From an uncultured Sphingomonadaceae bacterium (GTDB lineage Bacteria; Pseudomonadota; Alphaproteobacteria; Sphingomonadales; Sphingomonadaceae): 64,000 nt of DNA. Where the stretch lies: positions 864,770 through 928,769 of the forward strand of contig CAMYJW010000030.1 in assembly GCA_947258815.1 (NCBI GenBank), read 5' to 3'. Below, one piece after another: positions 1 to 64,000 of the stretch. The notes below the pieces were generated by a model that was not told the origin of the DNA, did not search any database, and saw only the letters and a program-made list of their open reading frames with translations. The translations under genes and the position numbers were made by a program. How positions within the stretch are numbered: position 1 is the stretch's first letter; each line of letters starts with the position of its first letter.

Positions 1-1
1 G

Positions 2-625
2 CCGCGTTCTGCAATGCAGATCGACTATATGCGCGCGCTCAACAAGTCAGACATCATCTTCGCGCTTGGTCCGGCGGGCACGGGCAAGACCTATCTTGCC
101 GTGGCGCAGGCGGTCAGCCAGCTGATCACCGGGTCGGTGCAGCGGCTGATCCTCTCGCGCCCGGCGGTTGAAGCGGGAGAGCGGCTTGGGTTCCTTCCGG
201 GTGACATGAAGGAAAAGGTCGATCCCTATCTGCGCCCGATTTACGACGCGCTTTACGATTGCATGCCGCCCGAACAGGTGGAGCGGCGGATCGCCAGCGG
301 CGAAATCGAGATCGCACCCATCGCGTTCATGCGCGGGCGCACGCTGGCCGATGCGGTCGTTATCCTCGATGAGGCGCAGAACACCACACCGGCGCAGATG
401 AAGATGTTCCTCACCCGGTTTGGCCAGAACAGCCGCATGGTTGTGTGTGGCGATCCCCGGCAGGTCGATATTCCCGGCGGCGATTCGCACAGTGGCCTTG
501 CAGACGCGGTTTCCCGGCTGGAAGGTGTGGAAGGCATTGCGGTGACGCGGTTCGGCGCTGGCGATGTTGTGCGTCACCCGATCGTGGGCAGAATTGTCAA
601 TGCCTATGAAGGACCCAACGCGTGA
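2..625 (+). CDS. PhoH family ATPase, 5' end outside window
   Basis: P-loop ATPase of the PhoH family, linked by family knowledge to RNA metabolism alongside YbeY. The reading frame is open to the left edge, and the residues before the first in-window ATG (PRSA) fit the family sequence, so the N-terminal part is missing. The visible part has Walker A GPAGTGKT shortly after its start and Walker B VVILDEAQN in the middle, followed by the conserved FGQNSR and GDPRQVD segments. It is the first gene of the common phoH-ybeY-corC order; miaB is the usual gene upstream but cannot be seen. Family assignment is firm; the true start is unknown. Confidence 0.95.
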   Translation, partial: PRSAMQIDYMRALNKSDIIFALGPAGTGKTYLAVAQAVSQLITGSVQRLILSRPAVEAGERLGFLPGDMKEKVDPYLRPIYDALYDCMPPEQVERRIASGEIEIAPIAFMRGRTLADAVVILDEAQNTTPAQMKMFLTRFGQNSRMVVCGDPRQVDIPGGDSHSGLADAVSRLEGVEGIAVTRFGAGDVVRHPIVGRIVNAYEGPNA

Positions 626-667
626 CAGACCGCCCCTTTCGCGCGGCCGCCCCGCGCCGGAGCTGAA

Positions 668-1159
668 TTGAACCTCGACATCTCTATTGAAGCGCCCTGG
701 CCCGACGAGGCAGACTGGGACGCGCTGGCCCGGCGCGTTGCGGGCGCCGCCGCGCAAGTTGCCCCCGAACTGGGGCACCCGCGCCTTTGCGCCAGTATTG
801 TCTTTGCCGATGATGAAACCCTTCACCGCCTCAACCGCGAATGGCGCGACAAGGACAAGCCGACCAATGTGCTGTCTTTTCCGATGCTCGAGCGCGATAC
901 ACTGTTGAAACTGCCCGCAAACGGACCGCCCGAACTTATCGGCGATCTTGCGCTTTCGCTGGACACGTGCAGGCGCGAGGCAGGTGATAAATCCGTTACA
1001 TTACAGGATCATGCATCTCACCTTGTGATCCACGGCCTGCTCCATCTGGCCGGGCACGATCATGAGACGAGCGAAACTGATGCACAGGCAATGGAAGCGC
1101 TCGAAATAAAGGCTCTTGCGATTCTGGGCATCCAAGACCCATATGGTCGCCTGATCTAG
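668..1159 (+). CDS. ybeY: endoribonuclease/rRNA maturation factor YbeY
   Basis: Zinc-dependent single-strand RNase acting in 16S rRNA 3' end maturation and ribosome quality control. The family signature HGLLHLAGHDH with its three metal-binding histidines lies in the C-terminal third, and an NVLSFP segment lies in the middle. At 163 residues it has normal family length. The start is a TTG at 668: the frame is closed by a stop at 623 and holds no other start codon between there and 668. It follows phoH by about 40 bases in the conserved phoH-ybeY-corC order, so co-transcription is likely. Confidence 0.93.
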   Translation: MNLDISIEAPWPDEADWDALARRVAGAAAQVAPELGHPRLCASIVFADDETLHRLNREWRDKDKPTNVLSFPMLERDTLLKLPANGPPELIGDLALSLDTCRREAGDKSVTLQDHASHLVIHGLLHLAGHDHETSETDAQAMEALEIKALAILGIQDPYGRLI

Positions 1160-1181
1160 TTTACAGAGGCACAATCGAAAA

Positions 1182-2102
1182 ATGGCCGAAAATGGCCGAA
1201 CAGGTGAATCAAGCGCCGGAGAGCCGGAGAGTAGCGGCTCATTGTGGCGCGTTGTCAGGCGGCTGTTCACATCGGATGTCGATCAGTCGCTGCGCGCGCA
1301 GATCGAGGAAGTCATCGACGAACATGAAGTCGAGGCCGATGAGAATGGCGGAAATTCGGGCGATCTTCTGCCGCTCGAACGGCAGATGCTGCGAAACCTG
1401 CTGCATTTCAGCGAGCACGACGCCGATGACGTAGCCGTGCCGCGCGGAGAGATCATCGCTCTGCCCGGCTCTTCCAGCTGGGACGAAGTGATTGCGGCAT
1501 TTTCCGAACATGGCCACAGCCGCATGCCGGTCTATGGCGAATCGCTCGACGATATTCTCGGGATGATCCACATCAAGGATGTGTTCCCCTATATCGCAAA
1601 CTGCGAAACCGTTCCCGACGACTGGAAAACGCTGCTGCGCCAACCGCTTTTCGTGCCGCAGGCGCGCGGCGCGCTGGATGTTCTGGCCGATATGCGCGCC
1701 CGCCGCGTTCATCTGGCGATTGTGATCGATGAATATTCCGGCACCGACGGGATTGTCACGATCGAGGATCTGGTTGAGGAAATCGTCGGCGATATCGAAG
1801 ATGAACACGATGACGAGCCCGAAGACCAGCTGGTCCCGCTCGATGGCGGAATGTGGGATGCGGATGCCCGCGTCGAGCTGGAAGATGTCGCGGAACGGAT
1901 TGACCCAAGGCTTGGAATCGTTGAAGAATCCGTCGATACTCTGGGCGGCCTGGCGTTCGTTCTGGCTGAACAGGTTCCCGAGCCGGGCACGATCCTTGAA
2001 CACGATTCCGGCTGGCGTATCGAGGTGACCGAAGGTAATGAACGACACGTAACCCGTCTGAGACTCCACCCCCCCAGCGCAACGGAGATCGAACCCGGCT
2101 GA
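1182..2102 (+). CDS. CBS-domain CorC/HlyC-type protein (YbeX-like)
   Basis: Soluble CorC/YbeX-type protein. It has a CBS domain pair at about residues 85-205 (VPRGEIIALP and GHSRMPVYG in the first, AIVIDEYSGTDGIVT in the second) followed by a C-terminal CorC_HlyC transporter-associated domain (DARVELEDV, VDTLGGLAF). No membrane segment is visible, which separates it from the larger HlyC/TlyC membrane forms. The family is tied to Mg/Co efflux and, in YbeX, to ribosome metabolism; the exact substrate here is not known. It lies 22 bases after ybeY. ATG at 1182 is used; ATG at 1192 is in another frame. The lnt gene often found next is absent. Confidence 0.9.
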   Translation: MAENGRTGESSAGEPESSGSLWRVVRRLFTSDVDQSLRAQIEEVIDEHEVEADENGGNSGDLLPLERQMLRNLLHFSEHDADDVAVPRGEIIALPGSSSWDEVIAAFSEHGHSRMPVYGESLDDILGMIHIKDVFPYIANCETVPDDWKTLLRQPLFVPQARGALDVLADMRARRVHLAIVIDEYSGTDGIVTIEDLVEEIVGDIEDEHDDEPEDQLVPLDGGMWDADARVELEDVAERIDPRLGIVEESVDTLGGLAFVLAEQVPEPGTILEHDSGWRIEVTEGNERHVTRLRLHPPSATEIEPG

Positions 2103-2163
2103 GCAGCTTCTGGAGCGGCCAAGTGCGCCTTCCCGCTGTCTGTCGATTGATAACGATAAAACA

Positions 2164-3048
2164 GTGCCAACACGCCGTATTCCACCTCTCCGTGCGCTCG
2201 AAGCGTTTGTGCGCGTGGTCCGCAATGGCTCCGCCAAGGCGGCTGCAAGTGAACTTGGGCTGTCTCCTTCCGCTCTCTCACGCCGGGTCGCCTCGCTTGA
2301 GGAGTTCACCGGAAAACGCCTGTTTACGCGCCAGCACCAGGCCATGAAGCTGACCGACGAGGGGCGCGGGTTCTATGATGCGATCGCGCCCAAGCTGGAA
2401 GAGCTTGCGCTTGCCGTCGAATCGCAGCTCGATCCCGTGCAAGTCTTGCGACTCCACCTAGGCGTTCCGGCCCTGTTTGGCGGGCAGCGGCTTTTCCCGC
2501 GGCTTCCCGAACTGCGCAAGCTGCACCCCAAGCTGCATATCGATATCGACACCAGCCCCAACCTCGTCGATCGGGTCGGCGATACGCTTGACGCCGCGAT
2601 CATACTTTCAAAGGAACCGGATTCTTCGCTTTATTCGGTGCGGCTTGACCGAAATCAGGTCTATGCCATCGTCTCAACCGAACTGGCGGAAGAAATCGGC
2701 GCGGTTCCAAACACCGAGACACTCTCGAAACAGACGTTCCTCGTTCACAACGACCTGCCTGAAAGTTTCGACGCCTGGAAACAGGAGATGGAACTTTTCG
2801 ATCTTGAACCGGCCGCGATCGATCACTTCGATTCCGGTCAGCTTATGCTTGAGGCTGCCGCGCAGGGGCTTGGCATCGCGATCATGCATGACGATCACTA
2901 TCGGCGCGCGCATGACACGCGTCTGGCCCGCCTGTACGAAATCGATATCGAAAGTCCGTATTGCTACTGGTTCGTCTGCCGCCCACAGGATCTGGAAAGC
3001 AGGCCGCTGCGGATCTTTAACGAGTGGCTGCTGACGGCCGAACTTTAG
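2164..3048 (+). CDS. LysR-family transcriptional regulator (GcvA-like)
   Basis: LysR-type regulator of 294 residues with an N-terminal winged helix-turn-helix at about residues 6-65 (PPLRALEAFVRV, GLSPSALSRRVASLE, GKRLFTR) and a periplasmic-binding-protein-like effector domain after it. The RRIPPLRALEAF opening resembles the GcvA subgroup. GTG at 2164 is the start. The target is unknown: LysR regulators often control a divergent neighbour, but here the upstream gene runs in the same direction and the downstream one is convergent, so no target can be assigned from context. Confidence 0.9.
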   Translation: MPTRRIPPLRALEAFVRVVRNGSAKAAASELGLSPSALSRRVASLEEFTGKRLFTRQHQAMKLTDEGRGFYDAIAPKLEELALAVESQLDPVQVLRLHLGVPALFGGQRLFPRLPELRKLHPKLHIDIDTSPNLVDRVGDTLDAAIILSKEPDSSLYSVRLDRNQVYAIVSTELAEEIGAVPNTETLSKQTFLVHNDLPESFDAWKQEMELFDLEPAAIDHFDSGQLMLEAAAQGLGIAIMHDDHYRRAHDTRLARLYEIDIESPYCYWFVCRPQDLESRPLRIFNEWLLTAEL

Positions 3049-3060
3049 CAAAAGAGCCTG

Positions 3061-3110
3061 AAACGTTTTCCGTGCACCGCGACACGAATGGAAAAGCGGC
3101 GTTCAGGCAC
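3061..3110. repeat. dispersed 50-bp hairpin repeat, copy A
   Basis: This segment matches 22843-22892 at 36 of 50 positions by my hand alignment. The shared core is AACGTTTTCCGT followed 14 bases later by AYGGAAAA, so each copy can fold with an 8-bp stem. In this copy the stem end keeps a G-T wobble where the other has G-C. It sits between the convergent 3' ends of the LysR and GGDEF/EAL genes, where a terminator or REP-like element would be expected. Confidence 0.5.
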
Positions 3111-3122
3111 AGGCAGCCGGCT

Positions 3123-4970
3123 TCAGCCTGCCAAAGCTATACGCGATTGAAGTTGTTCATGCATATGGCTGGCCGGACCGTGCGCGCGCGCCTTGTGCCA
3201 GGCGGGCAGACTGCACGCGGGCATTGCCGCTCCAAACAGATAGCCTTGCGCCTGATCGCAGCCCAGCCGGCGCACGAACGCGTGCTGCTCGGGCTGCTCG
3301 ATACCTTCGGCAATAACCTGATGGCCAAGCGCGTGTGCCATATGCACGATAGCCTTGATGATCGCTTCCGACTTGGGATTGTGACCGATATCGGCAATCA
3401 GCGACTTATCCACTTTCAGCACGCTGAACGGCAGGCGTGACAGCTGCGAGAGGTTTGAAAATCCGGTTCCGAAATCATCAATCGAAATCTGGACGCCCAC
3501 ATCGCGCAAGTGCCGCATGCGTTCCTGCGTGCGAATAAAATCGGACATCACCATCGTTTCGGTGATCTCGATTTCGATCAGCGAGGGCTCGACTTCGTAG
3601 TTCTTCAGCGCAGAGAGGATTTCCGGCACCAGTTCGGGCCGCTCGAACTGGGCGGCGGACACATTGATCGCGATCCGCATCGGCGTTCCCGCGTCCAGCC
3701 AGGCCCGCGCCTGCCGCACCGCCATGTGCAGCACGCAATTGCCAAGATCCGGCATCAGGCCGCGCTGTTCGGCAATACCGATAAAGTCATCGGGTGAGAC
3801 ACGGCCACGCAGCGGATGATCCCAGCGCACAAGCGCCTCGACCCCTTCCACTGCCATCGAGTGAACGTTCACTTTCGGCTGAAAATACAGCGAGAGCTGC
3901 TCGGTCTCGATCGCCTTGCGCAAATCCGCTTCGACCACGCTGCGTTCGATCGCAATGTCTTTAAGCGATGGCTCAAAAAAGCAGTATCGGTTCTTGCCCG
4001 CGTCCTTGGCCGCATACATCGCCAGATCGGCATAGCTGAGGATCTGGTCCGGGTCGCGGGTGTCAACCGGCATGCGCGCAATGCCGATGCTTGCGCTGAC
4101 CCGCACCTCATTTCCCTGAACGTGGAATGGCTTGCTGACTGCAGCGATAACCCTGGCCGCCCGCTCTTCAAGCGCGGCATGGTGGGTTTCGCGCGGGAAC
4201 AGGGCGACAAATTCGTCACCGGCGAAGCGCGCGAATACCGGCTTTTCAGGGAAACCATCCGCCAGTTCACCGATCGGCGTGGTGCAATCGTCGATATCGC
4301 CATGCGTCAGGCCAAAGCCCTCGCGGATAATCCGGTCGCTCACCATCCGCAGCAGTTCGTCACCCGCGCGGTGCCCAAGCGTGTCGTTGATCTTCTTGAA
4401 ATTGTCGAGGTCGATAAACAGCACCGATCCCTGACAGTCTTCCAGCGTGGCAAGCGAATTGAGCACATGCGTCACCACCGCGCGGTTGGCCAGACCGGTC
4501 ACGGGATCGCTATAGGCCAGACCGTTCATGCGAATGATATTGGTGTTCAGCCTGCCGATCATTGCCCGGAAGCTGTCAGCCAGACCGCCCACCTCGCATG
4601 TGCAGTCAACATCGATCGGCGAACTCAGATCGCCCGCGACAATCGCCTCGGTCGTCTCGCGCAGTGAATCGATGGCCGATGCCAGCCTGCTCGCAGACAG
4701 GAATGTGATCACCGGCGGAAGGAAAACCAGCCCGGCCAGCGCGGCCCAAAGCGCCGGATCCTGCACTGACTGATCCCGATACAGCGCCACGAAAAGCGTG
4801 AGCGCGCAGGAAATCGTGAATATCAGGCTGATCAGCGCAAACCGCACCGGGATACTGTTAAGCCCGCGGCCCTTGGTGTTCAGGTAAAACAGGCCCTGTG
4901 CTTCAACGTCGGACTCCGGGCATGCGATACGCCCGTCAGACCCGTCCACAAGGTTTGCTGCCTGCGGCAA
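3123..4970 (-). CDS. GGDEF/EAL c-di-GMP signalling protein
   Basis: Membrane protein that should turn over cyclic di-GMP. Two hydrophobic segments near residues 42-90 are followed by a HAMP-like linker, a GGDEF domain with the signature AGDEF, and a complete-looking EAL domain: EAL of VEALVRW, INVSA, EIEITE, IDDFGTG, LKVDKS and IAEGIE are all present, so phosphodiesterase activity is plausible. I see no RxxD inhibitory site before AGDEF, and about 25 extra residues precede it. The first in-frame start is TTG at 4970; internal GTG codons are alternatives, so the N-terminus is uncertain. It converges on the LysR gene. Confidence 0.92.
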   Translation of the reverse strand: MPQAANLVDGSDGRIACPESDVEAQGLFYLNTKGRGLNSIPVRFALISLIFTISCALTLFVALYRDQSVQDPALWAALAGLVFLPPVITFLSASRLASAIDSLRETTEAIVAGDLSSPIDVDCTCEVGGLADSFRAMIGRLNTNIIRMNGLAYSDPVTGLANRAVVTHVLNSLATLEDCQGSVLFIDLDNFKKINDTLGHRAGDELLRMVSDRIIREGFGLTHGDIDDCTTPIGELADGFPEKPVFARFAGDEFVALFPRETHHAALEERAARVIAAVSKPFHVQGNEVRVSASIGIARMPVDTRDPDQILSYADLAMYAAKDAGKNRYCFFEPSLKDIAIERSVVEADLRKAIETEQLSLYFQPKVNVHSMAVEGVEALVRWDHPLRGRVSPDDFIGIAEQRGLMPDLGNCVLHMAVRQARAWLDAGTPMRIAINVSAAQFERPELVPEILSALKNYEVEPSLIEIEITETMVMSDFIRTQERMRHLRDVGVQISIDDFGTGFSNLSQLSRLPFSVLKVDKSLIADIGHNPKSEAIIKAIVHMAHALGHQVIAEGIEQPEQHAFVRRLGCDQAQGYLFGAAMPACSLPAWHKARAHGPASHMHEQLQSRIALAG

Positions 4971-5100
4971 ATTTGATCACCAGTTACCTGCTGCCAAAGC
5001 GCAGCACGGCTTCTTTTAGCAAGGCAACGGGGATGAACAGTTAAGCCCGAAGGTGAACGCCGGGTTTACATTCGCCACTGCGCGATCGGTTTTCGCGCGC

Positions 5101-5178
5101 CGGCAATGCGCCGGGACCGGACCGTCAAGGCACCCGGAACGGCAACGCGCAGGAACCGGACCGGCAACGCGCCCGAAC
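5101..5178. repeat. two imperfect 39-bp tandem repeats
   Basis: Positions 5101-5139 and 5140-5178 are adjacent 39-bp units matching at 31 of 39 positions by hand count. Each is built from 22-bp and 17-bp subunits starting CGGCAA or a close variant, and a further partial unit follows. They lie in the 250-bp gap between the start of the GGDEF/EAL gene and the 3' end of the cyclophilin gene, which otherwise shows no gene. No function is evident. Confidence 0.6.
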
Positions 5179-5220
5179 CGCAAGGCCGGAACGGATGCTC
5201 CGGCCCCATCGGGCGGTCCG

Positions 5221-5688
5221 TCAACCTTCGCTGACGGTTGCTTTCACAATCTTTCCGGGCTTGGCCGGCGGCTCGCCCTTGGGCAGTGCATCGACATGTT
5301 CCATCCCGCTTTCGACGACACCCCAGGCAGTGTACTGTCCGTCAAGGAAGGTTGCATCGTCGAAGCAGATGAAGAACTGGCTGTTGGCCGAATCGGGCAT
5401 CGATGAGCGCGCCATCGAGCAAACGCCGCGCACGTGCGGCTCGGCATTGAATTCGGCCTTGAGATCAGGCTTTTTCGATCCGCCCATGCCGCTTCCTTCG
5501 GGGCAGCCGCCTTGCGCCATGAAGCCCGGTATCACGCGGTGAAACGTGATTCCGTCGTAAAACCCTTCGCCTGCCAGTTCCTTGATCCGCGCGACATGGC
5601 CGGGTGCCAGATCGGGACGCAGCTTGATTACGACGTCTCCTCCGCCGCTGCCGGTGTCGAGCGAAAGGGTGAGAAATTCATCGGCCAT
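5221..5688 (-). CDS. peptidyl-prolyl cis-trans isomerase, cyclophilin type
   Basis: Single-domain cyclophilin of 155 residues that isomerises prolyl peptide bonds. Family motifs are clear: FHRVIPGFMAQGG with the catalytic arginine, NSQFFI, FLDGQYTAWGVV and a GMEHVDAL segment near the C-terminus. There is no signal peptide, so it is probably the cytoplasmic PpiB-like form. It is transcribed divergently from mgtE across about 110 bases that must hold both promoters. Confidence 0.95.
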   Translation of the reverse strand: MADEFLTLSLDTGSGGGDVVIKLRPDLAPGHVARIKELAGEGFYDGITFHRVIPGFMAQGGCPEGSGMGGSKKPDLKAEFNAEPHVRGVCSMARSSMPDSANSQFFICFDDATFLDGQYTAWGVVESGMEHVDALPKGEPPAKPGKIVKATVSEG

Positions 5689-5797
5689 CGTGTGTCTCCT
5701 GAAATTTGGGCTTCCCTATAAGGTCTTGCCGGTCAATGTCACGCCCTGCCGCCCATCTGCGGTTGCTTTTCAGTCGCACCGGCTTAGACCCGCCCCA

Positions 5798-7225
5798 ATG
5801 GCGCCCGAAGAACTCAACGACGCATTGGCGGATGAGGCTGACGAAGCCGCCCCTGCGCTTGAGAGTGAGAGCCACGACGAGGAAAACCGCCTGAAGGCCG
5901 GGTTCGTGCGCAATGTCCACGAGGCACTGCGCGCAGGCGACACCGATCGGGTTTATGAGCTTGTCGAGGAACTGCACCCCGCCGACATCGCCGACCTGTT
6001 CGAGCTGACCGGCGAGGATTCGCGCCTGCCGCTTGCCCGTGCAATCCGCGATCTGATGAGCGTTGAAGTGATCGCCGAGCTGAACGATCACGTCCGCGAA
6101 CTGCTGGTGGAAGAACTTCCGGCGGAAATCGTCGCCGACATCGCCGAACAGCTGGAAACCGACGACGCGGTGGCGATGATCGAGGATCTCGACAACGCCG
6201 ACCAGCAGGCAATTCTGGCCGAACTCGATCCCGAAGACCGCGAAGCGATCGAATCGGCGTTGGCTTTCCCCGATGAATCCGCCGGACGCCTGATGAGCCG
6301 CGATCTGGTTGCGGTGCCTGAACATATCACGGTTGGCGATCTCATTGATTTTCTGCGTGAAAGCAAAGGCTTACCAACAGAGTTCTGGGAAATATTCGTG
6401 GTCGATCCGCGCCATCGCCCGGTTGGCACCTGCGAACTTTCATGGGTTTTGCGCACGCCGCGCCACATCCCGATCGCCGATCTTATGAAACGCGACCAGA
6501 CGCTGATCCCGGTCGGCATGGATCAGGAGGAAGTCGGCCTGCGATTCCAGAAATATGGCCTGATTTCCGCCGCCGTGATCGACGATTCAGGCAGGCTGGT
6601 CGGGCAGGTTACGGTCGACGATATCGTCCACGTCATTCAGGAAGAAGCGGCGGAAGACGCGCTGCTGCTTTCGGGTGCGGGCGAAGGCGATATTTATGAG
6701 CCGATCCGCGAAGCTTATTCCTCGCGGGTGCGCTGGCTGGTCGCCAATCTGGGCACCGCGCTTGTCGCCAGCTTTATCATCGCATTATTCGGCGCGGCCA
6801 TCGAAAAACTGGTTGCGCTGGCGGTTCTGATGCCGATCGTTGCCTCCATCGGCGGCAATGCCGGAACGCAGACAATGGCGGTAACGGTGCGCGCGATTGC
6901 CATGAATCAACTGACCCGCGCGAACTCCACCCGCATTCTCCTGCGCGAAATGCGCGTCGGCCTGCTGAACGGCGCAACGATTGCCTTGCTGATCGGCCTT
7001 GCGACAGCGGTTGTTTTCTCGCCAACACTGGGCGCAGTGATTGCCGTGGCGACCATCGTCAATATCCTGACCGCCGCACTGGCCGGCGTTGCCGTGCCGG
7101 TGATGTTCGACAGACTGAAACAGGATCCGGCGGTTGCCAGCTCTGTGTTCGTAACGATGATCACCGATTCGATGGGGTTTTTCGCGTTCCTGGGCCTTGC
7201 CGTGGCCAGCGGGCTTGTTGGCTGA
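5798..7225 (+). CDS. mgtE: magnesium transporter MgtE
   Basis: Mg2+-gated magnesium channel/transporter of the inner membrane, 475 residues. The order is an N-terminal acidic MgtE_N helical domain, a CBS pair (about residues 165-290) and a C-terminal block of five membrane helices containing the signature MPIVASIGGNAGTQT. ATG at 5798 gives MAPEELND and normal family length; the frame is open upstream to 5582, but that part would overlap the cyclophilin gene and does not resemble MgtE. It stands alone as a transcription unit or heads the one with DUF1489. Confidence 0.95.
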   Translation: MAPEELNDALADEADEAAPALESESHDEENRLKAGFVRNVHEALRAGDTDRVYELVEELHPADIADLFELTGEDSRLPLARAIRDLMSVEVIAELNDHVRELLVEELPAEIVADIAEQLETDDAVAMIEDLDNADQQAILAELDPEDREAIESALAFPDESAGRLMSRDLVAVPEHITVGDLIDFLRESKGLPTEFWEIFVVDPRHRPVGTCELSWVLRTPRHIPIADLMKRDQTLIPVGMDQEEVGLRFQKYGLISAAVIDDSGRLVGQVTVDDIVHVIQEEAAEDALLLSGAGEGDIYEPIREAYSSRVRWLVANLGTALVASFIIALFGAAIEKLVALAVLMPIVASIGGNAGTQTMAVTVRAIAMNQLTRANSTRILLREMRVGLLNGATIALLIGLATAVVFSPTLGAVIAVATIVNILTAALAGVAVPVMFDRLKQDPAVASSVFVTMITDSMGFFAFLGLAVASGLVG

Positions 7226-7281
7226 TCGAATTTCCCGTCCGTCCGGCTTGAGCGCGGCGCGCATCGGCCTATCTTGAACCC

Positions 7282-7677
7282 ATGCCGCTTCACCTGACCA
7301 AGATTTCCTTTCGCGCCCGGACGCCCGAAACCTTGCGCGACTGGCTGGAAAGCCATGCCAGCGAAGCGCTTCTCACCACGCGTTTTCTGCCCAAACGACA
7401 GGATGAACTGATCGGCGGATCGCTGTTCTGGATCATGGAACACGCGCTGATCGGGCGCTCGCCCATTGTCGGCTTCGGCAAGGCCGACGACGGACGCGGC
7501 ACGATCCGGCTCGAACCGCGCCTCATCACCGTGCAGACCACGCCCCGGCGCGCGCATCAGGGCTGGCGCTATCTTCAGGATAAAGACGCCCCGCCCGATC
7601 TTGATGGTCCGGGCGGCGAAAGCGATGCCCTGCCGCCCCGGCTGATCGGGGAACTGGCGAAACTGGGGCTGGTTTAA
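7282..7677 (+). CDS. DUF1489 family protein
   Basis: A 131-residue protein matching my memory of DUF1489, a family of unknown function common in alphaproteobacteria. Recognisable segments are an N-terminal MPLHLTKISFRA, LTTRFLPKRQDEL, GGSLFWIMEH and a C-terminal PRRAHQGWRYL. No catalytic motif or signal peptide is visible. It begins 56 bases after mgtE on the same strand and ends tail to tail with nudC. Confidence 0.85.
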   Translation: MPLHLTKISFRARTPETLRDWLESHASEALLTTRFLPKRQDELIGGSLFWIMEHALIGRSPIVGFGKADDGRGTIRLEPRLITVQTTPRRAHQGWRYLQDKDAPPDLDGPGGESDALPPRLIGELAKLGLV

Positions 7678-7694
7678 GAAGCCCCGCGCAACCG

Positions 7695-8582
7695 TCAGTC
7701 GCGATCGACCCACCAGCGCAGCAGCGTGTGGGCCACGGCATGCGCGGGCGGTGCGCGGAACGCCCTGCCCGCCTCGCCATGCTGAACCGCATCGAGCGCA
7801 TCGACGACATCGCCGCGTGAGAACCAGCGCGCATCCTCAAGCTCTGTCTCGTCAATCGTGATCGTTGGATCGTCGGCATAGGCATGGCAGCCCACCATCA
7901 ACGAAGATGGAAACGGCCACGGCTGGCTGATGACATAGGAAATATCGCGCACTTTCAGGCCCGCTTCTTCCATCGTTTCGCGGGCCACCGCGCCTTCCAG
8001 CGATTCGCCCGGCTCCACAAATCCGGCCAGCGCCGAATAACTTTGCGGCGGAAACCGGGGCTGACGGCCCAGCAGCATATCGCCTTCATGTTCCACCAGC
8101 ATGATCGTGACCGGATCGACCCGCGGGAAATGTTCAGCGCCGCATTCCTCGCTGGTGCAGGTGCGCTGCCACCCCCCCTTGGCAAGCCGCGTCGGCTGGC
8201 CGCACACCGCGCAGAACCGATGCCGCGCGTGCCAGTCCACCAACGAACGCGCGCCGCCATAAGTCGCCAGATCGGTCGGTCCAAGCTGGCTCATCGTGCG
8301 CCACAGCTTTGGCCCGGCGGGCGCCATGCTGCCTTTGAGATCGCGCGGCACTTCGGCAAAACAGCCGCGTTCACCATCAAGGCCAAGAAACAGCAATTCG
8401 CTTTGCGGATCGGCTTCGCCCAAAGATCGCCATTCCAGCCCGCCTTCGAGCGCGATCACCGGATCGAGCCCGTCAAGGCTGAGCAACCGGGCGGCCGGGG
8501 TCATCAGCCGTGCCAGCGCATCGCGATCGGCGCGGATATGATCAGCGCGGTCCAGCGCGGTCTGGGCAAACCCGACGTTCAT
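7695..8582 (-). CDS. nudC: NAD(+) diphosphatase NudC
   Basis: Nudix hydrolase that cleaves NADH/NAD and removes the NAD cap from RNA. The 295-residue protein has an N-terminal domain, a zinc ribbon (CAVCG and CTSEECG), and a Nudix box beginning GFVEPGESLE and ending ETMEEAGL. SQPWPFPSSLM after the box is the NudC SQPWPFP marker. Its ATG overlaps the stop of the upstream serine hydrolase gene by 4 bases, implying translational coupling. Confidence 0.95.
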   Translation of the reverse strand: MNVGFAQTALDRADHIRADRDALARLMTPAARLLSLDGLDPVIALEGGLEWRSLGEADPQSELLFLGLDGERGCFAEVPRDLKGSMAPAGPKLWRTMSQLGPTDLATYGGARSLVDWHARHRFCAVCGQPTRLAKGGWQRTCTSEECGAEHFPRVDPVTIMLVEHEGDMLLGRQPRFPPQSYSALAGFVEPGESLEGAVARETMEEAGLKVRDISYVISQPWPFPSSLMVGCHAYADDPTITIDETELEDARWFSRGDVVDALDAVQHGEAGRAFRAPPAHAVAHTLLRWWVDRD

Positions 8583-9889
8583 GAGAATCGCTCCATCAGT
8601 GCCATGACATCGGCTTTCAGCGCGGTCTGGAACTCTGGCAGCAAGTCCAGCGCGTCGGGCGGCATGAATTGCACAAATAGCCCGGATGTCAGCCCGTGTT
8701 TCATATCGACCATACCGATCGTGCCTGCCGCTCCGGCCCAGCCGAAGATGCCCGCTTCGGGGCCCAGACCAACCCGGCCACCTGCACCAAAATGGCTTTC
8801 AGGGCCCATGATCGTTGGCCCGGCAACGCCTTCGGGCAGAAGATTGCCGGTGCCGACGCGAACCGCCAGTTCCCCCATGATCCGTGTGCCGTCGATCATG
8901 CCGAAATTGGCCAGCATCCGCAAAAACCGGTCATAGTCTCGCGGAGTGCTGACAAGGCCGGACCCGCCGAACGGATAAGGCGGCGCATCGAGAAAGATCG
9001 AGTTTTCGCCTTTGTCGATCGGCACCAGCCTTTTGGCGAAAACCGCATAGTTCGTCGTCAGCCGGCTTTTCCGGTCATCGGGCACGTGAAAGAACGTATC
9101 GACCATCCCCGAAGGCGCGAAAATGCGGTTCTGCAAGAACGCATCGAAACTTTCGCCCGAAACCACTTCGATCACCCGGCCCAGCACGTCCGAGCCGGTG
9201 CTGTAGACCCATTTCGTTCCCGGTTCGCACACCAGCGGCACATCGGCCATGCCATCGGCAAACGCGGCAAGGCTGCGAACCGATTCGCCGCGCGAAAGGC
9301 CGGGGATTTTCAGGCGGCTGATCTGGCCTGCAACCAGCCCGCGTTCTTCCATCAGCGCCTTGATCGGGCCTTTCTGGATGATCGTATAGCCCAGCCCCGA
9401 TGTGTGGGTGAGCAGATGCCGGATCGTGATCGGCGTTTTTGCCGGGCGCAGATCGGTGATCGAACCATCATATGTGTTCTGCACCTGCATATCGGCAAAC
9501 TTCGGCAGAATATCGGCCAGCGGCTGATCGAGGCCAAGCTTGCCATCGTCGATCAGCATCATCGTTGCCATGCCGGTTATCGGCTTGGTCATCGAATAGA
9601 TGCGAAACAGGCTGTCCGCGCCGATCGTGTCGGTATCGAGAAAACCCTCGCTCCCGCGCGCGACATATTCGGTTTCATATCCCGGAACGCCAAGAGACGC
9701 GACCATGCCGGGAAACTTGCCCGGCCCGACCGAGCGCGCAAACAGCTCGCGCACATGGCTTAGCGCGCCGGGCTGCGTTGTCGCCCATGCCAGCCGGGGC
9801 AGCAGCGCCGCGCCAAGCCCGGCTGCCACGCCCAGCTGCATGATCGCGCGGCGGTCCATCGCCGTTTCCAGCGCCGTCAGCCTGTCCAT
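8579..9889 (-). CDS. serine hydrolase, beta-lactamase (class C-like) family
   Basis: Exported serine hydrolase of the class C beta-lactamase/esterase family, 436 residues from ATG at 9889. The catalytic SxxK is in IYSMTKPITG, a YST (usual YxN position) is in WVYSTGSDV, and an HFGAGG segment sits where the KTG box is expected. The N-terminus carries DRRAIMQLG before a hydrophobic stretch ending AWA, which suggests a Tat-type signal peptide. The substrate is unknown; esterase or D-aminopeptidase activity is as likely as beta-lactam cleavage. It lies 2 bases after mutY and overlaps nudC. Confidence 0.9.
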   Translation of the reverse strand: MDRLTALETAMDRRAIMQLGVAAGLGAALLPRLAWATTQPGALSHVRELFARSVGPGKFPGMVASLGVPGYETEYVARGSEGFLDTDTIGADSLFRIYSMTKPITGMATMMLIDDGKLGLDQPLADILPKFADMQVQNTYDGSITDLRPAKTPITIRHLLTHTSGLGYTIIQKGPIKALMEERGLVAGQISRLKIPGLSRGESVRSLAAFADGMADVPLVCEPGTKWVYSTGSDVLGRVIEVVSGESFDAFLQNRIFAPSGMVDTFFHVPDDRKSRLTTNYAVFAKRLVPIDKGENSIFLDAPPYPFGGSGLVSTPRDYDRFLRMLANFGMIDGTRIMGELAVRVGTGNLLPEGVAGPTIMGPESHFGAGGRVGLGPEAGIFGWAGAAGTIGMVDMKHGLTSGLFVQFMPPDALDLLPEFQTALKADVMALMERFS

Positions 9890-9891
9890 GC

Positions 9892-10968
9892 TCAATCGTC
9901 TCCCGTTTGTGCAATCGCCAGCCTTGCCGCCTTGGCATAAAGCGTTGGCAATCCCGCCTGTTCGAGGTTGGCCAGAGGCCACCACTCACCATCTGCGCTA
10001 TCCGGCCCGAGCCTATCGGTGTCTGCATAAACCATCAACCGCATCTCAAGCGCAAAATGCGTGAACACATGATTGACCGCACCGGCAGGCCGCCAGTTTC
10101 CCGCAAGCGGCGCGGTGCCCGATCCGTCCGCGCGCGCATTCCAGCCATCGTCGGGCAGCGCGCGCATCCCGGCAAGCATTCCCTTTGCAGGTCGTCGCAC
10201 CAGCCACACCGCATCGCCGCGCGCGACCCAGAATGCAGTTCCGGTGCGGGTCGGGCGCGGCTTTTTGGGTGGTTTCACCGGAAAACGCTCTGGCGCGTGC
10301 GCCGCATAGGCACGGCATTGACCGGCCAGCGGACACAGCGCGCATTTCGGCGTGCGAGCGGTGCAGATCGTTGCGCCCAGGTCCATCATCGCCTGCGCGA
10401 AATCACCCGCGCGTCGCTCTGGCGTGATCCGATCCGCCATCGCGTGCACGGCCTTGCGCCCCGCCGGAAACGGATCGTCGATCGCAAACAGCCGCGCCAC
10501 CACCCGTTCGACATTGGCATCGACAACAACCGCGCGCTGGCCAAAGGCAATCGCGGCAACGGCAGCAGCGGTATAGGCGCCGAGCCCCGGCAGTTTGCGC
10601 AGTTCCAGTTCGGTTTGCGGAAATGCCCCGCCGCGCGCCGCCACTTCGCGCGCGCAGGCTATCAGATTGCGCGCGCGGGCATAATAACCAAGCCCCGCCC
10701 ACGCGGCCATCACATCGGCCTCATCCGCCGCGGCAAGCGCCTCCACCGTGGGCCAGCGCGCGGTGAATGCGGCAAAATACGGCGCAACAGCAGCGGTTGT
10801 CGTCTGTTGAAGCATAACTTCGGACAGCCAGACCCGATAGGCCCATTGCGGATCGCCTGCGCGCGAAGGCAAAGGCGATCCCGGCCTGGCGCGCCAGGGC
10901 AGATCGCGGGCGTGTTCGTCATACCAGCCGATCAGCGTGGCGGCGATATCATGCGAACTGGCATCCAT
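9892..10968 (-). CDS. mutY: A/G-specific adenine DNA glycosylase MutY
   Basis: Base-excision repair enzyme that removes adenine opposite 8-oxoguanine. Visible features are SEVMLQQT with the catalytic Glu, the helix-hairpin-helix LPGLGAYTAAA, the catalytic Asp region VVDANVERV, a C-X6-C-X2-C-X5-C iron-sulphur loop (CTARTPKCALCPLAGQC) and a C-terminal NUDT1-like domain. ATG at 10968 gives MDASSHDI and 358 residues, normal for the family; the frame runs further upstream into the divergent gene. It heads an operon with the serine hydrolase and nudC. Confidence 0.95.
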   Translation of the reverse strand: MDASSHDIAATLIGWYDEHARDLPWRARPGSPLPSRAGDPQWAYRVWLSEVMLQQTTTAAVAPYFAAFTARWPTVEALAAADEADVMAAWAGLGYYARARNLIACAREVAARGGAFPQTELELRKLPGLGAYTAAAVAAIAFGQRAVVVDANVERVVARLFAIDDPFPAGRKAVHAMADRITPERRAGDFAQAMMDLGATICTARTPKCALCPLAGQCRAYAAHAPERFPVKPPKKPRPTRTGTAFWVARGDAVWLVRRPAKGMLAGMRALPDDGWNARADGSGTAPLAGNWRPAGAVNHVFTHFALEMRLMVYADTDRLGPDSADGEWWPLANLEQAGLPTLYAKAARLAIAQTGDD

Positions 10969-10997
10969 CGCGCCGCTATGGCATTGCCCGATGCGCA

Positions 10998-11603
10998 ATG
11001 GAACGGGACAAACCGCCAAAACCGGGCAAGAGCCAGCGGACAACCGCGAGCCGTGGCAAAGGCGATGACAAAGCTGGCGGCAAGGCTGGCGGCAAAGCGC
11101 GCCGCTATGAACGCCAGCGCGGCGGACAGGCCCGGCAAATCAGCGAGCTGATGCCCGAAATCGGGCGCACGGCGTTTCGCCGATTCGGCTTTGTACAATC
11201 AAGCGTGGTGTCGCGGTGGCCCGAAATCGTCGGCCCCAGCCATGCGCGGGTGTGCGCGCCCGAATCGATCCGGTTTCCGCCCGGCGCGAAGAACGATGGC
11301 ATTTTGCAGCTGGTCGTGCTCCCCGCACATGCCCCGCTGATCCAGCAAGTCATCCCTGAAATCATCGAACGGGTGAACCGCTTTTTCGGATACAATGCGG
11401 TTTCCAGAGCGAAAATCCGGCAAGGCGAGGTTAAGGCGCCGCCTGCGAAAGAGACAAGATCGGCATCGCCGCCTTCGCTCAAGCCGGTTCCGGTGGAGCT
11501 GGGCGAGTCGCTGCGCGATATCGGCGACCCGGAATTGCGCGCCGTGCTGGAATCGCTGGCGCGCAGCATGGGCAACGCGAGCGGGGAAGAGGACGAAACC
11601 TGA
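10998..11603 (+). CDS. DUF721 protein, DciA-type helicase loader candidate
   Basis: A 201-residue DUF721 protein. By family knowledge DUF721 includes DciA, the ancestral loader/operator of the replicative helicase DnaB, so that role is inferred. The N-terminus is basic and glycine-rich with GGKAGGKA repeats; the conserved domain lies at about residues 50-140 (SRWPEIVGP, FFGYNAV). It starts 29 bases from the divergent mutY start and its TGA overlaps the ATG of the next gene by one base. Confidence 0.82.
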   Translation: MERDKPPKPGKSQRTTASRGKGDDKAGGKAGGKARRYERQRGGQARQISELMPEIGRTAFRRFGFVQSSVVSRWPEIVGPSHARVCAPESIRFPPGAKNDGILQLVVLPAHAPLIQQVIPEIIERVNRFFGYNAVSRAKIRQGEVKAPPAKETRSASPPSLKPVPVELGESLRDIGDPELRAVLESLARSMGNASGEEDET

Positions 11604-12277
11604 TGCAGTTCATGCGGATTGCCGCGCTTGGGGTTATCGCGGCGTTGTCTCTGGCCGCCAGCAAGGCAAACTGGACGGCAACGATCAACGTGACGCCGAA
11701 AGGCAGCCATGTGCTTGGCAACCCGGAAGCACCGGCAAAGCTCACCGAATTTGTCAGCTACACCTGCCCGCACTGCGCCACATTCCAGAAACAGTCCGAC
11801 GCGCCGCTTCGCATCGCCTATGTCATGCCCGGCAAAGTTTCGGTCGAAGTGCAGCATGTCGTTCGCGATCCGGTTGATCTCACCGTCGCCATGCTCACCA
11901 ATTGCGGAGAACCGGCGGGGTTTTTCAAACGCCACCACATTTTCCTGCATGAACAGGAAAAGTGGCTCGCCAGGATGCCATCAATGTCGGACCTTCAAAA
12001 GCAGCGCTGGGCACATGGCGCCGTGCCGGTCAGGCTGCGCGCCGTCGCGCGGGACTTTGGATTCTATGCACTGATGGAACAGCGCGGCTATACCCGCGTC
12101 CGGGTCGATACCTGCCTTGGCGATATGAAAATGGCTGAAAAACTCATTTCGCAAACACAGGATGCGACGCGGCTTGGTGTTCCCGGCACGCCCAGTTTCG
12201 CAATAAACGGCGCGCTGATCGAAAACGTGCATGACTGGGACAGCCTGAAGCCATGGCTGAAAGCGGCGGTCGAATAA
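11603..12277 (+). CDS. DsbA-family thiol oxidoreductase-like protein (first of pair)
   Basis: Exported thioredoxin-fold protein of 224 residues. A short hydrophobic N-terminus (IAALGVIAALSLAASKA) acts as signal peptide. CPHC in VSYTCPHCATF is the redox site and GVPGTPSFAING holds the cis-proline loop. By family it would form, isomerise or reduce disulfides in periplasmic proteins. It overlaps the DUF721 gene by one base and is followed after about 120 bases by a clear paralogue with the same CPHC site. Confidence 0.88.
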   Translation: MQFMRIAALGVIAALSLAASKANWTATINVTPKGSHVLGNPEAPAKLTEFVSYTCPHCATFQKQSDAPLRIAYVMPGKVSVEVQHVVRDPVDLTVAMLTNCGEPAGFFKRHHIFLHEQEKWLARMPSMSDLQKQRWAHGAVPVRLRAVARDFGFYALMEQRGYTRVRVDTCLGDMKMAEKLISQTQDATRLGVPGTPSFAINGALIENVHDWDSLKPWLKAAVE

Positions 12278-12399
12278 GCGATCCTGCGCTTGCGGGGGCC
12301 ATATATCTTGTGGAGATATCTGTGGGCGCGCAGTAAAGCTGGCTTCTCTCCCCAATATCAATCGGCTAGCTTTCACTTTCTATGACAGGAATTGCACGC

Positions 12400-13158
12400 A
12401 TGAATCGCCTTAACATCCGTCGTCTCGCGCTGGCTGCATTCGCGGCTCCCTTGGCGCTTGGCCTGGCAGCCTGCAGCGAAAGCGGCGGCACGGGCGCGGC
12501 GCTTTCGGGCGAACCGATAGAAAATATCGCCCCGCCCGAAGGCAAAAGCTGGACCGAAACGGTAGAGAAAACGCCCGAAGGCGGATATCGCATCGGCAAT
12601 CCCGACGCGCCGATCAAAGTGATCGAGTTTGCCTCTCTCACCTGCCCCCATTGCGCGACGTTCACGGAAACAAGCAAGGATGAACTCAAGCAGGGCTTCG
12701 TGGCCAGCGGCCGCGTCAGTCTGGAATTTCGCAACTTCGTGATGAATCCGCTCGATCTGACGATGGCAATGCTAACGCGCTGTGGCCAGCCCGGCGCGTT
12801 TTTCGCGCTGACCGAGCAGACGCTCGCCAGCCAGTCCGCGATTATCGACGCGTGGACCAAGGCCGGAGAAGCGCAAGTCGCCCAGGCCGCCAGTCAGCCG
12901 CCTGAGAAACGCTATCAGGCCATTGCCAAAGTTGCGGGCCTCGATGAATTCTTCGCCGCCCGCGGCATCGCCGCCGAACAGGCAAGCACCTGCCTTGCCG
13001 ATCATGAAGGCGCCGAAGTGCTGGTGGAAACAACCAGCAAGCAAAGCGATGAATACGGTATTACAGGAACGCCCGCTTTCGTGATCAACGGCGTCAAGGC
13101 AGACGTGAACACCTGGCCTGAGATCAAGGCGCAGCTTGAAACGATGGGCGCGCGCTGA
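12400..13158 (+). CDS. DsbA-family lipoprotein (second of pair)
   Basis: Thioredoxin-fold lipoprotein of 252 residues. The signal peptide ends in the lipobox LAAC (ACSESGG), so it should be anchored in a membrane facing the periplasm. CPHC lies in ASLTCPHCATF and the cis-proline in GITGTPAFVING. ATG at 12400 is preceded by an AGGA at a usable distance; ATG at 12382 is the alternative. Alignment with the previous gene is obvious from the GNPDAP and MAMLTRCGQPGAFF regions, indicating tandem duplication. Confidence 0.9.
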   Translation: MNRLNIRRLALAAFAAPLALGLAACSESGGTGAALSGEPIENIAPPEGKSWTETVEKTPEGGYRIGNPDAPIKVIEFASLTCPHCATFTETSKDELKQGFVASGRVSLEFRNFVMNPLDLTMAMLTRCGQPGAFFALTEQTLASQSAIIDAWTKAGEAQVAQAASQPPEKRYQAIAKVAGLDEFFAARGIAAEQASTCLADHEGAEVLVETTSKQSDEYGITGTPAFVINGVKADVNTWPEIKAQLETMGAR

Positions 13159-13193
13159 TGATACGCGCGACCTTGGGCAGATAGCGGCCGGCG

Positions 13194-16100
13194 ATGCGCT
13201 TCAAACGGCTCAAACTCAGCGGCTTCAAAAGCTTTGTTGAGCCGTCCGAACTGCGCATCGAACCGGGGCTGACCGGGGTTGTCGGCCCGAACGGCTGCGG
13301 CAAATCGAACCTGCTGGAAGCAATCCGCTGGGTGATGGGCGAAAGCTCTCCCAAATCGATGCGCGGCGGCGGCATGGAAGATGTGATCTTCGCCGGAACC
13401 GCAGGTCGCCCACCGCGCGCCTTTGCCGAAGTCGTGCTGACAGGCGAGACGGGCGAGCGCGAGGAACTGGAAGTCGTGCGCCGGATAGAGCGCGGCGCGG
13501 GCAGTGCCTATCGCCTCAACGGGCGCGATGTGCGGGCCAAGGATGTTGCGCTGATCTTTGCCGATGCCGCCACCGGCGCGCATTCGCCCGCGCTGGTCAG
13601 TCAGGGCCGGATCGCTTCGGTAATTTCGGCCAAACCCACAGAACGCCGCCTGATGCTGGAAGAAGCGGCGGGCATTTCCGGCCTGCATGTGCGGCGCAAG
13701 GATGCCGAACAGAAACTGCGCGCCACAGAAACCAATCTGGGCCGCCTTGAAGACATCATGGCGGGGCTCGATAAACAGATCGCCGCGCTCAAGCGGCAGG
13801 CCCGCGCGGCAGAACGATACAAGGCGCTCTCAGAACAGATTCGTGTAGCCGAAGCGCGGCTGGTGTTTGCCCGCTGGCGCGATGCCTCGCAGGCGGCAGA
13901 CGCAGCAAAGGCCGAAGCACAAGGCGCCGAAACGCGCGTGATCGCCGCGCAAACCGCCGCCCAGACGGCGCAGACACGGCAAGCCAAAACGGCCAAGGCT
14001 CTGGCCGCCACGCGCGATGAACTGGCTGACCGGCGCGATGATGCCAGCGCGCATGGCCACCGCATGGCCGCGCTCACCAGCCAGCTTGAATCAGCCGAAG
14101 AACGGCTGGCCGATCTTGACAGGCAGCGCCAGCGGCTGGAGGCTGATCGCGGCGATGCCGATCGCCTCACCAAAGACGCCGCCCAAGCGCTTTCACGGCT
14201 GCAAACCGAACTGGCCGAAGGCGAAGCCCGTCTGGCGCAGGACGAACAGCAACGCCCCGCGCTGTCCGATACGCTGGAAAAGGCAGAACGCGCCGCACGG
14301 CAGGCGGAACTGGATCTTGCGCAGGCCACCGCCGCACAGGCCGGTGTCGATGCCGAATGGCGCATCGCCGAGGCAGAACTCGATGCCGCCAAAAGCCGGA
14401 TTGAGCGGCTGGAAACCGAGGCAAACCGGCACAAGGCGCAACTGGCCGAGCTGACCGGGCAAGGCGATCCCGAAACGGGCGTCACCGATGCGAAAACCCG
14501 CGCCGAAGCAGCCACGCGAGCGCTCAGCCAAGCGCGCGCGGCATTGGAAGAAAAACAGGCCAGCAAAGCCGATTTGCAATCCGCACGCGATGAAGCGGCA
14601 AGCGCGCTTTCAGCAGCCAGAGCCGAAATCACCGGGATTGAGCGCGAACATGCCGCCTTGCGCAAGGATCGCGAAGCACGCGCCAAACGCGCATCGGGCG
14701 GCCATGGCCTGCCTGCCGCGATAGACAAGGTGCGCGCGGCACCGGGGTATGAACGCGCGCTTGCCGCCGTGCTGGGACGCGATGCCAAAGCGGGCCTTGG
14801 CAGCGCACCTGCAGATCAGGATGGCCGGTTCTGGTCTGGCGCGCCAAATCCCGCCCCCGTGGCAGACAGTATCGCCGCGCATGTCAGCGATTGCCCGGCA
14901 GAACTTTGCGCGCGGCTGGCGCTTGTCCATGTCGCGCCAGACGATGATGGCCGCGCGCTTGGTCCCGGAGAATGGCTTGTCACTTTGTCGGGCCGTTTGC
15001 GGCGCTGGGACGGGTTTGTCGCACGCGGCGAAGGCGGCGCGGAAGCAGCGTTGCTCGAATCGGAAAACCGCTTCGCCGAACTCGAAGCCGAACTGCCCGC
15101 CAAACAGGCGCTGGTGCAAGCCGCAGAAGCTGCACAGATAACCGCGCAAACGCAGCTTTCCGATTTACAGACCGCGCTTGTCGGCGCTGAACGCACCGTT
15201 GCACAGGCAGCTGAGGAAGAGCGGCTGGCGCTTCGCGCGCTCGATCAGGCCGAAGCCGCGCGCGAACGGCTGGCCCTGCGCCGCGCGCAGCTCGATCAGG
15301 CAGCCGGCGATCTTGCCGAGCGACGCACTGCGGCAGAGACTGACATTGAGGCAGCACAGCAACGCCGCGCCGAATTGCCCGATCCGCAGGCGGGCCGCGC
15401 CGCGCTGGATGCCGCACAAGCCCGGCACGATGCCGCGCGCCAGACCTTGCAGAATGCAACCGCCACCCTGGCCGCGACCGATCAGGCGCTGGCCGTTTCG
15501 CGCGAGCGCACTTCCGCGCAGCGCTCTGACATTCAAAGCTGGCAGGCCCGCGCGGGCGATGCCGCCAATCGCCTGTCCGAAGCAGGCCGCCGGTTCGAAG
15601 AAATCGAACAGGAACGCGCGGTTGTCGCCGCCAAGCCCGAATCGCTGATGCAGCAGATCGAGGAAGGCGATAGTGTGCGCGAACGCCTCACCGCCGATCT
15701 CGCCACTGCCGAAGCCGCCGTTGCCCGTACCGAAGAGGACGCGCGCATTGCCGACACCGCGCTTGCCGCGGCACAGGAAGCACTTGCCTCAGCGCGCGAA
15801 AACCGGGCCGGAGCCGCCGCCCGCGCGGAGAACGAAGCAGAGCGCCGCTCCGAAATGGCGCGCATTTCGGGTGAGCGCTTTCAGTGCCCGCCGCCACGGC
15901 TTTGCGAAACATTCGGATTTGAAGGTGACGATGTTTGCGCGGCGGGCGAAGAATCGGCCACGATGGATAAACTGGTTGCCGATCGCGAACGGATCGGGCC
16001 GGTTAATCTGGTCGCCGCCGATGAACTGGCGCAGGCAGAACAGGAACACGGCGCAAACCTGACAGAGCAAGCCGAGCTGACCGAAGCCGTCCACCGTCTG

Positions 16101-16619
16101 CGCGGATCAATCGGTAATCTCAATCGCGAAGGGCGCGAACGCCTGAAAGCCGCGTTCGAAGATGTCGATACCCATTTCCGCCGCCTGTTCGCGCGGCTGT
16201 TCGAAGGCGGACAGGCGCACCTCGCGCTTGTCGATTCAGACGATCCGCTGGAAGCCGGGCTTGAGATTTTCGCCCAGCCGCCGGGCAAACGCCTGCAATC
16301 GCTGACGCTGCTTTCGGGCGGCGAACAGGCGCTGACCGCAGTGGCGCTGATTTTCGCGCTGTTCCTGACCAACCCCGCGCCGATCTGCGTGCTCGATGAA
16401 GTCGATGCGCCGCTTGACGATGCCAACATCGAACGCTTCTGCGATCTGCTTGATGCGATGGTTGCCGAAACCGATACCCGCTACCTGATCGTCACGCATA
16501 ACGCCGTAACGATGAGCCGGATGCACCGCCTGTTTGGCGTCACCATGGTCGAAAAAGGCATTTCGCGTCTGGTCAGCGTCGATCTGGGTGATGCCGAGGA
16601 ACTGCTGGCGGCGGAATAG
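13194..16619 (+). CDS. smc: chromosome partition protein SMC
   Basis: SMC ATPase of the condensin complex, 1141 residues. Walker A GPNGCGKS lies at about residues 31-38, the ABC signature LSGGEQ at about 1040 and Walker B CVLDEVDAPL at about 1065. Long Ala/Glu/Gln/Arg-rich coiled coils flank a compact hinge region around residues 500-640. It stands alone here: no scpA or scpB is adjacent. Codon use matches the neighbours. ATG at 13194 follows the DsbA-like gene by 35 bases. Confidence 0.97.
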   Translation: MRFKRLKLSGFKSFVEPSELRIEPGLTGVVGPNGCGKSNLLEAIRWVMGESSPKSMRGGGMEDVIFAGTAGRPPRAFAEVVLTGETGEREELEVVRRIERGAGSAYRLNGRDVRAKDVALIFADAATGAHSPALVSQGRIASVISAKPTERRLMLEEAAGISGLHVRRKDAEQKLRATETNLGRLEDIMAGLDKQIAALKRQARAAERYKALSEQIRVAEARLVFARWRDASQAADAAKAEAQGAETRVIAAQTAAQTAQTRQAKTAKALAATRDELADRRDDASAHGHRMAALTSQLESAEERLADLDRQRQRLEADRGDADRLTKDAAQALSRLQTELAEGEARLAQDEQQRPALSDTLEKAERAARQAELDLAQATAAQAGVDAEWRIAEAELDAAKSRIERLETEANRHKAQLAELTGQGDPETGVTDAKTRAEAATRALSQARAALEEKQASKADLQSARDEAASALSAARAEITGIEREHAALRKDREARAKRASGGHGLPAAIDKVRAAPGYERALAAVLGRDAKAGLGSAPADQDGRFWSGAPNPAPVADSIAAHVSDCPAELCARLALVHVAPDDDGRALGPGEWLVTLSGRLRRWDGFVARGEGGAEAALLESENRFAELEAELPAKQALVQAAEAAQITAQTQLSDLQTALVGAERTVAQAAEEERLALRALDQAEAARERLALRRAQLDQAAGDLAERRTAAETDIEAAQQRRAELPDPQAGRAALDAAQARHDAARQTLQNATATLAATDQALAVSRERTSAQRSDIQSWQARAGDAANRLSEAGRRFEEIEQERAVVAAKPESLMQQIEEGDSVRERLTADLATAEAAVARTEEDARIADTALAAAQEALASARENRAGAAARAENEAERRSEMARISGERFQCPPPRLCETFGFEGDDVCAAGEESATMDKLVADRERIGPVNLVAADELAQAEQEHGANLTEQAELTEAVHRLRGSIGNLNREGRERLKAAFEDVDTHFRRLFARLFEGGQAHLALVDSDDPLEAGLEIFAQPPGKRLQSLTLLSGGEQALTAVALIFALFLTNPAPICVLDEVDAPLDDANIERFCDLLDAMVAETDTRYLIVTHNAVTMSRMHRLFGVTMVEKGISRLVSVDLGDAEELLAAE

Positions 16620-16621
16620 AG

Positions 16622-16650
16622 TTGACTGCACATATTTTTGTAGTTACAAG
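16622..16650 (+). promoter_or_regulatory. sigma70-like promoter of brnTA
   Basis: TTGACT at 16622-16627 and TACAAG at 16645-16650 are separated by exactly 17 bases, a good housekeeping promoter. It begins just after the smc stop codon and points at brnT. The 10-mer ATATTTTTGT lies in the spacer (16632-16641) and recurs at 16715-16724. Confidence 0.6.
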
Positions 16651-16714
16651 AAATAAGTCGCCATAGTCCGCGCCGACCTTTGGCAGGACATAGGAAAAGG
16701 ATTTTCTTGATGTG

Positions 16715-16724
16715 ATATTTTTGT
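16715..16724 (+). promoter_or_regulatory. second copy of a 10-mer, possible BrnA operator half
   Basis: ATATTTTTGT occurs here and at 16632-16641 inside the predicted promoter spacer. BrnTA modules are known to repress themselves through BrnA binding upstream DNA, so the paired 10-mers may be operator sites. They are AT-rich in a GC-rich setting, which raises but does not prove significance. Confidence 0.3.
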
Positions 16725-16736
16725 GCGGAGGCTGAG

Positions 16737-17036
16737 TTGAGTGGTAGTGAATGGATCGACCCGCGCAAAATCACTTATGATGAAGTCAAACGCCAAAAGA
16801 TTCTAACGGAGCGTGGTCTTGATTTGGCGGACTCCGGATTGGTATTTTCCGAAGAACATTACCAGATCATCGATGACCGCAGAGACTATGGTGAGACACG
16901 ATATCGTGTTTGGGGTTTCCTGCATGGCAAACGTGTCTCGCTGGTCTGGACGCCTCGTAACGGAACACGTCGCATCATCACGATGAGATTTGCACATGAA
17001 CGAGAACACGAAGCGAGGCTCCGAAGCCTGGATTGA
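16737..17036 (+). CDS. brnT: BrnT family toxin
   Basis: Ribonuclease toxin of the BrnT family (RelE-like fold), 99 residues; it should cut mRNA and halt growth when free of BrnA. Family features are an early YDEVKRQKILTERG-like helix, FSEEHYQIIDDRRDYGETRY with the usual acid/arginine-rich middle, and the C-terminal RRIITMRFAHERE strand. The start is TTG at 16737, supported by GGAGG six bases upstream. BrnA begins inside its 3' end, the normal toxin-first order of this module. The region is less GC-rich than its neighbours, which suggests acquisition by transfer. Confidence 0.88.
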   Translation: MSGSEWIDPRKITYDEVKRQKILTERGLDLADSGLVFSEEHYQIIDDRRDYGETRYRVWGFLHGKRVSLVWTPRNGTRRIITMRFAHEREHEARLRSLD

Positions 17037-17280
17037 TCCCGACGATGAAGATGTCGAGTGGACGGAAGAAATGTTTCGGTCCGCCGCTGTTCACAAAGGT
17101 GACACGATCATTCGCCCTGCGCGTGGCACTGTTGCAAAGCCGGGTCGTCCGCTGAAGGACAACCCCAAAAAGCAGGTTACGCTGCGCCTCGATCCCGATG
17201 TGATCGAGAAATTTCGCGCCACCGGCAAAGGCTGGCAAACGCGAATCAATGCCGAGCTGCGCAAGGCGCTCGGTATCTGA
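16996..17280 (+). CDS. brnA: BrnA family antitoxin
   Basis: Antitoxin and autorepressor for BrnT, 94 residues. The C-terminal part carries the family ribbon-helix-helix segment: KKQVTLRLDPDVIEKF followed by TGKGWQTRINAELRK. ATG at 16996 overlaps the brnT coding region by about 40 bases; a TTG at 16990 is a weaker alternative. The acidic N-terminal half (DPDDEDVEW) is expected to wrap the toxin. Confidence 0.92.
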   Translation: MNENTKRGSEAWIDPDDEDVEWTEEMFRSAAVHKGDTIIRPARGTVAKPGRPLKDNPKKQVTLRLDPDVIEKFRATGKGWQTRINAELRKALGI

Positions 17281-17284
17281 AAAG

Positions 17285-17728
17285 CTAATCCGCCAGCACG
17301 TAACGCGGGCCGGGGCCGGAAACGGCGGCGCGGTCTTCGCGGTTGGTGCGCTGGCATCGCTCAAGGCTCATACAGCCACAGCCGATGCATTCGTCCAGCT
17401 TGCTGCGCGTGCGGGTGAGCAGTGCGATGCGCGAATCGATTTCCTCGCGCAGCGAACGGCTGATGCGCTGCCAGTCACTGATCGAAGGGGTGCGGCCACT
17501 GGGCAGACGGCGCATGGCCTGTTCGATCTCCGGCAGACTGAGGCCGAGGCGCTGGGCGATGAGAATGAAACTGAGACGCCTGATATCGGATCGCCTGAAG
17601 CGGCGCTGATTGCCTTCGGTCCGCTGCGAGGTGATCAGGCCCTTGTCTTCATAAAACCGAATCGCAGAGACAGCGAGGCCGGTTCGCTTGGCGAGGACGC
17701 CGATCGAAATCAGTTCATTCGTGTCCAT
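17285..17728 (-). CDS. soxR: redox-sensitive MerR-type regulator SoxR
   Basis: MerR-family activator with a [2Fe-2S] cluster that senses superoxide or redox-cycling compounds. The helix-turn-helix is at the N-terminus (SIGVLAKRTGLAVSAIRFYE), then a dimerisation helix and the cluster loop CIGCGCMSLERC with four cysteines. ATG at 17728 is chosen because AAAGGGGG precedes it; the 7-codon upstream extension is unlikely. No SoxR-type 18-bp palindrome is obvious in the 230 bases upstream, and no SoxS is present, as usual outside enterics. Confidence 0.93.
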   Translation of the reverse strand: MDTNELISIGVLAKRTGLAVSAIRFYEDKGLITSQRTEGNQRRFRRSDIRRLSFILIAQRLGLSLPEIEQAMRRLPSGRTPSISDWQRISRSLREEIDSRIALLTRTRSKLDECIGCGCMSLERCQRTNREDRAAVSGPGPRYVLAD

Positions 17729-17959
17729 CACGCCCCCTTTTTGGTCCAATCCAAAAACTCAACCCGAATCGAGCTTTGGGTTTCACTCACCTCATCGCAT
17801 TTTTTAAACAGTTTATCCACGTAATTTTCCGGATAACCGCGCGAAAAGAATCGTGAAAACTTGACTTGTTTCGGTTTGATACAGCCCGGCTTTCAAGGCT
17901 GCGCCATGCAATGGATGGCGTGATCAGCGGTCCCATTGCGGCACCGATCACACGTCTTT

Positions 17960-18862
17960 TCAGGCATTGCCGACAACCCAGCACGCCAGCGCCATCAGCA
18001 ATCCGGCAAAGCGGTTTGCCCGAAACAGCGCCAGTGCATTGGCGCCATCGCCCGCCCGCAGCGTCAACGCCTGCATCGCCAGATGCCCGGCCATCGGCAC
18101 CAGCGCGATCAATGCCACCCAGTCCGGTCGCAGCATCCAGAACGCCAGCGCCCACAACAACACCGCCCCGCCATAAAACAACGTCACGCCCGCGCGCACG
18201 TTTCCGCCCAGCCGCAGCGCGCTGGAACGGATGCCGACCAGTGCATCGTCTTCGCGATCCTGCAGCGCGTAAATCGTGTCATAGCCGATCACCCACAAGA
18301 CAGACCCGCCATAGAGCGCGGCCAGAACCGCCCAGTCAGCAGGGTGAACTTCGCTCCACCCGACCAGCGCACCCCAGCTGAACACAAGGCCAAGCCATGC
18401 CTGCGGCCACCATGTGATGCGCTTCATAAACGGATAGGCTGCAACCGGCAGCAGGCTGCCCAGCGCGACAAGCTGCGCCTGCCAGCGCAATTGCAGCAAA
18501 ACGATCAGCCCGATCAGGCACAACGCCAGAAGCCAGACCCACGCCGCCTTGCGGCTGACCGCCCCGCTTGCCACCGGGCGCGACGCCGTGCGCGCCACTT
18601 GCCGATCCAGATCGGCATCGACGATATCGTTATAAACGCAGCCCGCCCCGCGCATCGCAATCGCACCAAGCAACAGCCAGAGGATCAGATCCCACCGCGC
18701 CGCGCCGCCCGCCAGCAACACGCCCCACGCGCACGGCCAGAAAAGCAGCCACCAGCCAATCGGGCGATCGAACCGCGCCAGCAGCGCATAATCACGCAAA
18801 CCACGCGGCAACCGCGCAACAAGGCCGCGATGCTCGCTGTCAGGAACGATAGCGTCAGACAT
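17960..18862 (-). CDS. ubiA: 4-hydroxybenzoate octaprenyltransferase UbiA
   Basis: Membrane prenyltransferase that attaches the polyprenyl tail in ubiquinone synthesis, 300 residues. The two Asp-rich diphosphate/Mg2+ sites are visible: NDIVDADLD in the first half and DREDD after GYDTIYAL in the second. RPIGWWLLFWP near the N-terminus and several hydrophobic helices fit the family. It is divergent from rsmE, and the 210 bases between its stop and soxR's start show no gene. Confidence 0.95.
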   Translation of the reverse strand: MSDAIVPDSEHRGLVARLPRGLRDYALLARFDRPIGWWLLFWPCAWGVLLAGGAARWDLILWLLLGAIAMRGAGCVYNDIVDADLDRQVARTASRPVASGAVSRKAAWVWLLALCLIGLIVLLQLRWQAQLVALGSLLPVAAYPFMKRITWWPQAWLGLVFSWGALVGWSEVHPADWAVLAALYGGSVLWVIGYDTIYALQDREDDALVGIRSSALRLGGNVRAGVTLFYGGAVLLWALAFWMLRPDWVALIALVPMAGHLAMQALTLRAGDGANALALFRANRFAGLLMALACWVVGNA

Positions 18863-18961
18863 TGGCGTGCTCTAACCGGGCCGCTACGCACGTTAAAGCC
18901 GGAAATTTTGTGAAACCGGTTTCCGGCTTACGCCCAGCGCACGCGATGCTAATGAGCACGC

Positions 18962-19711
18962 ATGACCGCAACCCCCGCCTGGCCGCCCAAGTCCGCCCCG
19001 CGCCTGTTTGTGACCGCGCCGCTTGCGCCGGGGGGCACTGTCCCGCTTGAAGCGGGCCAGTCACACTATCTGGCAAAAGTGATGCGCGTTTCGCCCGGAG
19101 ACGCGGTGATCGTGTGCGACAATGAAACCGGCGAATGGCTGGCGCGCGTTGTTTCGGCCACAAAACGCGATGTTGCGCTGATCGGGGAAAAACAGCTGCG
19201 CCCGCGCGAACAGGTTCCCGATTTCACATTGTGCCCGGCGCTTCTCAAAAAGCCGAATTTCGATCTCGTGCTCGAAAAAGCGACCGAACTGGGCGTGCGG
19301 TGCATCCAGCCCGTCATCACCCGCCGCTGCGTCGCCGACAAGCTCAATGCCCAGCGCGCGCAGACAATCATCACCGAAGCGGCAGAGCAATGCGCGCGCA
19401 CCGCGCTTCCCGACGTTTCCGCGCCGGTAAAGCTCGATGCGCTCTTGCGCGACTGGCCACACGAACGCGCGCTGTTCTTTGCCGATGAGGCAGGCGGCGA
19501 TCCGGCGGCAGACCTGTTCGCCGCCCAGACCGGACCAGCCGCGCTGCTGATCGGCCCGGAAGGCGGGTTTGACGATGCCGAACGCGCGGCGATCCGCGCC
19601 CACCCGCAAGCGCGCGCGATATCATTGGGGCCGCGTATCCTGCGCGGCGAAACCGCGGCGATCGCCGCCACGGCGCTGTGGATGGCGCTTGCCGGCGATT
19701 GGCACAAATAA
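18962..19711 (+). CDS. rsmE: 16S rRNA m3U1498 methyltransferase RsmE
   Basis: SPOUT methyltransferase that N3-methylates U1498 of 16S rRNA, 249 residues. SHYLAKVMRV lies in the N-terminal PUA-like domain and the knot region has LLIGPEGGF and SLGPRILRGETAAI. ATG at 18962. It precedes gshA on the same strand, separated by 37 bases, and may share its message. Confidence 0.95.
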   Translation: MTATPAWPPKSAPRLFVTAPLAPGGTVPLEAGQSHYLAKVMRVSPGDAVIVCDNETGEWLARVVSATKRDVALIGEKQLRPREQVPDFTLCPALLKKPNFDLVLEKATELGVRCIQPVITRRCVADKLNAQRAQTIITEAAEQCARTALPDVSAPVKLDALLRDWPHERALFFADEAGGDPAADLFAAQTGPAALLIGPEGGFDDAERAAIRAHPQARAISLGPRILRGETAAIAATALWMALAGDWHK

Positions 19712-19748
19712 CTGGCGCTTGGCGATTTGGTGGCTTAACGGCCAGTGC

Positions 19749-21119
19749 ATGAGCACGCGGCAGAAATCGGACCGGGCAGACCCGATCATCGAAAATGTCG
19801 AACAACTTGCGCAGCCTATGGCCGCGGGAGAGAAACCACGCGAGCGCTGGCGGATCGGCACCGAACATGAAAAGCTGGTCTATTGCGTGCGGGATCACCA
19901 CGCGCCCAGCCATGAAGAGCCGGGCGGCATCCGCGATCTGCTGCTCGCTCTGCGCGAATTTGGCTGGGAGCCGGTTGAAGAAGGCGGCAAGGTTATCGCC
20001 ATGGCCGGGCCGGATGGCACCGTCAGCCTTGAGCCCGCCGGCCAGCTGGAACTTTCCGGCGCGCCGCTTGAAAACCTGCATCAGACATGCGCCGAAACCG
20101 GGCGGCATCTTGAGCAAGTAAAAGCCATCGGCGCGCGCACCGGCAAGGGATTTCTGGGCCTTGGCATGTGGCCGGACAAGACCCGCGAAGAATTGCCGGT
20201 GATGCCCAAGGGCCGGTATGATATCATGATGCGCCACATGCCGCGCGTGGGCACCATGGGCCTTGATATGATGCTGCGCACCTGCACCATTCAGGTCAAT
20301 CTTGACTATTCAAGCGAAGCGGACATGGCGCAAAAATTCCGCGTCGGGCTGGCGCTCCAGCCGCTTGCCACTGCGCTGTTTGCCAACTCTCCCTTCACTG
20401 AAAGCAAGCCCAACGGCTTTCTTTCCTATCGCAGCCACATCTGGTCAGACACCGATCCCCAGCGCACGGGCATGCTGCCGTTCGTGTTTGAAGATGGCTT
20501 TGGCTATGAACGCTATGTGGAATACATGCTGGATGTGCCGATGTATTTCGTGTTCCGCGAGGGCAGATATATCGACGCTGCGGGCCAGAGTTTTCGCGAT
20601 TTTCTGAAAGGCCAGCTTCCCGCCCTGCCCGGTGAGCGTCCGCGCATGAGCGACTGGAACGATCACTTGTCCACCGCATTTCCCGAAGTGCGCCTGAAAA
20701 GCTTTCTGGAAATGCGCGGCGCCGATGGCGGCCCGTGGAACCGGATCTGCGCCCTGCCCGCGTTGTGGGTTGGCCTGCTTTATGATCAGGGCGCGCTTGA
20801 TGCGGCATGGGATCTGGTCAAAGGCTGGGATATGGAAGAGCGCGAAGCGCTGCGCAATGCGGTGCCCGAACTGGCGCTTGATGCGCCGCTGCCCGGCGGC
20901 GGAAAACTGCGCGATATCGCCGGCGAAGTGCTGGATATCGCCCGCGCCGGGCTGACCGCGCGCGCGCGCCTGAACGCCAGCGGCGATAACGAAACCGGCT
21001 ATCTCGAACCGCTCAACGAAATCGTTTCGACCGGCAAAGTCCCCGCTCAGCGCTTGCTTGATCTCTATCACGGCGAATGGGGCGGCGATATCACGCGGGT
21101 TTACGAAGAGGCGTTCTGA
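19749..21119 (+). CDS. gshA: glutamate--cysteine ligase (GshA, GCS2/plant type)
   Basis: Catalyses the ATP-dependent first step of glutathione synthesis. The 456-residue protein is of the alphaproteobacterial/plant GCS2 class: WRIGTEHEKL near the N-terminus binds substrate/metal, TIQVNLDYSSE and ANSPF follow, and HLSTAFPEVRLK is in the C-terminal half. ATG at 19749 (MSTRQKSD) matches the usual family start; the long upstream extension of the frame overlaps rsmE and is not coding. Confidence 0.94.
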   Translation: MSTRQKSDRADPIIENVEQLAQPMAAGEKPRERWRIGTEHEKLVYCVRDHHAPSHEEPGGIRDLLLALREFGWEPVEEGGKVIAMAGPDGTVSLEPAGQLELSGAPLENLHQTCAETGRHLEQVKAIGARTGKGFLGLGMWPDKTREELPVMPKGRYDIMMRHMPRVGTMGLDMMLRTCTIQVNLDYSSEADMAQKFRVGLALQPLATALFANSPFTESKPNGFLSYRSHIWSDTDPQRTGMLPFVFEDGFGYERYVEYMLDVPMYFVFREGRYIDAAGQSFRDFLKGQLPALPGERPRMSDWNDHLSTAFPEVRLKSFLEMRGADGGPWNRICALPALWVGLLYDQGALDAAWDLVKGWDMEEREALRNAVPELALDAPLPGGGKLRDIAGEVLDIARAGLTARARLNASGDNETGYLEPLNEIVSTGKVPAQRLLDLYHGEWGGDITRVYEEAF

Positions 21120-21120
21120 C

Positions 21121-21420
21121 GTGATCGTGGTGACAGGAAAATTCCGGCTTCCGGTTGAGCGCTTGGACGAAGCGATGCCCGCCATGCAGCGGGTGGTCAC
21201 CGCCAGCCGCGAAGAACCGGGCTGCCTTGCCTATTCCTATGCGCAGGACATTCTCGATCCCGGTCTGTTCAGAGTGAGCGAAGCATGGGTGAGCGGAGAT
21301 ATTCTCGCGCGTCATTTCGAAGCGCCCCATATGAAGCGATGGCAGGATGAACGCGCCGAGCTGGGCATGTCTGAGCGCGAGATCACGATGCATGTCGTCA
21401 AGAACAGCGTGAATCTTTAG
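21121..21420 (+). CDS. antibiotic biosynthesis monooxygenase (ABM) domain protein
   Basis: Small 99-residue dimeric alpha-beta-barrel protein of the ABM/YgiN type, often a quinol monooxygenase or a haem/aromatic-modifying enzyme. Typical segments are VVTGKFRLP, SREEPGCLAYSYAQD and WVSGDILARHFE. It starts with GTG one base after the gshA stop, so the two are surely co-translated. The substrate is not known; linkage to gshA hints at a redox or detoxification role only. Confidence 0.82.
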   Translation: MIVVTGKFRLPVERLDEAMPAMQRVVTASREEPGCLAYSYAQDILDPGLFRVSEAWVSGDILARHFEAPHMKRWQDERAELGMSEREITMHVVKNSVNL

Positions 21421-21433
21421 ACACAGGCGCTGG

Positions 21434-22780
21434 TCATTCCGCAGGCTGTACGTGCGGTCCGCGCCGGGCGACCCGTTTGCCAATGCGGTTAAACGTCCGG
21501 GTGATCAGCGCATTTTCCGCCATCCATGAATGATAGGCACGATATTTCGCATCCTCGCCCAGCAAGTGCTTTTCCTCGGTCCGCGCGCGCCAGTAATAAA
21601 CGCCGCTGACCGCCGCGAGAATTGCGGTGTTGCGCACCATGTCGGTGAAAGAGTGGCTGGTCACCAGAAACGGCATCGTCGCGAACCACCAGAACAGGTT
21701 TTTCGAAACGTATGCCGGGTGGCGCGTAAAACGATAAGGGCCATTGGTGATGATCCCGCGATACGTGAGGTTTGAAAAACGCAGGCCAAAAATCACCGTC
21801 GCCCATGCATAAACGCCGGTGAGGAACACCAGCCACGCGCCCCAGATCCACAGCAACACCGGATAGTCCGCCAGCCAGTATCCCCAGTCAGCGGTGTTAT
21901 AATGATAGGCCAGCGGCCCGCCATCGCCCATCAGGATAAACGGCGGATAGCAGATCAGCGCGGCGACCCAGCCCGACATATAGGGATTGGCGCTGCGAAT
22001 CTGCGCGTCAAGCGGTTTGACTGTCAGCAGATAGCCGACCATCGCCATCTGCACATCAATGACGAACAACAGCTCAATCAGCCCACCGGCAATAACAACC
22101 GGCTTCAGTTCCATCGCGGCAAGATCGAGATTGACGATATAGGCAAATCCGGGCGGCAGGATCGAGATCATGAACGCGCAGAAAAAGCCTTTCACCGCCC
22201 ATGACCGGAAATGCGCCCTGATTTCCTCAGGTTCATAAGGTTCCCGCCCGATCAGCATGGCGCCGAAATGCCATGCGCCGTCGCGCGGATTCACCATGAA
22301 GCGATCGAGCCAGAACACATAAGGCACCGCAAGGACGAACAGCGGCACCGCCGCCACCCCGATCACTTCCATCGCGAACTGATATTGCCCGTCCCAATAC
22401 CAGCGCCCGATGCAATAGAACGCGCCGATCATCGCCCATGTTACCCACAGACCGGCCAGTTTGGTGATCGAAACATCGGTGTACGAACCGGCGGGCCTGG
22501 GGCGATCCCAGTCAATCCCGGTCGATGCGCGGCGATGGACCTTGTCGATAAAGACCGACCACGCAACCATCGGGCCACCAGTGAACAACAACGTCATCAG
22601 CGCGGCATAAGGGCCATCAAGCGGCGCGCGCGGGCCAGGCAGCGAAAGGGCTTCGGACAGGCCCGGCCAGTTGCGACAGATCGCGATCCACACGAACAGG
22701 CCCAGCAGGCCCGACAGGCCGACCCCCGACGAGACATCGCTGACAGGGCGCGATTGCGCAGATTCCCGGTTCGGATTCAT
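21434..22780 (-). CDS. isoprenylcysteine carboxyl methyltransferase-like membrane protein
   Basis: A 448-residue multi-spanning membrane protein. Its C-terminal part has the ICMT/PEMT signature: LTYRGIITNGPYRFTRHPAY followed by RARTEEKHLLGEDAKYRAY, the region that binds S-adenosylmethionine in that superfamily. The long N-terminal half (about 8 hydrophobic segments) is much bigger than in plain ICMT enzymes. The substrate is unknown; lipid or small-molecule methylation is plausible. It converges on the ABM gene. Confidence 0.8.
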   Translation of the reverse strand: MNPNRESAQSRPVSDVSSGVGLSGLLGLFVWIAICRNWPGLSEALSLPGPRAPLDGPYAALMTLLFTGGPMVAWSVFIDKVHRRASTGIDWDRPRPAGSYTDVSITKLAGLWVTWAMIGAFYCIGRWYWDGQYQFAMEVIGVAAVPLFVLAVPYVFWLDRFMVNPRDGAWHFGAMLIGREPYEPEEIRAHFRSWAVKGFFCAFMISILPPGFAYIVNLDLAAMELKPVVIAGGLIELLFVIDVQMAMVGYLLTVKPLDAQIRSANPYMSGWVAALICYPPFILMGDGGPLAYHYNTADWGYWLADYPVLLWIWGAWLVFLTGVYAWATVIFGLRFSNLTYRGIITNGPYRFTRHPAYVSKNLFWWFATMPFLVTSHSFTDMVRNTAILAAVSGVYYWRARTEEKHLLGEDAKYRAYHSWMAENALITRTFNRIGKRVARRGPHVQPAE

Positions 22781-22842
22781 GCGCGCACCAGTAGCGCGAA
22801 TTGGTTAACGGGCGTGAAAGACGGCGTTTTGGCGCGGTCTTG

Positions 22843-22892
22843 GAACGTTTTCCGTCCATGCTGACGCGAACGGAAAAACAACGCTCATGCGC
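22843..22892. repeat. dispersed 50-bp hairpin repeat, copy B
   Basis: Partner of the copy at 3061-3110 (36 of 50 positions the same). The stem is TTTTCCGT paired with ACGGAAAA around a 12-base loop. It sits in the 186-base gap between the bamB stop and the start of the methyltransferase-like gene on the same strand, so it lies in the 3' trailer of the bamB message. The rest of that gap shows no gene. Confidence 0.5.
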
Positions 22893-22965
22893 CGCACAGG
22901 CTTGGCGCGTTCCCGATCCCGATCCCGATTAATCGGAAATCGCCCTGAAGGCCGGGGGCCAATCC

Positions 22966-24303
22966 CTAACGGTAAGCCGTGATCTTTCCGCCATCGTCCA
23001 TGATATAAAGCGTCTGATTGGCGACGACCGGAGCCAGCGAAACCGCATTGCCCAGCTTCGCAAACGATGAAGATTGCCCGTCCGCCGGGTTCGCATAGTG
23101 CACTTCGCCGCGCGAATTGGCGAGCCACAGCCGATCGCCGGCCAGCACGGGGCCAACCCAGAAGTAGGGATTCTTGCGCTTCTTTTCGTTGCGATAGCGC
23201 GCCAGTTGCGTCTGCCAGCGCACTTTGCCGGTGTTGCGGGCAATCGCCAGAAGCTGGGCATCGTCCGTCAGCGTGAACACCCAGTCCCCGGCAACAGCAG
23301 GCGTGGATATTCCGGCCAGATTCAGTTCCCAGATGCGCTGCCCGGTCACCAGTTCATAGGCAGCCATCCGGCCACCCTGGCCAAGCGCATAGACGCGCCC
23401 GCGATCAATGATCGGATCGGCATCGACATCAGTCAGGCTGCCCACTTCGGTTGAAATCGACGTGCGCGCCAGAGCGTCAGACCACAGCGTCCGCCCGTTT
23501 TCATAGCGATAGGCCGCCAGTTCACCCGAACTGTATCCGGCAATCACCGTGCCCCGCCCGGCAGCAGGCGCAGCCACACCGAATACACCCGCCTGCTCGA
23601 CCGAACCCGATTCGGCCCACAGCGGTGTGCCGTCCGCCGCATTGAGCGCATGGATCTGGTTGTCCTGCGTCATCACATAAACCGCATTGAAAGCCACTGT
23701 TGGCGATCCGCGCAGAGGGCCGGCCGGCTTGACCTTCCAGGCCTGCTCGCCCGTATCGGCATCAAGCGAGGCTACTTCGCCAAAACCCGTTGTGATGAAA
23801 ACCCGGCCCGAATCATAAGCGACACCGCCGCCAAACACCGTGGAAGAACCATCGCCCGACACCCGGAAACTTTTGGTCCACAGCCGCGATCCTGTGTCGG
23901 CATTGAAAGCCGTGACCGCGCCATCCGTGCCCATCGCGAACAGCTTGCCCGCGCCAACCACGGGAGACGCAGCCAGACGGCGCTTGTTGCTCGATCCCGC
24001 GACCGAAGCCGTCCAGATCCGCGAAGGGGACGCACTCAATGCAAGGTGCCCGTAGCTCTTGTTCGCGGTGCCACCGGCCTGCGCCCAATCGGCATTGACT
24101 GCAGCAGGCGGGAGAATAACCGACAGTCCGGCCAGTGCGGGGTCCACTTTCGCGCCCGATTCGATGCGCGAGAGAATCGGAATACGCTCTCCCACAGTCG
24201 GCGTTTTCGGGCCATCCTTGCCGCCCAGCACGCCGCACCCCGAAACCGCAAGGGCCAGGATGACCGGAACCGCCAGACGACGCGTCAGTTTGCGCACATT
24301 CAT
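22966..24303 (-). CDS. bamB: outer-membrane assembly lipoprotein BamB-like (PQQ-type beta-propeller)
   Basis: Outer-membrane lipoprotein, 445 residues, expected to support BamA in beta-barrel protein insertion. The signal peptide ends in the lipobox VSGC (GCGVLGG). Repeated propeller blades are marked by recurring SRLWTKSF, EQAWKVKP, RTLWSDAL, QRIWELNL and GKVRWQT strands. ATG at 24303 (MNVRKLTRR) is chosen over the upstream in-frame codon. It follows the TPR membrane protein gene, the usual partner; the der GTPase gene often found next is not here. Confidence 0.9.
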   Translation of the reverse strand: MNVRKLTRRLAVPVILALAVSGCGVLGGKDGPKTPTVGERIPILSRIESGAKVDPALAGLSVILPPAAVNADWAQAGGTANKSYGHLALSASPSRIWTASVAGSSNKRRLAASPVVGAGKLFAMGTDGAVTAFNADTGSRLWTKSFRVSGDGSSTVFGGGVAYDSGRVFITTGFGEVASLDADTGEQAWKVKPAGPLRGSPTVAFNAVYVMTQDNQIHALNAADGTPLWAESGSVEQAGVFGVAAPAAGRGTVIAGYSSGELAAYRYENGRTLWSDALARTSISTEVGSLTDVDADPIIDRGRVYALGQGGRMAAYELVTGQRIWELNLAGISTPAVAGDWVFTLTDDAQLLAIARNTGKVRWQTQLARYRNEKKRKNPYFWVGPVLAGDRLWLANSRGEVHYANPADGQSSSFAKLGNAVSLAPVVANQTLYIMDDGGKITAYR

Positions 24304-24357
24304 TATAAAATCCTTGCCAATCAACACATTGCCGCCGTTATTCCAGCGCTCTTATCC

Positions 24358-25167
24358 TCAATCCGATTCCGGCGCGGCGTCAGCTTCCCCACCAGCGGCG
24401 GTTGGCTCTTTCGCCTTTTCCGCAGCTTCATCGCCGATAACATCCTCAATCGCATCAACGCCAAGCAGACCGGCAAGCTGCCGCGCACGCCCGCGCAACG
24501 ATTGCGGCACATCCTCATCGCGTGCAATCTTGGCGAAAAGGGGGCCGGCCAGATCGTCTTTTTCCTGCTTGAGATAGGCCATGCCGACCAGTTCTCCGGC
24601 AACTCCGAACCAGGGGCTGCCCGGCACCGCCAGCGGCTTGAGCCTGTCGATAACCGCCTGCGGCTCCATCTCGTCAAAATTGGCGGCAACTTCGCGTACC
24701 ATCGCCAGATCGCGAAACGGTTGCGGCGCACTATCATCGGCAGCGACTTCCGCATAAATTTTCAGCGCGTCCTTGGGGCGATCCTGCTCCAGCGCGATTC
24801 CGGCGCGCAACAACTTCGCCGATGCCGCGCTGGCGGTTCCGCTGTCTTCGATAACCAGCCCAAGCTGTTCGTCCGCGCGTTCAAGATTCTGCGATTCCAG
24901 CTCGTCAAGCGCGACGATGTATTTCTCGCCGCGCTCTTCCGCGGCCTGTTTCTGGCTGCTGTCCCACCACAGATATCCACCAAGCCCGGCCAGCCCGATC
25001 ACAATCGCGGCCAGAAGCGGAACACCATAACGCGTGACAAAGCTTTTCAGCTCATCCTCGCGCAGGGCATCGTCCACCTCTCGCAGGAACACGTCGTCCT
25101 GCAACGCCTTCTTCTTGTCGGCTGGCTTGTTTTCGCTGGAATCGGGATCTTCAGGACGCAGGGCCAA
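24358..25167 (-). CDS. YfgM-like TPR membrane protein
   Basis: Single-span inner-membrane protein of 269 residues with a cytoplasmic N-terminus (FLREVDDALREDELKSF), one hydrophobic helix at about residues 50-67 (LLAAIVIGLAGLGGYLWW) and a periplasmic TPR-like domain. YfgM proteins bind the SecYEG translocon and periplasmic chaperones. The start is TTG at 25167. The C-terminus is Ala/Glu-rich and acidic. It is immediately upstream of bamB, as in many proteobacteria. Confidence 0.88.
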   Translation of the reverse strand: MALRPEDPDSSENKPADKKKALQDDVFLREVDDALREDELKSFVTRYGVPLLAAIVIGLAGLGGYLWWDSSQKQAAEERGEKYIVALDELESQNLERADEQLGLVIEDSGTASAASAKLLRAGIALEQDRPKDALKIYAEVAADDSAPQPFRDLAMVREVAANFDEMEPQAVIDRLKPLAVPGSPWFGVAGELVGMAYLKQEKDDLAGPLFAKIARDEDVPQSLRGRARQLAGLLGVDAIEDVIGDEAAEKAKEPTAAGGEADAAPESD

Positions 25168-25292
25168 ATCGGGCGCTTTCCGCAGTTAGAGTGGCTATCC
25201 GGCTGTTAAGCGGATGGACCGGCCATTTCAACGCCTATAAACTGCATGTGCTCAGGTGAAGGCAAAGTGAATGCCCGCCGGGGCAAAGAAGC

Positions 25293-26420
25293 TCACGGAA
25301 ATTCAGCGCGACCAAGCGCCTGCGCATAGACCTTCTTGTACTTGGAAATCATTGTTTTTTCATCGTAATTTTTGACAGCGAGTTGCCTGTTCGCTTCTCC
25401 AATCCGCTGGCGCAAACTATCGTCAAAAGCCAGTGTTTGCAGCGCATCGGCCAGCGCCTCCTCATCCCCGGTCGGCGAAACAAATTCACGGTTCTCGGGC
25501 GTAATCATTGCCGATACATCGCCCACATCGGGCGAAGCGACCGGCAATGCCGCCGCCATCGCTTCCACCACCGAGATCGGAAACTGCTCACTGTCTGACG
25601 AAAGCGCGAAAATATCGAACAGCCCGACCGCTTTCGCAGGATCGCTGACAAACCCCGGCAAGTGGACGCGATGCGCGATCTGAAGGCGCATCGCCTCATC
25701 CCGGATCGCCTCACGTTCCGGCCCTTCGCCAAGTATCACCAGTTGCCAGTGTTCGGGCAATCCGGCGAATGCACGCACGAGCCGGGGCAGATTCTTGACC
25801 GCACGAAGCCCGGCAAGTGTCCCCACCCATTTCTCACCCTCGCGCTTGATGATGCGGGGCAGAGCGTCGGCCCTGGGCTTGCCCGCATAGGCCAGCGTAT
25901 CGATACCGTTGATAATCAGCCGCACACCGGAGCGCGGCAGTTTCCAGACATCAAGCGCGATCGCTTCCAGCCGTTTTGACGGGACGACCAGCGCCGCGCT
26001 GCGGGTCAGCGCCGCCCGGCGAAACCAGTTGCGCGAGGTTTTCAGGCCATTCGCCTCATCCTCATTAAATCCGTCTTCGTGATGGACCAGCGGCGCAAGC
26101 CCATAGAACTTGCCGAAAATCGAATGCGCCATCACCGCATCCATCGCGCCCCAGTTATACGTCAGCACCAGATCGAACGGTTGCATCGCCTGTGCAATCG
26201 TGCGCAACCGCGCGGGAAAGGGCCGCCCGGCAAGCGCCGGAAAATCATCGGGATAATCCGTCCTGATCGCACCCGAAATTGCGGATGCGGCACCCAGCGC
26301 TTCGGGCTGCGCCGAAACGATAGTGTGTTCCAGCCCTTTCCCGAATGCATTGATAAGCTGCGCACAACGCAGCTCTTTCCCGCCCCGGTCAAAGCTTGAA
26401 TGCAGATGAAGAATTCGCAA
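25293..26420 (-). CDS. GT4-family glycosyltransferase
   Basis: GT-B fold glycosyltransferase of family GT4, 375 residues, with MRILHLHSSFDRGGKE at the N-terminus, LVHHEDGFNEDE, VPSKR and the nucleotide-sugar region EQFPISVVEAMAAALP carrying the EX7E motif. It should add a sugar to a lipid or polysaccharide intermediate; the acceptor cannot be told. No other glycan gene is adjacent, so it is an orphan. The start is TTG at 26420, 15 bases after the hydrolase gene. Confidence 0.88.
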   Translation of the reverse strand: MRILHLHSSFDRGGKELRCAQLINAFGKGLEHTIVSAQPEALGAASAISGAIRTDYPDDFPALAGRPFPARLRTIAQAMQPFDLVLTYNWGAMDAVMAHSIFGKFYGLAPLVHHEDGFNEDEANGLKTSRNWFRRAALTRSAALVVPSKRLEAIALDVWKLPRSGVRLIINGIDTLAYAGKPRADALPRIIKREGEKWVGTLAGLRAVKNLPRLVRAFAGLPEHWQLVILGEGPEREAIRDEAMRLQIAHRVHLPGFVSDPAKAVGLFDIFALSSDSEQFPISVVEAMAAALPVASPDVGDVSAMITPENREFVSPTGDEEALADALQTLAFDDSLRQRIGEANRQLAVKNYDEKTMISKYKKVYAQALGRAEFP

Positions 26421-26435
26421 CGTGGCCAGCCTTGC

Positions 26436-27293
26436 TTACCCGGTACGCGCCAGAAGCCGGTCTATCGCTTCGGCAACCCCCGGCTCGTCCAGCAAGGGCG
26501 CATGGCCGACATCGGGCAAAGAAATACCTTCCGCATCGGGCAGCCTTGCCAGCATCTTGTCCATGGTTTCGGCGGAGAACACGTCCGAAAGTTCGCCGCG
26601 CACGATCAGCACGGGTTTTCCGGCCAGCGCATCGACCGCCGGCCAGCCATCGGGCTGGTTGTCAGGATCTATCGTGTTGAAAAGCTCTGCAATCTTGATG
26701 TCATAATCGAAAACGATCCGGCCATTGCCGCCCAGCGCCATCAGCCGCTTGGCCATTGCAATCCAGTCGGCAAGTTCAAACGTGGGATGCGCGCGAACGT
26801 GCACTTCTTCCAGCGCGCGCGCGGCATGGACCCAGGTTTCAAACGATCGCCCCTGCCCGACATACTTGAAGATCACCGCCAGCCCCTCTGGCTCTATATA
26901 AGGTCCGATATCGTTGATCACCGCGCCGGCCAGCCGATCGGGCCGCGTCGCCCCGATGATAAACGTCATGATACCGCCAAGCGAGGTTCCAACCGAAACG
27001 AAACGGTCGATCCCCAGCTCGTCAAGCAGCTGAATCACATCCTCTACATACTGCGGCGGATTGTAGGTCGTTGCATCTTTGGCATATTCGCTTTCGGCGC
27101 GGCCGCGATGTTCGGGCACGATCACGCGGCGTTCGCCCGCAAGGCTTTCTGCCAGATCGGCGAAGTCGCGGGCATTGCGGGTCAGCCCGTGCAGGCACAC
27201 CACCGGCAGGCGATCCGCGCGCCCTGGATAATCGCGATAATGCAGCCGCAGATCGTCCGCGGTTGTCCAGTATCCATCTTTGTATTCCGTCAT
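26436..27293 (-). CDS. alpha/beta-fold hydrolase
   Basis: A 285-residue alpha/beta hydrolase. The oxyanion HG is in CLHGLTRNARDF, the nucleophile elbow is GTSLGG, the acid is likely in the VRGELSDVFS strand and the catalytic His is in DVGHAPLLDEP. No signal peptide. ATG at 27293 (MTEYKDGYW) is preferred to the codon seven positions upstream. It is divergent from selO across 71 bases and upstream of the GT4 gene. Substrate unknown. Confidence 0.88.
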   Translation of the reverse strand: MTEYKDGYWTTADDLRLHYRDYPGRADRLPVVCLHGLTRNARDFADLAESLAGERRVIVPEHRGRAESEYAKDATTYNPPQYVEDVIQLLDELGIDRFVSVGTSLGGIMTFIIGATRPDRLAGAVINDIGPYIEPEGLAVIFKYVGQGRSFETWVHAARALEEVHVRAHPTFELADWIAMAKRLMALGGNGRIVFDYDIKIAELFNTIDPDNQPDGWPAVDALAGKPVLIVRGELSDVFSAETMDKMLARLPDAEGISLPDVGHAPLLDEPGVAEAIDRLLARTG

Positions 27294-27364
27294 CGCAGAC
27301 CTCAAACGCCCCAAAACCTGAAACCCGGCTTGATCACCGCGCCCAACACTCTCACTATCGCCCG

Positions 27365-28762
27365 ATGAGAAGCGAACCGCAAGCGGCAGACTATCGGCCC
27401 GACACCCCCATCACCGCATTATCGCCCTGGCTGGCCGACCGCGTGGAGGCAGCGAAATTTCCCAAACATATCCTGCGTTTTCGCAACGATCGCCACGCAG
27501 CAACAATCGGGCTCGCCTCGCTCGACGATGCGGCATGGGTGAGCCACTTTGGAGAATTCGTGCCGCTGCCCGGCAATCTGCCCGAACCGCTGGCGCTGCG
27601 TTACCATGGCCACCAGTTTCGCAACTACAACCCCGACATCGGTGACGGACGCGGTTTCCTGTTTGCCCAGATGCGCGATGCAGATGGCCGCCTCCTTGAT
27701 CTGGGCACCAAGGGATCGGGGACAACGCCCTACAGTCGCGGGGGTGACGGGCGACTGACGCTGAAAGGTGCTGTGCGCGAAATCATGGCAACCGAGATGC
27801 TCGAAGCGCTGGGTGTGCATACCAGCAAGACGCTTTCGGTGATCGAAACCGGCGAAGCGCTTGACCGTGGGGACGAACCTTCGCCAACGCGATCGGCCGT
27901 GATGGTCCGCCTTTCGCATGGCCATATCCGTATCGGCACGTTCCAGCGACTGCTGTATCTTGATGATGCCGATCGCATGGAAGAACTGATCGCCTATTGT
28001 CTTGAAACGTTTCCCGGCAATGCGCCGCCCGCCGATTCGCCGGGCCGCGATGAGCCTGCGATAATCCTGATGCATCAGGTCGTCGAACGGCTCGCCGATC
28101 TGGCTGCCTCATATATGACATCGGGCTTCGTGCATGGCGTGCTCAACACCGATAACATGAACATTTCGGGCGAAAGTTTCGATTACGGGCCATGGCGCTG
28201 GCTGCCCAGCTGGGATCCGGCGTTCACCGCCGCCTATTTCGATCACGGCGGTCTTTATGCGTTTGGTCGTCAGCCTGAAACGCTGCACTGGAATTGCGCC
28301 CAACTGGCCGTCGCGCTCCGGCAGGTTGCCGACAGCGAGCCGCTGATCGCCGCGATCGACCGGTTCGGCGGCCTCTATCAGCAGGCGATGACCCGGCGCT
28401 TCACCTGGCGGCTTGGCGTCAACTCACGCGGGCAGGAGGCGGATAGCGCGCTGATCGCAGCCGCCGAACGCCACATGCGCGAAACCGGGATCGCACCCGA
28501 ACGGTTCTTCTTTGCCCATCGCGGCGCACGGCGCATGCCCGAAGGCGAAGCGGGAGAGCTGCTGCGCGCCTACGAACCGCTGGCGGCGGATGAATATGCC
28601 GTGTGGCAGCAGCACACTCCGCCCAGCCTCCACATCGATGAAGTGGAGCGCATCTGGACCGCAATTGATACCGCGGACGACTGGCAGCCGCTTAACCAGC
28701 GCATTGCCGAAATTCGGGCGCTTGGAGCCGCACTGGGACCGCCGCCCGAAAGGCCCGATTAA
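27365..28762 (+). CDS. selO: protein adenylyltransferase SelO (YdiU)
   Basis: Pseudokinase-fold enzyme that transfers AMP to Ser/Thr/Tyr of target proteins, part of the redox stress response. The 465-residue protein has LALRYHGHQFRNYNP, DLGTKGSGTTPYSRGGDGR with the nucleotide-binding residues, and GVLNTDNMNISGESFDYGP with the metal-binding Asn/Asp. ATG at 27365 gives MRSEPQAAD; the open frame further left lies over the divergent hydrolase gene and is not coding. A C-terminal selenocysteine/cysteine motif is not visible. Confidence 0.95.
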   Translation: MRSEPQAADYRPDTPITALSPWLADRVEAAKFPKHILRFRNDRHAATIGLASLDDAAWVSHFGEFVPLPGNLPEPLALRYHGHQFRNYNPDIGDGRGFLFAQMRDADGRLLDLGTKGSGTTPYSRGGDGRLTLKGAVREIMATEMLEALGVHTSKTLSVIETGEALDRGDEPSPTRSAVMVRLSHGHIRIGTFQRLLYLDDADRMEELIAYCLETFPGNAPPADSPGRDEPAIILMHQVVERLADLAASYMTSGFVHGVLNTDNMNISGESFDYGPWRWLPSWDPAFTAAYFDHGGLYAFGRQPETLHWNCAQLAVALRQVADSEPLIAAIDRFGGLYQQAMTRRFTWRLGVNSRGQEADSALIAAAERHMRETGIAPERFFFAHRGARRMPEGEAGELLRAYEPLAADEYAVWQQHTPPSLHIDEVERIWTAIDTADDWQPLNQRIAEIRALGAALGPPPERPD

Positions 28763-28847
28763 CCATTTTCGCACACCAATGCAGTAGTAACCCGTGTGCG
28801 ATAGGTCACTCGAAGCAGAGCAACTCAAGATATTGGATTCCAGCGTA

Positions 28848-30317
28848 ATGAACGCGGTGACACCAGTCGGGCCGGCAGCGGCCCCCGCACAGGAGCCCAA
28901 CGGCACGGTGAGCGACAGCGAGATCATCTCTTATGAGCCGGCGACCGGCTCCGAGATCTGGCGCGGCAAAGTCAGCGATACCGACGATGCCGTGAAGCGC
29001 TCGCGCCGCGCGTGGCCCGCATGGGCCGCGCAGCCGCTTTCCACCCGCATGGAACTGATGCGCCGCTATGCCAACGAAGTGCGCAAGGAATCGGACAAGC
29101 TGGCCACCACGATCGCCCGCGAAACGGGAAAGCCGATGTGGGAAGCCAATGCCGAAGTGGAAGCGGTGATCGGCAAGGTAGAGCTTTCAATCCGCGCCTA
29201 TGCCGAGCGGAGCGCCCAGCGCAAGCTGGACAATGCCATACAGGGCACGATGGCGCTGCGGCACAAACCGCACGGCGTGATGGTGGTGCTGGGCCCGTTC
29301 AACATGCCTGCGCATCTGCCCAATTCGCACATCGTGCCGGCGCTGATCGCGGGCAATGCCGTTATTTTCAAACCCAGCGAAAAAGCGCCTGCCACGGGCG
29401 AGATACTGGCGCGCTGCCTGAACCGGGCCGGCGTTCCCGCCGCGGCCATCCAGGTCGTCACCGGCGGTCCGCTCACCGGGCAGGAACTTGTCGCGCATGA
29501 TGGAATCGATGGCGTTCTGTTCACCGGATCGGCCAACACCGGCATCGCGATCAACCGCAGGCTCGCAACCCGGCCCGACAAGATCGTGGCGCTCGAAATG
29601 GGCGGCAACAATCCCATGGTCATATGGGACACCCCGAAAATCACCGATGCAGCCGCGCTGATCGTGCAATCCGCGTTCACGACAGCCGGACAAAGATGCA
29701 CCGCGGCCCGCCGGATCATCGTCAAATCCTCAATGTACGATCAGATCGTGCCCGAGATTAAATCTCTGGCAGACCGCATCATCGTGGGCAGCCCGTTTGA
29801 TGAACCTGCGCCGTTCATGGGGCCGATCATAGATAACGCCGCCGCCGACGGCCTGACCGAAAGCTTCCTCTACCTGCTCAGCCACGGCGCCAGGGCGATC
29901 AAGCATCTGGTCCGCCCCGATGAATCGCTGCCTTTCCTTTCCCCTTCGATCATCGATACGACCGGGATGAAGGAACGCCCGGACGTGGAACTGTTCGGTC
30001 CGATTCTTCAGGTCATCAAGGTTGACGATCTGGACGAAGCGATTTCAGTTGCGAATGGCACACGGTTTGGCCTTGCCGCATCGCTGATCGGCGGAACGCC
30101 GCAGGAATACAATCGCTTCTGGGCAAACATCCGGGCGGGAATCGTCAACTGGAACCGGCCAACGATCGGCCCTTCCCACGCAGCCCCTATGGGCGGCACC
30201 GGACTTTCGGGCAACCACCGGCCCACCGGCTATTACGCCGCCGATTATTGTGCCTACCCCGTGGCATCGGGCGAAGTGGAACAGCCACGCGCGGCTATTG
30301 GCGTCGGCCTGAATTAA
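28848..30317 (+). CDS. astD: succinylglutamate-semialdehyde dehydrogenase AstD
   Basis: NAD-dependent aldehyde dehydrogenase of the arginine succinyltransferase pathway, 489 residues. ALDH landmarks are GPFNMPAHLPN, KPSEKAPATGE, LFTGSANTG, LEMGGNNPM with the catalytic Glu, and TAGQRCTAARR with the catalytic Cys. The GPFNFPxH-type segment and overall layout are those of AstD. No astA, astB, astC or astE is nearby, so the substrate call rests on sequence alone. ATG at 28848 is chosen; a GTG at 28794 is possible. Confidence 0.88.
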   Translation: MNAVTPVGPAAAPAQEPNGTVSDSEIISYEPATGSEIWRGKVSDTDDAVKRSRRAWPAWAAQPLSTRMELMRRYANEVRKESDKLATTIARETGKPMWEANAEVEAVIGKVELSIRAYAERSAQRKLDNAIQGTMALRHKPHGVMVVLGPFNMPAHLPNSHIVPALIAGNAVIFKPSEKAPATGEILARCLNRAGVPAAAIQVVTGGPLTGQELVAHDGIDGVLFTGSANTGIAINRRLATRPDKIVALEMGGNNPMVIWDTPKITDAAALIVQSAFTTAGQRCTAARRIIVKSSMYDQIVPEIKSLADRIIVGSPFDEPAPFMGPIIDNAAADGLTESFLYLLSHGARAIKHLVRPDESLPFLSPSIIDTTGMKERPDVELFGPILQVIKVDDLDEAISVANGTRFGLAASLIGGTPQEYNRFWANIRAGIVNWNRPTIGPSHAAPMGGTGLSGNHRPTGYYAADYCAYPVASGEVEQPRAAIGVGLN

Positions 30318-30385
30318 GACCAGAGCCGCCGGACGACCTCTGTAACAGCACCTGCAACACCAGCTCGGATTATTGCCAGCGCAGC

Positions 30386-31102
30386 CTATTGGCCGCTGGC
30401 GATCAGATCCACTTCGGTCAGCCCGTTATCGAGCGTGCGCGCAAAGATAAGATAGGCAACGCCAGCCTTACCGCCGCCCAGCACGTGATCGCCACCATCC
30501 AGCTTGTGATCGGTGTTGAAACCGGCGGCGCTGAGCCGTGTGTAGTAAAAATCGACGACATCGCCCGGATCGACCGGCGAGATGAAATTGACCACGCGCA
30601 GCGCGCACCCATCCTTGTCGGTCCCGGCAGCTTCCTGAACCGCGCCGCGCGGATAGATCGGCAAAGCCTTGGGCAGCTTTGTCGTCCAGTTCATCGAATA
30701 TTCGACTTTTCCGGCACAATCGGTGCTGGCCGCTTTCGCCGATGCCGCCACCTGCGCAGCGGTCGCCGCGTTTTCAACCAGCGATGCAACATTGCCGGTT
30801 GATGGAGAAGGCGCGGACTTCAGCGTGCCGCCGGCCAGCTTGGCCGCTTCCTGGCGCGCCGCGGCTATCGCCTCGGGACTGCGCTGTTCGGGCGGCAATT
30901 CCGCTTTTCCGCTGCTTGCCGAAACCGCCGCGCCGTTCTGGCCGGAAAGCTCGGGATCGACCATGATCTGGTCACCCAGCGCACCGGTCATCGCGGGATC
31001 TTCGCCGGCAGCGTCGGTCTCATTCGAATCGGCATCGCCGCAACCGGCCAGCAGAGAAACACTCGCAAAGCTGATGAGCGCGAAACGGGCAACGGTTTTC
31101 AT
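30386..31102 (-). CDS. conserved lipoprotein of unknown function
   Basis: A 238-residue lipoprotein: signal peptide with the lipobox LLAGC (GCGDADS), a long acidic Ala/Gly/Ser-rich linker, then a globular C-terminal domain from about residue 130 with two cysteines (TDCAGKVEY, DGCALRVVNF) that could form a disulfide and a FYYTRLSAAGFNTDHKL segment typical of small envelope domains of unknown role. I do not recognise the family beyond this. It is convergent with astD. Confidence 0.75.
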   Translation of the reverse strand: MKTVARFALISFASVSLLAGCGDADSNETDAAGEDPAMTGALGDQIMVDPELSGQNGAAVSASSGKAELPPEQRSPEAIAAARQEAAKLAGGTLKSAPSPSTGNVASLVENAATAAQVAASAKAASTDCAGKVEYSMNWTTKLPKALPIYPRGAVQEAAGTDKDGCALRVVNFISPVDPGDVVDFYYTRLSAAGFNTDHKLDGGDHVLGGGKAGVAYLIFARTLDNGLTEVDLIASGQ

Positions 31103-31324
31103 GGACTTGGAACCCTTCCTGAAGCGTCCGTCATGGGGGCGACGGACCTTTTGCTTAACATGGCGTTAGGCATCGGCTGAAGTTCTTAACAGCAAATTGA
31201 AAAACACGGTTAACACGGCGCAAACTCCGTGCCCGTGCCAAATCGGGATAGTGCGCGGCAAAAGGGTTTGTTTGGAACCGGGCCGAAACCGGACGGCGGA
31301 AAGGGATGTCCGGGTAAGCACACA

Positions 31325-31367
31325 AAAAGAGAGAGCGCTCCCGGAACAGGTCCGGGAACGCTCTCAC
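31325..31367 (-). terminator. Rho-independent terminator
   Basis: Minus-strand RNA can form a near-perfect 15-bp stem from the two arms GAGAGCGTTCCCGGA and TCCGGGAGCGCTCTC, with one G-U pair, followed by a CTCTTTTTGTG tract. It lies about 80 bases beyond the stop of the glycine-zipper gene. The remaining part of the 345-base gap (31103-31446) shows no gene. Confidence 0.8.
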
Positions 31368-31446
31368 GCGATACGCGACCCGCGATACCGCGTTGTTGCC
31401 GCGCGTCGCCGTACGCGCGGAACCTCGTAAATTCGTTGCCTGGCGC

Positions 31447-31869
31447 CTAGCGGCAGCGCCTCCCGTCACGCGCGATGGACCGGCCCAGCAACGCGCCGCC
31501 TGCCAGACCAAGGATTGTGCCGGTGGCGCGATTGCGGCCGCCATCGATTTCGCGGCCCAGCAAGGCGCCAACCGCGCCGCCGATAATCAGGCCGGTGGTG
31601 CCGTCTTTCTTGCGGCAATACGTGCGCCCGTCTCGCCCGCGCCAGGTGCGCGTATTGCGATAGACCGGCTCGTCATAATATGGCCGCGATGATCCGTGGC
31701 GATGATCGCCACGCCAGTGGCGATGGCTGCCATGCTGCCAGCCAGTCTCGACACCGTTCACACTGATCGCAGGCGCCGCTGAATGAGATGACGGCATCGC
31801 GTTCGCAGAGCCGGTGGCCGCAACCGCAGCTGCCGCGGCGATGATGGAAAACGTGATGCGTTTCATCAT
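31447..31869 (-). CDS. glycine-zipper 2TM-domain exported protein
   Basis: A 140-residue exported protein with a signal peptide ending near SANA, a His/Arg/Tyr-rich middle (HRHWRGDHRHG) and a C-terminal glycine-zipper pair: GLIIGGAVGALLG and GTILGLAGGALLG. Such proteins sit in the envelope of proteobacteria; the function is unknown (related ones are 17-kDa antigen or RcnB-like). GGAGAG is placed five bases before the first of two tandem ATGs, supporting 31869. A strong terminator follows. Confidence 0.85.
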   Translation of the reverse strand: MMKRITFSIIAAAAAVAATGSANAMPSSHSAAPAISVNGVETGWQHGSHRHWRGDHRHGSSRPYYDEPVYRNTRTWRGRDGRTYCRKKDGTTGLIIGGAVGALLGREIDGGRNRATGTILGLAGGALLGRSIARDGRRCR

Positions 31870-32039
31870 GTTATCTCTCCAACTGACTTCGCACGACCTG
31901 CCGTGCTGACAACCAGAGAGTTAGGCGAACCAAGCTGAACCAACGGCAACACCGCTGTCAGAATTGAAACACTTCGACGAAATGAATGCTTTGTCGCGAC
32001 GAACCGTTTGCAAAACCGCGCGCAGGCGGCGGTGAAACG

Positions 32040-33083
32040 TCAGTCAGCCAGCCGCCATGCCAGCCGCTCACCAGCATGAAACGGAACGATCGGCGTGCCA
32101 TTGGCGTCAATCACATCGGGCACATCGGCCCCATCGCGCCGCAGCGTCACCGTTTGCTCGCTCACCGGCAGGCCATAAAAACGCGGACCATGCAGCGATG
32201 CGAAGCCTTCCAGCTGGTCAAGCGCGCCTTCTTCCTCAAACACGGCGGCATAGCTTTCCAGCGCGAACGGCGCGTTGAAAATACCCGCACAGCCACATGC
32301 CGATTCCTTGGCATCCCGCGCATGCGGCGCGCTGTCCGTTCCCAGAAAGAATTTTTCCGATCCCGATGTCGCAGCCTTGCGCAGCGCCAGCCGGTGTTTT
32401 TCGCGCTTGGCAACAGGGAGGCAGAAATTGTGCGGCTGCATCCCGCCCACCAGCATCGCATTGCGATTGATGTGCAGATGCTGCGGCGTGATCGTCGCAC
32501 CCACGTTGGGGCCGGAGCTGGTCACGAAATCGACCGCTTGCGTCGTCGTAATATGCTCAAAAACGGTTTTGAGCGTCGGCAGATCGCGCAGCAGCGGCGC
32601 CAGCGTCTGCTCGATGAACACCGCCTCGCGATCGAAGATATCGACATGGCTGTCGGTCACTTCGCCATGAACCAGCAACGGCATGCCGATTGCCGCCATG
32701 CGTTCCAGAACGCCGCGAATATTGGCCACGTCCGTCACCCCGTGGGCAGAGCCGGTGGTGGCATGTGCGGGATAAAGTTTGGCCGCCACAAACGCACCGC
32801 TTTCAAAGCCGCGCGCGATCTCGTCAGGATCGCTCGTGTCTGTCAGATAGCAGGTCATCAGCGGCGTAAAATCCGCACCCGCAGGCAAAGCCCCGATGAT
32901 CCTGGCGCGATAGGCAAGCGCATCGGCCGCGCTGGTGATCGGCGGTGAGAGATTGGGCATGATGATCGCGCGGCCAAACTGGCGCGCAGTGTAGGCCAGA
33001 ACGCCTTGCAGGATTTCGCCATCGCGCACATGCAGATGCCAGTCATCCGGGCGGCGGATCGTCAGAGTTTCAACTTCGCTCAT
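32040..33083 (-). CDS. pyrC: dihydroorotase PyrC (class II)
   Basis: Zinc enzyme of pyrimidine synthesis that closes carbamoyl aspartate to dihydroorotate, 347 residues. The metal HxH is in DDWHLHVRDG, the carbamylated Lys in AAKLYPAHATT, zinc histidines in LVHGEVTD and FEHITT, and the final Asp in FLGTDSAPH. ATG at 33083 (MSEVETLTI) is chosen by homology over the 16-codon upstream extension. It is divergent from the quinone oxidoreductase gene. Confidence 0.95.
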   Translation of the reverse strand: MSEVETLTIRRPDDWHLHVRDGEILQGVLAYTARQFGRAIIMPNLSPPITSAADALAYRARIIGALPAGADFTPLMTCYLTDTSDPDEIARGFESGAFVAAKLYPAHATTGSAHGVTDVANIRGVLERMAAIGMPLLVHGEVTDSHVDIFDREAVFIEQTLAPLLRDLPTLKTVFEHITTTQAVDFVTSSGPNVGATITPQHLHINRNAMLVGGMQPHNFCLPVAKREKHRLALRKAATSGSEKFFLGTDSAPHARDAKESACGCAGIFNAPFALESYAAVFEEEGALDQLEGFASLHGPRFYGLPVSEQTVTLRRDGADVPDVIDANGTPIVPFHAGERLAWRLAD

Positions 33084-33179
33084 CACGCTTCCATAGCCGG
33101 GACTTGCTTTCGCGCCACCCCCGTAGGACACGTTCGGCCTATCGGGTCACATATAACGCTGGGACAGGGCAGATCGATT

Positions 33180-34184
33180 ATGAGCAAAAACACAATGCAG
33201 GCGCTGGTTTGCGAGGCTTATGGCCCGCCTGAAACGCTGAAGCTGCGTGATATGCCCATCCCGCAGCCGGGCGACGGCGAGATTCAGATCCGCGTGCACT
33301 GTTCCGGGCTTAATTTTCCCGATTCGCTGATCATCGAAAACAAATACCAGTTCAAACCGGAGCTTCCGTTTGCACCGGGCAGCGAACTGGCCGGAACCGT
33401 AACTGCAGTGGGGCCGGGCGTGGATCGCTTTGTTATCGGCGATCGGGTGTCCGCGCTGACCAGCTGGGGCGGCTTTGCCGAATATGCCGTGGCCAATGCG
33501 CAACTCGCCACGCGCGTGCCTGAAACCATGGATCTGGAAACCGCCGGCGTTTTCACCTGCGCTTATGGCACGGTATACCACGCGCTCAAACAACGCGCCC
33601 GTTTGCAGCCGGGCGAAACCGTTCTGGCGCTGGGGGCAAGCGGCGGCATCGGCCTTGCCACCGTGGAAATCGCCAAGGCAATGGGCGCGCGCGTGATCGC
33701 CGCAGCATCAAGCGATGAAAAACTGGCTATCGCCAAAGCCCACGGCGCAGACGAACTGGTGAACTACAAAACCCACAATCTCAAGGACGCGGTAAAACAG
33801 CTGACCGGCAAGCATGGTGTCGATGTTATCAGCGATCCGGTGGGCGATGCGCTGTCAGAACCAGCCTTTCGCACCATGGCCTGGGAAGGCCGCCACCTTG
33901 TTATCGGCTTTGCCGCAGGCGCAATTCCGGCCATTCCGCTCAATCTGACTTTGCTTAAAGGCGCGTCGATCATGGGCGTGTTCTGGGGGGATTTTGTGGT
34001 GCGAACGCCCGCAGAAAACCACGCCAACATGGATGAGCTTTACGAACTGCACGCGCAAGGCAAGCTCAAACCGCATATCAGCGCGCGCTATCCGCTTGCC
34101 GATGGCGGCAAGGCGATCCGCGCGATCATGGAAGGCAAAGTGACCGGCAGAGCTGCGATCCTTTGCAATGCCGAAAATGGCTGA
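33180..34184 (+). CDS. NADPH:quinone oxidoreductase-like MDR enzyme
   Basis: Zinc-independent medium-chain dehydrogenase/reductase of 334 residues. The GroES-like half contains CSGLNFPDSLI and GSELAGTV, and the Rossmann half has ALGASGGIGLATVEIAKAMG. No structural or catalytic zinc cysteines are visible, so a quinone or enoyl reductase role is likely. ATG at 33180. It leads a run with ygfZ about 54 bases downstream. Confidence 0.9.
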   Translation: MSKNTMQALVCEAYGPPETLKLRDMPIPQPGDGEIQIRVHCSGLNFPDSLIIENKYQFKPELPFAPGSELAGTVTAVGPGVDRFVIGDRVSALTSWGGFAEYAVANAQLATRVPETMDLETAGVFTCAYGTVYHALKQRARLQPGETVLALGASGGIGLATVEIAKAMGARVIAAASSDEKLAIAKAHGADELVNYKTHNLKDAVKQLTGKHGVDVISDPVGDALSEPAFRTMAWEGRHLVIGFAAGAIPAIPLNLTLLKGASIMGVFWGDFVVRTPAENHANMDELYELHAQGKLKPHISARYPLADGGKAIRAIMEGKVTGRAAILCNAENG

Positions 34185-34238
34185 CCCGGATCGCCGCATG
34201 CGTTGCGTTTGGGCCCGCCAATCCCCAACTATGCAGCC

Positions 34239-34976
34239 ATGAACGCACCGCGTCTTTTCAATCGAGCCATCGTGCGCATCTCCCCTCGCGATGCGGGGGA
34301 GGACGTAACCGATTTTCTCAACGGGCTGGTCACCAACGAAATCGGCGGCGATCTGCCGGTGTGGGCCGGTTTGCTGACGCCGCAAGGCAAGGCACTGTTC
34401 GATTTTCTGGTGTGGCGCGATTGCAATGATCTGCTGCTCGACTGTGAGGCCGATGCAGCCGATGCGCTCGCCAAACGGCTGACACTCTATCGCCTGCGCC
34501 GCCCGATCGACATCGCGCGCGACGATTCGCTGGGCGTTTTCTGGCGCGCCGCCCATGACCCGGCCGATGAAAACGCGACACCCGATCCGCGCCTTGCCGC
34601 GCTTGGCTGGCGCTGGATCGGGCCTGCCGACCCGAACGATAAGCCGGTTGATGACCAATGGCTTGCCCATCGCCTGTCACTGGGCGTTGCCGAAGGGCAG
34701 GCCGAACTGGGCAGCGATGCAACGCTTTGGCTGGAATGCAACGCAGCAGAACTGCATGGCGTCAGCTTTGAAAAAGGCTGCTATATCGGACAGGAAAACA
34801 CCGCGCGGATGAACTGGCGCCAGAAGGTCAACCGGCGGCTGATCGTGGTGCCGTTGCCAGGCTCCGATCCCAAACGCCAGCGCGCGGCCTATCCGCAATC
34901 GGGTCTTGCCGTCGATCACCTGCGGCTGGACGATATCGATCCCGCGTGGCGGCCCGACTGGCTTTCGCTGGACTGA
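34239..34976 (+). CDS. ygfZ: folate-binding YgfZ/IbaG-type Fe-S repair protein
   Basis: Tetrahydrofolate-binding protein related to GcvT that helps assemble or repair Fe-S enzymes. The diagnostic motif KGCYIGQE lies at about residue 185, and FLNGLVTNEI near the N-terminus is also typical. At 245 residues it is the short alphaproteobacterial form. ATG at 34239 (MNAPRLFNR); a more upstream in-frame codon at 34203 is less likely. It ends tail to tail with the GNAT gene. Confidence 0.9.
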   Translation: MNAPRLFNRAIVRISPRDAGEDVTDFLNGLVTNEIGGDLPVWAGLLTPQGKALFDFLVWRDCNDLLLDCEADAADALAKRLTLYRLRRPIDIARDDSLGVFWRAAHDPADENATPDPRLAALGWRWIGPADPNDKPVDDQWLAHRLSLGVAEGQAELGSDATLWLECNAAELHGVSFEKGCYIGQENTARMNWRQKVNRRLIVVPLPGSDPKRQRAAYPQSGLAVDHLRLDDIDPAWRPDWLSLD

Positions 34977-34983
34977 AAGTCAG

Positions 34984-35556
34984 TCAGGCCGCGATAGGGC
35001 GATAATGATCGCCATCATCGCACGGTTCGCAATCGCCCGGTCCACCAAGCGTAACTGCATAAATGTGTGCGGGCACAAATGCGCCTCTGGCCCGGCTGTT
35101 TCTTGGCTTCAGCTCACCCGTCGGCCTGAATCCGGCTTTGCGCAAAACGCGCCCGGAAGCCGGATTATCAACGAAGTGGCTGGCAATAACCTTGCGGTGC
35201 CCAAGCGCACGCGCAACCTGCAACACCGCGCGCGCCGCCTCTGTGGCAAAACCCTGCCCCCAGTGATCGCGCGCAATCCAGTATCCCAGTTCAACTTCGC
35301 CACATTCGGCATCGATCAGGCCCGCGCTGCCAACGATCCGCCCGCCCGCCGTTTCCGGCAGGGTAACAAGGAAATTCGGGCGGGAAAGCGGCTGCGTTCT
35401 CGCAACGAACGCGCGCGCGTCATCGGGTGTATAGGGCCACGGCGCCGATACCAGATTGCGCACGACTTCGCAGTCGTTGATCAGGGGATAAATCTCTTGC
35501 CAGTCTTCCGGCCACGCCGGCCGCAGGAACAGCCTTTCACTGCGATTGAACATCAT
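34984..35556 (-). CDS. GNAT family N-acetyltransferase (RimJ/RimL-like)
   Basis: A 190-residue GNAT enzyme. The N-terminus TERLFLRPA-like segment (SERLFLRPAWPED), ELGYWIARDHWGQGFATEAA carrying the acetyl-CoA loop and the SHFVDNPASGRVLRKAGF C-terminal block place it with RimJ/RimL-type acetyltransferases that modify protein N-termini or small amines. Two ATGs in tandem start the frame; 35556 is used. The acceptor is unknown. Confidence 0.9.
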   Translation of the reverse strand: MMFNRSERLFLRPAWPEDWQEIYPLINDCEVVRNLVSAPWPYTPDDARAFVARTQPLSRPNFLVTLPETAGGRIVGSAGLIDAECGEVELGYWIARDHWGQGFATEAARAVLQVARALGHRKVIASHFVDNPASGRVLRKAGFRPTGELKPRNSRARGAFVPAHIYAVTLGGPGDCEPCDDGDHYRPIAA

Positions 35557-35685
35557 GCCACTCCACGCATTCGCCCCGCGCCGCTGCCTCTAGGCCGCGC
35601 GGGTTACATTGCGGTTACAGCCCTTCCCATCCCGTGCATATTTCACGCCGGGCCGTTGGAAACGCCATCGAATAAGGGAGACATG

Positions 35686-35724
35686 AAAAAAGGGAGACGG
35701 GGGTGACCCTCTCCCTTGTTCAGC
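35686..35724 (-). terminator. Rho-independent terminator of rplU-rpmA
   Basis: On the minus strand GGGAGAGGG and the later CCCCGTCTCCC arms form a GC-rich hairpin that is followed directly by TTTTTT. It lies about 60 bases after the rpmA stop and should end the ribosomal-protein message. The remaining bases up to the GNAT start show no gene. Confidence 0.75.
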
Positions 35725-35786
35725 CAGACTTCAAAAGTCTGGAAGAGGCCATCCCGTCAGGACAGCCTTTCCTTGACCATCCGGTT

Positions 35787-36056
35787 TTATTCAGCAGCTT
35801 CCGCCATCGCATCCACGGAGACATACTTGCGGCCAAGCTTGCCTTTATGGAAACGCACGCGGCCATCGGTAAGCGCGAACAGCGTGTGATCCTTGCCACA
35901 GCCGACGTTGACGCCCGGATAGACGCGGGTGCCGCGCTGGCGCACGATAATGTTGCCGCCAACAACGCCTTCGCCACCGAATTTCTTCACACCAAGGCGT
36001 TTGCTTTCCGAATCGCGACCGTTGCGCGATGAGCCGCCTGCTTTTTTATGTGCCAT
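35787..36056 (-). CDS. rpmA: 50S ribosomal protein L27
   Basis: Ribosomal protein of 89 residues whose N-terminal tail reaches the peptidyl-transferase centre. The sequence [20 protein letters not shown] is the standard bacterial L27 opening and needs no N-terminal processing as in Firmicutes. It follows rplU by 19 bases, the universal rplU-rpmA order. Confidence 0.98.
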
Positions 36057-36075
36057 CTCGATCTACTCCGAAATC

Positions 36076-36546
36076 TTACTCAGCCGAATCGTCGGCGGGC
36101 TTGCTGTCGGCCTTCGACGCAGCCGGTTTCTTCGCTGCGGGCTTTTTCGCAGCCGGCTTCTTGGCTGCGGGTTTCTTTGCCGCCGCCTTTGCTTCCGGCT
36201 TTTCATCGGCGGGCGCAGCAGCTTTCTTGGCCGGGGCCTTCTTGGCCGCATCGCCAACAGCAAGGATACGCAGCAGCGTCATCGGCTGGCGATGGCCAAG
36301 CTTGCGACGATAGTTATGCCGACGGCGCTTCTTGAACACCGTGACCTTTTCGCTCTTCGCCTGGGCGATGATCTCGGCAGAGACCTGCACCTTCGACGCA
36401 TCGGCAACCTTGCCTTCTTCGCCTGCCAGCAGGACATCGCCCAGCGTAACAGTGTCACCGGCTTCGCCAGCGAGCTTTTCAACCGCGATCTTGTCTCCGG
36501 CGGCAACCCGATACTGTTTGCCGCCCGTGCGCACTACTGCGAACAT
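36076..36546 (-). CDS. rplU: 50S ribosomal protein L21 with repetitive tail
   Basis: L21 of 156 residues. The core domain ([32 protein letters not shown]) occupies about the first 103 residues, close to the normal full length. It is followed by a roughly 50-residue Lys/Ala/Pro tail with four KKPAA units in tandem, resembling histone H1-like or disordered extensions found in some alphaproteobacterial L21 proteins. ATG at 36546 is fixed by homology. Confidence 0.97.
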
Positions 36547-36669
36547 GGTGCTCTTACCCAATCTATGCTTCGTTTTTTCGCCCTGACCGCCGGAATTCCG
36601 GGCTTTACCGAAACCAGGCGGGCAACACGCCGGACACCCCGCGAAAGGCAGGGGCCGGAAAGAGAGGTG

Positions 36670-36698
36670 CGGTTAGTCGATGACCTTTGTGCTGTCAA
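36670..36698 (-). promoter_or_regulatory. candidate sigma70 promoter of rplU-rpmA
   Basis: On the minus strand a perfect TTGACA (36693-36698) is followed after 17 bases by TAACCG (36670-36675), pointing at rplU 120 bases away. The -35 matches fully while the -10 is weak. The 36562-36834 gap otherwise shows no gene. Confidence 0.5.
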
Positions 36699-36843
36699 TA
36701 CGATTTGGCAGGTTTGGCGGCACGAAATCACGACCTGCCGGGCACATGATCCACATCCCCATGTGCTTATGGATGCTTTTGGGCAACCCGGCGTTTCATT
36801 GACGCCCAGACGATAGACTCTCGCGATTTGCGCGGTGCGTGCT

Positions 36844-37398
36844 ATGGCTCCGGCCATGATCCGTTTTGCCCCCATATTTGCCACAGTGGCGACTTCGCTT
36901 TGCCTTGCAGCCTGCGCGAATACGACAGGGCAATACCCATCCCTAGCCAAGCGCGACGCTGAACGGGTAACGGGGTCTGCACAGTCCGTCGCCCCTCCTC
37001 CAACAGTGCCCGCCGCACCCGCTTTGGGGTCTGCTCCCGTGGCGAAGGTGCAAGCGGAACTTTCCGAACTGATCGCAACCGCAAACCGCGCGCATCGCGC
37101 TTTCCTTGCCCAACAGGGACCGACGGAACGCGCAATTTCCGCGGCGCGGGGCAGCGCGCGGGGCAGCACGAACTGGATAAGTGCACAAATCGCGCTTTCG
37201 CAACTGCAGGCGGCGCGCAGCAACGCAATGATCGCGCTGACCGATATGGATCAGCTTTTCGCCAGTGAGCGTGTTGCCCATCCCGGCGCGCTTTCTCCGG
37301 CAGCGCAAACGATCGGCGCTGCCCGCGCGAAGATAGAACCGCTGGTCACGCAGCAGGACCGGGTTCTTGACGCGCTGCTACGCCGGTTGGGGACGTAG
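36844..37398 (+). CDS. small lipoprotein of unknown function
   Basis: A roughly 184-residue lipoprotein with a signal peptide ending LAACANTT. After a Pro/Ala-rich linker the mature part is mostly helical (VQAELSELIATANRAHRAFL, LSQLQAARSNAMIALTDMDQL), suggesting a coiled coil or helical bundle. I do not recognise the family. ATG at 36844 or 36856 are both credible starts; the second gives a 20-residue signal peptide. Confidence 0.75.
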   Translation: MAPAMIRFAPIFATVATSLCLAACANTTGQYPSLAKRDAERVTGSAQSVAPPPTVPAAPALGSAPVAKVQAELSELIATANRAHRAFLAQQGPTERAISAARGSARGSTNWISAQIALSQLQAARSNAMIALTDMDQLFASERVAHPGALSPAAQTIGAARAKIEPLVTQQDRVLDALLRRLGT

Positions 37399-37521
37399 GC
37401 TGCGCGAACAGGCTCAAAGCCAGGCGCCTCGAAATCTCAATCTGGCGAAAGGCGCGCCAGACACGATCCTATCACGATCGGCCCGGCCGCGCCTTCTGCC
37501 ACGAATCAGAGTGTTTGAATC

Positions 37522-38007
37522 TCAGCGCCCCGGTGCTGGCAGATGTTCCGCCGCATCGTTGGCCAGTGCCAGTTCATACATGGCGTTGCAGTCAATATAG
37601 GCGCCTTCCGGCTTGCCCTGATCGTTCACACCGGCAAGTCCGCCTTCATACGATACGAAAAACACCACGCCTTCCGGCCCCACTTTGCGTTCGGCAGTCG
37701 GGCCGCCCATATCGAGATAAAAGTCTTCGTAGCGCAGATCGCGGCCCTCAACATTGAAACCGCCTTCGCGAATAAAATTCTGCACCTGCCCGTAACAGTA
37801 ATGTGCGGGGATCGTCGTGTTCGGCTCCGCCCTGAAGAGGGCCGTCCACATGCCCGATTGCCGATCAATGTGCGTCAATCGAAAGCTAAGACCTTCGAGC
37901 GGCCCTTCGGTCCATGGCAATTCATCGGGACGGACGATTGCCGAGCCATCAGCAAAGCGGCTTGCGCCCTTCGTCCTGTGTTCCCACTGTTCACCTTCTC
38001 TCGCCAT
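37522..38007 (-). CDS. ChrR-like cupin protein with altered metal site
   Basis: A 161-residue cupin resembling ChrR/acetylacetone-dioxygenase-type domains. RFADGSAIVRPDELPWT opens the domain. At the usual metal site it has PAHYCYGQVQ, so the second His of HxH is Cys and the later His is Gln; metal binding may be changed or lost. The C-terminus ends MYELALANDAAEHL. It lies about 200 bases downstream of a close paralogue on the same strand and was evidently duplicated. Function unknown. Confidence 0.8.
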   Translation of the reverse strand: MAREGEQWEHRTKGASRFADGSAIVRPDELPWTEGPLEGLSFRLTHIDRQSGMWTALFRAEPNTTIPAHYCYGQVQNFIREGGFNVEGRDLRYEDFYLDMGGPTAERKVGPEGVVFFVSYEGGLAGVNDQGKPEGAYIDCNAMYELALANDAAEHLPAPGR

Positions 38008-38204
38008 AATCAGTCAATCCTCTTCCCAAGCTTTGTTCGCATTCGCGACGACAGATTACCCGCCGTTCGCACAACAAGTCGCAATGCGCAGCGGGCCGCC
38101 GCTACGCAGATTTAATGTGACCCTGGACCGGGTCGCCCGTGGTTATTGTCCGCGTCAATCTCCGAAGCAGACATACCGCCCGCCCCGGAGACACATCAGA
38201 CTTG

Positions 38205-38708
38205 TCAGTTGAAGAATTCTTCGCGCGGCGGAGGTGGCGGATCGAGATGGTCTGCCGCGTTGTTTGCCAGCGCCGCCTTGTACATCCATTCGACGTCAAC
38301 ATAATCGCCTGCCGGATTGCCATCCGCATCCGCGCCGGAAATCCCGCCGTAGAAAATGCTGATGCTTTCCTGCCCGTCGCTGCCGATGATCGGCTCATGC
38401 GCAACGCTGCCACATTCGATATTGTATTCACCGGCGTTGATCCGGTCATGGACATAGGAATATCCGCCAGACGTCACATACACATGCACATCGCTGAAGT
38501 GATAATGGCTGTCCGTATGGGTATCCGGGTCGATCTTCATCATGACAGACCACATTCCGGTGTTTCGATTGATCGACATCAGTTTGAAATAGACACCCGG
38601 CAGCGCCCAAGGCGTCCAGGGCAGTTCATCAGGACGAACAATCATCGATCCGTCGGCAAAGCGTTCGGTCGCTCTGTTTGTCGGGGTGGAACCAGCTACG
38701 GTGGCCAT
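38205..38708 (-). CDS. ChrR-like cupin protein with intact HxH site
   Basis: A 167-residue cupin paralogous to its downstream neighbour: both share RFADGS, IVRPDELPWT, GMW and a C-terminal MY-ALAN-AA-HL pattern. This copy keeps SHYHFSDVHVY, a plausible metal-binding HxH with a third His, and so may be the catalytic member. Enzymes of this fold include acetylacetone dioxygenase and the zinc domain of the ChrR anti-sigma factor; which applies is not known. The flanking gaps (38008-38204 and 38709-38891) show no gene. Confidence 0.8.
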   Translation of the reverse strand: MATVAGSTPTNRATERFADGSMIVRPDELPWTPWALPGVYFKLMSINRNTGMWSVMMKIDPDTHTDSHYHFSDVHVYVTSGGYSYVHDRINAGEYNIECGSVAHEPIIGSDGQESISIFYGGISGADADGNPAGDYVDVEWMYKAALANNAADHLDPPPPPREEFFN

Positions 38709-38891
38709 TTCAATCTCCCATTGGGCTGGAATTCAGCAACAATCACGTATCACAGCATTGCCTTATGTAATATGGCATATCTAATATGAGTCAAGTGATC
38801 TAGCTCACCAAAACCGCAACACGCCGCGCGACCGGAAATGCCTATCTGAAACCGCGCCGCGTGGCTTTCGGAAATTTGCGTGCAAATTGCG

Positions 38892-39338
38892 TCACTGCCA
38901 GCGTTTCAGATCATCAAAATCGACCGTGCGCGGTTCTATCCACCGCCATTCGCCATTCGCTTTTTCGCGCTTCCAGAACCAGCTTTCGCTTTTAAGGTGA
39001 TCCATCGCGAACTCCGCAGCGGCAAAGGCATCGCGGCGATGACGCGCAGCTGCGCTGACCAGCACGATCGGATCGCCCGGATGCATCAGCCCGGTGCGAT
39101 GGATTATCAGCAGCCCTTCCAGAGGCCAGCGGCCCATCGCATCGTCTGCCAGCGATTCCATGCCCGGCAGCGTCAGCGGTTCATAATATTGCAGCTCCAG
39201 CGCCTCGACGCTGGCATCGCCGCGCACTTGCCCCAGAAAACTGACAATCCCTCCCGCCAGCGCCCGATCGGCGGAAAATCGGGCCAGCTCTGCCTGCGGA
39301 TCGAACGGCGCGGTCAGCAAACGCACATCGCGCGCCAT
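38892..39338 (-). CDS. moaE: molybdopterin synthase catalytic subunit MoaE
   Basis: Large subunit of molybdopterin synthase, which transfers sulfur from MoaD thiocarboxylate to cyclic pyranopterin monophosphate. In 148 residues, FLGQVRGD, LELQYYEPL, HRTGLMHPGDPIVLV and KSESWFWKRE, holding the active-site lysines, are present. ATG at 39338 lies one base after the moaD stop, indicating translational coupling and equal expression of the two subunits. Confidence 0.95.
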   Translation of the reverse strand: MARDVRLLTAPFDPQAELARFSADRALAGGIVSFLGQVRGDASVEALELQYYEPLTLPGMESLADDAMGRWPLEGLLIIHRTGLMHPGDPIVLVSAAARHRRDAFAAAEFAMDHLKSESWFWKREKANGEWRWIEPRTVDFDDLKRWQ

Positions 39339-39339
39339 A

Positions 39340-39582
39340 TCAGCCTCCGCTGACCGGCGGCAGAAATGCCAGTTCATCACCGTCGTGCAGCACCAGCGCG
39401 GCGGTGTCGTTCACCAGCGCGCCATTGACGGCGAGCCTGATCGTATCGGCCGTCAGCGCATCTGCCAGCGCAGGCTCAAGCGCGGCCAGCACGGTATCGA
39501 GCGTCGCTGCGAACGGCACCGCGCATTCGCCCGATCCGGCCACCGTTTCCAGCCGCCCCATGAACACGAGCCGCAACGCCAT
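39340..39582 (-). CDS. moaD: molybdopterin synthase sulfur carrier MoaD
   Basis: Ubiquitin-like sulfur carrier of 80 residues ending in the essential Gly-Gly (LPPVSGG) that is thiocarboxylated by MoeB. The middle IRLAVNGALVND and HDGDELAFLPP strands are typical. It sits 3 bases after moaA and 1 base before moaE in one operon. Confidence 0.95.
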   Translation of the reverse strand: MALRLVFMGRLETVAGSGECAVPFAATLDTVLAALEPALADALTADTIRLAVNGALVNDTAALVLHDGDELAFLPPVSGG

Positions 39583-39585
39583 GGC

Positions 39586-40602
39586 TCAGCCGCCGGTCAT
39601 CGACATATGGCGCGAAAGCGCAGGCGCTCCGCCCGGTTTGTCAATCGCGAAGTGATGGCGCTCGGGCTTTATCCGCATCGCCTGATCGAGCGCTGCGTTC
39701 AGCGCATCATCTGGATCGGCAGAGCGCATTGCCGCGCGCAGATCGACCTGCTCATCGCCGCCAAGGCACGCATAGAGCCGGCCCGTCGCGGTTACGCGGA
39801 TACGATTGCAGCCATCGCAGAAATTGTTGGTCAGCGGCGTGATGAAGCCCAGCCTCCCGCCGGTCTGCGCGATATCGACATAGCGCGCGGGGCCGCCGGT
39901 GCGGTGATCGGATTCGCGCAGATCCCAGCGCTCTTCCAGCCGGTCGCGCACGGCAGACAAAGGCAGATAGTGATCGAAACGGTCTTCCTCGACATCGCCC
40001 AGCGGCATCACTTCGATCAGCGTTGCATCAAAGCCCTGCCCATGCGCCCATCCGACAAGATCGGGAATTTCGGCTTCGTTGATGCCTTTGAGCGCCACGG
40101 TGTTGAGCTTGACCGCGATCCCAGCTTCCTTTGCGGCCTTTAGTCCTTCGAGAACCTGCGGCAGCGAATCGCGGCGCGCCAGCTGGCTGAACGTATCGCG
40201 GTCCAGCGTATCGAGCGAAACATTGATCCGGCGAATCCCCGCCTGCGCCAGATCGTCGGCAAATTCGGAAAGACGCGTGGCGTTGGTGGTCATCGTCAGT
40301 TCTTCAAGACCATCGCCGATCTTGCGACCCAGCGCGCGCACCAGTTCCAGCATATCGCGCCGCACCAGCGGTTCTCCGCCGGTCAGCCGGATCTTTGTGA
40401 TGCCCCGCGCGATAAAGCCCAGCGCCATCTTGTGCAGCTCTTCAAGGCTGAGCACATCCTTGCGCGGCAGGAAGGTCATGCGTTCGGGCATGCAATACGC
40501 ACATCGCAGATCGCACCGGTCTGTCACCGAAAGGCGCAGATAGGTGATGTGCCGTTTGAACTGATCGACCAGAGGGGCAGGGTTCGTCATCGCAGCTGTC
40601 AT
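39586..40602 (-). CDS. moaA: GTP 3',8-cyclase MoaA
   Basis: Radical SAM enzyme that rearranges GTP in the first step of molybdenum cofactor synthesis, 338 residues. The first 4Fe-4S site is CDLRCAYC and the second is in FCDGCNRIRVT followed by a third Cys in LYACLGG. The protein ends in the functional Gly-Gly tail (MSMTGG). Its ATG overlaps the stop of the upstream short protein by 4 bases (ATGA). Confidence 0.96.
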   Translation of the reverse strand: MTAAMTNPAPLVDQFKRHITYLRLSVTDRCDLRCAYCMPERMTFLPRKDVLSLEELHKMALGFIARGITKIRLTGGEPLVRRDMLELVRALGRKIGDGLEELTMTTNATRLSEFADDLAQAGIRRINVSLDTLDRDTFSQLARRDSLPQVLEGLKAAKEAGIAVKLNTVALKGINEAEIPDLVGWAHGQGFDATLIEVMPLGDVEEDRFDHYLPLSAVRDRLEERWDLRESDHRTGGPARYVDIAQTGGRLGFITPLTNNFCDGCNRIRVTATGRLYACLGGDEQVDLRAAMRSADPDDALNAALDQAMRIKPERHHFAIDKPGGAPALSRHMSMTGG

Positions 40603-40931
40603 AGCACCGGCCCGGCGCCTTTGCCATCAAGCTGCAATACCTGGCCCGTAACGGCACCGGCGGCTTCGCAATAGCGCACCGCCGCCGCGATCGCAGCATC
40701 GCCACCGCCAGCCAGCGCATTCACGCGAATCGGCGCGTATTCGCGCGCCAGCGCCTGCACTGCCGAAAGCCGCCAGCCAGTGTGCGTAAAGTCAGCAGGT
40801 GGGAAAACCAGTGTCAGATAGTCAGGCTTTGTGGCCAGAGCCTGCCTGATCCGGGGCAGTTCATCGGCATGAAACCGCGCCGCCGCATCCAGCGCATCGG
40901 CAGGCAGATCGGCAATCTGCAACACCGCCAT
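40599..40931 (-). CDS. short Rossmann/SDR-like protein of unknown function
   Basis: A 110-residue protein that looks like the C-terminal half of a short-chain dehydrogenase: SAVQALAREYAPIRVNALAGGG, then AVTGQVLQLDGK, which matches the SDR C-terminal strand before the last helix. The N-terminal nucleotide-binding TGxxxGxG and the YxxxK catalytic motif are not seen. It is locked between folB (1-base overlap) and moaA (4-base overlap), so it is translated, not a fossil. Function unknown. Confidence 0.7.
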   Translation of the reverse strand: MAVLQIADLPADALDAAARFHADELPRIRQALATKPDYLTLVFPPADFTHTGWRLSAVQALAREYAPIRVNALAGGGDAAIAAAVRYCEAAGAVTGQVLQLDGKGAGPVL

Positions 40932-41302
40932 CAGCGCCGCTCGCGCGTCAGCGTCATTCCGATCTTCTCGCCGTTCTCGCTGATCGCCAGCTTGACGATC
41001 TTGACCGTCACCGCCTCTACCCGCGCATCCTGCAACAGCAGCGTCTCGCAGATATGATCGGCCACTGCCTCGATCAGCTTGAAATGAACGTCTTTGGGCA
41101 GCGCCTCGGTCGCCGCGAATTTGAGGTCCATATAGTTCTTGCTGGCGGCAAGCGGGGTGTCGGGCAGGTAGCGATCAGCGGGCGACAGCCGTGCGGTAAC
41201 GGAAATGCGCAGCGGCTGCGGCTTGCCGGTTTCTTCCGAATAAATGCCTGTCAGCACATCGGTTTCAAAATCGGCGACTTCCAGAAAAAGCGAATCGGCC
41301 AT
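40931..41302 (-). CDS. folB: dihydroneopterin aldolase FolB
   Basis: Folate-pathway enzyme of 123 residues that converts dihydroneopterin to hydroxymethyldihydropterin. FETDVLTGIYSEE at the N-terminus, the central NYMDLKFAA segment and the C-terminal VTVKIVKLAI strand fit the family. It lies 9 bases after the RNA methyltransferase gene and overlaps the next gene by 1 base, tying folate and molybdopterin genes in one transcript. Confidence 0.9.
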   Translation of the reverse strand: MADSLFLEVADFETDVLTGIYSEETGKPQPLRISVTARLSPADRYLPDTPLAASKNYMDLKFAATEALPKDVHFKLIEAVADHICETLLLQDARVEAVTVKIVKLAISENGEKIGMTLTRERR

Positions 41303-41311
41303 CGGCGCCCT

Positions 41312-42214
41312 TTATCCTGAATTGGACCAGCGTGCGAATATCGCGGTGGGCAGCAAACGGCCGCCCTCGCCTTCTTCGCGCACGGCAAGATCGCCATGCT
41401 CAATCGTTCCGGGCAGGCCGGACAGCGCCTGTTCGAGCAACCCGGCAATCGCCAGAGACGACATGCGCACCGCATAGACAGTCAGAAACAGGAAGCGACT
41501 GTTATCATCGAGCAGCTTTGTGCAATCGGAAACGAGGCCGGGCAGCGATTCTTCCAGCCGCCAGACTTCGCCATCCGGCCCGCGCCCGAACTTCGGCGGA
41601 TCGAGAATGATCCCGTCATAACGCCGCCCGCGACGCACTTCGCGCGCAGTGAATTTGGCTGCATCGTCAATCAGCCAGCGCACCGGACGATCCTGAAGCC
41701 CGGCAAGTTGCGCGTTGGCCCTGGCCTGCGCTACCGACTTCTTCGACGCATCGACATGGGTGACCGGCCCGCATGCCGAAAGCGCCAGCGATCCCACCCC
41801 GGTATAGCCAAACAGGTTGAGCGTGCCCGCAGCCTCAACGCCGCGAAGCGTGCCGCGCATCCAATCCCAAACGGGGGCCATATCGGGAAAGAACCCAAGA
41901 TGCCGGAACGGCGTGCATTGCGCGGTAAAGCGCACGTCATTCCATTCCAGCGGCCAGCCGCCTTCGGGCACAGGTTTGTCGAAATGCCAGCGTCCGCCGC
42001 CGTCCTCGTCGGAACCGGGCACGAATTCGCCGTGCGCATCCCATTCAGGGCCATCGACATCAAACCGCGGAGCCCACATCGCCTGCGGCTCGGGCCGGAT
42101 GAAGCGATATGGGCCGTAACGTTCAAGCTTTCGGCCATCGCCCGAATCGACAAGGCCGTAATCGCTCCAGCCCTCCCCGATCAGGATTTGGGGATCAGGA
42201 GAGAGCCTCGCCAT
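41312..42214 (-). CDS. class I SAM methyltransferase, RlmI/RlmK-like
   Basis: A 300-residue SAM-dependent methyltransferase resembling the catalytic domain of the 23S rRNA m5C enzyme RlmI. Motif I is NLFGYTGVGSLAL, the SAM-binding acid is in THVDASKKSV, and the catalytic DPPKFGRG motif follows. There is no PUA domain, so it is the shorter class. The rRNA target is inferred. Its ATG overlaps the thrC stop (ATGA). Confidence 0.88.
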   Translation of the reverse strand: MARLSPDPQILIGEGWSDYGLVDSGDGRKLERYGPYRFIRPEPQAMWAPRFDVDGPEWDAHGEFVPGSDEDGGGRWHFDKPVPEGGWPLEWNDVRFTAQCTPFRHLGFFPDMAPVWDWMRGTLRGVEAAGTLNLFGYTGVGSLALSACGPVTHVDASKKSVAQARANAQLAGLQDRPVRWLIDDAAKFTAREVRRGRRYDGIILDPPKFGRGPDGEVWRLEESLPGLVSDCTKLLDDNSRFLFLTVYAVRMSSLAIAGLLEQALSGLPGTIEHGDLAVREEGEGGRLLPTAIFARWSNSG

Positions 42215-43614
42215 CAGCCTTTGGGAATCGCATGGGCAGCGACATATTCGGTCACCGCTGCATAGTCTCCGGGAAGTTCGGCATAGCGTTCCTCGCGGTC
42301 AAACAAGTTGGCAACGCGCGCGGGCAGCGCGGGCCGGTTGCCGGTTGCACGCTCAACCGGGTCGCGGAATTTCGCAGGGTGTGCCGTCGCCAGTGTGACC
42401 ACCGGGGTCTTGCCGTCAATGGCCACATTCTGCGCGCCATGCAGGCCGCAAGCGGTATGCGGATCGATCAGTTCGCCACATTTTTCCCAGGCCCAGCGCA
42501 TCGCCTGGCTCATCGCATCGCTATCGGCGCGCGCGCTGGCAAACAGCGCCGCCGCGCCATCGCGCTGTGCATTGGTGAGCTGCAGGGCCTTGCTGCTATC
42601 GAATGTTTGCATCTGATCGCGCATCAACGCGCCATCGCGGCCACCCAGATCAAACAGCAACCGTTCAAAATTGGAGGAAACCTGAATGTCCATCGACGGC
42701 GCGGCTGTGGGCGTGACCGTTCCGGCGGAATAGTCCCCGCTGGTCAGCGCGCGGTGAAGAATGTCGTTCACGTTCGTGGCAACGATCAGCTTCGCCACCG
42801 GCAGGCCCATTTGCGCGGCAACATATCCGGCAAAGACATCGCCGAAATTGCCGGTCGGCACCGAAAACGCGATTTCGCGGTGCGGTGCGCCCAGCTGCAA
42901 TCCTGCGGCGAAATAATAGACGACTTGCGCCATCAGCCGCGCCCAGTTGATCGAATTGACCGCGCCTATCGCGAAACGATCAGTCAACGCGTTATCGTTG
43001 AACATGCGCTTCACCATCGCCTGCGCATCATCAAAACTGCCGTCAATGGCGATGTTATGAACGTTGGGCGCGAGCACCGTGGTCATCTGACGACGCTGCA
43101 CATCGCTGACCCGGCCATGCGGATGGAGCATGAAGATGTTGATCTTGTCGCGCCCCGCCACCGCATCGATCGCGGCCGACCCGGTATCGCCGCTGGTCGC
43201 GCCAACGATCGTCAGGTTGCGATCGGAGCGGGCCAGAAATTCCTCAAACAACAGCCCCAGCAATTGCAGCGCCACATCCTTGAACGCCAGCGTGGGGCCG
43301 TGAAACAACTCAAGCAACCAGTGCTGCTCATCAAATTGCTTCAGCGGGGTAACGGCCTTGTGCGCAAACCGGCCATAGGCAATCGTCGTCAGTTCCAGCA
43401 GGCGTTCAGGCGTCAGGCAATCGCCCACGAACGGCTGCATCACCCGCGCGGCAAGCTGCGCATAAGGCAGCCCGGCCATGTCGGCGATTTCGGCCTCGCT
43501 GAAGCGCGGCCATTCACGCGGCAGATAAAGCCCGCCATCCGATGCCAGACCGGCGAGAGTCGCCCCTTCGAAATCGAGCGCCGGTGCGCTTCCACGAGTG
43601 CTGATATAGTCCAT
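42214..43614 (-). CDS. thrC: threonine synthase ThrC
   Basis: PLP enzyme making threonine from phosphohomoserine, 466 residues. The N-terminal MDYISTRGSAP and GLASDGGLYLP are family hallmarks; PTLAFKDVALQLL carries the PLP lysine and GATSGDTGSAAI the phosphate-binding loop. ATG at 43614 is fixed by homology. It lies 26 bases after the SURF1 gene, an order common in this lineage. Confidence 0.96.
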   Translation of the reverse strand: MDYISTRGSAPALDFEGATLAGLASDGGLYLPREWPRFSEAEIADMAGLPYAQLAARVMQPFVGDCLTPERLLELTTIAYGRFAHKAVTPLKQFDEQHWLLELFHGPTLAFKDVALQLLGLLFEEFLARSDRNLTIVGATSGDTGSAAIDAVAGRDKINIFMLHPHGRVSDVQRRQMTTVLAPNVHNIAIDGSFDDAQAMVKRMFNDNALTDRFAIGAVNSINWARLMAQVVYYFAAGLQLGAPHREIAFSVPTGNFGDVFAGYVAAQMGLPVAKLIVATNVNDILHRALTSGDYSAGTVTPTAAPSMDIQVSSNFERLLFDLGGRDGALMRDQMQTFDSSKALQLTNAQRDGAAALFASARADSDAMSQAMRWAWEKCGELIDPHTACGLHGAQNVAIDGKTPVVTLATAHPAKFRDPVERATGNRPALPARVANLFDREERYAELPGDYAAVTEYVAAHAIPKG

Positions 43615-43640
43615 GAAGCGCGCGGTTAGCCGCCCGTGGG

Positions 43641-44210
43641 CTATCGGGCAAGTCGCTTCCTGACCGCCAGCCCATAGATCACCAGCGCGGTAATGGCGAA
43701 CAGGAACCACTGAACGGCATAGGCAAGGTGATTATCGGGAATGCCGGACGGATCGGGAATGGCATTGGCTTCCAGCCGGGCCAGCGGCGGATCGGCCACC
43801 AGCCTTGGCCCCGGCGCGATCACCCCGCGCACTTTGCCGCCCTGCCAATCGGGGACGACCGGCGCTTTTGACCAGCCCAGCACCACGCGCGCGGCATCGC
43901 CGCTGCCAAGACGGCAATCGGCCACAATCGCAAGGCCCGACTGGCCATCGGCATTCTGCCCTGCGATCGAGGACGTTCCGATAACATCCTCGCAGGTCAG
44001 GCGGCTGCGGCGGTACAGCCGATTGTCCGCCACATCGGGATCGCTCGGCCATTCAACCAGCGCGTCGTTTTGCGCGGCCGCTTCGTAACTCGCCAGCAGC
44101 GCCGCTTTCTCGTCGCGCCGGTCAAGCTGCCACAGCCCAAGCCGCAGCATTACGCCAATCGCGATCAGCACCAGTATCGTGGGCAAGACAGGCAGGCTAC
44201 GCACACTCAT
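43641..44210 (-). CDS. SURF1 family cytochrome oxidase biogenesis protein
   Basis: Inner-membrane protein of 189 residues that helps insert haem a into oxidase subunit I. It has one membrane helix at each end and between them the conserved GLWQLDRRDEKAAL, then NHLAYAVQWFLFA at the C-terminal helix, the SURF1 signature. The upstream DUF983 gene overlaps its ATG by 4 bases. Confidence 0.93.
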   Translation of the reverse strand: MSVRSLPVLPTILVLIAIGVMLRLGLWQLDRRDEKAALLASYEAAAQNDALVEWPSDPDVADNRLYRRSRLTCEDVIGTSSIAGQNADGQSGLAIVADCRLGSGDAARVVLGWSKAPVVPDWQGGKVRGVIAPGPRLVADPPLARLEANAIPDPSGIPDNHLAYAVQWFLFAITALVIYGLAVRKRLAR

Positions 44211-44602
44211 TCCTCACGCACATCCCCGCCGCCTGCTTCGCCCGCCTTGCGCTGATATTCAGCAGCGAGCAGCGCCGCCTTGCCCGCACGCAATCCCCAG
44301 ATGACCGCGCCGACCGTGAGCGGCACCCACAGCACAACATGCACCCAGAACGGCGGATGCCACGATACCTCCAGCCACAACGCCAGCCCGACGATCAGCG
44401 CGCCGACAATCATCGTCACGAACGCAGCAGGACCATCGCCAACGTTGAAGCGAGACAGATCGAGCGTGCAGGCCCGGCATCGCGGCGCGAACTGGGCAAC
44501 CCCGTCAAAAAGGGTGCGCGCGCCGCAGCGGGGGCACAAACCGAAAAGGGCAGCCGGAACGATCCCCGGCTGCCCTTGCGTTTCTTTTCCGGCGTTTGCC
44601 AT
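44207..44602 (-). CDS. DUF983 membrane protein
   Basis: A 131-residue protein with a zinc-ribbon-like N-terminus (CPRCGA and CRAC) and two C-terminal membrane helices (VTMIVGALIVGLALWLE, WVHVVLWVPLTVGAVIWG). DUF983 proteins are regularly found in alphaproteobacterial oxidase clusters, where a role in copper or haem insertion is suspected but not shown. It overlaps ctaE by one base and the SURF1 gene by four. Confidence 0.9.
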   Translation of the reverse strand: MANAGKETQGQPGIVPAALFGLCPRCGARTLFDGVAQFAPRCRACTLDLSRFNVGDGPAAFVTMIVGALIVGLALWLEVSWHPPFWVHVVLWVPLTVGAVIWGLRAGKAALLAAEYQRKAGEAGGGDVREE

Positions 44603-45423
44603 CAGTGCGTGGGATAGCCCCAGCCACCCCAGACATAGATCGCGACGAACAGGAACAACCAGACAACGTCAACGAAATGCCAGTACCACGCAGCGGCTTC
44701 AAAGCCGAAGTGCTGGCGCGGGGTGAAATGGCCCTTGTTGGCCCGCACCAGACACACGATCAGGAAGATCGTGCCGATGATAACGTGGAAGCCGTGAAAG
44801 CCGGTCGCCATGTAGAAGGCGGAGCCATATGTGTTCTCGCCGAACGGGAACGGCGCGGCGGCATATTCATATGCCTGAATCGCGCTGAACAGCAGGCCCA
44901 GCAGAATGGTCAGCCACAGGCCTTTCTTCAATCCTTCGCGATCACCATGGATCAGCGAGTGGTGCGCCCACGTCACCGTGGTGCCCGAACACAGCAGGAT
45001 CAGCGTGTTGAGCAGCGGCAGATCGAACGGATCGAGCACTTCTTCAACCGCCTTGGGCGGCCACTGCCCGCCGACAACTTCGGTGAGCGTCGAGGGGAAC
45101 AACGAGAAATCGAAGAAAGCCCAGAACCAGCCGACGAAGAACATCACCTCTGAGGCGATGAACAGGATCATGCCATAACGCAGATGCAACTGCACAACCG
45201 GTGTGTGATCGCCCGCGTGCGCTTCGTTGACAACATTTACCCACCACTGGAACATCGTCAGCAGCACGCCCGAAAGGCCGATGAAAAACATGTATTTCCC
45301 GGCCGCATAATCATGCATGGCAAGCGCACCGCCGCTGGTCATCACCAGTGCGGCGATCGATCCGAACAGCGGCCAGATGCTGGGTGGCAGGATATGGTAA
45401 TCGTGGTTTTTCGTTCCGGCCAT
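44602..45423 (-). CDS. ctaE: cytochrome c oxidase subunit III
   Basis: Seven-helix subunit III of the aa3-type oxidase, 273 residues. The [12 protein letters not shown] opening, the [14 protein letters not shown] helix with its conserved Glu and the C-terminal [14 protein letters not shown] are characteristic. ATG at 45423 (MAGTKNHDY) is preferred to a further upstream in-frame codon. It belongs to the cta operon, downstream of ctaG. Confidence 0.97.
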
Positions 45424-45505
45424 GATGCCCCGTGGTCCTTCCTGATGCGTCCTGTATTCAATTGCGGACGACAAGCGATGCCGTCCAGATCAGTCGAAAA
45501 GCCCC

Positions 45506-46093
45506 TTAACTTCCCGATGCGGTCCGGTCCAGCCCATTTGCGGTTTCACCGGCGATGGGATGGAACGTGTAACTCAACGTGATTTGCTCAACGTCGCGCG
45601 CTTCGGGATCCTCAAGAATCGCGGGATCGACATAATAGAGCACCGGCATGCGCATTTCCTGCCCCGCGCGCAGCGTTTGCTCGGTAAAGCAGAAACACTG
45701 CACCTTGTTGAAATACTTGCCGACATAGGCCGGTTCGACATTGAAGGTCGCAGTGCCGGTGATTGGCGTGTCAGACGTATTCTTCGCGACATAGACGGTC
45801 ATGTCCCGCGCGCCGATAGTGACGGTGTCGGTTGTCTGGGTAGGCCGGAATTCCCACGGAAAGCCGCGTTCGACATTGGCATCGAAGCGCACCGAGATGG
45901 TCTTGCTGGCAACAGCGACGGTTTGCGCCTCGGCTTCGGTTACCCGCTGGGTGGTGCCGCCAAACCCGGTGACCTGGCAAAACAGCCGGTAAAGCGGGAC
46001 CGAGGCATAGCCAAGCCCCAGCATTGCCGCGGCCGCGATCAATGCGATCATGCCGGTGCGCCTGTTGCGTTGCTGAATGGAAGCCGCCGACAT
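45506..46093 (-). CDS. ctaG: cytochrome c oxidase assembly protein CtaG (Cox11)
   Basis: Copper chaperone that delivers Cu to the CuB site of subunit I, 195 residues. One N-terminal membrane helix (MIALIAAAAMLGLGYASVPL) is followed by a periplasmic domain with the copper-binding CFCF in KVQCFCFTEQTL. It sits between the 40-residue small protein and ctaE. Confidence 0.95.
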   Translation of the reverse strand: MSAASIQQRNRRTGMIALIAAAAMLGLGYASVPLYRLFCQVTGFGGTTQRVTEAEAQTVAVASKTISVRFDANVERGFPWEFRPTQTTDTVTIGARDMTVYVAKNTSDTPITGTATFNVEPAYVGKYFNKVQCFCFTEQTLRAGQEMRMPVLYYVDPAILEDPEARDVEQITLSYTFHPIAGETANGLDRTASGS

Positions 46094-46099
46094 CGTACG

Positions 46100-46222
46100 T
46101 CAGGTCATCTTGGCGATCGAAATGAAGAACACCAGCAGGCAGAACGCGGCCAGCAGCGTTCCCAGCACGACATTGCGTTGCCGACGAACACGCTCATGAT
46201 CGGATTTGGGTTCCTGTGTCAT
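46100..46222 (-). CDS. 40-residue single-span oxidase-cluster protein
   Basis: A small gene between ctaB and ctaG encoding 40 residues: a charged basic N-terminus (MTQEPKSDHERVRRQRN) then one membrane helix (VVLGTLLAAFCLLVFFISIA) and KMT before TGA. It starts 10 bases after the ctaB stop and ends 6 bases before ctaG. Small single-span proteins at this place in alphaproteobacterial oxidase operons (CoxF-like) are thought to aid assembly; that is an inference from position. The reading frame was translated by hand. Confidence 0.75.
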   Translation of the reverse strand: MTQEPKSDHERVRRQRNVVLGTLLAAFCLLVFFISIAKMT

Positions 46223-46231
46223 GCTCACGTC

Positions 46232-47140
46232 TTACGCCACAATAAGCCGGTCCGCCACCAGTGCGGCGAACAGCGCGAAAAGATAAATGACCGACCAGGC
46301 GAAAAGCTGCTTTTCCGGCTTCATCGCATCGCTATCGGCATCGGCACTGCGCAGGCCGACCCGCACGGACAGCCCAAGAAATATGCTGGAAAGCACGATT
46401 GCGGACAGGCCGTAGACCGCGCCGGTCCCGCCAATCCACCACGGCACCACGCTAAGCGGCAGCAACAGCAATGCATAAAGCACGATCTGGTGACGAGTCG
46501 CACGTTCTCCGGCGACGACCGGCATCATCGGAATGCCGACTTTGGCATAGTCGCTTCGCACGAACAGCGCGAGCGCCCAGAAATGCGGCGGAGTCCATAT
46601 GAAGATGATCGCAAACAGCACCACCGGCATCAGCGTGATCTCGCCCGTGACAGCAACCCAGCCGATGAGCGGCGGGAACGCGCCCGCACCGCCACCGATA
46701 ACGATATTCTGCGGCGTGCGTGGCTTGAGCCAGATCGTGTAGATCACCGCATAATAGAACACCGACAGCGCAAGGATCCCGGCGGCCAGCCAGCCGACCG
46801 CCAGCCCCATCAGCAACACCGCGCCGACCGACAGCGCCACACCGAAATCGCGCGCTTCGGTCGGGTTCATCCGGCCGGCGGGTAGCGGGCGATCTGCGGT
46901 GCGTTTCATGCCCGCATCGAGATCGGCTTCCCACCACTGGTTGAGCGCCGCAGCGCCGCCAGCGGCAACCGCGATACACAGGATCGCGGTGAAAGCGAGC
47001 ACGGGATGAATCCGTTCGGGTGCCGCGATCAGGCCGCACAACCCGGTGAATATCACCAGGCTCATCACGCGCGGCTTGGTCAGCGCGTAGAAATCACGCC
47101 AGTCAGTCGGCGGAGCATGAAGAACAGCGGTCTGGGTCAT
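46232..47140 (-). CDS. ctaB: protoheme IX farnesyltransferase (haem O synthase)
   Basis: Membrane prenyltransferase that converts haem B to haem O, 302 residues. [13 protein letters not shown], the Asp-rich [19 protein letters not shown] and the second site region [14 protein letters not shown] are visible. ATG at 47140 (MTQTAVLH) is chosen by homology; the long N-terminal extension of the frame overlaps the intergenic hairpin and ctaD. It lies 76 bases after ctaD. Confidence 0.96.
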
Positions 47141-47177
47141 AACGAAAGCCCTTTCCGATATGGCAGGGCAAAGCAAT

Positions 47178-47207
47178 GGCCAGCCCCTCCCGAAAACGGG
47201 AAGGGCC
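47178..47207 (-). other. intergenic hairpin between ctaD and ctaB
   Basis: The sequence can fold from the arms CCCTTCCCG and CGGGAGGGG around TTTT, with flanking GGCC/ATGG pairs, on the minus-strand transcript. No T-run follows, so it is not a classic terminator. It could act as an mRNA processing or stability element that sets different levels of structural (ctaC, ctaD) and assembly gene products. Confidence 0.5.
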
Positions 47208-47216
47208 ATGCCATCC

Positions 47217-48908
47217 TTAGTGCACCGCTTTCTCGTCGATGACCGGCAGGGTCTCGAACTGGTGGAACGGCGGCGGGCTGGAAAGCGTCCATTCAAGCGT
47301 GGTTGCGCCTTCGCCCCAGTAATTGTCTTCCGCTTTCTTGCCGGCAGTGAAAGCATAGATGATGTTGGCAAACCAGATAACCAGCGATGCGGCCATGATC
47401 ATGTAGCCGATCGTCGAAATCTCGTTCCAGTAGGCATAGGCTTCCGCATAATCGGGATAGCGGCGCGGCATACCCTGCAGACCCAGGAAGTGCTGCGGGA
47501 AGAAGATCGTGTTCACGCCAACGAAGAACACCCAGAAATGCAGGTGCGAGAGAAACTCGCTGTGCATCCGGCCGCTCATCTTCGGGAACCAGTAATAGAA
47601 GCCCGCGAACAGCGCTGTGACCGCGCCCAGCGAAAGCACATAGTGGAAGTGCGCGACGACATAATAGGTATCGTGCAGAACATCATCGACACCACCATTG
47701 GCCAGCACAACGCCTGTGACACCGCCAACGGTGAACAGGAATATGAAGCCCATCGCCCAGACCATCGGGCTCTTGAACTCAAGGCTTCCGCCCCACATCG
47801 TTGCGACCCAGGAGAAAATCTTGATGCCCGTGGGCACTGCGATCACCATCGTGGCAGCCGTGAAATACATCTTGGTGTTAACCGACATGCCGGTGGTGTA
47901 CATGTGGTGCGCCCACACGATGAAGCCGACGACACCGATCGCGACCATCGCATAGGCCATGCCCAGATAGCCGAACACCGGTTTCTTGGAGAACGTCGCC
48001 ACGATGTGGCTGATGATGCCAAAACCGGGCAGAATCATAATGTAAACTTCAGGGTGCCCGAAGAACCAGAACAGATGCTGATAAAGCACCGGATCGCCAC
48101 CACCGGCAGGATCGAAGAACGTCGTGCCGAAGTTGCGGTCGGTAATCAGCATCGTGATCGCGGCTGCGAGCACCGGCAGCGCCAGCAGAAGCAGGAAAGC
48201 GGTGACCAGAACCGACCAGACGAACAGCGGCATCTTGTGGATAGTCATGCCCGGAGCGCGCATGTTGAGAATGGTGGTGATGAAGTTGATCGCACCCATG
48301 ATCGAGGCCGCACCGGCAAGGTGCAAGGCAAAGATCGCAAAGTCGGTTGACGGGCCTTGCGAACCATAGGTTGAGAGCGGCGCGTAAACCGTCCATCCCA
48401 CGCCAGAACCGATCCCCAGACCGCCGGGGACGAACGCTGAAATCAGCAGCGAGCAGAAACCGGCAACCGTCATCCAGAACGAAATATTGTTCATCCGCGG
48501 AAACGCCATGTCCGGCGCACCGATCATCAGCGGCACGAACCAGTTGCCGAATCCGCCGATAATCGCAGGCATAACCATGAAGAACACCATGATCAGGCCA
48601 TGCGCGGTGATCAGCACGTTCCAGGTGTGCAGCGTGGCATTGAAATCAGGGTCCACCGCACCGAACCAGCGGGCAAACGTATCGAGATACTGAATGCCCG
48701 GCTCTGCCAGTTCAACCCGCATCATACCGGAGAACGCGCCGCCGATCAGCCCCGCGAAAATCGCGAAAATCAGGTAAAGCGTGCCAATGTCCTTGTGGTT
48801 CGTCGACATGAACCAGCGCGCAAAAAACGCCGGCTTGTGATCATGATCATCGTGCGCATGGTCATCGGAATGCGCCGGAATGCTTTCGGGGGGGGCGGTG
48901 GTTGCCAT
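47217..48908 (-). CDS. ctaD: cytochrome c oxidase subunit I
   Basis: Catalytic twelve-helix subunit of the aa3-type oxidase, 563 residues. [12 protein letters not shown], the haem a His in [15 protein letters not shown], the CuB/Tyr crosslink region [11 protein letters not shown] and the double histidine of [10 protein letters not shown] are visible, with the Glu of the D channel in the GHPEVY helix. The N-terminus is His/Asp-rich ([12 protein letters not shown]). Subunit II is just upstream. Confidence 0.98.
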
Positions 48909-48938
48909 GATTATCGTACCCTGTCCTGAATTGCGGGC

Positions 48939-50039
48939 TTAGGCGTCGTTCGCCTGAGATTCGGTTTGCGCGGCTTCGCCTTCAGCCGGGGCGTCCGCCT
49001 CGGCACCGGCAGCGTCGTCAGCGGCCTGTCCAGCTTCGTCCTGGCCGTCAATTACGCCGCCAGCCTGCTTGAGAACCCACGCGTTATACTCATCACGCGG
49101 AAGCGCTTCAATCGCTATTGGCATATAGCCGTGCTTGGGCCCGCACAGCTCCGAGCATTGGCCATAATAGACCCCTGGTTCATCGATCTGCAGTGTTTTT
49201 TCATTGATCCGGCCCGGAACCGCATCAAGCTTGAACCAGAGCGAAGGCACCGCGAACGAGTGAATCACGTCCGATGCGGTGATCTGCATGCGGATCGGCT
49301 CACCAACCGGAAGCACCAGCCGGTTATCGACTTCAAGCTGCGCCGGACCGTCGCTGGGATCGGTTTTAACTACACGCACGCCATTGTTGATCGTTGGATA
49401 GTTCGGAAGATTGAGCATGTTCGACACCAGCTCAAACTCGCCATTATCGGGATAGGTATAGGACCAGTTCCACTGGTTACCTGTCACCTTCACCGTCAAC
49501 GCATCGGCCCCTGCGGGCTTGAACTGCTTGGCCAGCAGATCGATCGAAGGCACGGCAATACCTGCCAGAATGAGCACCGGAACCAGGATCCAGATCACTT
49601 CGATCAGCGTGTTGTGGCTGGTCTTCGAAGCAACCGGGTTCGCCCGCCGGTTATACCGCGCGACCACCCAGATCAGCAGGAACAGCACGAACAGGCTGAT
49701 CACCGTAATGATCGGCATCAGCACAGCATCGTGAATCCATGCGCCATAACCGCCAAGCTTGGAATACTGATCCTGCAGCCCAAGCCCCTTGGCAACAGGC
49801 ATGCCCTTGCCCTCGGTTGGCTTCATCCGATCGATCGGCGCGGCGGGCGCGCTGGCTTCGGATGCCTGCGCTTCCGCCGCAACGGCAGCGTCATCAACTT
49901 GCGCCTGTTCAGCCAGAGCGGCGGAAGCCGCAGCCGGATTTGCTGCGGTCGCCGCCTGAGGAGCAGCGAACAGGGCAAGGCCCATTCCCAATGCCAGGAG
50001 CGAGCGGCTCGCGGCGCGTGCGTGTTTGCCGAATATCAT
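48939..50039 (-). CDS. ctaC: cytochrome c oxidase subunit II
   Basis: Subunit II with the CuA centre, 366 residues. A signal peptide ends near AATA, an Ala/Glu-rich segment follows, then two membrane helices and a cupredoxin domain with the CuA motif GQCSELCGPKHGYMP. The C-terminal tail is acidic and Ala-rich, longer than usual. ATG at 50039 is chosen; an upstream GTG at 50066 would add nine residues. It is the first gene of the cta operon and is divergent from pyrE. Confidence 0.96.
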   Translation of the reverse strand: MIFGKHARAASRSLLALGMGLALFAAPQAATAANPAAASAALAEQAQVDDAAVAAEAQASEASAPAAPIDRMKPTEGKGMPVAKGLGLQDQYSKLGGYGAWIHDAVLMPIITVISLFVLFLLIWVVARYNRRANPVASKTSHNTLIEVIWILVPVLILAGIAVPSIDLLAKQFKPAGADALTVKVTGNQWNWSYTYPDNGEFELVSNMLNLPNYPTINNGVRVVKTDPSDGPAQLEVDNRLVLPVGEPIRMQITASDVIHSFAVPSLWFKLDAVPGRINEKTLQIDEPGVYYGQCSELCGPKHGYMPIAIEALPRDEYNAWVLKQAGGVIDGQDEAGQAADDAAGAEADAPAEGEAAQTESQANDA

Positions 50040-50181
50040 CGTCTTCGTGCTTTCGCTTTCCGTCACCGGCGAGGAAAACGGTTTCCCCGCGCAATAAAAT
50101 TACAGGGATCGTCGCCCCCTTGCGCCGGGCCTATACGCGCGCTTGCGGCGTCCCTCAAGCGCCTCTAGGGGAATTTTTGAT

Positions 50182-50202
50182 CACAGCGGCTTCGCGGCTG
50201 TG
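50182..50202. other. palindrome in the ctaC-pyrE intergenic region
   Basis: CACAGCGGC and GCGGCTGTG flank a 3-base loop with one mismatched pair. It lies in the 204-base gap between the divergent ctaC and pyrE starts, 42 bases before the pyrE ATG. Neither side has a T-run, so an operator or 5' leader hairpin is more likely than a terminator. No gene is seen in this gap. Confidence 0.35.
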
Positions 50203-50243
50203 TCATTCTGAGCAATTCTGGCGTTCAAAGGACAACACGCATC

Positions 50244-50828
50244 ATGGAGGAAGAAGACGTTCTGGCCGAGTTTCGCGCCAGTAAGGCATTGCTGGAAGGC
50301 CATTTTCTTCTGTCTTCGGGACGGCACAGTGCGCACTACCTGCAATGCGCGCGCGTGTTGATGGATCCGATTCGCGCTTCGCGGCTGGCGCTGGCGCTTG
50401 TCGCAAAAATGCCACGCGAACTGCGAAAAGAGATCGACAAGGTGGTTTCCCCGGCCATGGGCGGCATCATATTCGGCCACGAGATGGGGCGCGCACTCGA
50501 AAAGGATGCGCTGTTCGTCGAACGCCCCACCGGCACGTTCGAATTCCGTCGGGGCTTTGCACTGAACGATGGCGACAAGGTGCTTATGGTCGAAGATGTC
50601 GTCACCACCGGCAAATCATCGCGCGAAGCCATCGCCGCGATCGAAGCGGCGGGCGGCCAGGTGATCGCCGCGTGCTCGCTGGTCGATCGCACCGGCGGCG
50701 ATGTCGATCTGGGCGTGCCCTACTTTCCACTGATCTCGATCACGTTTCCAACATATGCCGAGGACGAGCTGCCCCCCGAACTGGCCGCAACACCGGCCGT
50801 GAAGCCCGGCAGCAGAGCGCAACCCTGA
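50244..50828 (+). CDS. pyrE: orotate phosphoribosyltransferase PyrE
   Basis: Pyrimidine-synthesis enzyme joining orotate and PRPP, 194 residues. The PRPP loop is VLMVEDVVTTGKS, and VVSPAMGGIIFGHE and FRRGFALNDG are typical of the alphaproteobacterial form. ATG at 50244. It heads the pyrE-pdxJ-acpS-lepB run. Confidence 0.95.
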   Translation: MEEEDVLAEFRASKALLEGHFLLSSGRHSAHYLQCARVLMDPIRASRLALALVAKMPRELRKEIDKVVSPAMGGIIFGHEMGRALEKDALFVERPTGTFEFRRGFALNDGDKVLMVEDVVTTGKSSREAIAAIEAAGGQVIAACSLVDRTGGDVDLGVPYFPLISITFPTYAEDELPPELAATPAVKPGSRAQP

Positions 50829-50850
50829 AACCGCTGGATAAACTTGCATC

Positions 50851-51594
50851 GTGAATGCGCAGATCAAACCGGAGCGGCTGCGGCTGGGCGTGAACATCGA
50901 TCACGTCGCCACGATCCGCAACGCGCGCGGCGGGGATCACCCCGATCCCGCGCGCGCGGCACAGATCGTTTCGCAGGCGGGCGGTGACGGCATCACCGTG
51001 CACTTGCGTGAAGACCGCCGCCATATCCGCGACGAGGATCTGGTCCGCGTGCAACAGGCAACCGGACTGCCGCTCAATCTGGAAATGGCCGCAACCGATG
51101 AAATGGTTGAAATCGCGCTGCGCCATGCGCCGCATGCTGCCTGCATCGTTCCCGAAAAGCGCGAGGAACGCACCACCGAAGGCGGCCTCGACGCGGCCGG
51201 ACAACACAATCAGCTTGCGCCGATCGTAAGCCGGCTGCGCGAAGCGGGCATCCGGGTCAGCCTGTTCATCGCGCCCGAAGCACGCCAGATCGAAGCGGCG
51301 ATGCGACTGGGCGCTCCCGTGGTCGAACTGCACACCGGCGAATATTGCCACGCACAAGGCCAGGCGCGCGCCGATGAACTGAAACGAATCGCCGACATGG
51401 CCGCGCTCGCCGCCAAAAACGGCATCGAACCGCATGCCGGACACGGGCTGACATTCGAAAATGTCCAGCCGGTCGCCGCCATCCCCCAACTGGCAGAACT
51501 TAACATCGGCCATTACCTGATCGGCGAAGCGATCTTCACCGGGCTGGAAGCCAGCGTGCAGAAAATGCGCGCGCTTATGGACGAAGCGCGATGA
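50851..51594 (+). CDS. pdxJ: pyridoxine 5'-phosphate synthase PdxJ
   Basis: TIM-barrel enzyme forming pyridoxine 5'-phosphate, the last step of DXP-dependent vitamin B6 synthesis, 247 residues. [43 protein letters not shown] and [11 protein letters not shown] are hallmark segments. The start is GTG at 50851. Its last bases overlap the acpS ATG. Confidence 0.97.
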
Positions 51595-51992
51595 TTATCG
51601 GCCTTGGATCGGACTTGTGTAACATTGAGCGCATACAAAATTCGCTTAACCGCTTTGGCGAGCGATTCGAACTGCGCGTGTTTACCGAGATTGAGCGCGC
51701 CAAGGCCCGGCGCAGACCGTTCACGATTGCGGGAACCTATGCCAAGCGATTCGCGGCGAAAGAAGCGTTTTCCAAAGCGGTGGGCACCGGGTTCAAGGCC
51801 GGGGTCTATATGAAAGACATCGGCGTGGTGAACGCAAAAAGCGGCGCGCCCACTCTGGCGCTGACCGGCGGCGCGGCTGACCGGCTGGCCCTGCTGGTTC
51901 CATCCGGCCACAGCCCGATCATTCATTTGACGCTCACCGACGATCACCCATGGGCGCAGGCATTCGTCGTAATAGAAGCAAGGCCGCTATGA
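51591..51992 (+). CDS. acpS: holo-[acyl-carrier-protein] synthase AcpS
   Basis: Transfers phosphopantetheine to acyl carrier protein, 133 residues. The [15 protein letters not shown] opening holds the Mg-binding Asp and [16 protein letters not shown] the second metal site. It overlaps pdxJ by 4 bases (ATGA) and lepB by 4 bases, so translation of the three genes is coupled. Confidence 0.96.
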
Positions 51993-52855
51993 CCGAACCC
52001 GAATCCGTCACGCAAGATGTCGTGCCCGATCAGTCCGTTGAGCCGGAGCGCGTCAACTGGCTGGCCGAAATACGCGGCCTTGCGCTGATGCTGCTGGCTG
52101 TGCTGGCGTTTCACAGCCTTGTTGCCAAACCGTTTTACATACCATCGATATCGATGATGCCGAACCTGCTGGTCGGTGACCGGCTGGTGGTCAGCAAATA
52201 TCCTTATGGCTGGAACTGGTCGTCTATTTCGTTTCACGTCCTTCCAAGGGGGGAATGGCGGGTTCTGGGCGACACGCCCGAATATGGAGACATTGTCATC
52301 GCCGTTCCCGCCAATCGCAGGGAGGACCTGATCAAGCGCGTCGTCGCCTTGCCCGGAGACCGGATCGCGGTGCGCAACGGCCAGATCGTCCTGAACGGCA
52401 AACCCGTGCCGCAGGCGGTGGAGCCGGCACTGGAACTGCCTGTCGATACGCACCAGCCGTGCGATGACTATACGTTCCCCGGCCTGCGCGTGCGCATGCC
52501 ATCGGGCCGCGAGTTCTGCGAACTGCCCTTGCTGCGCGAGACCCTGCCCAATGGCACCAGCTATCTGGTGATCGACCATCTGCGCCAGACGCTGGACGAC
52601 ATGGATGAGATCCGCATCCCCGAAGGCCACGTTTTCCTGATGGGTGACAACCGCGATCATTCGGCGGACAGCCGCGCCGGACTGGATGAAAACGGCCTGG
52701 GCGGCCCTGTTGCGCTGACCAGCATCGGAGGGCGCGCTGAATTTACGACATTTTCGCTCGACGGCAGCCAGAGCTGGAACCCGCTCAGCTGGTGGAACGC
52801 ACTGCGCTCTGGCCGCGCATGGAACAGCCTTCGTCCGGCGAGAAAAGACGATTGA
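51989..52855 (+). CDS. lepB: signal peptidase I LepB
   Basis: Membrane-bound Ser/Lys peptidase removing Sec signal peptides, 288 residues. One membrane anchor ([15 protein letters not shown]) leads into [13 protein letters not shown] with the catalytic Ser, where SIS replaces the usual SGS; the catalytic Lys is in [12 protein letters not shown] and box E is [14 protein letters not shown]. Two periplasmic cysteines may form a disulfide. ATG at 51989 overlaps acpS. Confidence 0.94.
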
Positions 52856-52858
52856 ACC

Positions 52859-54022
52859 ATGGCCCGCAGATTTCTCTATGTTATCGCCGCGCTTATCATT
52901 CTGGTGCTTGGCGTGATGCTGGCATTGCGCATCTGGGCGGGTGCTCTGTCATCGGTGGCATTCGTTCCATCGGCCGAGTTTACACAACAGGCGGCATTTA
53001 CTGAGATGACATACTCCGATCCCGATATGTGGTTTGCCCGGCCGGGCCTCGGCAACGGTGATGTTACGCGCTATCTGCCGGAAGGCATCGGGGCCGGAAA
53101 AGCAGGCGCGGAAGAAGCTGGCCCAGAAGAAGCACGCGTTGAAGAACCCAGCCTCGGTGCGGCGGTATTTTTCGTCCATCCGACCAGCTATTTCGAAAAA
53201 CAGCACTGGAATGCCCCGCTTGACGATCCCGGCTCGCGCGATCTGGCGGGCAAGTTCCTGCGCGGCATGGCCAGCCCCTTCAATCATAGCGCCGACCTGT
53301 GGGCCCCGCGTTACCGGCAGGCAACATTCGGCACGTTCATAAGCGATTCGCCCAGCGCGCAGCGTGCGCTCGACACCGCCTATGACGACGTGCTCCAGGC
53401 ATTCGAACACTTTCTGAATACGATTGACGATGCCCGCCCGATCGTTCTGGCAGGCCACAGTCAGGGCGCGCTGCATATGCGCCGCCTGATCGCAGAGCGC
53501 GTTTCAGACGACGCGCTCAGAAGCCGCATCGCCGCCGCTTATCTGATCGGCTGGCCGATTTCGCTTGAACGCGACGTGCCGCACCTTGGCCTGCCCGCCT
53601 GCACCGGACCGGATCAACCGGGATGCGTGATCGGCTGGCAAAGCTTTGCGGAACCGGCGGACACGAAAGACGTGGTCAAAGGCCATGGCCTGCGCCCCTG
53701 GCTGGATGGCTCACGCCGCGACGGCCGCCCTTATCTGTGCTCAAATCCGCTGGCCGGGATGGCCAACGGCGCACAGCAACCCGCCAGCGCCAATGCCGGA
53801 TCGCTGGTGCGCAATGAAGATCACCCGGAAGGCAGGCTGATTGCAGGGCAAATCCCGGCGCGATGCAGCGACGAAGGCTTCCTCCTGATCGGCGATCCGC
53901 CTGAGCTGGGCTCGCAAGTGCTGCCGGGCAACAACTATCACGTCTACGATATTCCGATGTTCTGGGCGAACTTGCGGCAAGACGTTTCCCAGCGAGTCGT
54001 GGCATGGCAAGCCAGCCGCTGA
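52859..54022 (+). CDS. DUF3089 alpha/beta-hydrolase-like exported protein
   Basis: A 387-residue protein with an N-terminal membrane anchor ([22 protein letters not shown]) and a DUF3089 domain. The nucleophile elbow is [11 protein letters not shown], and FFVHPTSY earlier and [12 protein letters not shown] at the end are family-typical. An acidic Glu/Ala-rich insertion lies at about residues 78-97. Enzymatic activity is likely (Ser hydrolase) but the substrate is unknown. It starts 3 bases after lepB and overlaps ruvX by 19 bases. Confidence 0.88.
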
Positions 54023-54486
54023 TCACAGACAACGCCCCCCGGTTTCGCGCTGCCCTGCCATCGGGCGGTGTGCTGATCGCGCTTGATCTGGGCACGAAAA
54101 CAATCGGCACTGCCTTTTGCGACGCGGGCTGGCGGTTTGCATCGCCGGGCAAAACCCTGAAACGCGGCAAATTCAGCGTTGATAAGCAAGCGCTCACCGA
54201 TCTGATGGCCGCACGTTCAGCGCAAGGCATCGTCATCGGCCTGCCGCTCAACATGGACGGCAGCGAAGGCCCGCGCACACAGGCGAGCCGCGCCTATGCC
54301 CGCAATCTTGCCGCGCTGGGCCTGCCGATTCTTTTGTGGGACGAGCGCTGGTCAACCGCCGATGCCGAACGCGGCCTGATCGGGCAGGATATGAGCCGCG
54401 CCAAACGCGCGGACCGCATCGATTCGGCCGCCGCCGCGGTTATCCTGCAAGGCGCGATCGACGCGCTGACGGGCGGTATGATCTAA
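54004..54486 (+). CDS. ruvX: YqgF/RuvX-type Holliday junction resolvase
   Basis: RNase-H-fold nuclease of 160 residues, needed for pre-16S rRNA 5' end processing in many bacteria. The acidic site is in [12 protein letters not shown], and [29 protein letters not shown] and the C-terminal [12 protein letters not shown] carry the remaining acids. It overlaps the DUF3089 gene by 19 bases in a different frame and ends 4 bases inside the convergent gene. Confidence 0.95.
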
Positions 54487-55382
54487 ACCGCCTGATGGCG
54501 CCGCAATTTCGCTTCGCCCGCTACCATCCGGCTGCCGCAGCGTTCCGCATCGGCCCAGACCAGATCGCGCGCGGATGCGTCGTCCGCCGCCGATGCCAGC
54601 GCGCTCCACGAGGCCAGCCGCATACGGTCGCTGGGATGATGCTGCCCGAAACTGCGCGCGAGTTCGCTCGCACTTTCGCTGCCCAGTCCCACGGCGATGC
54701 GCATGAACGCCTCGCTTGATCCGTTGGAAAGGATGCGCCCGATCCGCCGCTTTTCAACATCGAAGCTGTATTGATCGAGCCAGCCCTGCGCGCCGCCCGC
54801 GTGGACAATATTTATCGAAACGGACAGCGCCTCGCCGGGATGTTGCGCATGAACATCGCGGTGCGCGCGGTAATGCATGATCTTGCCTTCTTCGAGGCAG
54901 GAGCGCTCCACAAACCGCAAGTCCACCGGCTCGCCAGACCAGCCGCTGACATCCTCGTAATCAAACTCGTAATAGTCGCTGGCATAGCCCGGCCCGAAAT
55001 AGCCCAGCGTGACGAAATCGAAATTGTGATCGTGCGGCAGGCCATAGACGAAACTGTCTCCCCCGCTGGCGCGCATCATGTGTTCATCCCGCGATGGCCA
55101 AAGGTTTGCGCGCATGAAATAATCTCCGCCATCGGGCGGCGCGAGCATGATGACTTGCGGGCCATAGGAATTTGCGCCGTCATCCTCGCGGTGGCGCGTT
55201 TCAAGCGCGCTGACCAGCATATCGCCCAGAAACGTGCGGTTGTTGCCAAGGCGGCGCAACTGGCGCGCGCTGTGCATCAGGCTTTCCTCATCGCCCGGAT
55301 CGAACCCGGCGCACGACATCGCGTCGACGCATTCGGCCAGGCTGGCAACGGTTTCATCAACGGGCGTGATCACTCTGGGCAT
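54483..55382 (-). CDS. three-His cupin-like plus helical-tail protein, unknown
   Basis: A 299-residue protein I do not recognise. Around residues 85-195 it shows a cupin-like barrel with [17 protein letters not shown] (His117, His119) and a cluster of later histidines in [16 protein letters not shown] (His170-181), the spacing seen in cysteine-dioxygenase-type three-His iron sites. The last 90 residues are helical and HEAT-like ([29 protein letters not shown]). It is the third gene of a tight operon, overlapping the second by 13 bases. AAGGTG precedes its ATG. A thiol or other dioxygenase role is only inferred. Confidence 0.7.
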
Positions 55383-56347
55383 ACGGACACCTTGGCAAGC
55401 ATGGGATGGGCTTCGATCAGTTGCGCGCGCAGCGCACCAGCGCTTGGCGCCAGTTCATCATCGGGCGCACGGGCAATTGCCGTCAGCGCGCCAAATCCGG
55501 CCGCAGTGTCAAGCGCCAGAAATTCTCGCAAAGCCTGCCAACGCAGCGAGGCTGTGCCCTGTTCGCGTGCGATCCTTGCAAAGGCCGGTGCGGCATCTTC
55601 GCGCTTCATCCGGCCCAGCAGCGCCATGATCAGTTCGGTGCGGCTGTCCTGCGGATTTCCCGCCGCCTGATAGACAAGCCGGCCATCGGCAAGGCTGTAT
55701 TCGCGCGTGGTTCCGGCATTGGCCTGACGCCGTTGCAGCCGCAGCGTCACCAGCCGCCCTTCAACAGCGCGCACCAGCAACGCCTCGCGGGAGGCATCGC
55801 GCGCCACCACATCACCGGGCACAAGCGAAACGCGCCGGTGGTCGAGCAGAGCTTCCTTTTCGCCGGTGAACATGCGTTCGATACGTTCGGCGCGGGCCGT
55901 TCCGGCCAGCACGCATTCCCACACTTCGCTGGGCGAGAAATCCACCGTCACCGGATCGGGCCGCGCAGCCAGACCATCGCCATCCAGCGCGATCAGCGAC
56001 AGCGTGACATTGCCCGAACGGGCCAGCAGCAACGTTGAAATCGTGCCATCGGTAAAGTGGCGCAGCGGCACATGGCCAAGCGGCGATCGGGAAACGGCAT
56101 CGCTGACCACGCGCGAAAATTCTTCCGCCAGTTCACCCGCGTCCGAACCGTTGGGCGCGAACAACCCGGCAAGCGCGGGGCAATCCGCCAGCGGGCCTTG
56201 CGCGGCAAAGGCATCGAGATCGGCCAGCACGGCGGCCATATGCGGACGCTCACGCCAGGCTTTCACCGCGCGAAACAGCGCGGCCTGCGCGTCACGCTGC
56301 GGAGTATCGTCACTCCGCAGCGCGCGCAGATCGGGATGAATGTGCAT
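55370..56347 (-). CDS. barrel plus helical-tail protein, unknown
   Basis: A 325-residue protein I do not recognise. Residues 95-210 are strand-rich (GTISTLLLARSGNVTLSLIALDG, VSLVPGDVVARD), as in a cupin barrel, but no HxH metal motif is seen. The C-terminal 90 residues are helical and HEAT-like (RTELIMALLGRMKREDAAPAF, LRWQALREFLAL). Its layout mirrors the downstream 299-residue protein, so they may be diverged partners. GAGGGG, partly overlapping the peptide gene's stop, precedes its ATG. Confidence 0.7.
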   Translation of the reverse strand: MHIHPDLRALRSDDTPQRDAQAALFRAVKAWRERPHMAAVLADLDAFAAQGPLADCPALAGLFAPNGSDAGELAEEFSRVVSDAVSRSPLGHVPLRHFTDGTISTLLLARSGNVTLSLIALDGDGLAARPDPVTVDFSPSEVWECVLAGTARAERIERMFTGEKEALLDHRRVSLVPGDVVARDASREALLVRAVEGRLVTLRLQRRQANAGTTREYSLADGRLVYQAAGNPQDSRTELIMALLGRMKREDAAPAFARIAREQGTASLRWQALREFLALDTAAGFGALTAIARAPDDELAPSAGALRAQLIEAHPMLAKVSVCPE

Positions 56348-56356
56348 CCCGGCCCC

Positions 56357-56521
56357 TCAGAACATGCCCTGAGTGGGATTGAGATCGTAGAGGAACGTCA
56401 TCAGGATAACGATCGTATCGTCCGATGACTGAACGCGCGCGGCATCGGAAAGCGTGCCGAACAGGCCGGTCAGGGTGTCGAGATCGGGAAGTGCGTCAAT
56501 ATCAATTTTAGGTAGGTTCAT
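56357..56521 (-). CDS. 54-residue acidic peptide, first gene of unknown operon
   Basis: A small gene with a strong ribosome site (GAGGGG, 7 bases before ATG at 56521). The 54-residue product opens MNLPKIDIDALPDLDTL, has a GLFGTLSDAARVQSSDD middle, then a hydrophobic IVILMTFLYDL and ends NPTQGMF. It has no cysteine, no signal peptide and about eight Asp. It ends 9 bases before the next gene, so the two are coupled. A precursor-peptide, small-subunit or toxin-like role is possible; none is shown. Confidence 0.65.
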   Translation of the reverse strand: MNLPKIDIDALPDLDTLTGLFGTLSDAARVQSSDDTIVILMTFLYDLNPTQGMF

Positions 56522-56542
56522 GATTGATCCCCTCAGCAAACA

Positions 56543-56562
56543 ACGAAGCAGGAGCGCTTCGT
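56543..56562 (-). promoter_or_regulatory. perfect inverted repeat in the operon leader
   Basis: ACGAAGC and GCTTCGT flank a six-base spacer, 22 bases before the peptide start codon. It may be an operator or a leader hairpin that affects translation. Upstream, an AT-rich stretch near 56594-56615 is the likely promoter region; no clear -35/-10 pair can be named. Confidence 0.45.
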
Positions 56563-56630
56563 GAGAGGCAATCTGACCGGCTGGACGCCGACACTTAAAT
56601 TAAAAGATTGTAACGCGCCGCAGGGTGGCT

Positions 56631-57443
56631 CTATCGGTCTGCGACAATGTCATTTTTCATGCTGAGGACGATAATCAGACCGCCCGTTTCGGGCACTGAC
56701 TGCCCCGGCGCACCCTGCACGCGCGCCGCATCGGCACGCGCCCTGTCAAGAATCGCCGCCGGAACGTCCGGCATATGCACAATCATGTCTGCCGCGCCAA
56801 GATGACGGGCCTGTTTCAGCGTCAGATCTTCCGGATCGGCGCTGCTCAGAACGATCTGAACCAGCCCGCCTGCGTGCGTGTCCACATCCGCGCCATCCAG
56901 CCATCCATCGACCAGCGCATCGCGATTATCGGCCAGCGGGTCCAGCACGCCGCCTTCGCCCAGCGCCGCATCAATCGCGCGGCGGCGATCCGTGGCATCG
57001 GGCCAGCGTGCACGCAGCCGTTGCCGCGCCGCGCCAAGCGCCGCCGCCAGCCGCCCCAGCGATTGCGGCAGGATCATCTCAAGCCGCAGCCGCAATGCCT
57101 TGGCCAGCCCGGCGGACGCTCCGCCCGTTCCGATCGCCAACAGCACCGGCGAACGATCGAGAATGCCGGGTACGATAAAATCGCACAGATCGGGCCGGTC
57201 CGCCGCATTTACCAGCACACCTGCGCTTTTGAGGCGCGCAGCATCGGCGCGCGCGCGATCATCATCGTCATGGGCAACAAACGCCAGCCGTGCGCCTTTA
57301 TCGACGCCATCCTGCAAGTCTGCGATCACCAGCCCGCCTGCGCGTTCAACCAGGCGGCGTTTGGCCTCGGCAGCCTCCCCCGATCCCACCACGATCACGG
57401 GCTGGCCCGCAATGCGATGGAACAGCGGCAGGTTCTCGATCAA
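56631..57443 (-). CDS. precorrin-2 dehydrogenase/sirohydrochlorin ferrochelatase-type protein
   Basis: N-terminal half of CysG (SirC/Met8-like): it oxidises precorrin-2 and may insert iron to give sirohaem. LPLFHRIAGQPVIVVGSGEAAEAKRRL is the NAD-binding opening, AADRPDLCDFIVP and IGTGGASAGLAKALR are typical. The SUMT methyltransferase domain of full CysG is absent; after about residue 190 a short divergent C-terminus follows. The start is most likely TTG at 57443, whose TTGA overlaps the lysA stop, giving 270 residues. The 110 bases downstream hold the leader of the unknown operon. Confidence 0.88.
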   Translation of the reverse strand: MIENLPLFHRIAGQPVIVVGSGEAAEAKRRLVERAGGLVIADLQDGVDKGARLAFVAHDDDDRARADAARLKSAGVLVNAADRPDLCDFIVPGILDRSPVLLAIGTGGASAGLAKALRLRLEMILPQSLGRLAAALGAARQRLRARWPDATDRRRAIDAALGEGGVLDPLADNRDALVDGWLDGADVDTHAGGLVQIVLSSADPEDLTLKQARHLGAADMIVHMPDVPAAILDRARADAARVQGAPGQSVPETGGLIIVLSMKNDIVADR

Positions 57444-58714
57444 TCTGCCTGCTCCAGCCAGTCCGGCACTTGTTCTGCCGCAAGGATCACGCTTGGCTCT
57501 ATGCGCTGCGCAACCACCGCCCACTTATCGCCGCTGACCATCACTTCGGGCACCAGCGCGCGGCTGTTATAGGTGTTGGCCATTGTTGCGCCATATGCGC
57601 CTGCCGTGCGGAAAGCGCCAAGATCGCCTGCCTGCACCGCATCGATATCGCGCGCGGTGGCAAACGTATCCGAACTCTCGCAGATTGGGCCGACGATATT
57701 AGCCATCATCCGCTCTCCCGAAGGCGCAAGCGCGGCAAAATCGTGCCATGCGTCATACATCGCCGGACGCGCCAGATCGTTCATCGCGGCATCGACCACC
57801 ACAAACGGCGTGTTGGTGGCGCTTTGCTTCACGCGGATCACGCGCGTCAGCAACACGCCGGCATTGCCCGCAATCACGCGGCCCGGCTCAAACATGATCG
57901 TCGCATCCCAGCCGCTTGTGGCTTGCGCAATCATCGCGGCATAATCGCCCGGACCGGGAAGTTCCTCGTGCGCGCGATATGGCACACCCAGCCCGCCGCC
58001 CAGATCCATATGGCTGACCGTAAAGCCCGCGCCGCGCAGCTCGGCCATCAGCGCGCCCATTTTCACAAAAGCTTCGCGCGATGGTTCAAGATCGGTGATC
58101 TGGCTGCCGATGTGGACCGCCAGCCCGCGCATTTCCAGCCCCTCCAGCGCGCTCAGCCGGGCGTAGATCGCCGCCGCCTGATGATAGGCAACGCCAAACT
58201 TGTTTTCCGATTTTCCAGTTGAAATCTTGGCATGGGTGCGCGCATCGACATCGGGATTGACCCGCAGCGCGCAAACCGCCGTGCGCCCCATCGCCGCCGC
58301 GATCCGGGCAAGCTCAACCCCTTCTTCCTCGCTCTCCAGATTGAACTGGCCCAGCCCCACTTCAACCGCGCGCGTCAGTTCGCGCGCACCCTTGCCAACG
58401 CCGGAAAACACGACATCGCCAGCCGGGATGCCAGCCGCCAGGGCACGCTCAAGCTCTCCGCCCGAAACGATATCGGCGCCATAACCTTCACCCGCCAGCA
58501 CTTTCAGCACGGCAAGGTTGGGATTGGCCTTCATCGCAAAAGCGATGTGAATGCTGGGCAAAACCGCGCTCAGCGCATCGCGGAACACCCGCGCATGGCG
58601 TGTGAGCGTGGCCTGTGAATAGACGTAGACCGGCGTTCCCACAGCCTTGGCAATCGCGGAAAGCGGCACGTCCTCGGCGTAAAGCTCGCCGTTCTGGTAA
58701 GTGAAATGATCCAT
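57440..58714 (-). CDS. lysA: diaminopimelate decarboxylase LysA
   Basis: PLP enzyme making lysine from meso-diaminopimelate, 424 residues. The PLP lysine is in IAFAMKANPN, the H/G-rich sites are in VHIGSQITDL and LGGGLGVPY, and EPGRVIAGNAG and ICESSDTFA with the catalytic Cys follow. It is 18 bases after the lptM-like gene, the usual lptM-lysA order, and its stop overlaps the next start. Confidence 0.97.
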   Translation of the reverse strand: MDHFTYQNGELYAEDVPLSAIAKAVGTPVYVYSQATLTRHARVFRDALSAVLPSIHIAFAMKANPNLAVLKVLAGEGYGADIVSGGELERALAAGIPAGDVVFSGVGKGARELTRAVEVGLGQFNLESEEEGVELARIAAAMGRTAVCALRVNPDVDARTHAKISTGKSENKFGVAYHQAAAIYARLSALEGLEMRGLAVHIGSQITDLEPSREAFVKMGALMAELRGAGFTVSHMDLGGGLGVPYRAHEELPGPGDYAAMIAQATSGWDATIMFEPGRVIAGNAGVLLTRVIRVKQSATNTPFVVVDAAMNDLARPAMYDAWHDFAALAPSGERMMANIVGPICESSDTFATARDIDAVQAGDLGAFRTAGAYGATMANTYNSRALVPEVMVSGDKWAVVAQRIEPSVILAAEQVPDWLEQAD

Positions 58715-58732
58715 CGCGTGCCCTGTGACGCG

Positions 58733-58984
58733 CTATTCGGACGGCGGCAAGTCGAAAGGATCGTCCTCGCGTTCCTCTGACCGTCTTCGAAGTTCGACAT
58801 TGCGTTCGGGAACGGCCTGAACGCCCGGTTCAAGCAACGCATCGGGAGAACGCGGCACTTCGCGCCCATATGGCGCAACCGGCAGCGATTTGCCCTGCTT
58901 GGGTTCAAGCCCCGCGCGATTTCCGCAGGCAGACAACGCGAGCGTCAACGTCAGCCCGCTTGCGATCAATGCCGTGGCGCGCAT
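58733..58984 (-). CDS. lptM: LptM-like small lipoprotein
   Basis: An 83-residue lipoprotein with the signal peptide ending in LSACGNRAGLEP, close to the LptM/YifL pattern of a lipobox Cys followed by G-x-(K/R)-G-L and a proline. LptM helps oxidise the LptD outer-membrane LPS translocon. The C-terminal part is charged and disordered. It sits between argH and lysA, a conserved place for this gene. Confidence 0.8.
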   Translation of the reverse strand: MRATALIASGLTLTLALSACGNRAGLEPKQGKSLPVAPYGREVPRSPDALLEPGVQAVPERNVELRRRSEEREDDPFDLPPSE

Positions 58985-58989
58985 CGCGT

Positions 58990-60363
58990 TTACTCCATTC
59001 CCAGTAATTGACGCGCCTGTACCACGCGCTTGCGCACTTCATCGGGCGCGGTTCCGCCATGGCTGCAACGCGCCGCAACCGACGCTTCAACCGAAAGCGC
59101 GGCATAGACCCGATCATCGATCCGCGCATCAATCGCCTGCAAATCCGCAAGCGGCAATGCATCCAGCGCGCAGCCCCTGGTTTCGGCAAGTTTCACCGCC
59201 GCGCCGGTGATATGATGGGCTTCGCGAAATGGAATGTCGGCCTGTGTCACCAGCCAGTCAGCCAGATCTGTTGCCGTGGCATAGCCCAGTTCGGCGGCTT
59301 CACGCATCCGATCGGTGCGAAACGTTGAATCGGCGATCATCCCCGTCATCGCGGCAATAGACAGCGCCAGCAAACCCGCCGCTTCGAACACCGGCGGTTT
59401 ATCGTCCTGCATATCTTTCGAATAGGCGAGCGGCAGGCCCTTCATCGTCATCATCAGCGCGCTGAGGCACCCGGCAATGCGCCCGGCATGGCCGCGCACC
59501 AGCTCTGCCGCATCGGGGTTTTTCTTTTGCGGCATGATCGAGCTGCCGGTTGAAAGCGTATCGGGCATGCGCACGAAACCGAAAGGCTGGCTCGCCCAGA
59601 TGATGAACTCTTCGGCCAGCCGCGAAAGATGCAGGCTGCACTGCGCCGCGGCCATCAGATAATCGAGCGCGAAATCCCGATCAGATACGGCATCGAGGCT
59701 GTTATCGGTCGGCGCGTCAAAGCCCAGCGCTTGCGCGGTCATTTCGCGATCAATCGGAAACCCGGTTCCCGCCAGCGCTGCAGACCCCAGCGGACACTTG
59801 TTCAGCCGCGCGCGCGCATCGGCAAAGCGCGAACGATCGCGCGCGATCATCTCATAGTAGGCCATCAGGTGGTGCCCCAACGTCACTGGCTGGGCGGTCT
59901 GCAAATGGGTGAACCCCGGCATGATCGATCCGGCATGTTCGCCCGCGCGGCTGACCAGCGCCTTTTGCAGCGCTTCCAGCCCGGCATCCGCCTGTTCCAG
60001 CGCATCGCGCACCCACAGCCTGAAATCGGTCGCCACCTGGTCGTTGCGGCTGCGCGCGGTATGCAGCCGCCCCGCCGCCGCGCCGATCAATTCTGACAGG
60101 CGGCTTTCGGTGGTCATGTGAATGTCTTCAAGATCCCAGTCTTCGGGCACGCCATCGGCTTCGTATTCGGCGGCAACGGCATCAAGCCCATCGAGAATCG
60201 CCTGCATATCCGCGTCGGAAACGATCTGTTGCGCGCCCAGCATCGTCACATGCGCCTTCGACGCGGCAATATCCTGACGCCACAATGCCTTGTCGAACGG
60301 GATAGAGGCATTTATCTCACGCATGATTGCAGACGGTCCGGCCTCGAACCGTCCGCCCCACAT
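58990..60363 (-). CDS. argH: argininosuccinate lyase ArgH
   Basis: Final enzyme of arginine synthesis, 457 residues, cleaving argininosuccinate to arginine and fumarate. [10 protein letters not shown] at the N-terminus, [28 protein letters not shown] with the catalytic His and the flexible signature loop [12 protein letters not shown] with the catalytic Ser are present. ATG at 60363 (MWGGRF) is chosen by homology; a TTG at 60402 would add 13 residues. Confidence 0.96.
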
Positions 60364-60379
60364 CTGGTTGGAACCTGTC

Positions 60380-60949
60380 TTGCTGTTATCCCGGTCGCTC
60401 AAACTTGGTGTCCTTGGCCTCGCGCTGATTGCTAGCGCCTGCGATAGGCAAAGCGCGACACAGGCGCAACCACAGGCTGAAGCATCCAGCGAGGCCAAAG
60501 CGCTGAGCGGCACGATAGACCGCACGCATGCAGGCACGCCGCTGCCAAAACTTGAACTGCGCGATGCCGCAGGCAATTCGTTGAAGCTCGGCACGCTGTC
60601 GGGCAAACCGCTGCTGATCAACCTTTGGGCGACATGGTGCGCGCCATGCGTGGTCGAACTGCCGATGCTTAACACTCTGGCCGCCGAGATGGACGGCACC
60701 CTGCGCGTGCTCACCGTCTCCCAGGATATGCGTCAGACCGAAAACGTCGCGCCGTTTCTGGCGCAGCGCGGGCTGGACCGGCTGGAGCCGTGGCTTGATC
60801 CCGGATCGGACCTGACGTTTGAACTAGGTGCACAAACGCTGCCTGCAACGATCCTTTATGACAGCGACGGCAAGGAAGTGTGGCGCTATATCGGCGGCAA
60901 TGACTGGACCAGCGCGCAAAGCGCCGCGTGGCTGGACGAAGCGTTCTAA
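60380..60949 (+). CDS. TlpA-like thioredoxin-fold lipoprotein
   Basis: Periplasmic thiol-disulfide protein with a lipobox (LIASACDRQ) and the redox motif WCAPC in [16 protein letters not shown]; family role is reducing cytochrome c or oxidase apoproteins. TTG at 60380 gives a 21-residue lipoprotein signal peptide and about 189 residues; ATG at 60323 would extend into argH and is less likely. It is divergent from argH with only about 16 bases between starts. Confidence 0.85.
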
Positions 60950-60994
60950 AAACAGGCGCCACGCACCTCCACGCCAGCAACTCGCGATGAAAAC

Positions 60995-62209
60995 CTAACC
61001 TGATCGGTGCTGAAGCCTAAGCGCCAGCGCGATTGCCGCCGCCCCAGCGATCAGCGCAATCGGGATAGTCCCGATCAGAACCTCGCGCTCCTGCGCATTG
61101 CCGCTCAACAGCATCGCGCCATAAAGCGGTCCGGCTATCGACCCGATCCGTCCCCAGGCGACTGCCGCCCCGGTGCCGACGCCACCTGTCCCGCGCGGAT
61201 AGATCGGCGGCGTCATCGCATAAAGAAACGACTGCGTTGTGAGGATCGCGCCGCCCAGAAAAAACGCCAGCACAATACCTGCCAGCGGCACGACCACGTT
61301 CGCCAACGCAAACAACAGGACTGGGATCGCCGAAAAGGCAATCAGCGCGACAAGCCACGCACGCTTGGTATCAAGCAGCGGGGCAGAAATCAGACACGCA
61401 AGAAACCCGCCACCGTTAAATGCAAGCTGCGCGATTAGTGCCTGCCGCGCGCTGAAACCCATGCCTGAAAGCAGCGTAGGAAGCCAGTTCAGGACCAGAT
61501 AGAGGATAATCAGTGTGGCGAAAAAACTGAGCCAGACAAGCAAGGTGGGAACAGCGCGATCCGCACCGAAAAGCGATTCCAGAACACCTGCTTTGCGGTC
61601 ATGCGCCGGATCGCTTTCAGATGAGCGAGCCTGCCCGATTGAACGAAAAGCCCAAAGCGCGATGCCAACAGCAATCGGAATAGCCCCGCCAATGAAGAAC
61701 AGCGGACGCCATGCATCTCCGGCAATTGCACCAGCCAGACTGACCGAGGCCCCGCCGATGGGAACCCCGCAATACAGATAGGCAACAGCGCGCTTTTCCT
61801 TGCCCGGCGCGGCATTTTCCGATGTCAGAGCAATCAGATTGGGCAACGCGCCGCCGAGGCCAAGCCCGGTCAGAAAGCGCGTGACGATCAATTCCGTGCC
61901 GTTGCTCGCCAGTCCGGTCAGTATCGAGGCGACACCGAATGCAAAGACAGATGCGGCAAGCACTGAAATCCGGCCCAGCCGATCCGCCACCCAGCCCCCG
62001 AAAAGCGCGCCGAACAGCAAACCGAACGTGCTGGCGCTGAAAAACAGGCCAAGCGTATCGGAATCGAGCCCCATCGGCCCGGCAAAACGAGGGGCTGCCA
62101 CACCGGCTACTTGCAGATCAAACCCTTCCAGAACCGCGATGGCGATGCACAGCCACGCAATTTCCGGGCGGGCGCGCCCCTGCCCGGCATCTGAGGTGGT
62201 CGTTGCCAT
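60995..62209 (-). CDS. MFS transporter, aromatic acid:H+ symporter-like
   Basis: Twelve-helix major facilitator of 404 residues. The motif-A loop is GGWVADRLGRISV between helices 2 and 3, ALAVLEGFDLQV-type helix 1 (IAVLEGFDLQVAGV) with an Asp is characteristic of the AAHS subfamily, which imports 4-hydroxybenzoate and related acids. ATG at 62209 is used; the longer frame starts at TTG. Substrate not proven. It converges on the TlpA-like gene. Confidence 0.88.
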   Translation of the reverse strand: MATTTSDAGQGRARPEIAWLCIAIAVLEGFDLQVAGVAAPRFAGPMGLDSDTLGLFFSASTFGLLFGALFGGWVADRLGRISVLAASVFAFGVASILTGLASNGTELIVTRFLTGLGLGGALPNLIALTSENAAPGKEKRAVAYLYCGVPIGGASVSLAGAIAGDAWRPLFFIGGAIPIAVGIALWAFRSIGQARSSESDPAHDRKAGVLESLFGADRAVPTLLVWLSFFATLIILYLVLNWLPTLLSGMGFSARQALIAQLAFNGGGFLACLISAPLLDTKRAWLVALIAFSAIPVLLFALANVVVPLAGIVLAFFLGGAILTTQSFLYAMTPPIYPRGTGGVGTGAAVAWGRIGSIAGPLYGAMLLSGNAQEREVLIGTIPIALIAGAAAIALALRLQHRSG

Positions 62210-62260
62210 AGTCGCTTTCAATCAACGATCAGATTAGGACTGGCGAGTGCGCCCCACCGT

Positions 62261-63319
62261 TCAACGCCGCTCACCGGGAAAGCGCGCGATATCTATCTGA
62301 TCGCGCATTCCGGCATAGCCCAGCCCCATCGACATATCCCATTCCAGCATCGAATATGGATGGCCTTTGTCAAACGCGCTCAGCTCATCGAGCCGGGCAA
62401 GCGTTTCGGCAGACAGCGCCAGATCGCAGGCGGCAAGGTTTTGCTGCATTTGCTCTGGACGAGTCGCGCCGACAATCGGGATGATCCCGCGAGTCATCAT
62501 CCATGCCAGCGCCACTTGTGCGGGAGGCGCGCCAATCCCGGCGGCCACTGAGTCAAGCGCCTGCGCAATCGCCCGGTTGCGATCATCGAGCGGCTGAATC
62601 TGCATCGTATCGAGCCGCTTGGGCCCGTTGCCGCCTTCGGCCTGATCGCCAGCGGTGTATTTGCCAGACAGTATCCCGCCTGCCAGCGGCGACCATGCGG
62701 TGATCGCAATATCGTGCGCGACGGCCAGCGGTATATGCTCCCGCTCGATCGAACGCTGCACGAGGCTGTATTCAAGCTGCATGCAGGCAATTGGCGGCAG
62801 GCCACGCAGATCGTGAAACGCCTGCCCGCGCGACACGATCCAGGCCGGCACATCGGAGAGGCCGACATGCAGGATCTTGCCCGCGCGGATCATATCCTCA
62901 AACGCGCGCAAAACCTCGTCCACAGGCGTGGTGAAATCCCAGAAATGCGCATAATAAAGATCGATATAGTCGATCCCCAGCCGGGCAAGGCTCTTATCGA
63001 CATTCTGTACGATATTCTTGCGGTGCGTGCCCGCTTCATTGGGGTCCATCCGCCCCGGCGGCGCATTGGCATACTTGGTGGCAACAACGAACCGTTCGCG
63101 ATCATCGGCAATGAACCGGCCGATCATCTTTTCGCTTTCGCCGCCGGTATACATGTTCGCCGTGTCGATAAAATTGCCGCCACCTTCGACATAGGCATCG
63201 AAGACCGCGCGGCATTCGCTTTCGGGGCGCGACCATTCAGCCGCCTCGCCAAAAGTCATCGTACCAAGGGCGATCTGCGACACGCGCATGCCGCTGCGGC
63301 CAAGTATCGAATAGCGCAT
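62261..63319 (-). CDS. aldo/keto reductase
   Basis: NADPH-dependent TIM-barrel reductase of 352 residues. The catalytic tetrad is visible: Asp and Tyr in FIDTANMYTGGESE, Lys in VATKYANAP and His in DLYYAHFWD. ITAWSPLAGGILSGKY and PIVGATRPEQMQQ form the cofactor end. It lies about 50 bases upstream of the MFS gene on the same strand, suggesting one unit. Substrate unknown. Confidence 0.93.
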   Translation of the reverse strand: MRYSILGRSGMRVSQIALGTMTFGEAAEWSRPESECRAVFDAYVEGGGNFIDTANMYTGGESEKMIGRFIADDRERFVVATKYANAPPGRMDPNEAGTHRKNIVQNVDKSLARLGIDYIDLYYAHFWDFTTPVDEVLRAFEDMIRAGKILHVGLSDVPAWIVSRGQAFHDLRGLPPIACMQLEYSLVQRSIEREHIPLAVAHDIAITAWSPLAGGILSGKYTAGDQAEGGNGPKRLDTMQIQPLDDRNRAIAQALDSVAAGIGAPPAQVALAWMMTRGIIPIVGATRPEQMQQNLAACDLALSAETLARLDELSAFDKGHPYSMLEWDMSMGLGYAGMRDQIDIARFPGERR

Positions 63320-63329
63320 CAGGCGCGGC

Positions 63330-64000
63330 TTATGTGTTCAGGCCGGGATTGTTGCGCCATGCTTCATCGGGCGGCGGGATGAGGCCAAGCTGCATGGCAA
63401 ATTCACGGAAATTCCAGTGCGTGCGACAACGCACGATCTTGCCATCCTTATACATCTGGGTGGTGGTGCCGCGTGTCACCGTGGTTTTGCCCACGGCTTC
63501 CTTGATGCCGAAGAACGGCGCATTGTGTGTCGCTTTCCAGACCCACTGCATATAGCCCCATTCATCGTAATCGATGTCCGCGCCCAGCATGATATTGTTG
63601 GCAAAGCGATTGTAATCGCCTTCGAGGCCTTCTGATTTCCAGTCAGCCGGAATGCCGCCCTGCCGCTTAACACCCTTGGACTCTCCAGCCGGGCCGCCGT
63701 CATATGTCAGCACTTCAAACTTGTGGACGCCAAATTCGGAATCGGGGCCGGAATTGTTGAACACCAGAAACGCTTTGTAGAGCTCTTCCTTGGTGGTGAT
63801 CGTCTGCATGAACTCGATGTCTTCCCAGACGAAATCATCGGCATAATAGCCCAGCACTTCTTCGGCGCCTTTATCGAAAAAGGCGGTGACCCAATCCTGC
63901 GCGGCCTGGAAATTCTTGGCCTGTTTCAGCGCGGCAGGCGCACCCGTCGACGCGACCGGCGCGGCATCGGCGGCGGCGCACCCGGCCAGCCCGGCAGCGC
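63330..64000 (-). CDS. NTF2/SnoaL-like lipoprotein, 5' end outside window
   Basis: The frame is open to the right edge. The visible N-terminus is AAGLAGCAAAD, which contains a lipobox LAGC, so the signal peptide begins beyond the window. After an Ala/Pro-rich linker comes an NTF2-like domain: FFDKGAEEVLGYYADDFVWED, YMQWVWKATH and a C-terminal DGKIVRCRTHWNF. Proteins of this fold bind small molecules or act as isomerases; no substrate can be named. It stops 10 bases before the aldo/keto reductase start. Confidence 0.8.
   Translation of the reverse strand, partial: AAGLAGCAAADAAPVASTGAPAALKQAKNFQAAQDWVTAFFDKGAEEVLGYYADDFVWEDIEFMQTITTKEELYKAFLVFNNSGPDSEFGVHKFEVLTYDGGPAGESKGVKRQGGIPADWKSEGLEGDYNRFANNIMLGADIDYDEWGYMQWVWKATHNAPFFGIKEAVGKTTVTRGTTTQMYKDGKIVRCRTHWNFREFAMQLGLIPPPDEAWRNNPGLNT

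Follow-up and report, generated by a model that had tools for sequence, protein, structure and literature searches.

Tandem Cupin_7 paralogues of a sphingomonad: a putative Fe(II) dioxygenase and a conserved neighbour that has lost the metal site

The locus described here lies in the genome of an uncultured Sphingomonadaceae bacterium and was analysed as a stretch of 64,000 nucleotides, hereafter the window. Two cupin genes, A and B, are encoded on its minus strand, with A located 5' of B, between a lipoprotein-like open reading frame and moaE (Table 1). The intervals flanking the pair had been reported as free of genes by the first-pass annotation, and the sequence bears this out for 37399-37521 (123 bp, on the B side) and 38709-38891 (183 bp, on the A side); the spacer between A and B is likewise geneless, and the lengths of all three gaps are ordinary for intergenic DNA. 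The two genes may be co-transcribed, as no terminator-like site was found on the minus strand of this spacer, and a by-eye reading places a ribosome-binding-site-like GGGAAGAGG ahead of the B start.

Table 1. Features of the cupin locus in window coordinates.
Feature	Position	Strand	Remarks
Lipoprotein-like ORF	36835-37398	+	Flanking gene on the B side
Cupin B	37522-38007	-	161 aa; AHYCYGQVQ at the metal site; probable non-catalytic partner
A-B spacer	38008-38204	-	197 bp, geneless
Cupin A	38205-38708	-	167 aa; SHYHFSDVH at residues 67-75; probable catalytic three-His Fe(II) subunit
Probable operator/promoter	38775-38794 (palindrome 38776-38788)	-	TTGAC followed by palindrome CATATTAGATATG
moaE	38892-39380	-	Flanking gene on the A side

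The two proteins are unmistakably homologous, sharing 38% identity over 144 aa (BLASTP, E = 3e-39), and both pass the Pfam gathering cut-off of 27 bits for Cupin_7 (PF12973), with 65.6 bits for A and 44.1 bits for B, as do their relatives. The initial description of the genes as obvious duplicates thus stands as far as homology is concerned, but not in the sense of a recent duplication, because A and B fall into separate clades, both of which had arisen before the copies in the host species diverged. Each protein forms one clade in the phylogeny, with 100/99 support, and the pairing hence predates the divergence of these copies. A topology uniting A and B as a single clade is not rejected (p-AU 0.48) and would be compatible with a tandem origin of B from A. 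The Cupin_7 domain is also common to the anti-sigma factor ChrR (PDB 3o14), but A and B consist of the cupin domain only and lack the anti-sigma N-terminal domain of ChrR, and they score far below the cut-offs of the ChrR models (24.5 bits where 300 are required, and 20.3 where 124.5 are). Since the cupin domain is all that they have in common, regulation of the ChrR type was ruled out. Structure prediction from four-row alignments yielded AlphaFold models of A and B that were too poor for use (mean pLDDT 51 and 42). The same genome encodes a third, distant Cupin_7 protein with the full His set (L003 1510-1995; G000:C30, about 633,200), immediately following an ORF for a PQQ dehydrogenase, which shares 49-54% identity with its counterparts near two of the pairs described below, in Novosphingobium mangrovi and G786. 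A separate tandem duplication of Cupin_7 genes occurs in G330 (L090 660-1022 and 2145-2543), where the near-identical copies, 1.1 kb apart, both preserve an intact His site.

A and B differ in the metal site, which was read from an alignment of 44 homologues comprising 40 non-B proteins, three full-length B proteins and one truncated B from G132. The site of A follows the pattern H68-x-H70-x4-H75 ... E98 ... H104, and His68, His70, Glu98 and His104 are kept in all 40 non-B homologues, with Tyr85 kept in 39 of them. At positions 68, 70, 75, 85, 98 and 104 A has H, H, H, Y, E and H, and the corresponding residues of B are H, C, Q, V, D and A, so that of the ligand set only His69 (equivalent to His68 of A) is retained, the other sites being occupied by Cys71, Gln76, Asp99 and Ala105 in B numbering. 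Across the three full B proteins His68 is again the sole residue preserved, with His70 replaced by C/N/N, Tyr85 by V/F/T, Glu98 by D/D/D and His104 by A/S/P; position 75 reads Q/Q/H, the His belonging to G786. The G132 relic extends over two of these positions, which are D and P. In place of the lost site, B displays specifically conserved residues of its own, among them Asp99, Arg107 (position 106 in A numbering) and Val118, while it retains the framework residues Trp31, Phe41, Trp53 and Gly81 (A numbering).

The three-His signature, an HxH in motif 1 plus one His in motif 2, is therefore present in A and missing from B. Both motifs quoted by the first-pass annotation, SHYHFSDVH in the upstream copy and AHYCYGQVQ in the downstream one, are found as given on the minus strand, and its contrast between an apparently competent and an altered copy holds. 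The His to Cys change that it singled out is real, but it understates the alteration, for the motif 2 His and nearby conserved residues are gone as well. Whether a Cys in place of His might still bind the same metal is accordingly largely beside the point, as two of the three His ligands have disappeared and the Cys is found only in the window genome, the two remaining full B proteins having Asn at this position. Judging from these residues, A is most likely a three-His Fe(II) dioxygenase, and B would bind no catalytic metal.

Homologue searches covered about 1,250 distinct genomes (handles up to G1248) and revealed intact A-B pairs in three of them: the window genome (G000), N. mangrovi HK4-1 (G006, locus NZ_JANZXA010000012), which belongs to the same Novosphingobium genus group, and G786, which represents another genus of the same family. 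The possibility that the pair exists in a single strain is thus excluded, its conservation extending over three species and two genera. Gene order (A, then B) and strand are identical in all three cases, full-length B adjoining A and A-clade genes adjoining B in three out of three. Identity to the window copies reaches 78% for A and 61% for B in N. mangrovi, and 55% and 40%, respectively, in G786. A contig scan using the B alignment as query returned N. mangrovi as its sole match, and B was found neither in plasmid and phage searches nor in a viral scan. Estimates of dN/dS between the window and N. mangrovi genes are about 0.08-0.12 for A and 0.14-0.16 for B, values that are rough because dS is near saturation; on this rough basis both genes look maintained under purifying selection. 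B evolves faster, with 54 invariant columns among the three sequences as compared to 77 in A. The G132 relic (L019 1492-1803) preserves some 66 C-terminal residues of B at 66% identity and adjoins the remains of a short-chain dehydrogenase as well as a gene resembling aldehyde dehydrogenases; the G132 genome was found to have no close A.

Comparison of the moaE region across relatives provides a view of how the pair came to reside there. Thirteen Novosphingobium relatives, N. mangrovi included, present a pair-free locus in which rplU and the lipoprotein gene are followed by moaE. For nine of these (L119, L121-L123, L126 and L129-L132) the lipoprotein gene and moaE were both located, and in the remaining four (L120, L125, L127 and L128) moaE and rplU were located and the lipoprotein was not detected; L124, whose stretch ends too early, was not counted. 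The N. mangrovi pair is found elsewhere in its genome, in a catabolic region. Taken together with a dip in G+C content across the pair (0.53-0.58, against about 0.61 in the window), the 13 relatives that lack the pair at this site indicate that it was probably inserted beside moaE in the window genome, and the data as a whole suggest that A and B move between bacteria as a unit. In L119, L122, L123 and L130 part of the gap between the lipoprotein gene and moaE is taken up by an ORF for a small membrane protein (about 140 aa in its complete form), preceded, in a by-eye reading, by FNR-like palindromes such as TTGACCGAAATCAA; the cupin pair of the window occupies the place of this ORF.

The upstream region also appears to accompany the pair. 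The CATATTAGATATG palindrome lies 68 bp upstream of A in the window, and the combination of TTGAC and this palindrome is common to the regions upstream of A in the window genome and in N. mangrovi, the alignment of which scores 19 against a maximum of 14 in shuffled sequences. With up to one mismatch allowed, a search for the 13-mer gives a single hit in either genome, in both cases upstream of A, and this constitutes good evidence, at the sequence level, that a promoter or operator travels with the pair. A one-mismatch copy in G239, located 3' of a hydroxyacyl-CoA dehydrogenase-like ORF, was taken as a chance occurrence.

Around the pair in the window there are no catabolic neighbours, and the substrate cannot be read from local context. 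The G786 pair forms part of a cluster, all on one strand, that also encodes a thiolase-like lipid-transfer protein, an acyl-CoA dehydrogenase, a flavin monooxygenase, a short-chain dehydrogenase (SDR), a membrane PQQ dehydrogenase and a VOC protein, and the surroundings of the N. mangrovi pair include a PQQ dehydrogenase, an FAD oxidoreductase, an SDR, a second cupin and a TonB receptor. Single A-like genes sit beside SDRs, VOC proteins and CoA-ligase-like genes (some of them assigned by reading the sequence), and an A-like relative on plasmid pJE1 is surrounded by amidohydrolases and acyl-CoA dehydrogenases. Relatives have been annotated, by similarity, as members of the 2,4'-dihydroxyacetophenone dioxygenase family. 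These neighbourhoods would fit a scheme in which a dehydrogenase produces a ketone that A cleaves with O2, the resulting acid then being activated with CoA. A-like cupins are recurrently found near a VOC (glyoxalase-like) protein (L085, L086, L088, L089, L092, L093, L094 and L117), with short-chain dehydrogenases also there in those loci whose genes were listed, and this recurrence suggests a shared catabolic module. A second, different cupin (Cupin_2/Cupin_7, with HWHT..EELVVL; L080 11094-11573 and L081 10254-10952) is found alongside A-type genes in both N. mangrovi and G239.

Characterized cupins offer two points of reference. Among solved structures, the acetylacetone-cleaving enzyme Dke1 (PDB 3bal; E = 0.001) and the protein 2o1q (E = 3e-5) have the best support as homologues of B. 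His62, His64, Glu98 and His104 of Dke1 align with His68, His70, Glu98 and His104 of A, and this metal site is absent from B. In Dke1, replacement of His62, His64 or His104 greatly reduces both Fe binding and activity (PMC4019311). Of the hydrophilic gate of Dke1 (Tyr70, Arg80 and Glu98) A has only the Glu, with Val76 and Val86 at the other positions when read with ungapped spacing. The second reference is 2,4'-dihydroxyacetophenone dioxygenase (DAD; PDB 4p9g and 5bpx), which, like its relative 3ebr, presents three His at a spacing that matches A, and whose active-site Tyr93 corresponds in spacing to Tyr85 of A, a Tyr lost in B. The match between A and DAD is nonetheless weak in sequence (E = 0.24 for A alone, 0.52 for the profile). 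DAD and 3ebr form tight dimers with a conserved interface, and in DAD the N-terminal strand is swapped into the partner (PMC4219425); these DAD dimers are described as consisting of one subunit type. B of the window pair is devoid of the site. A half-empty arrangement is known from bicupin dioxygenases, such as the quercetin dioxygenase of Aspergillus japonicus, in which one cupin carries the metal and the other does not (PMC4019311). There, however, both cupins are fused in one chain, while A and B are separate genes. A published cupin pseudoenzyme pair or an equivalent heteromer was not found in the literature searched, which takes in only a minority of subscription journals.

On balance, and from sequence evidence, we lean towards the view that A and B make up a mobile two-gene catabolic unit in which an Fe(II) cupin dioxygenase, A, forms a heteromer with B, a partner free of metal. 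A would be a non-heme enzyme of the Dke1/DAD type, with three His and a second-shell Glu, that probably cuts the C-C bond next to a ketone produced by the SDR or PQQ dehydrogenases encoded beside its relatives. B would be a paralogue that has lost the metal site and kept the fold signature, most likely pairing with A after the manner of the DAD and 3ebr homodimers and contributing structure or stability, or else a portion of the substrate pocket. Duplication of the gene for a homodimeric enzyme readily leads to a heterodimer, one half of which may then lose its site, as in the half-empty bicupins. A heteromer is favoured because B lacks the residues related to catalysis, keeps the framework and has been inherited and moved with A, and by analogy with the homodimers. 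The first-pass annotation had left the choice between a heteromeric enzyme and a sensor; the former appears better supported, since relatives and other pairs reside within catabolic gene clusters. We put forward more tentatively an extended version, in which the heteromer would be obligate, the metal-free paralogue, carrying Asp and Arg instead of the metal site, would complete or control the active site of its three-His partner, and the whole would constitute a two-gene counterpart of the half-empty bicupins, spread horizontally among sphingomonads as a promoter-plus-pair cassette.

Three other explanations have to be weighed against a heteromer. B might be a separate, metal-free protein that binds or senses a substrate or product of the pathway and forms no complex with A. 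The retention of the barrel signature with the metal site replaced by conserved Asp99 and Arg107, the occurrence of a Cupin_7 domain in the regulator ChrR and an A-B gap of 129-197 bp across pairs, wider than in a tight operon, are all compatible with such a role, but B shows neither a DNA-binding nor an anti-sigma domain in the Pfam search, and the other pairs are surrounded by enzymes and transporters instead of regulators, making a stand-alone sensor unlikely. A still smaller probability attaches to B being an enzyme with changed chemistry, using another metal through His69, Cys71 and further residues or acting as a metal-independent isomerase or lyase. One His is indeed kept in the three full B proteins, the G786 protein has another at position 75, and the conservation of Asp99, Arg107 and Val118 specifically in B would agree with a chemistry of its own; yet neither the would-be new ligand nor the pocket Tyr position is conserved, and this variability is unlike that of a constrained new active site.

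That B is simply a decaying, functionless duplicate seems very improbable. The truncated relic in G132 and the greater divergence of B would agree with decay, but B persists as a full-length open frame in three species, with a dN/dS of about 0.15 and invariant residues of its own, and it has been kept beside A at different chromosomal sites.

If the heteromeric arrangement proposed here is correct, the dioxygenase annotation would be wrong for one of the two genes, and A, when assayed without B, may be falsely scored as inactive. More generally, the A-B pair would then exemplify a route from a homodimeric cupin dioxygenase to a heteromer with a catalytically dead half, and would stand midway between single cupins and those bicupins, quercetin dioxygenase among them, whose two halves are fused.
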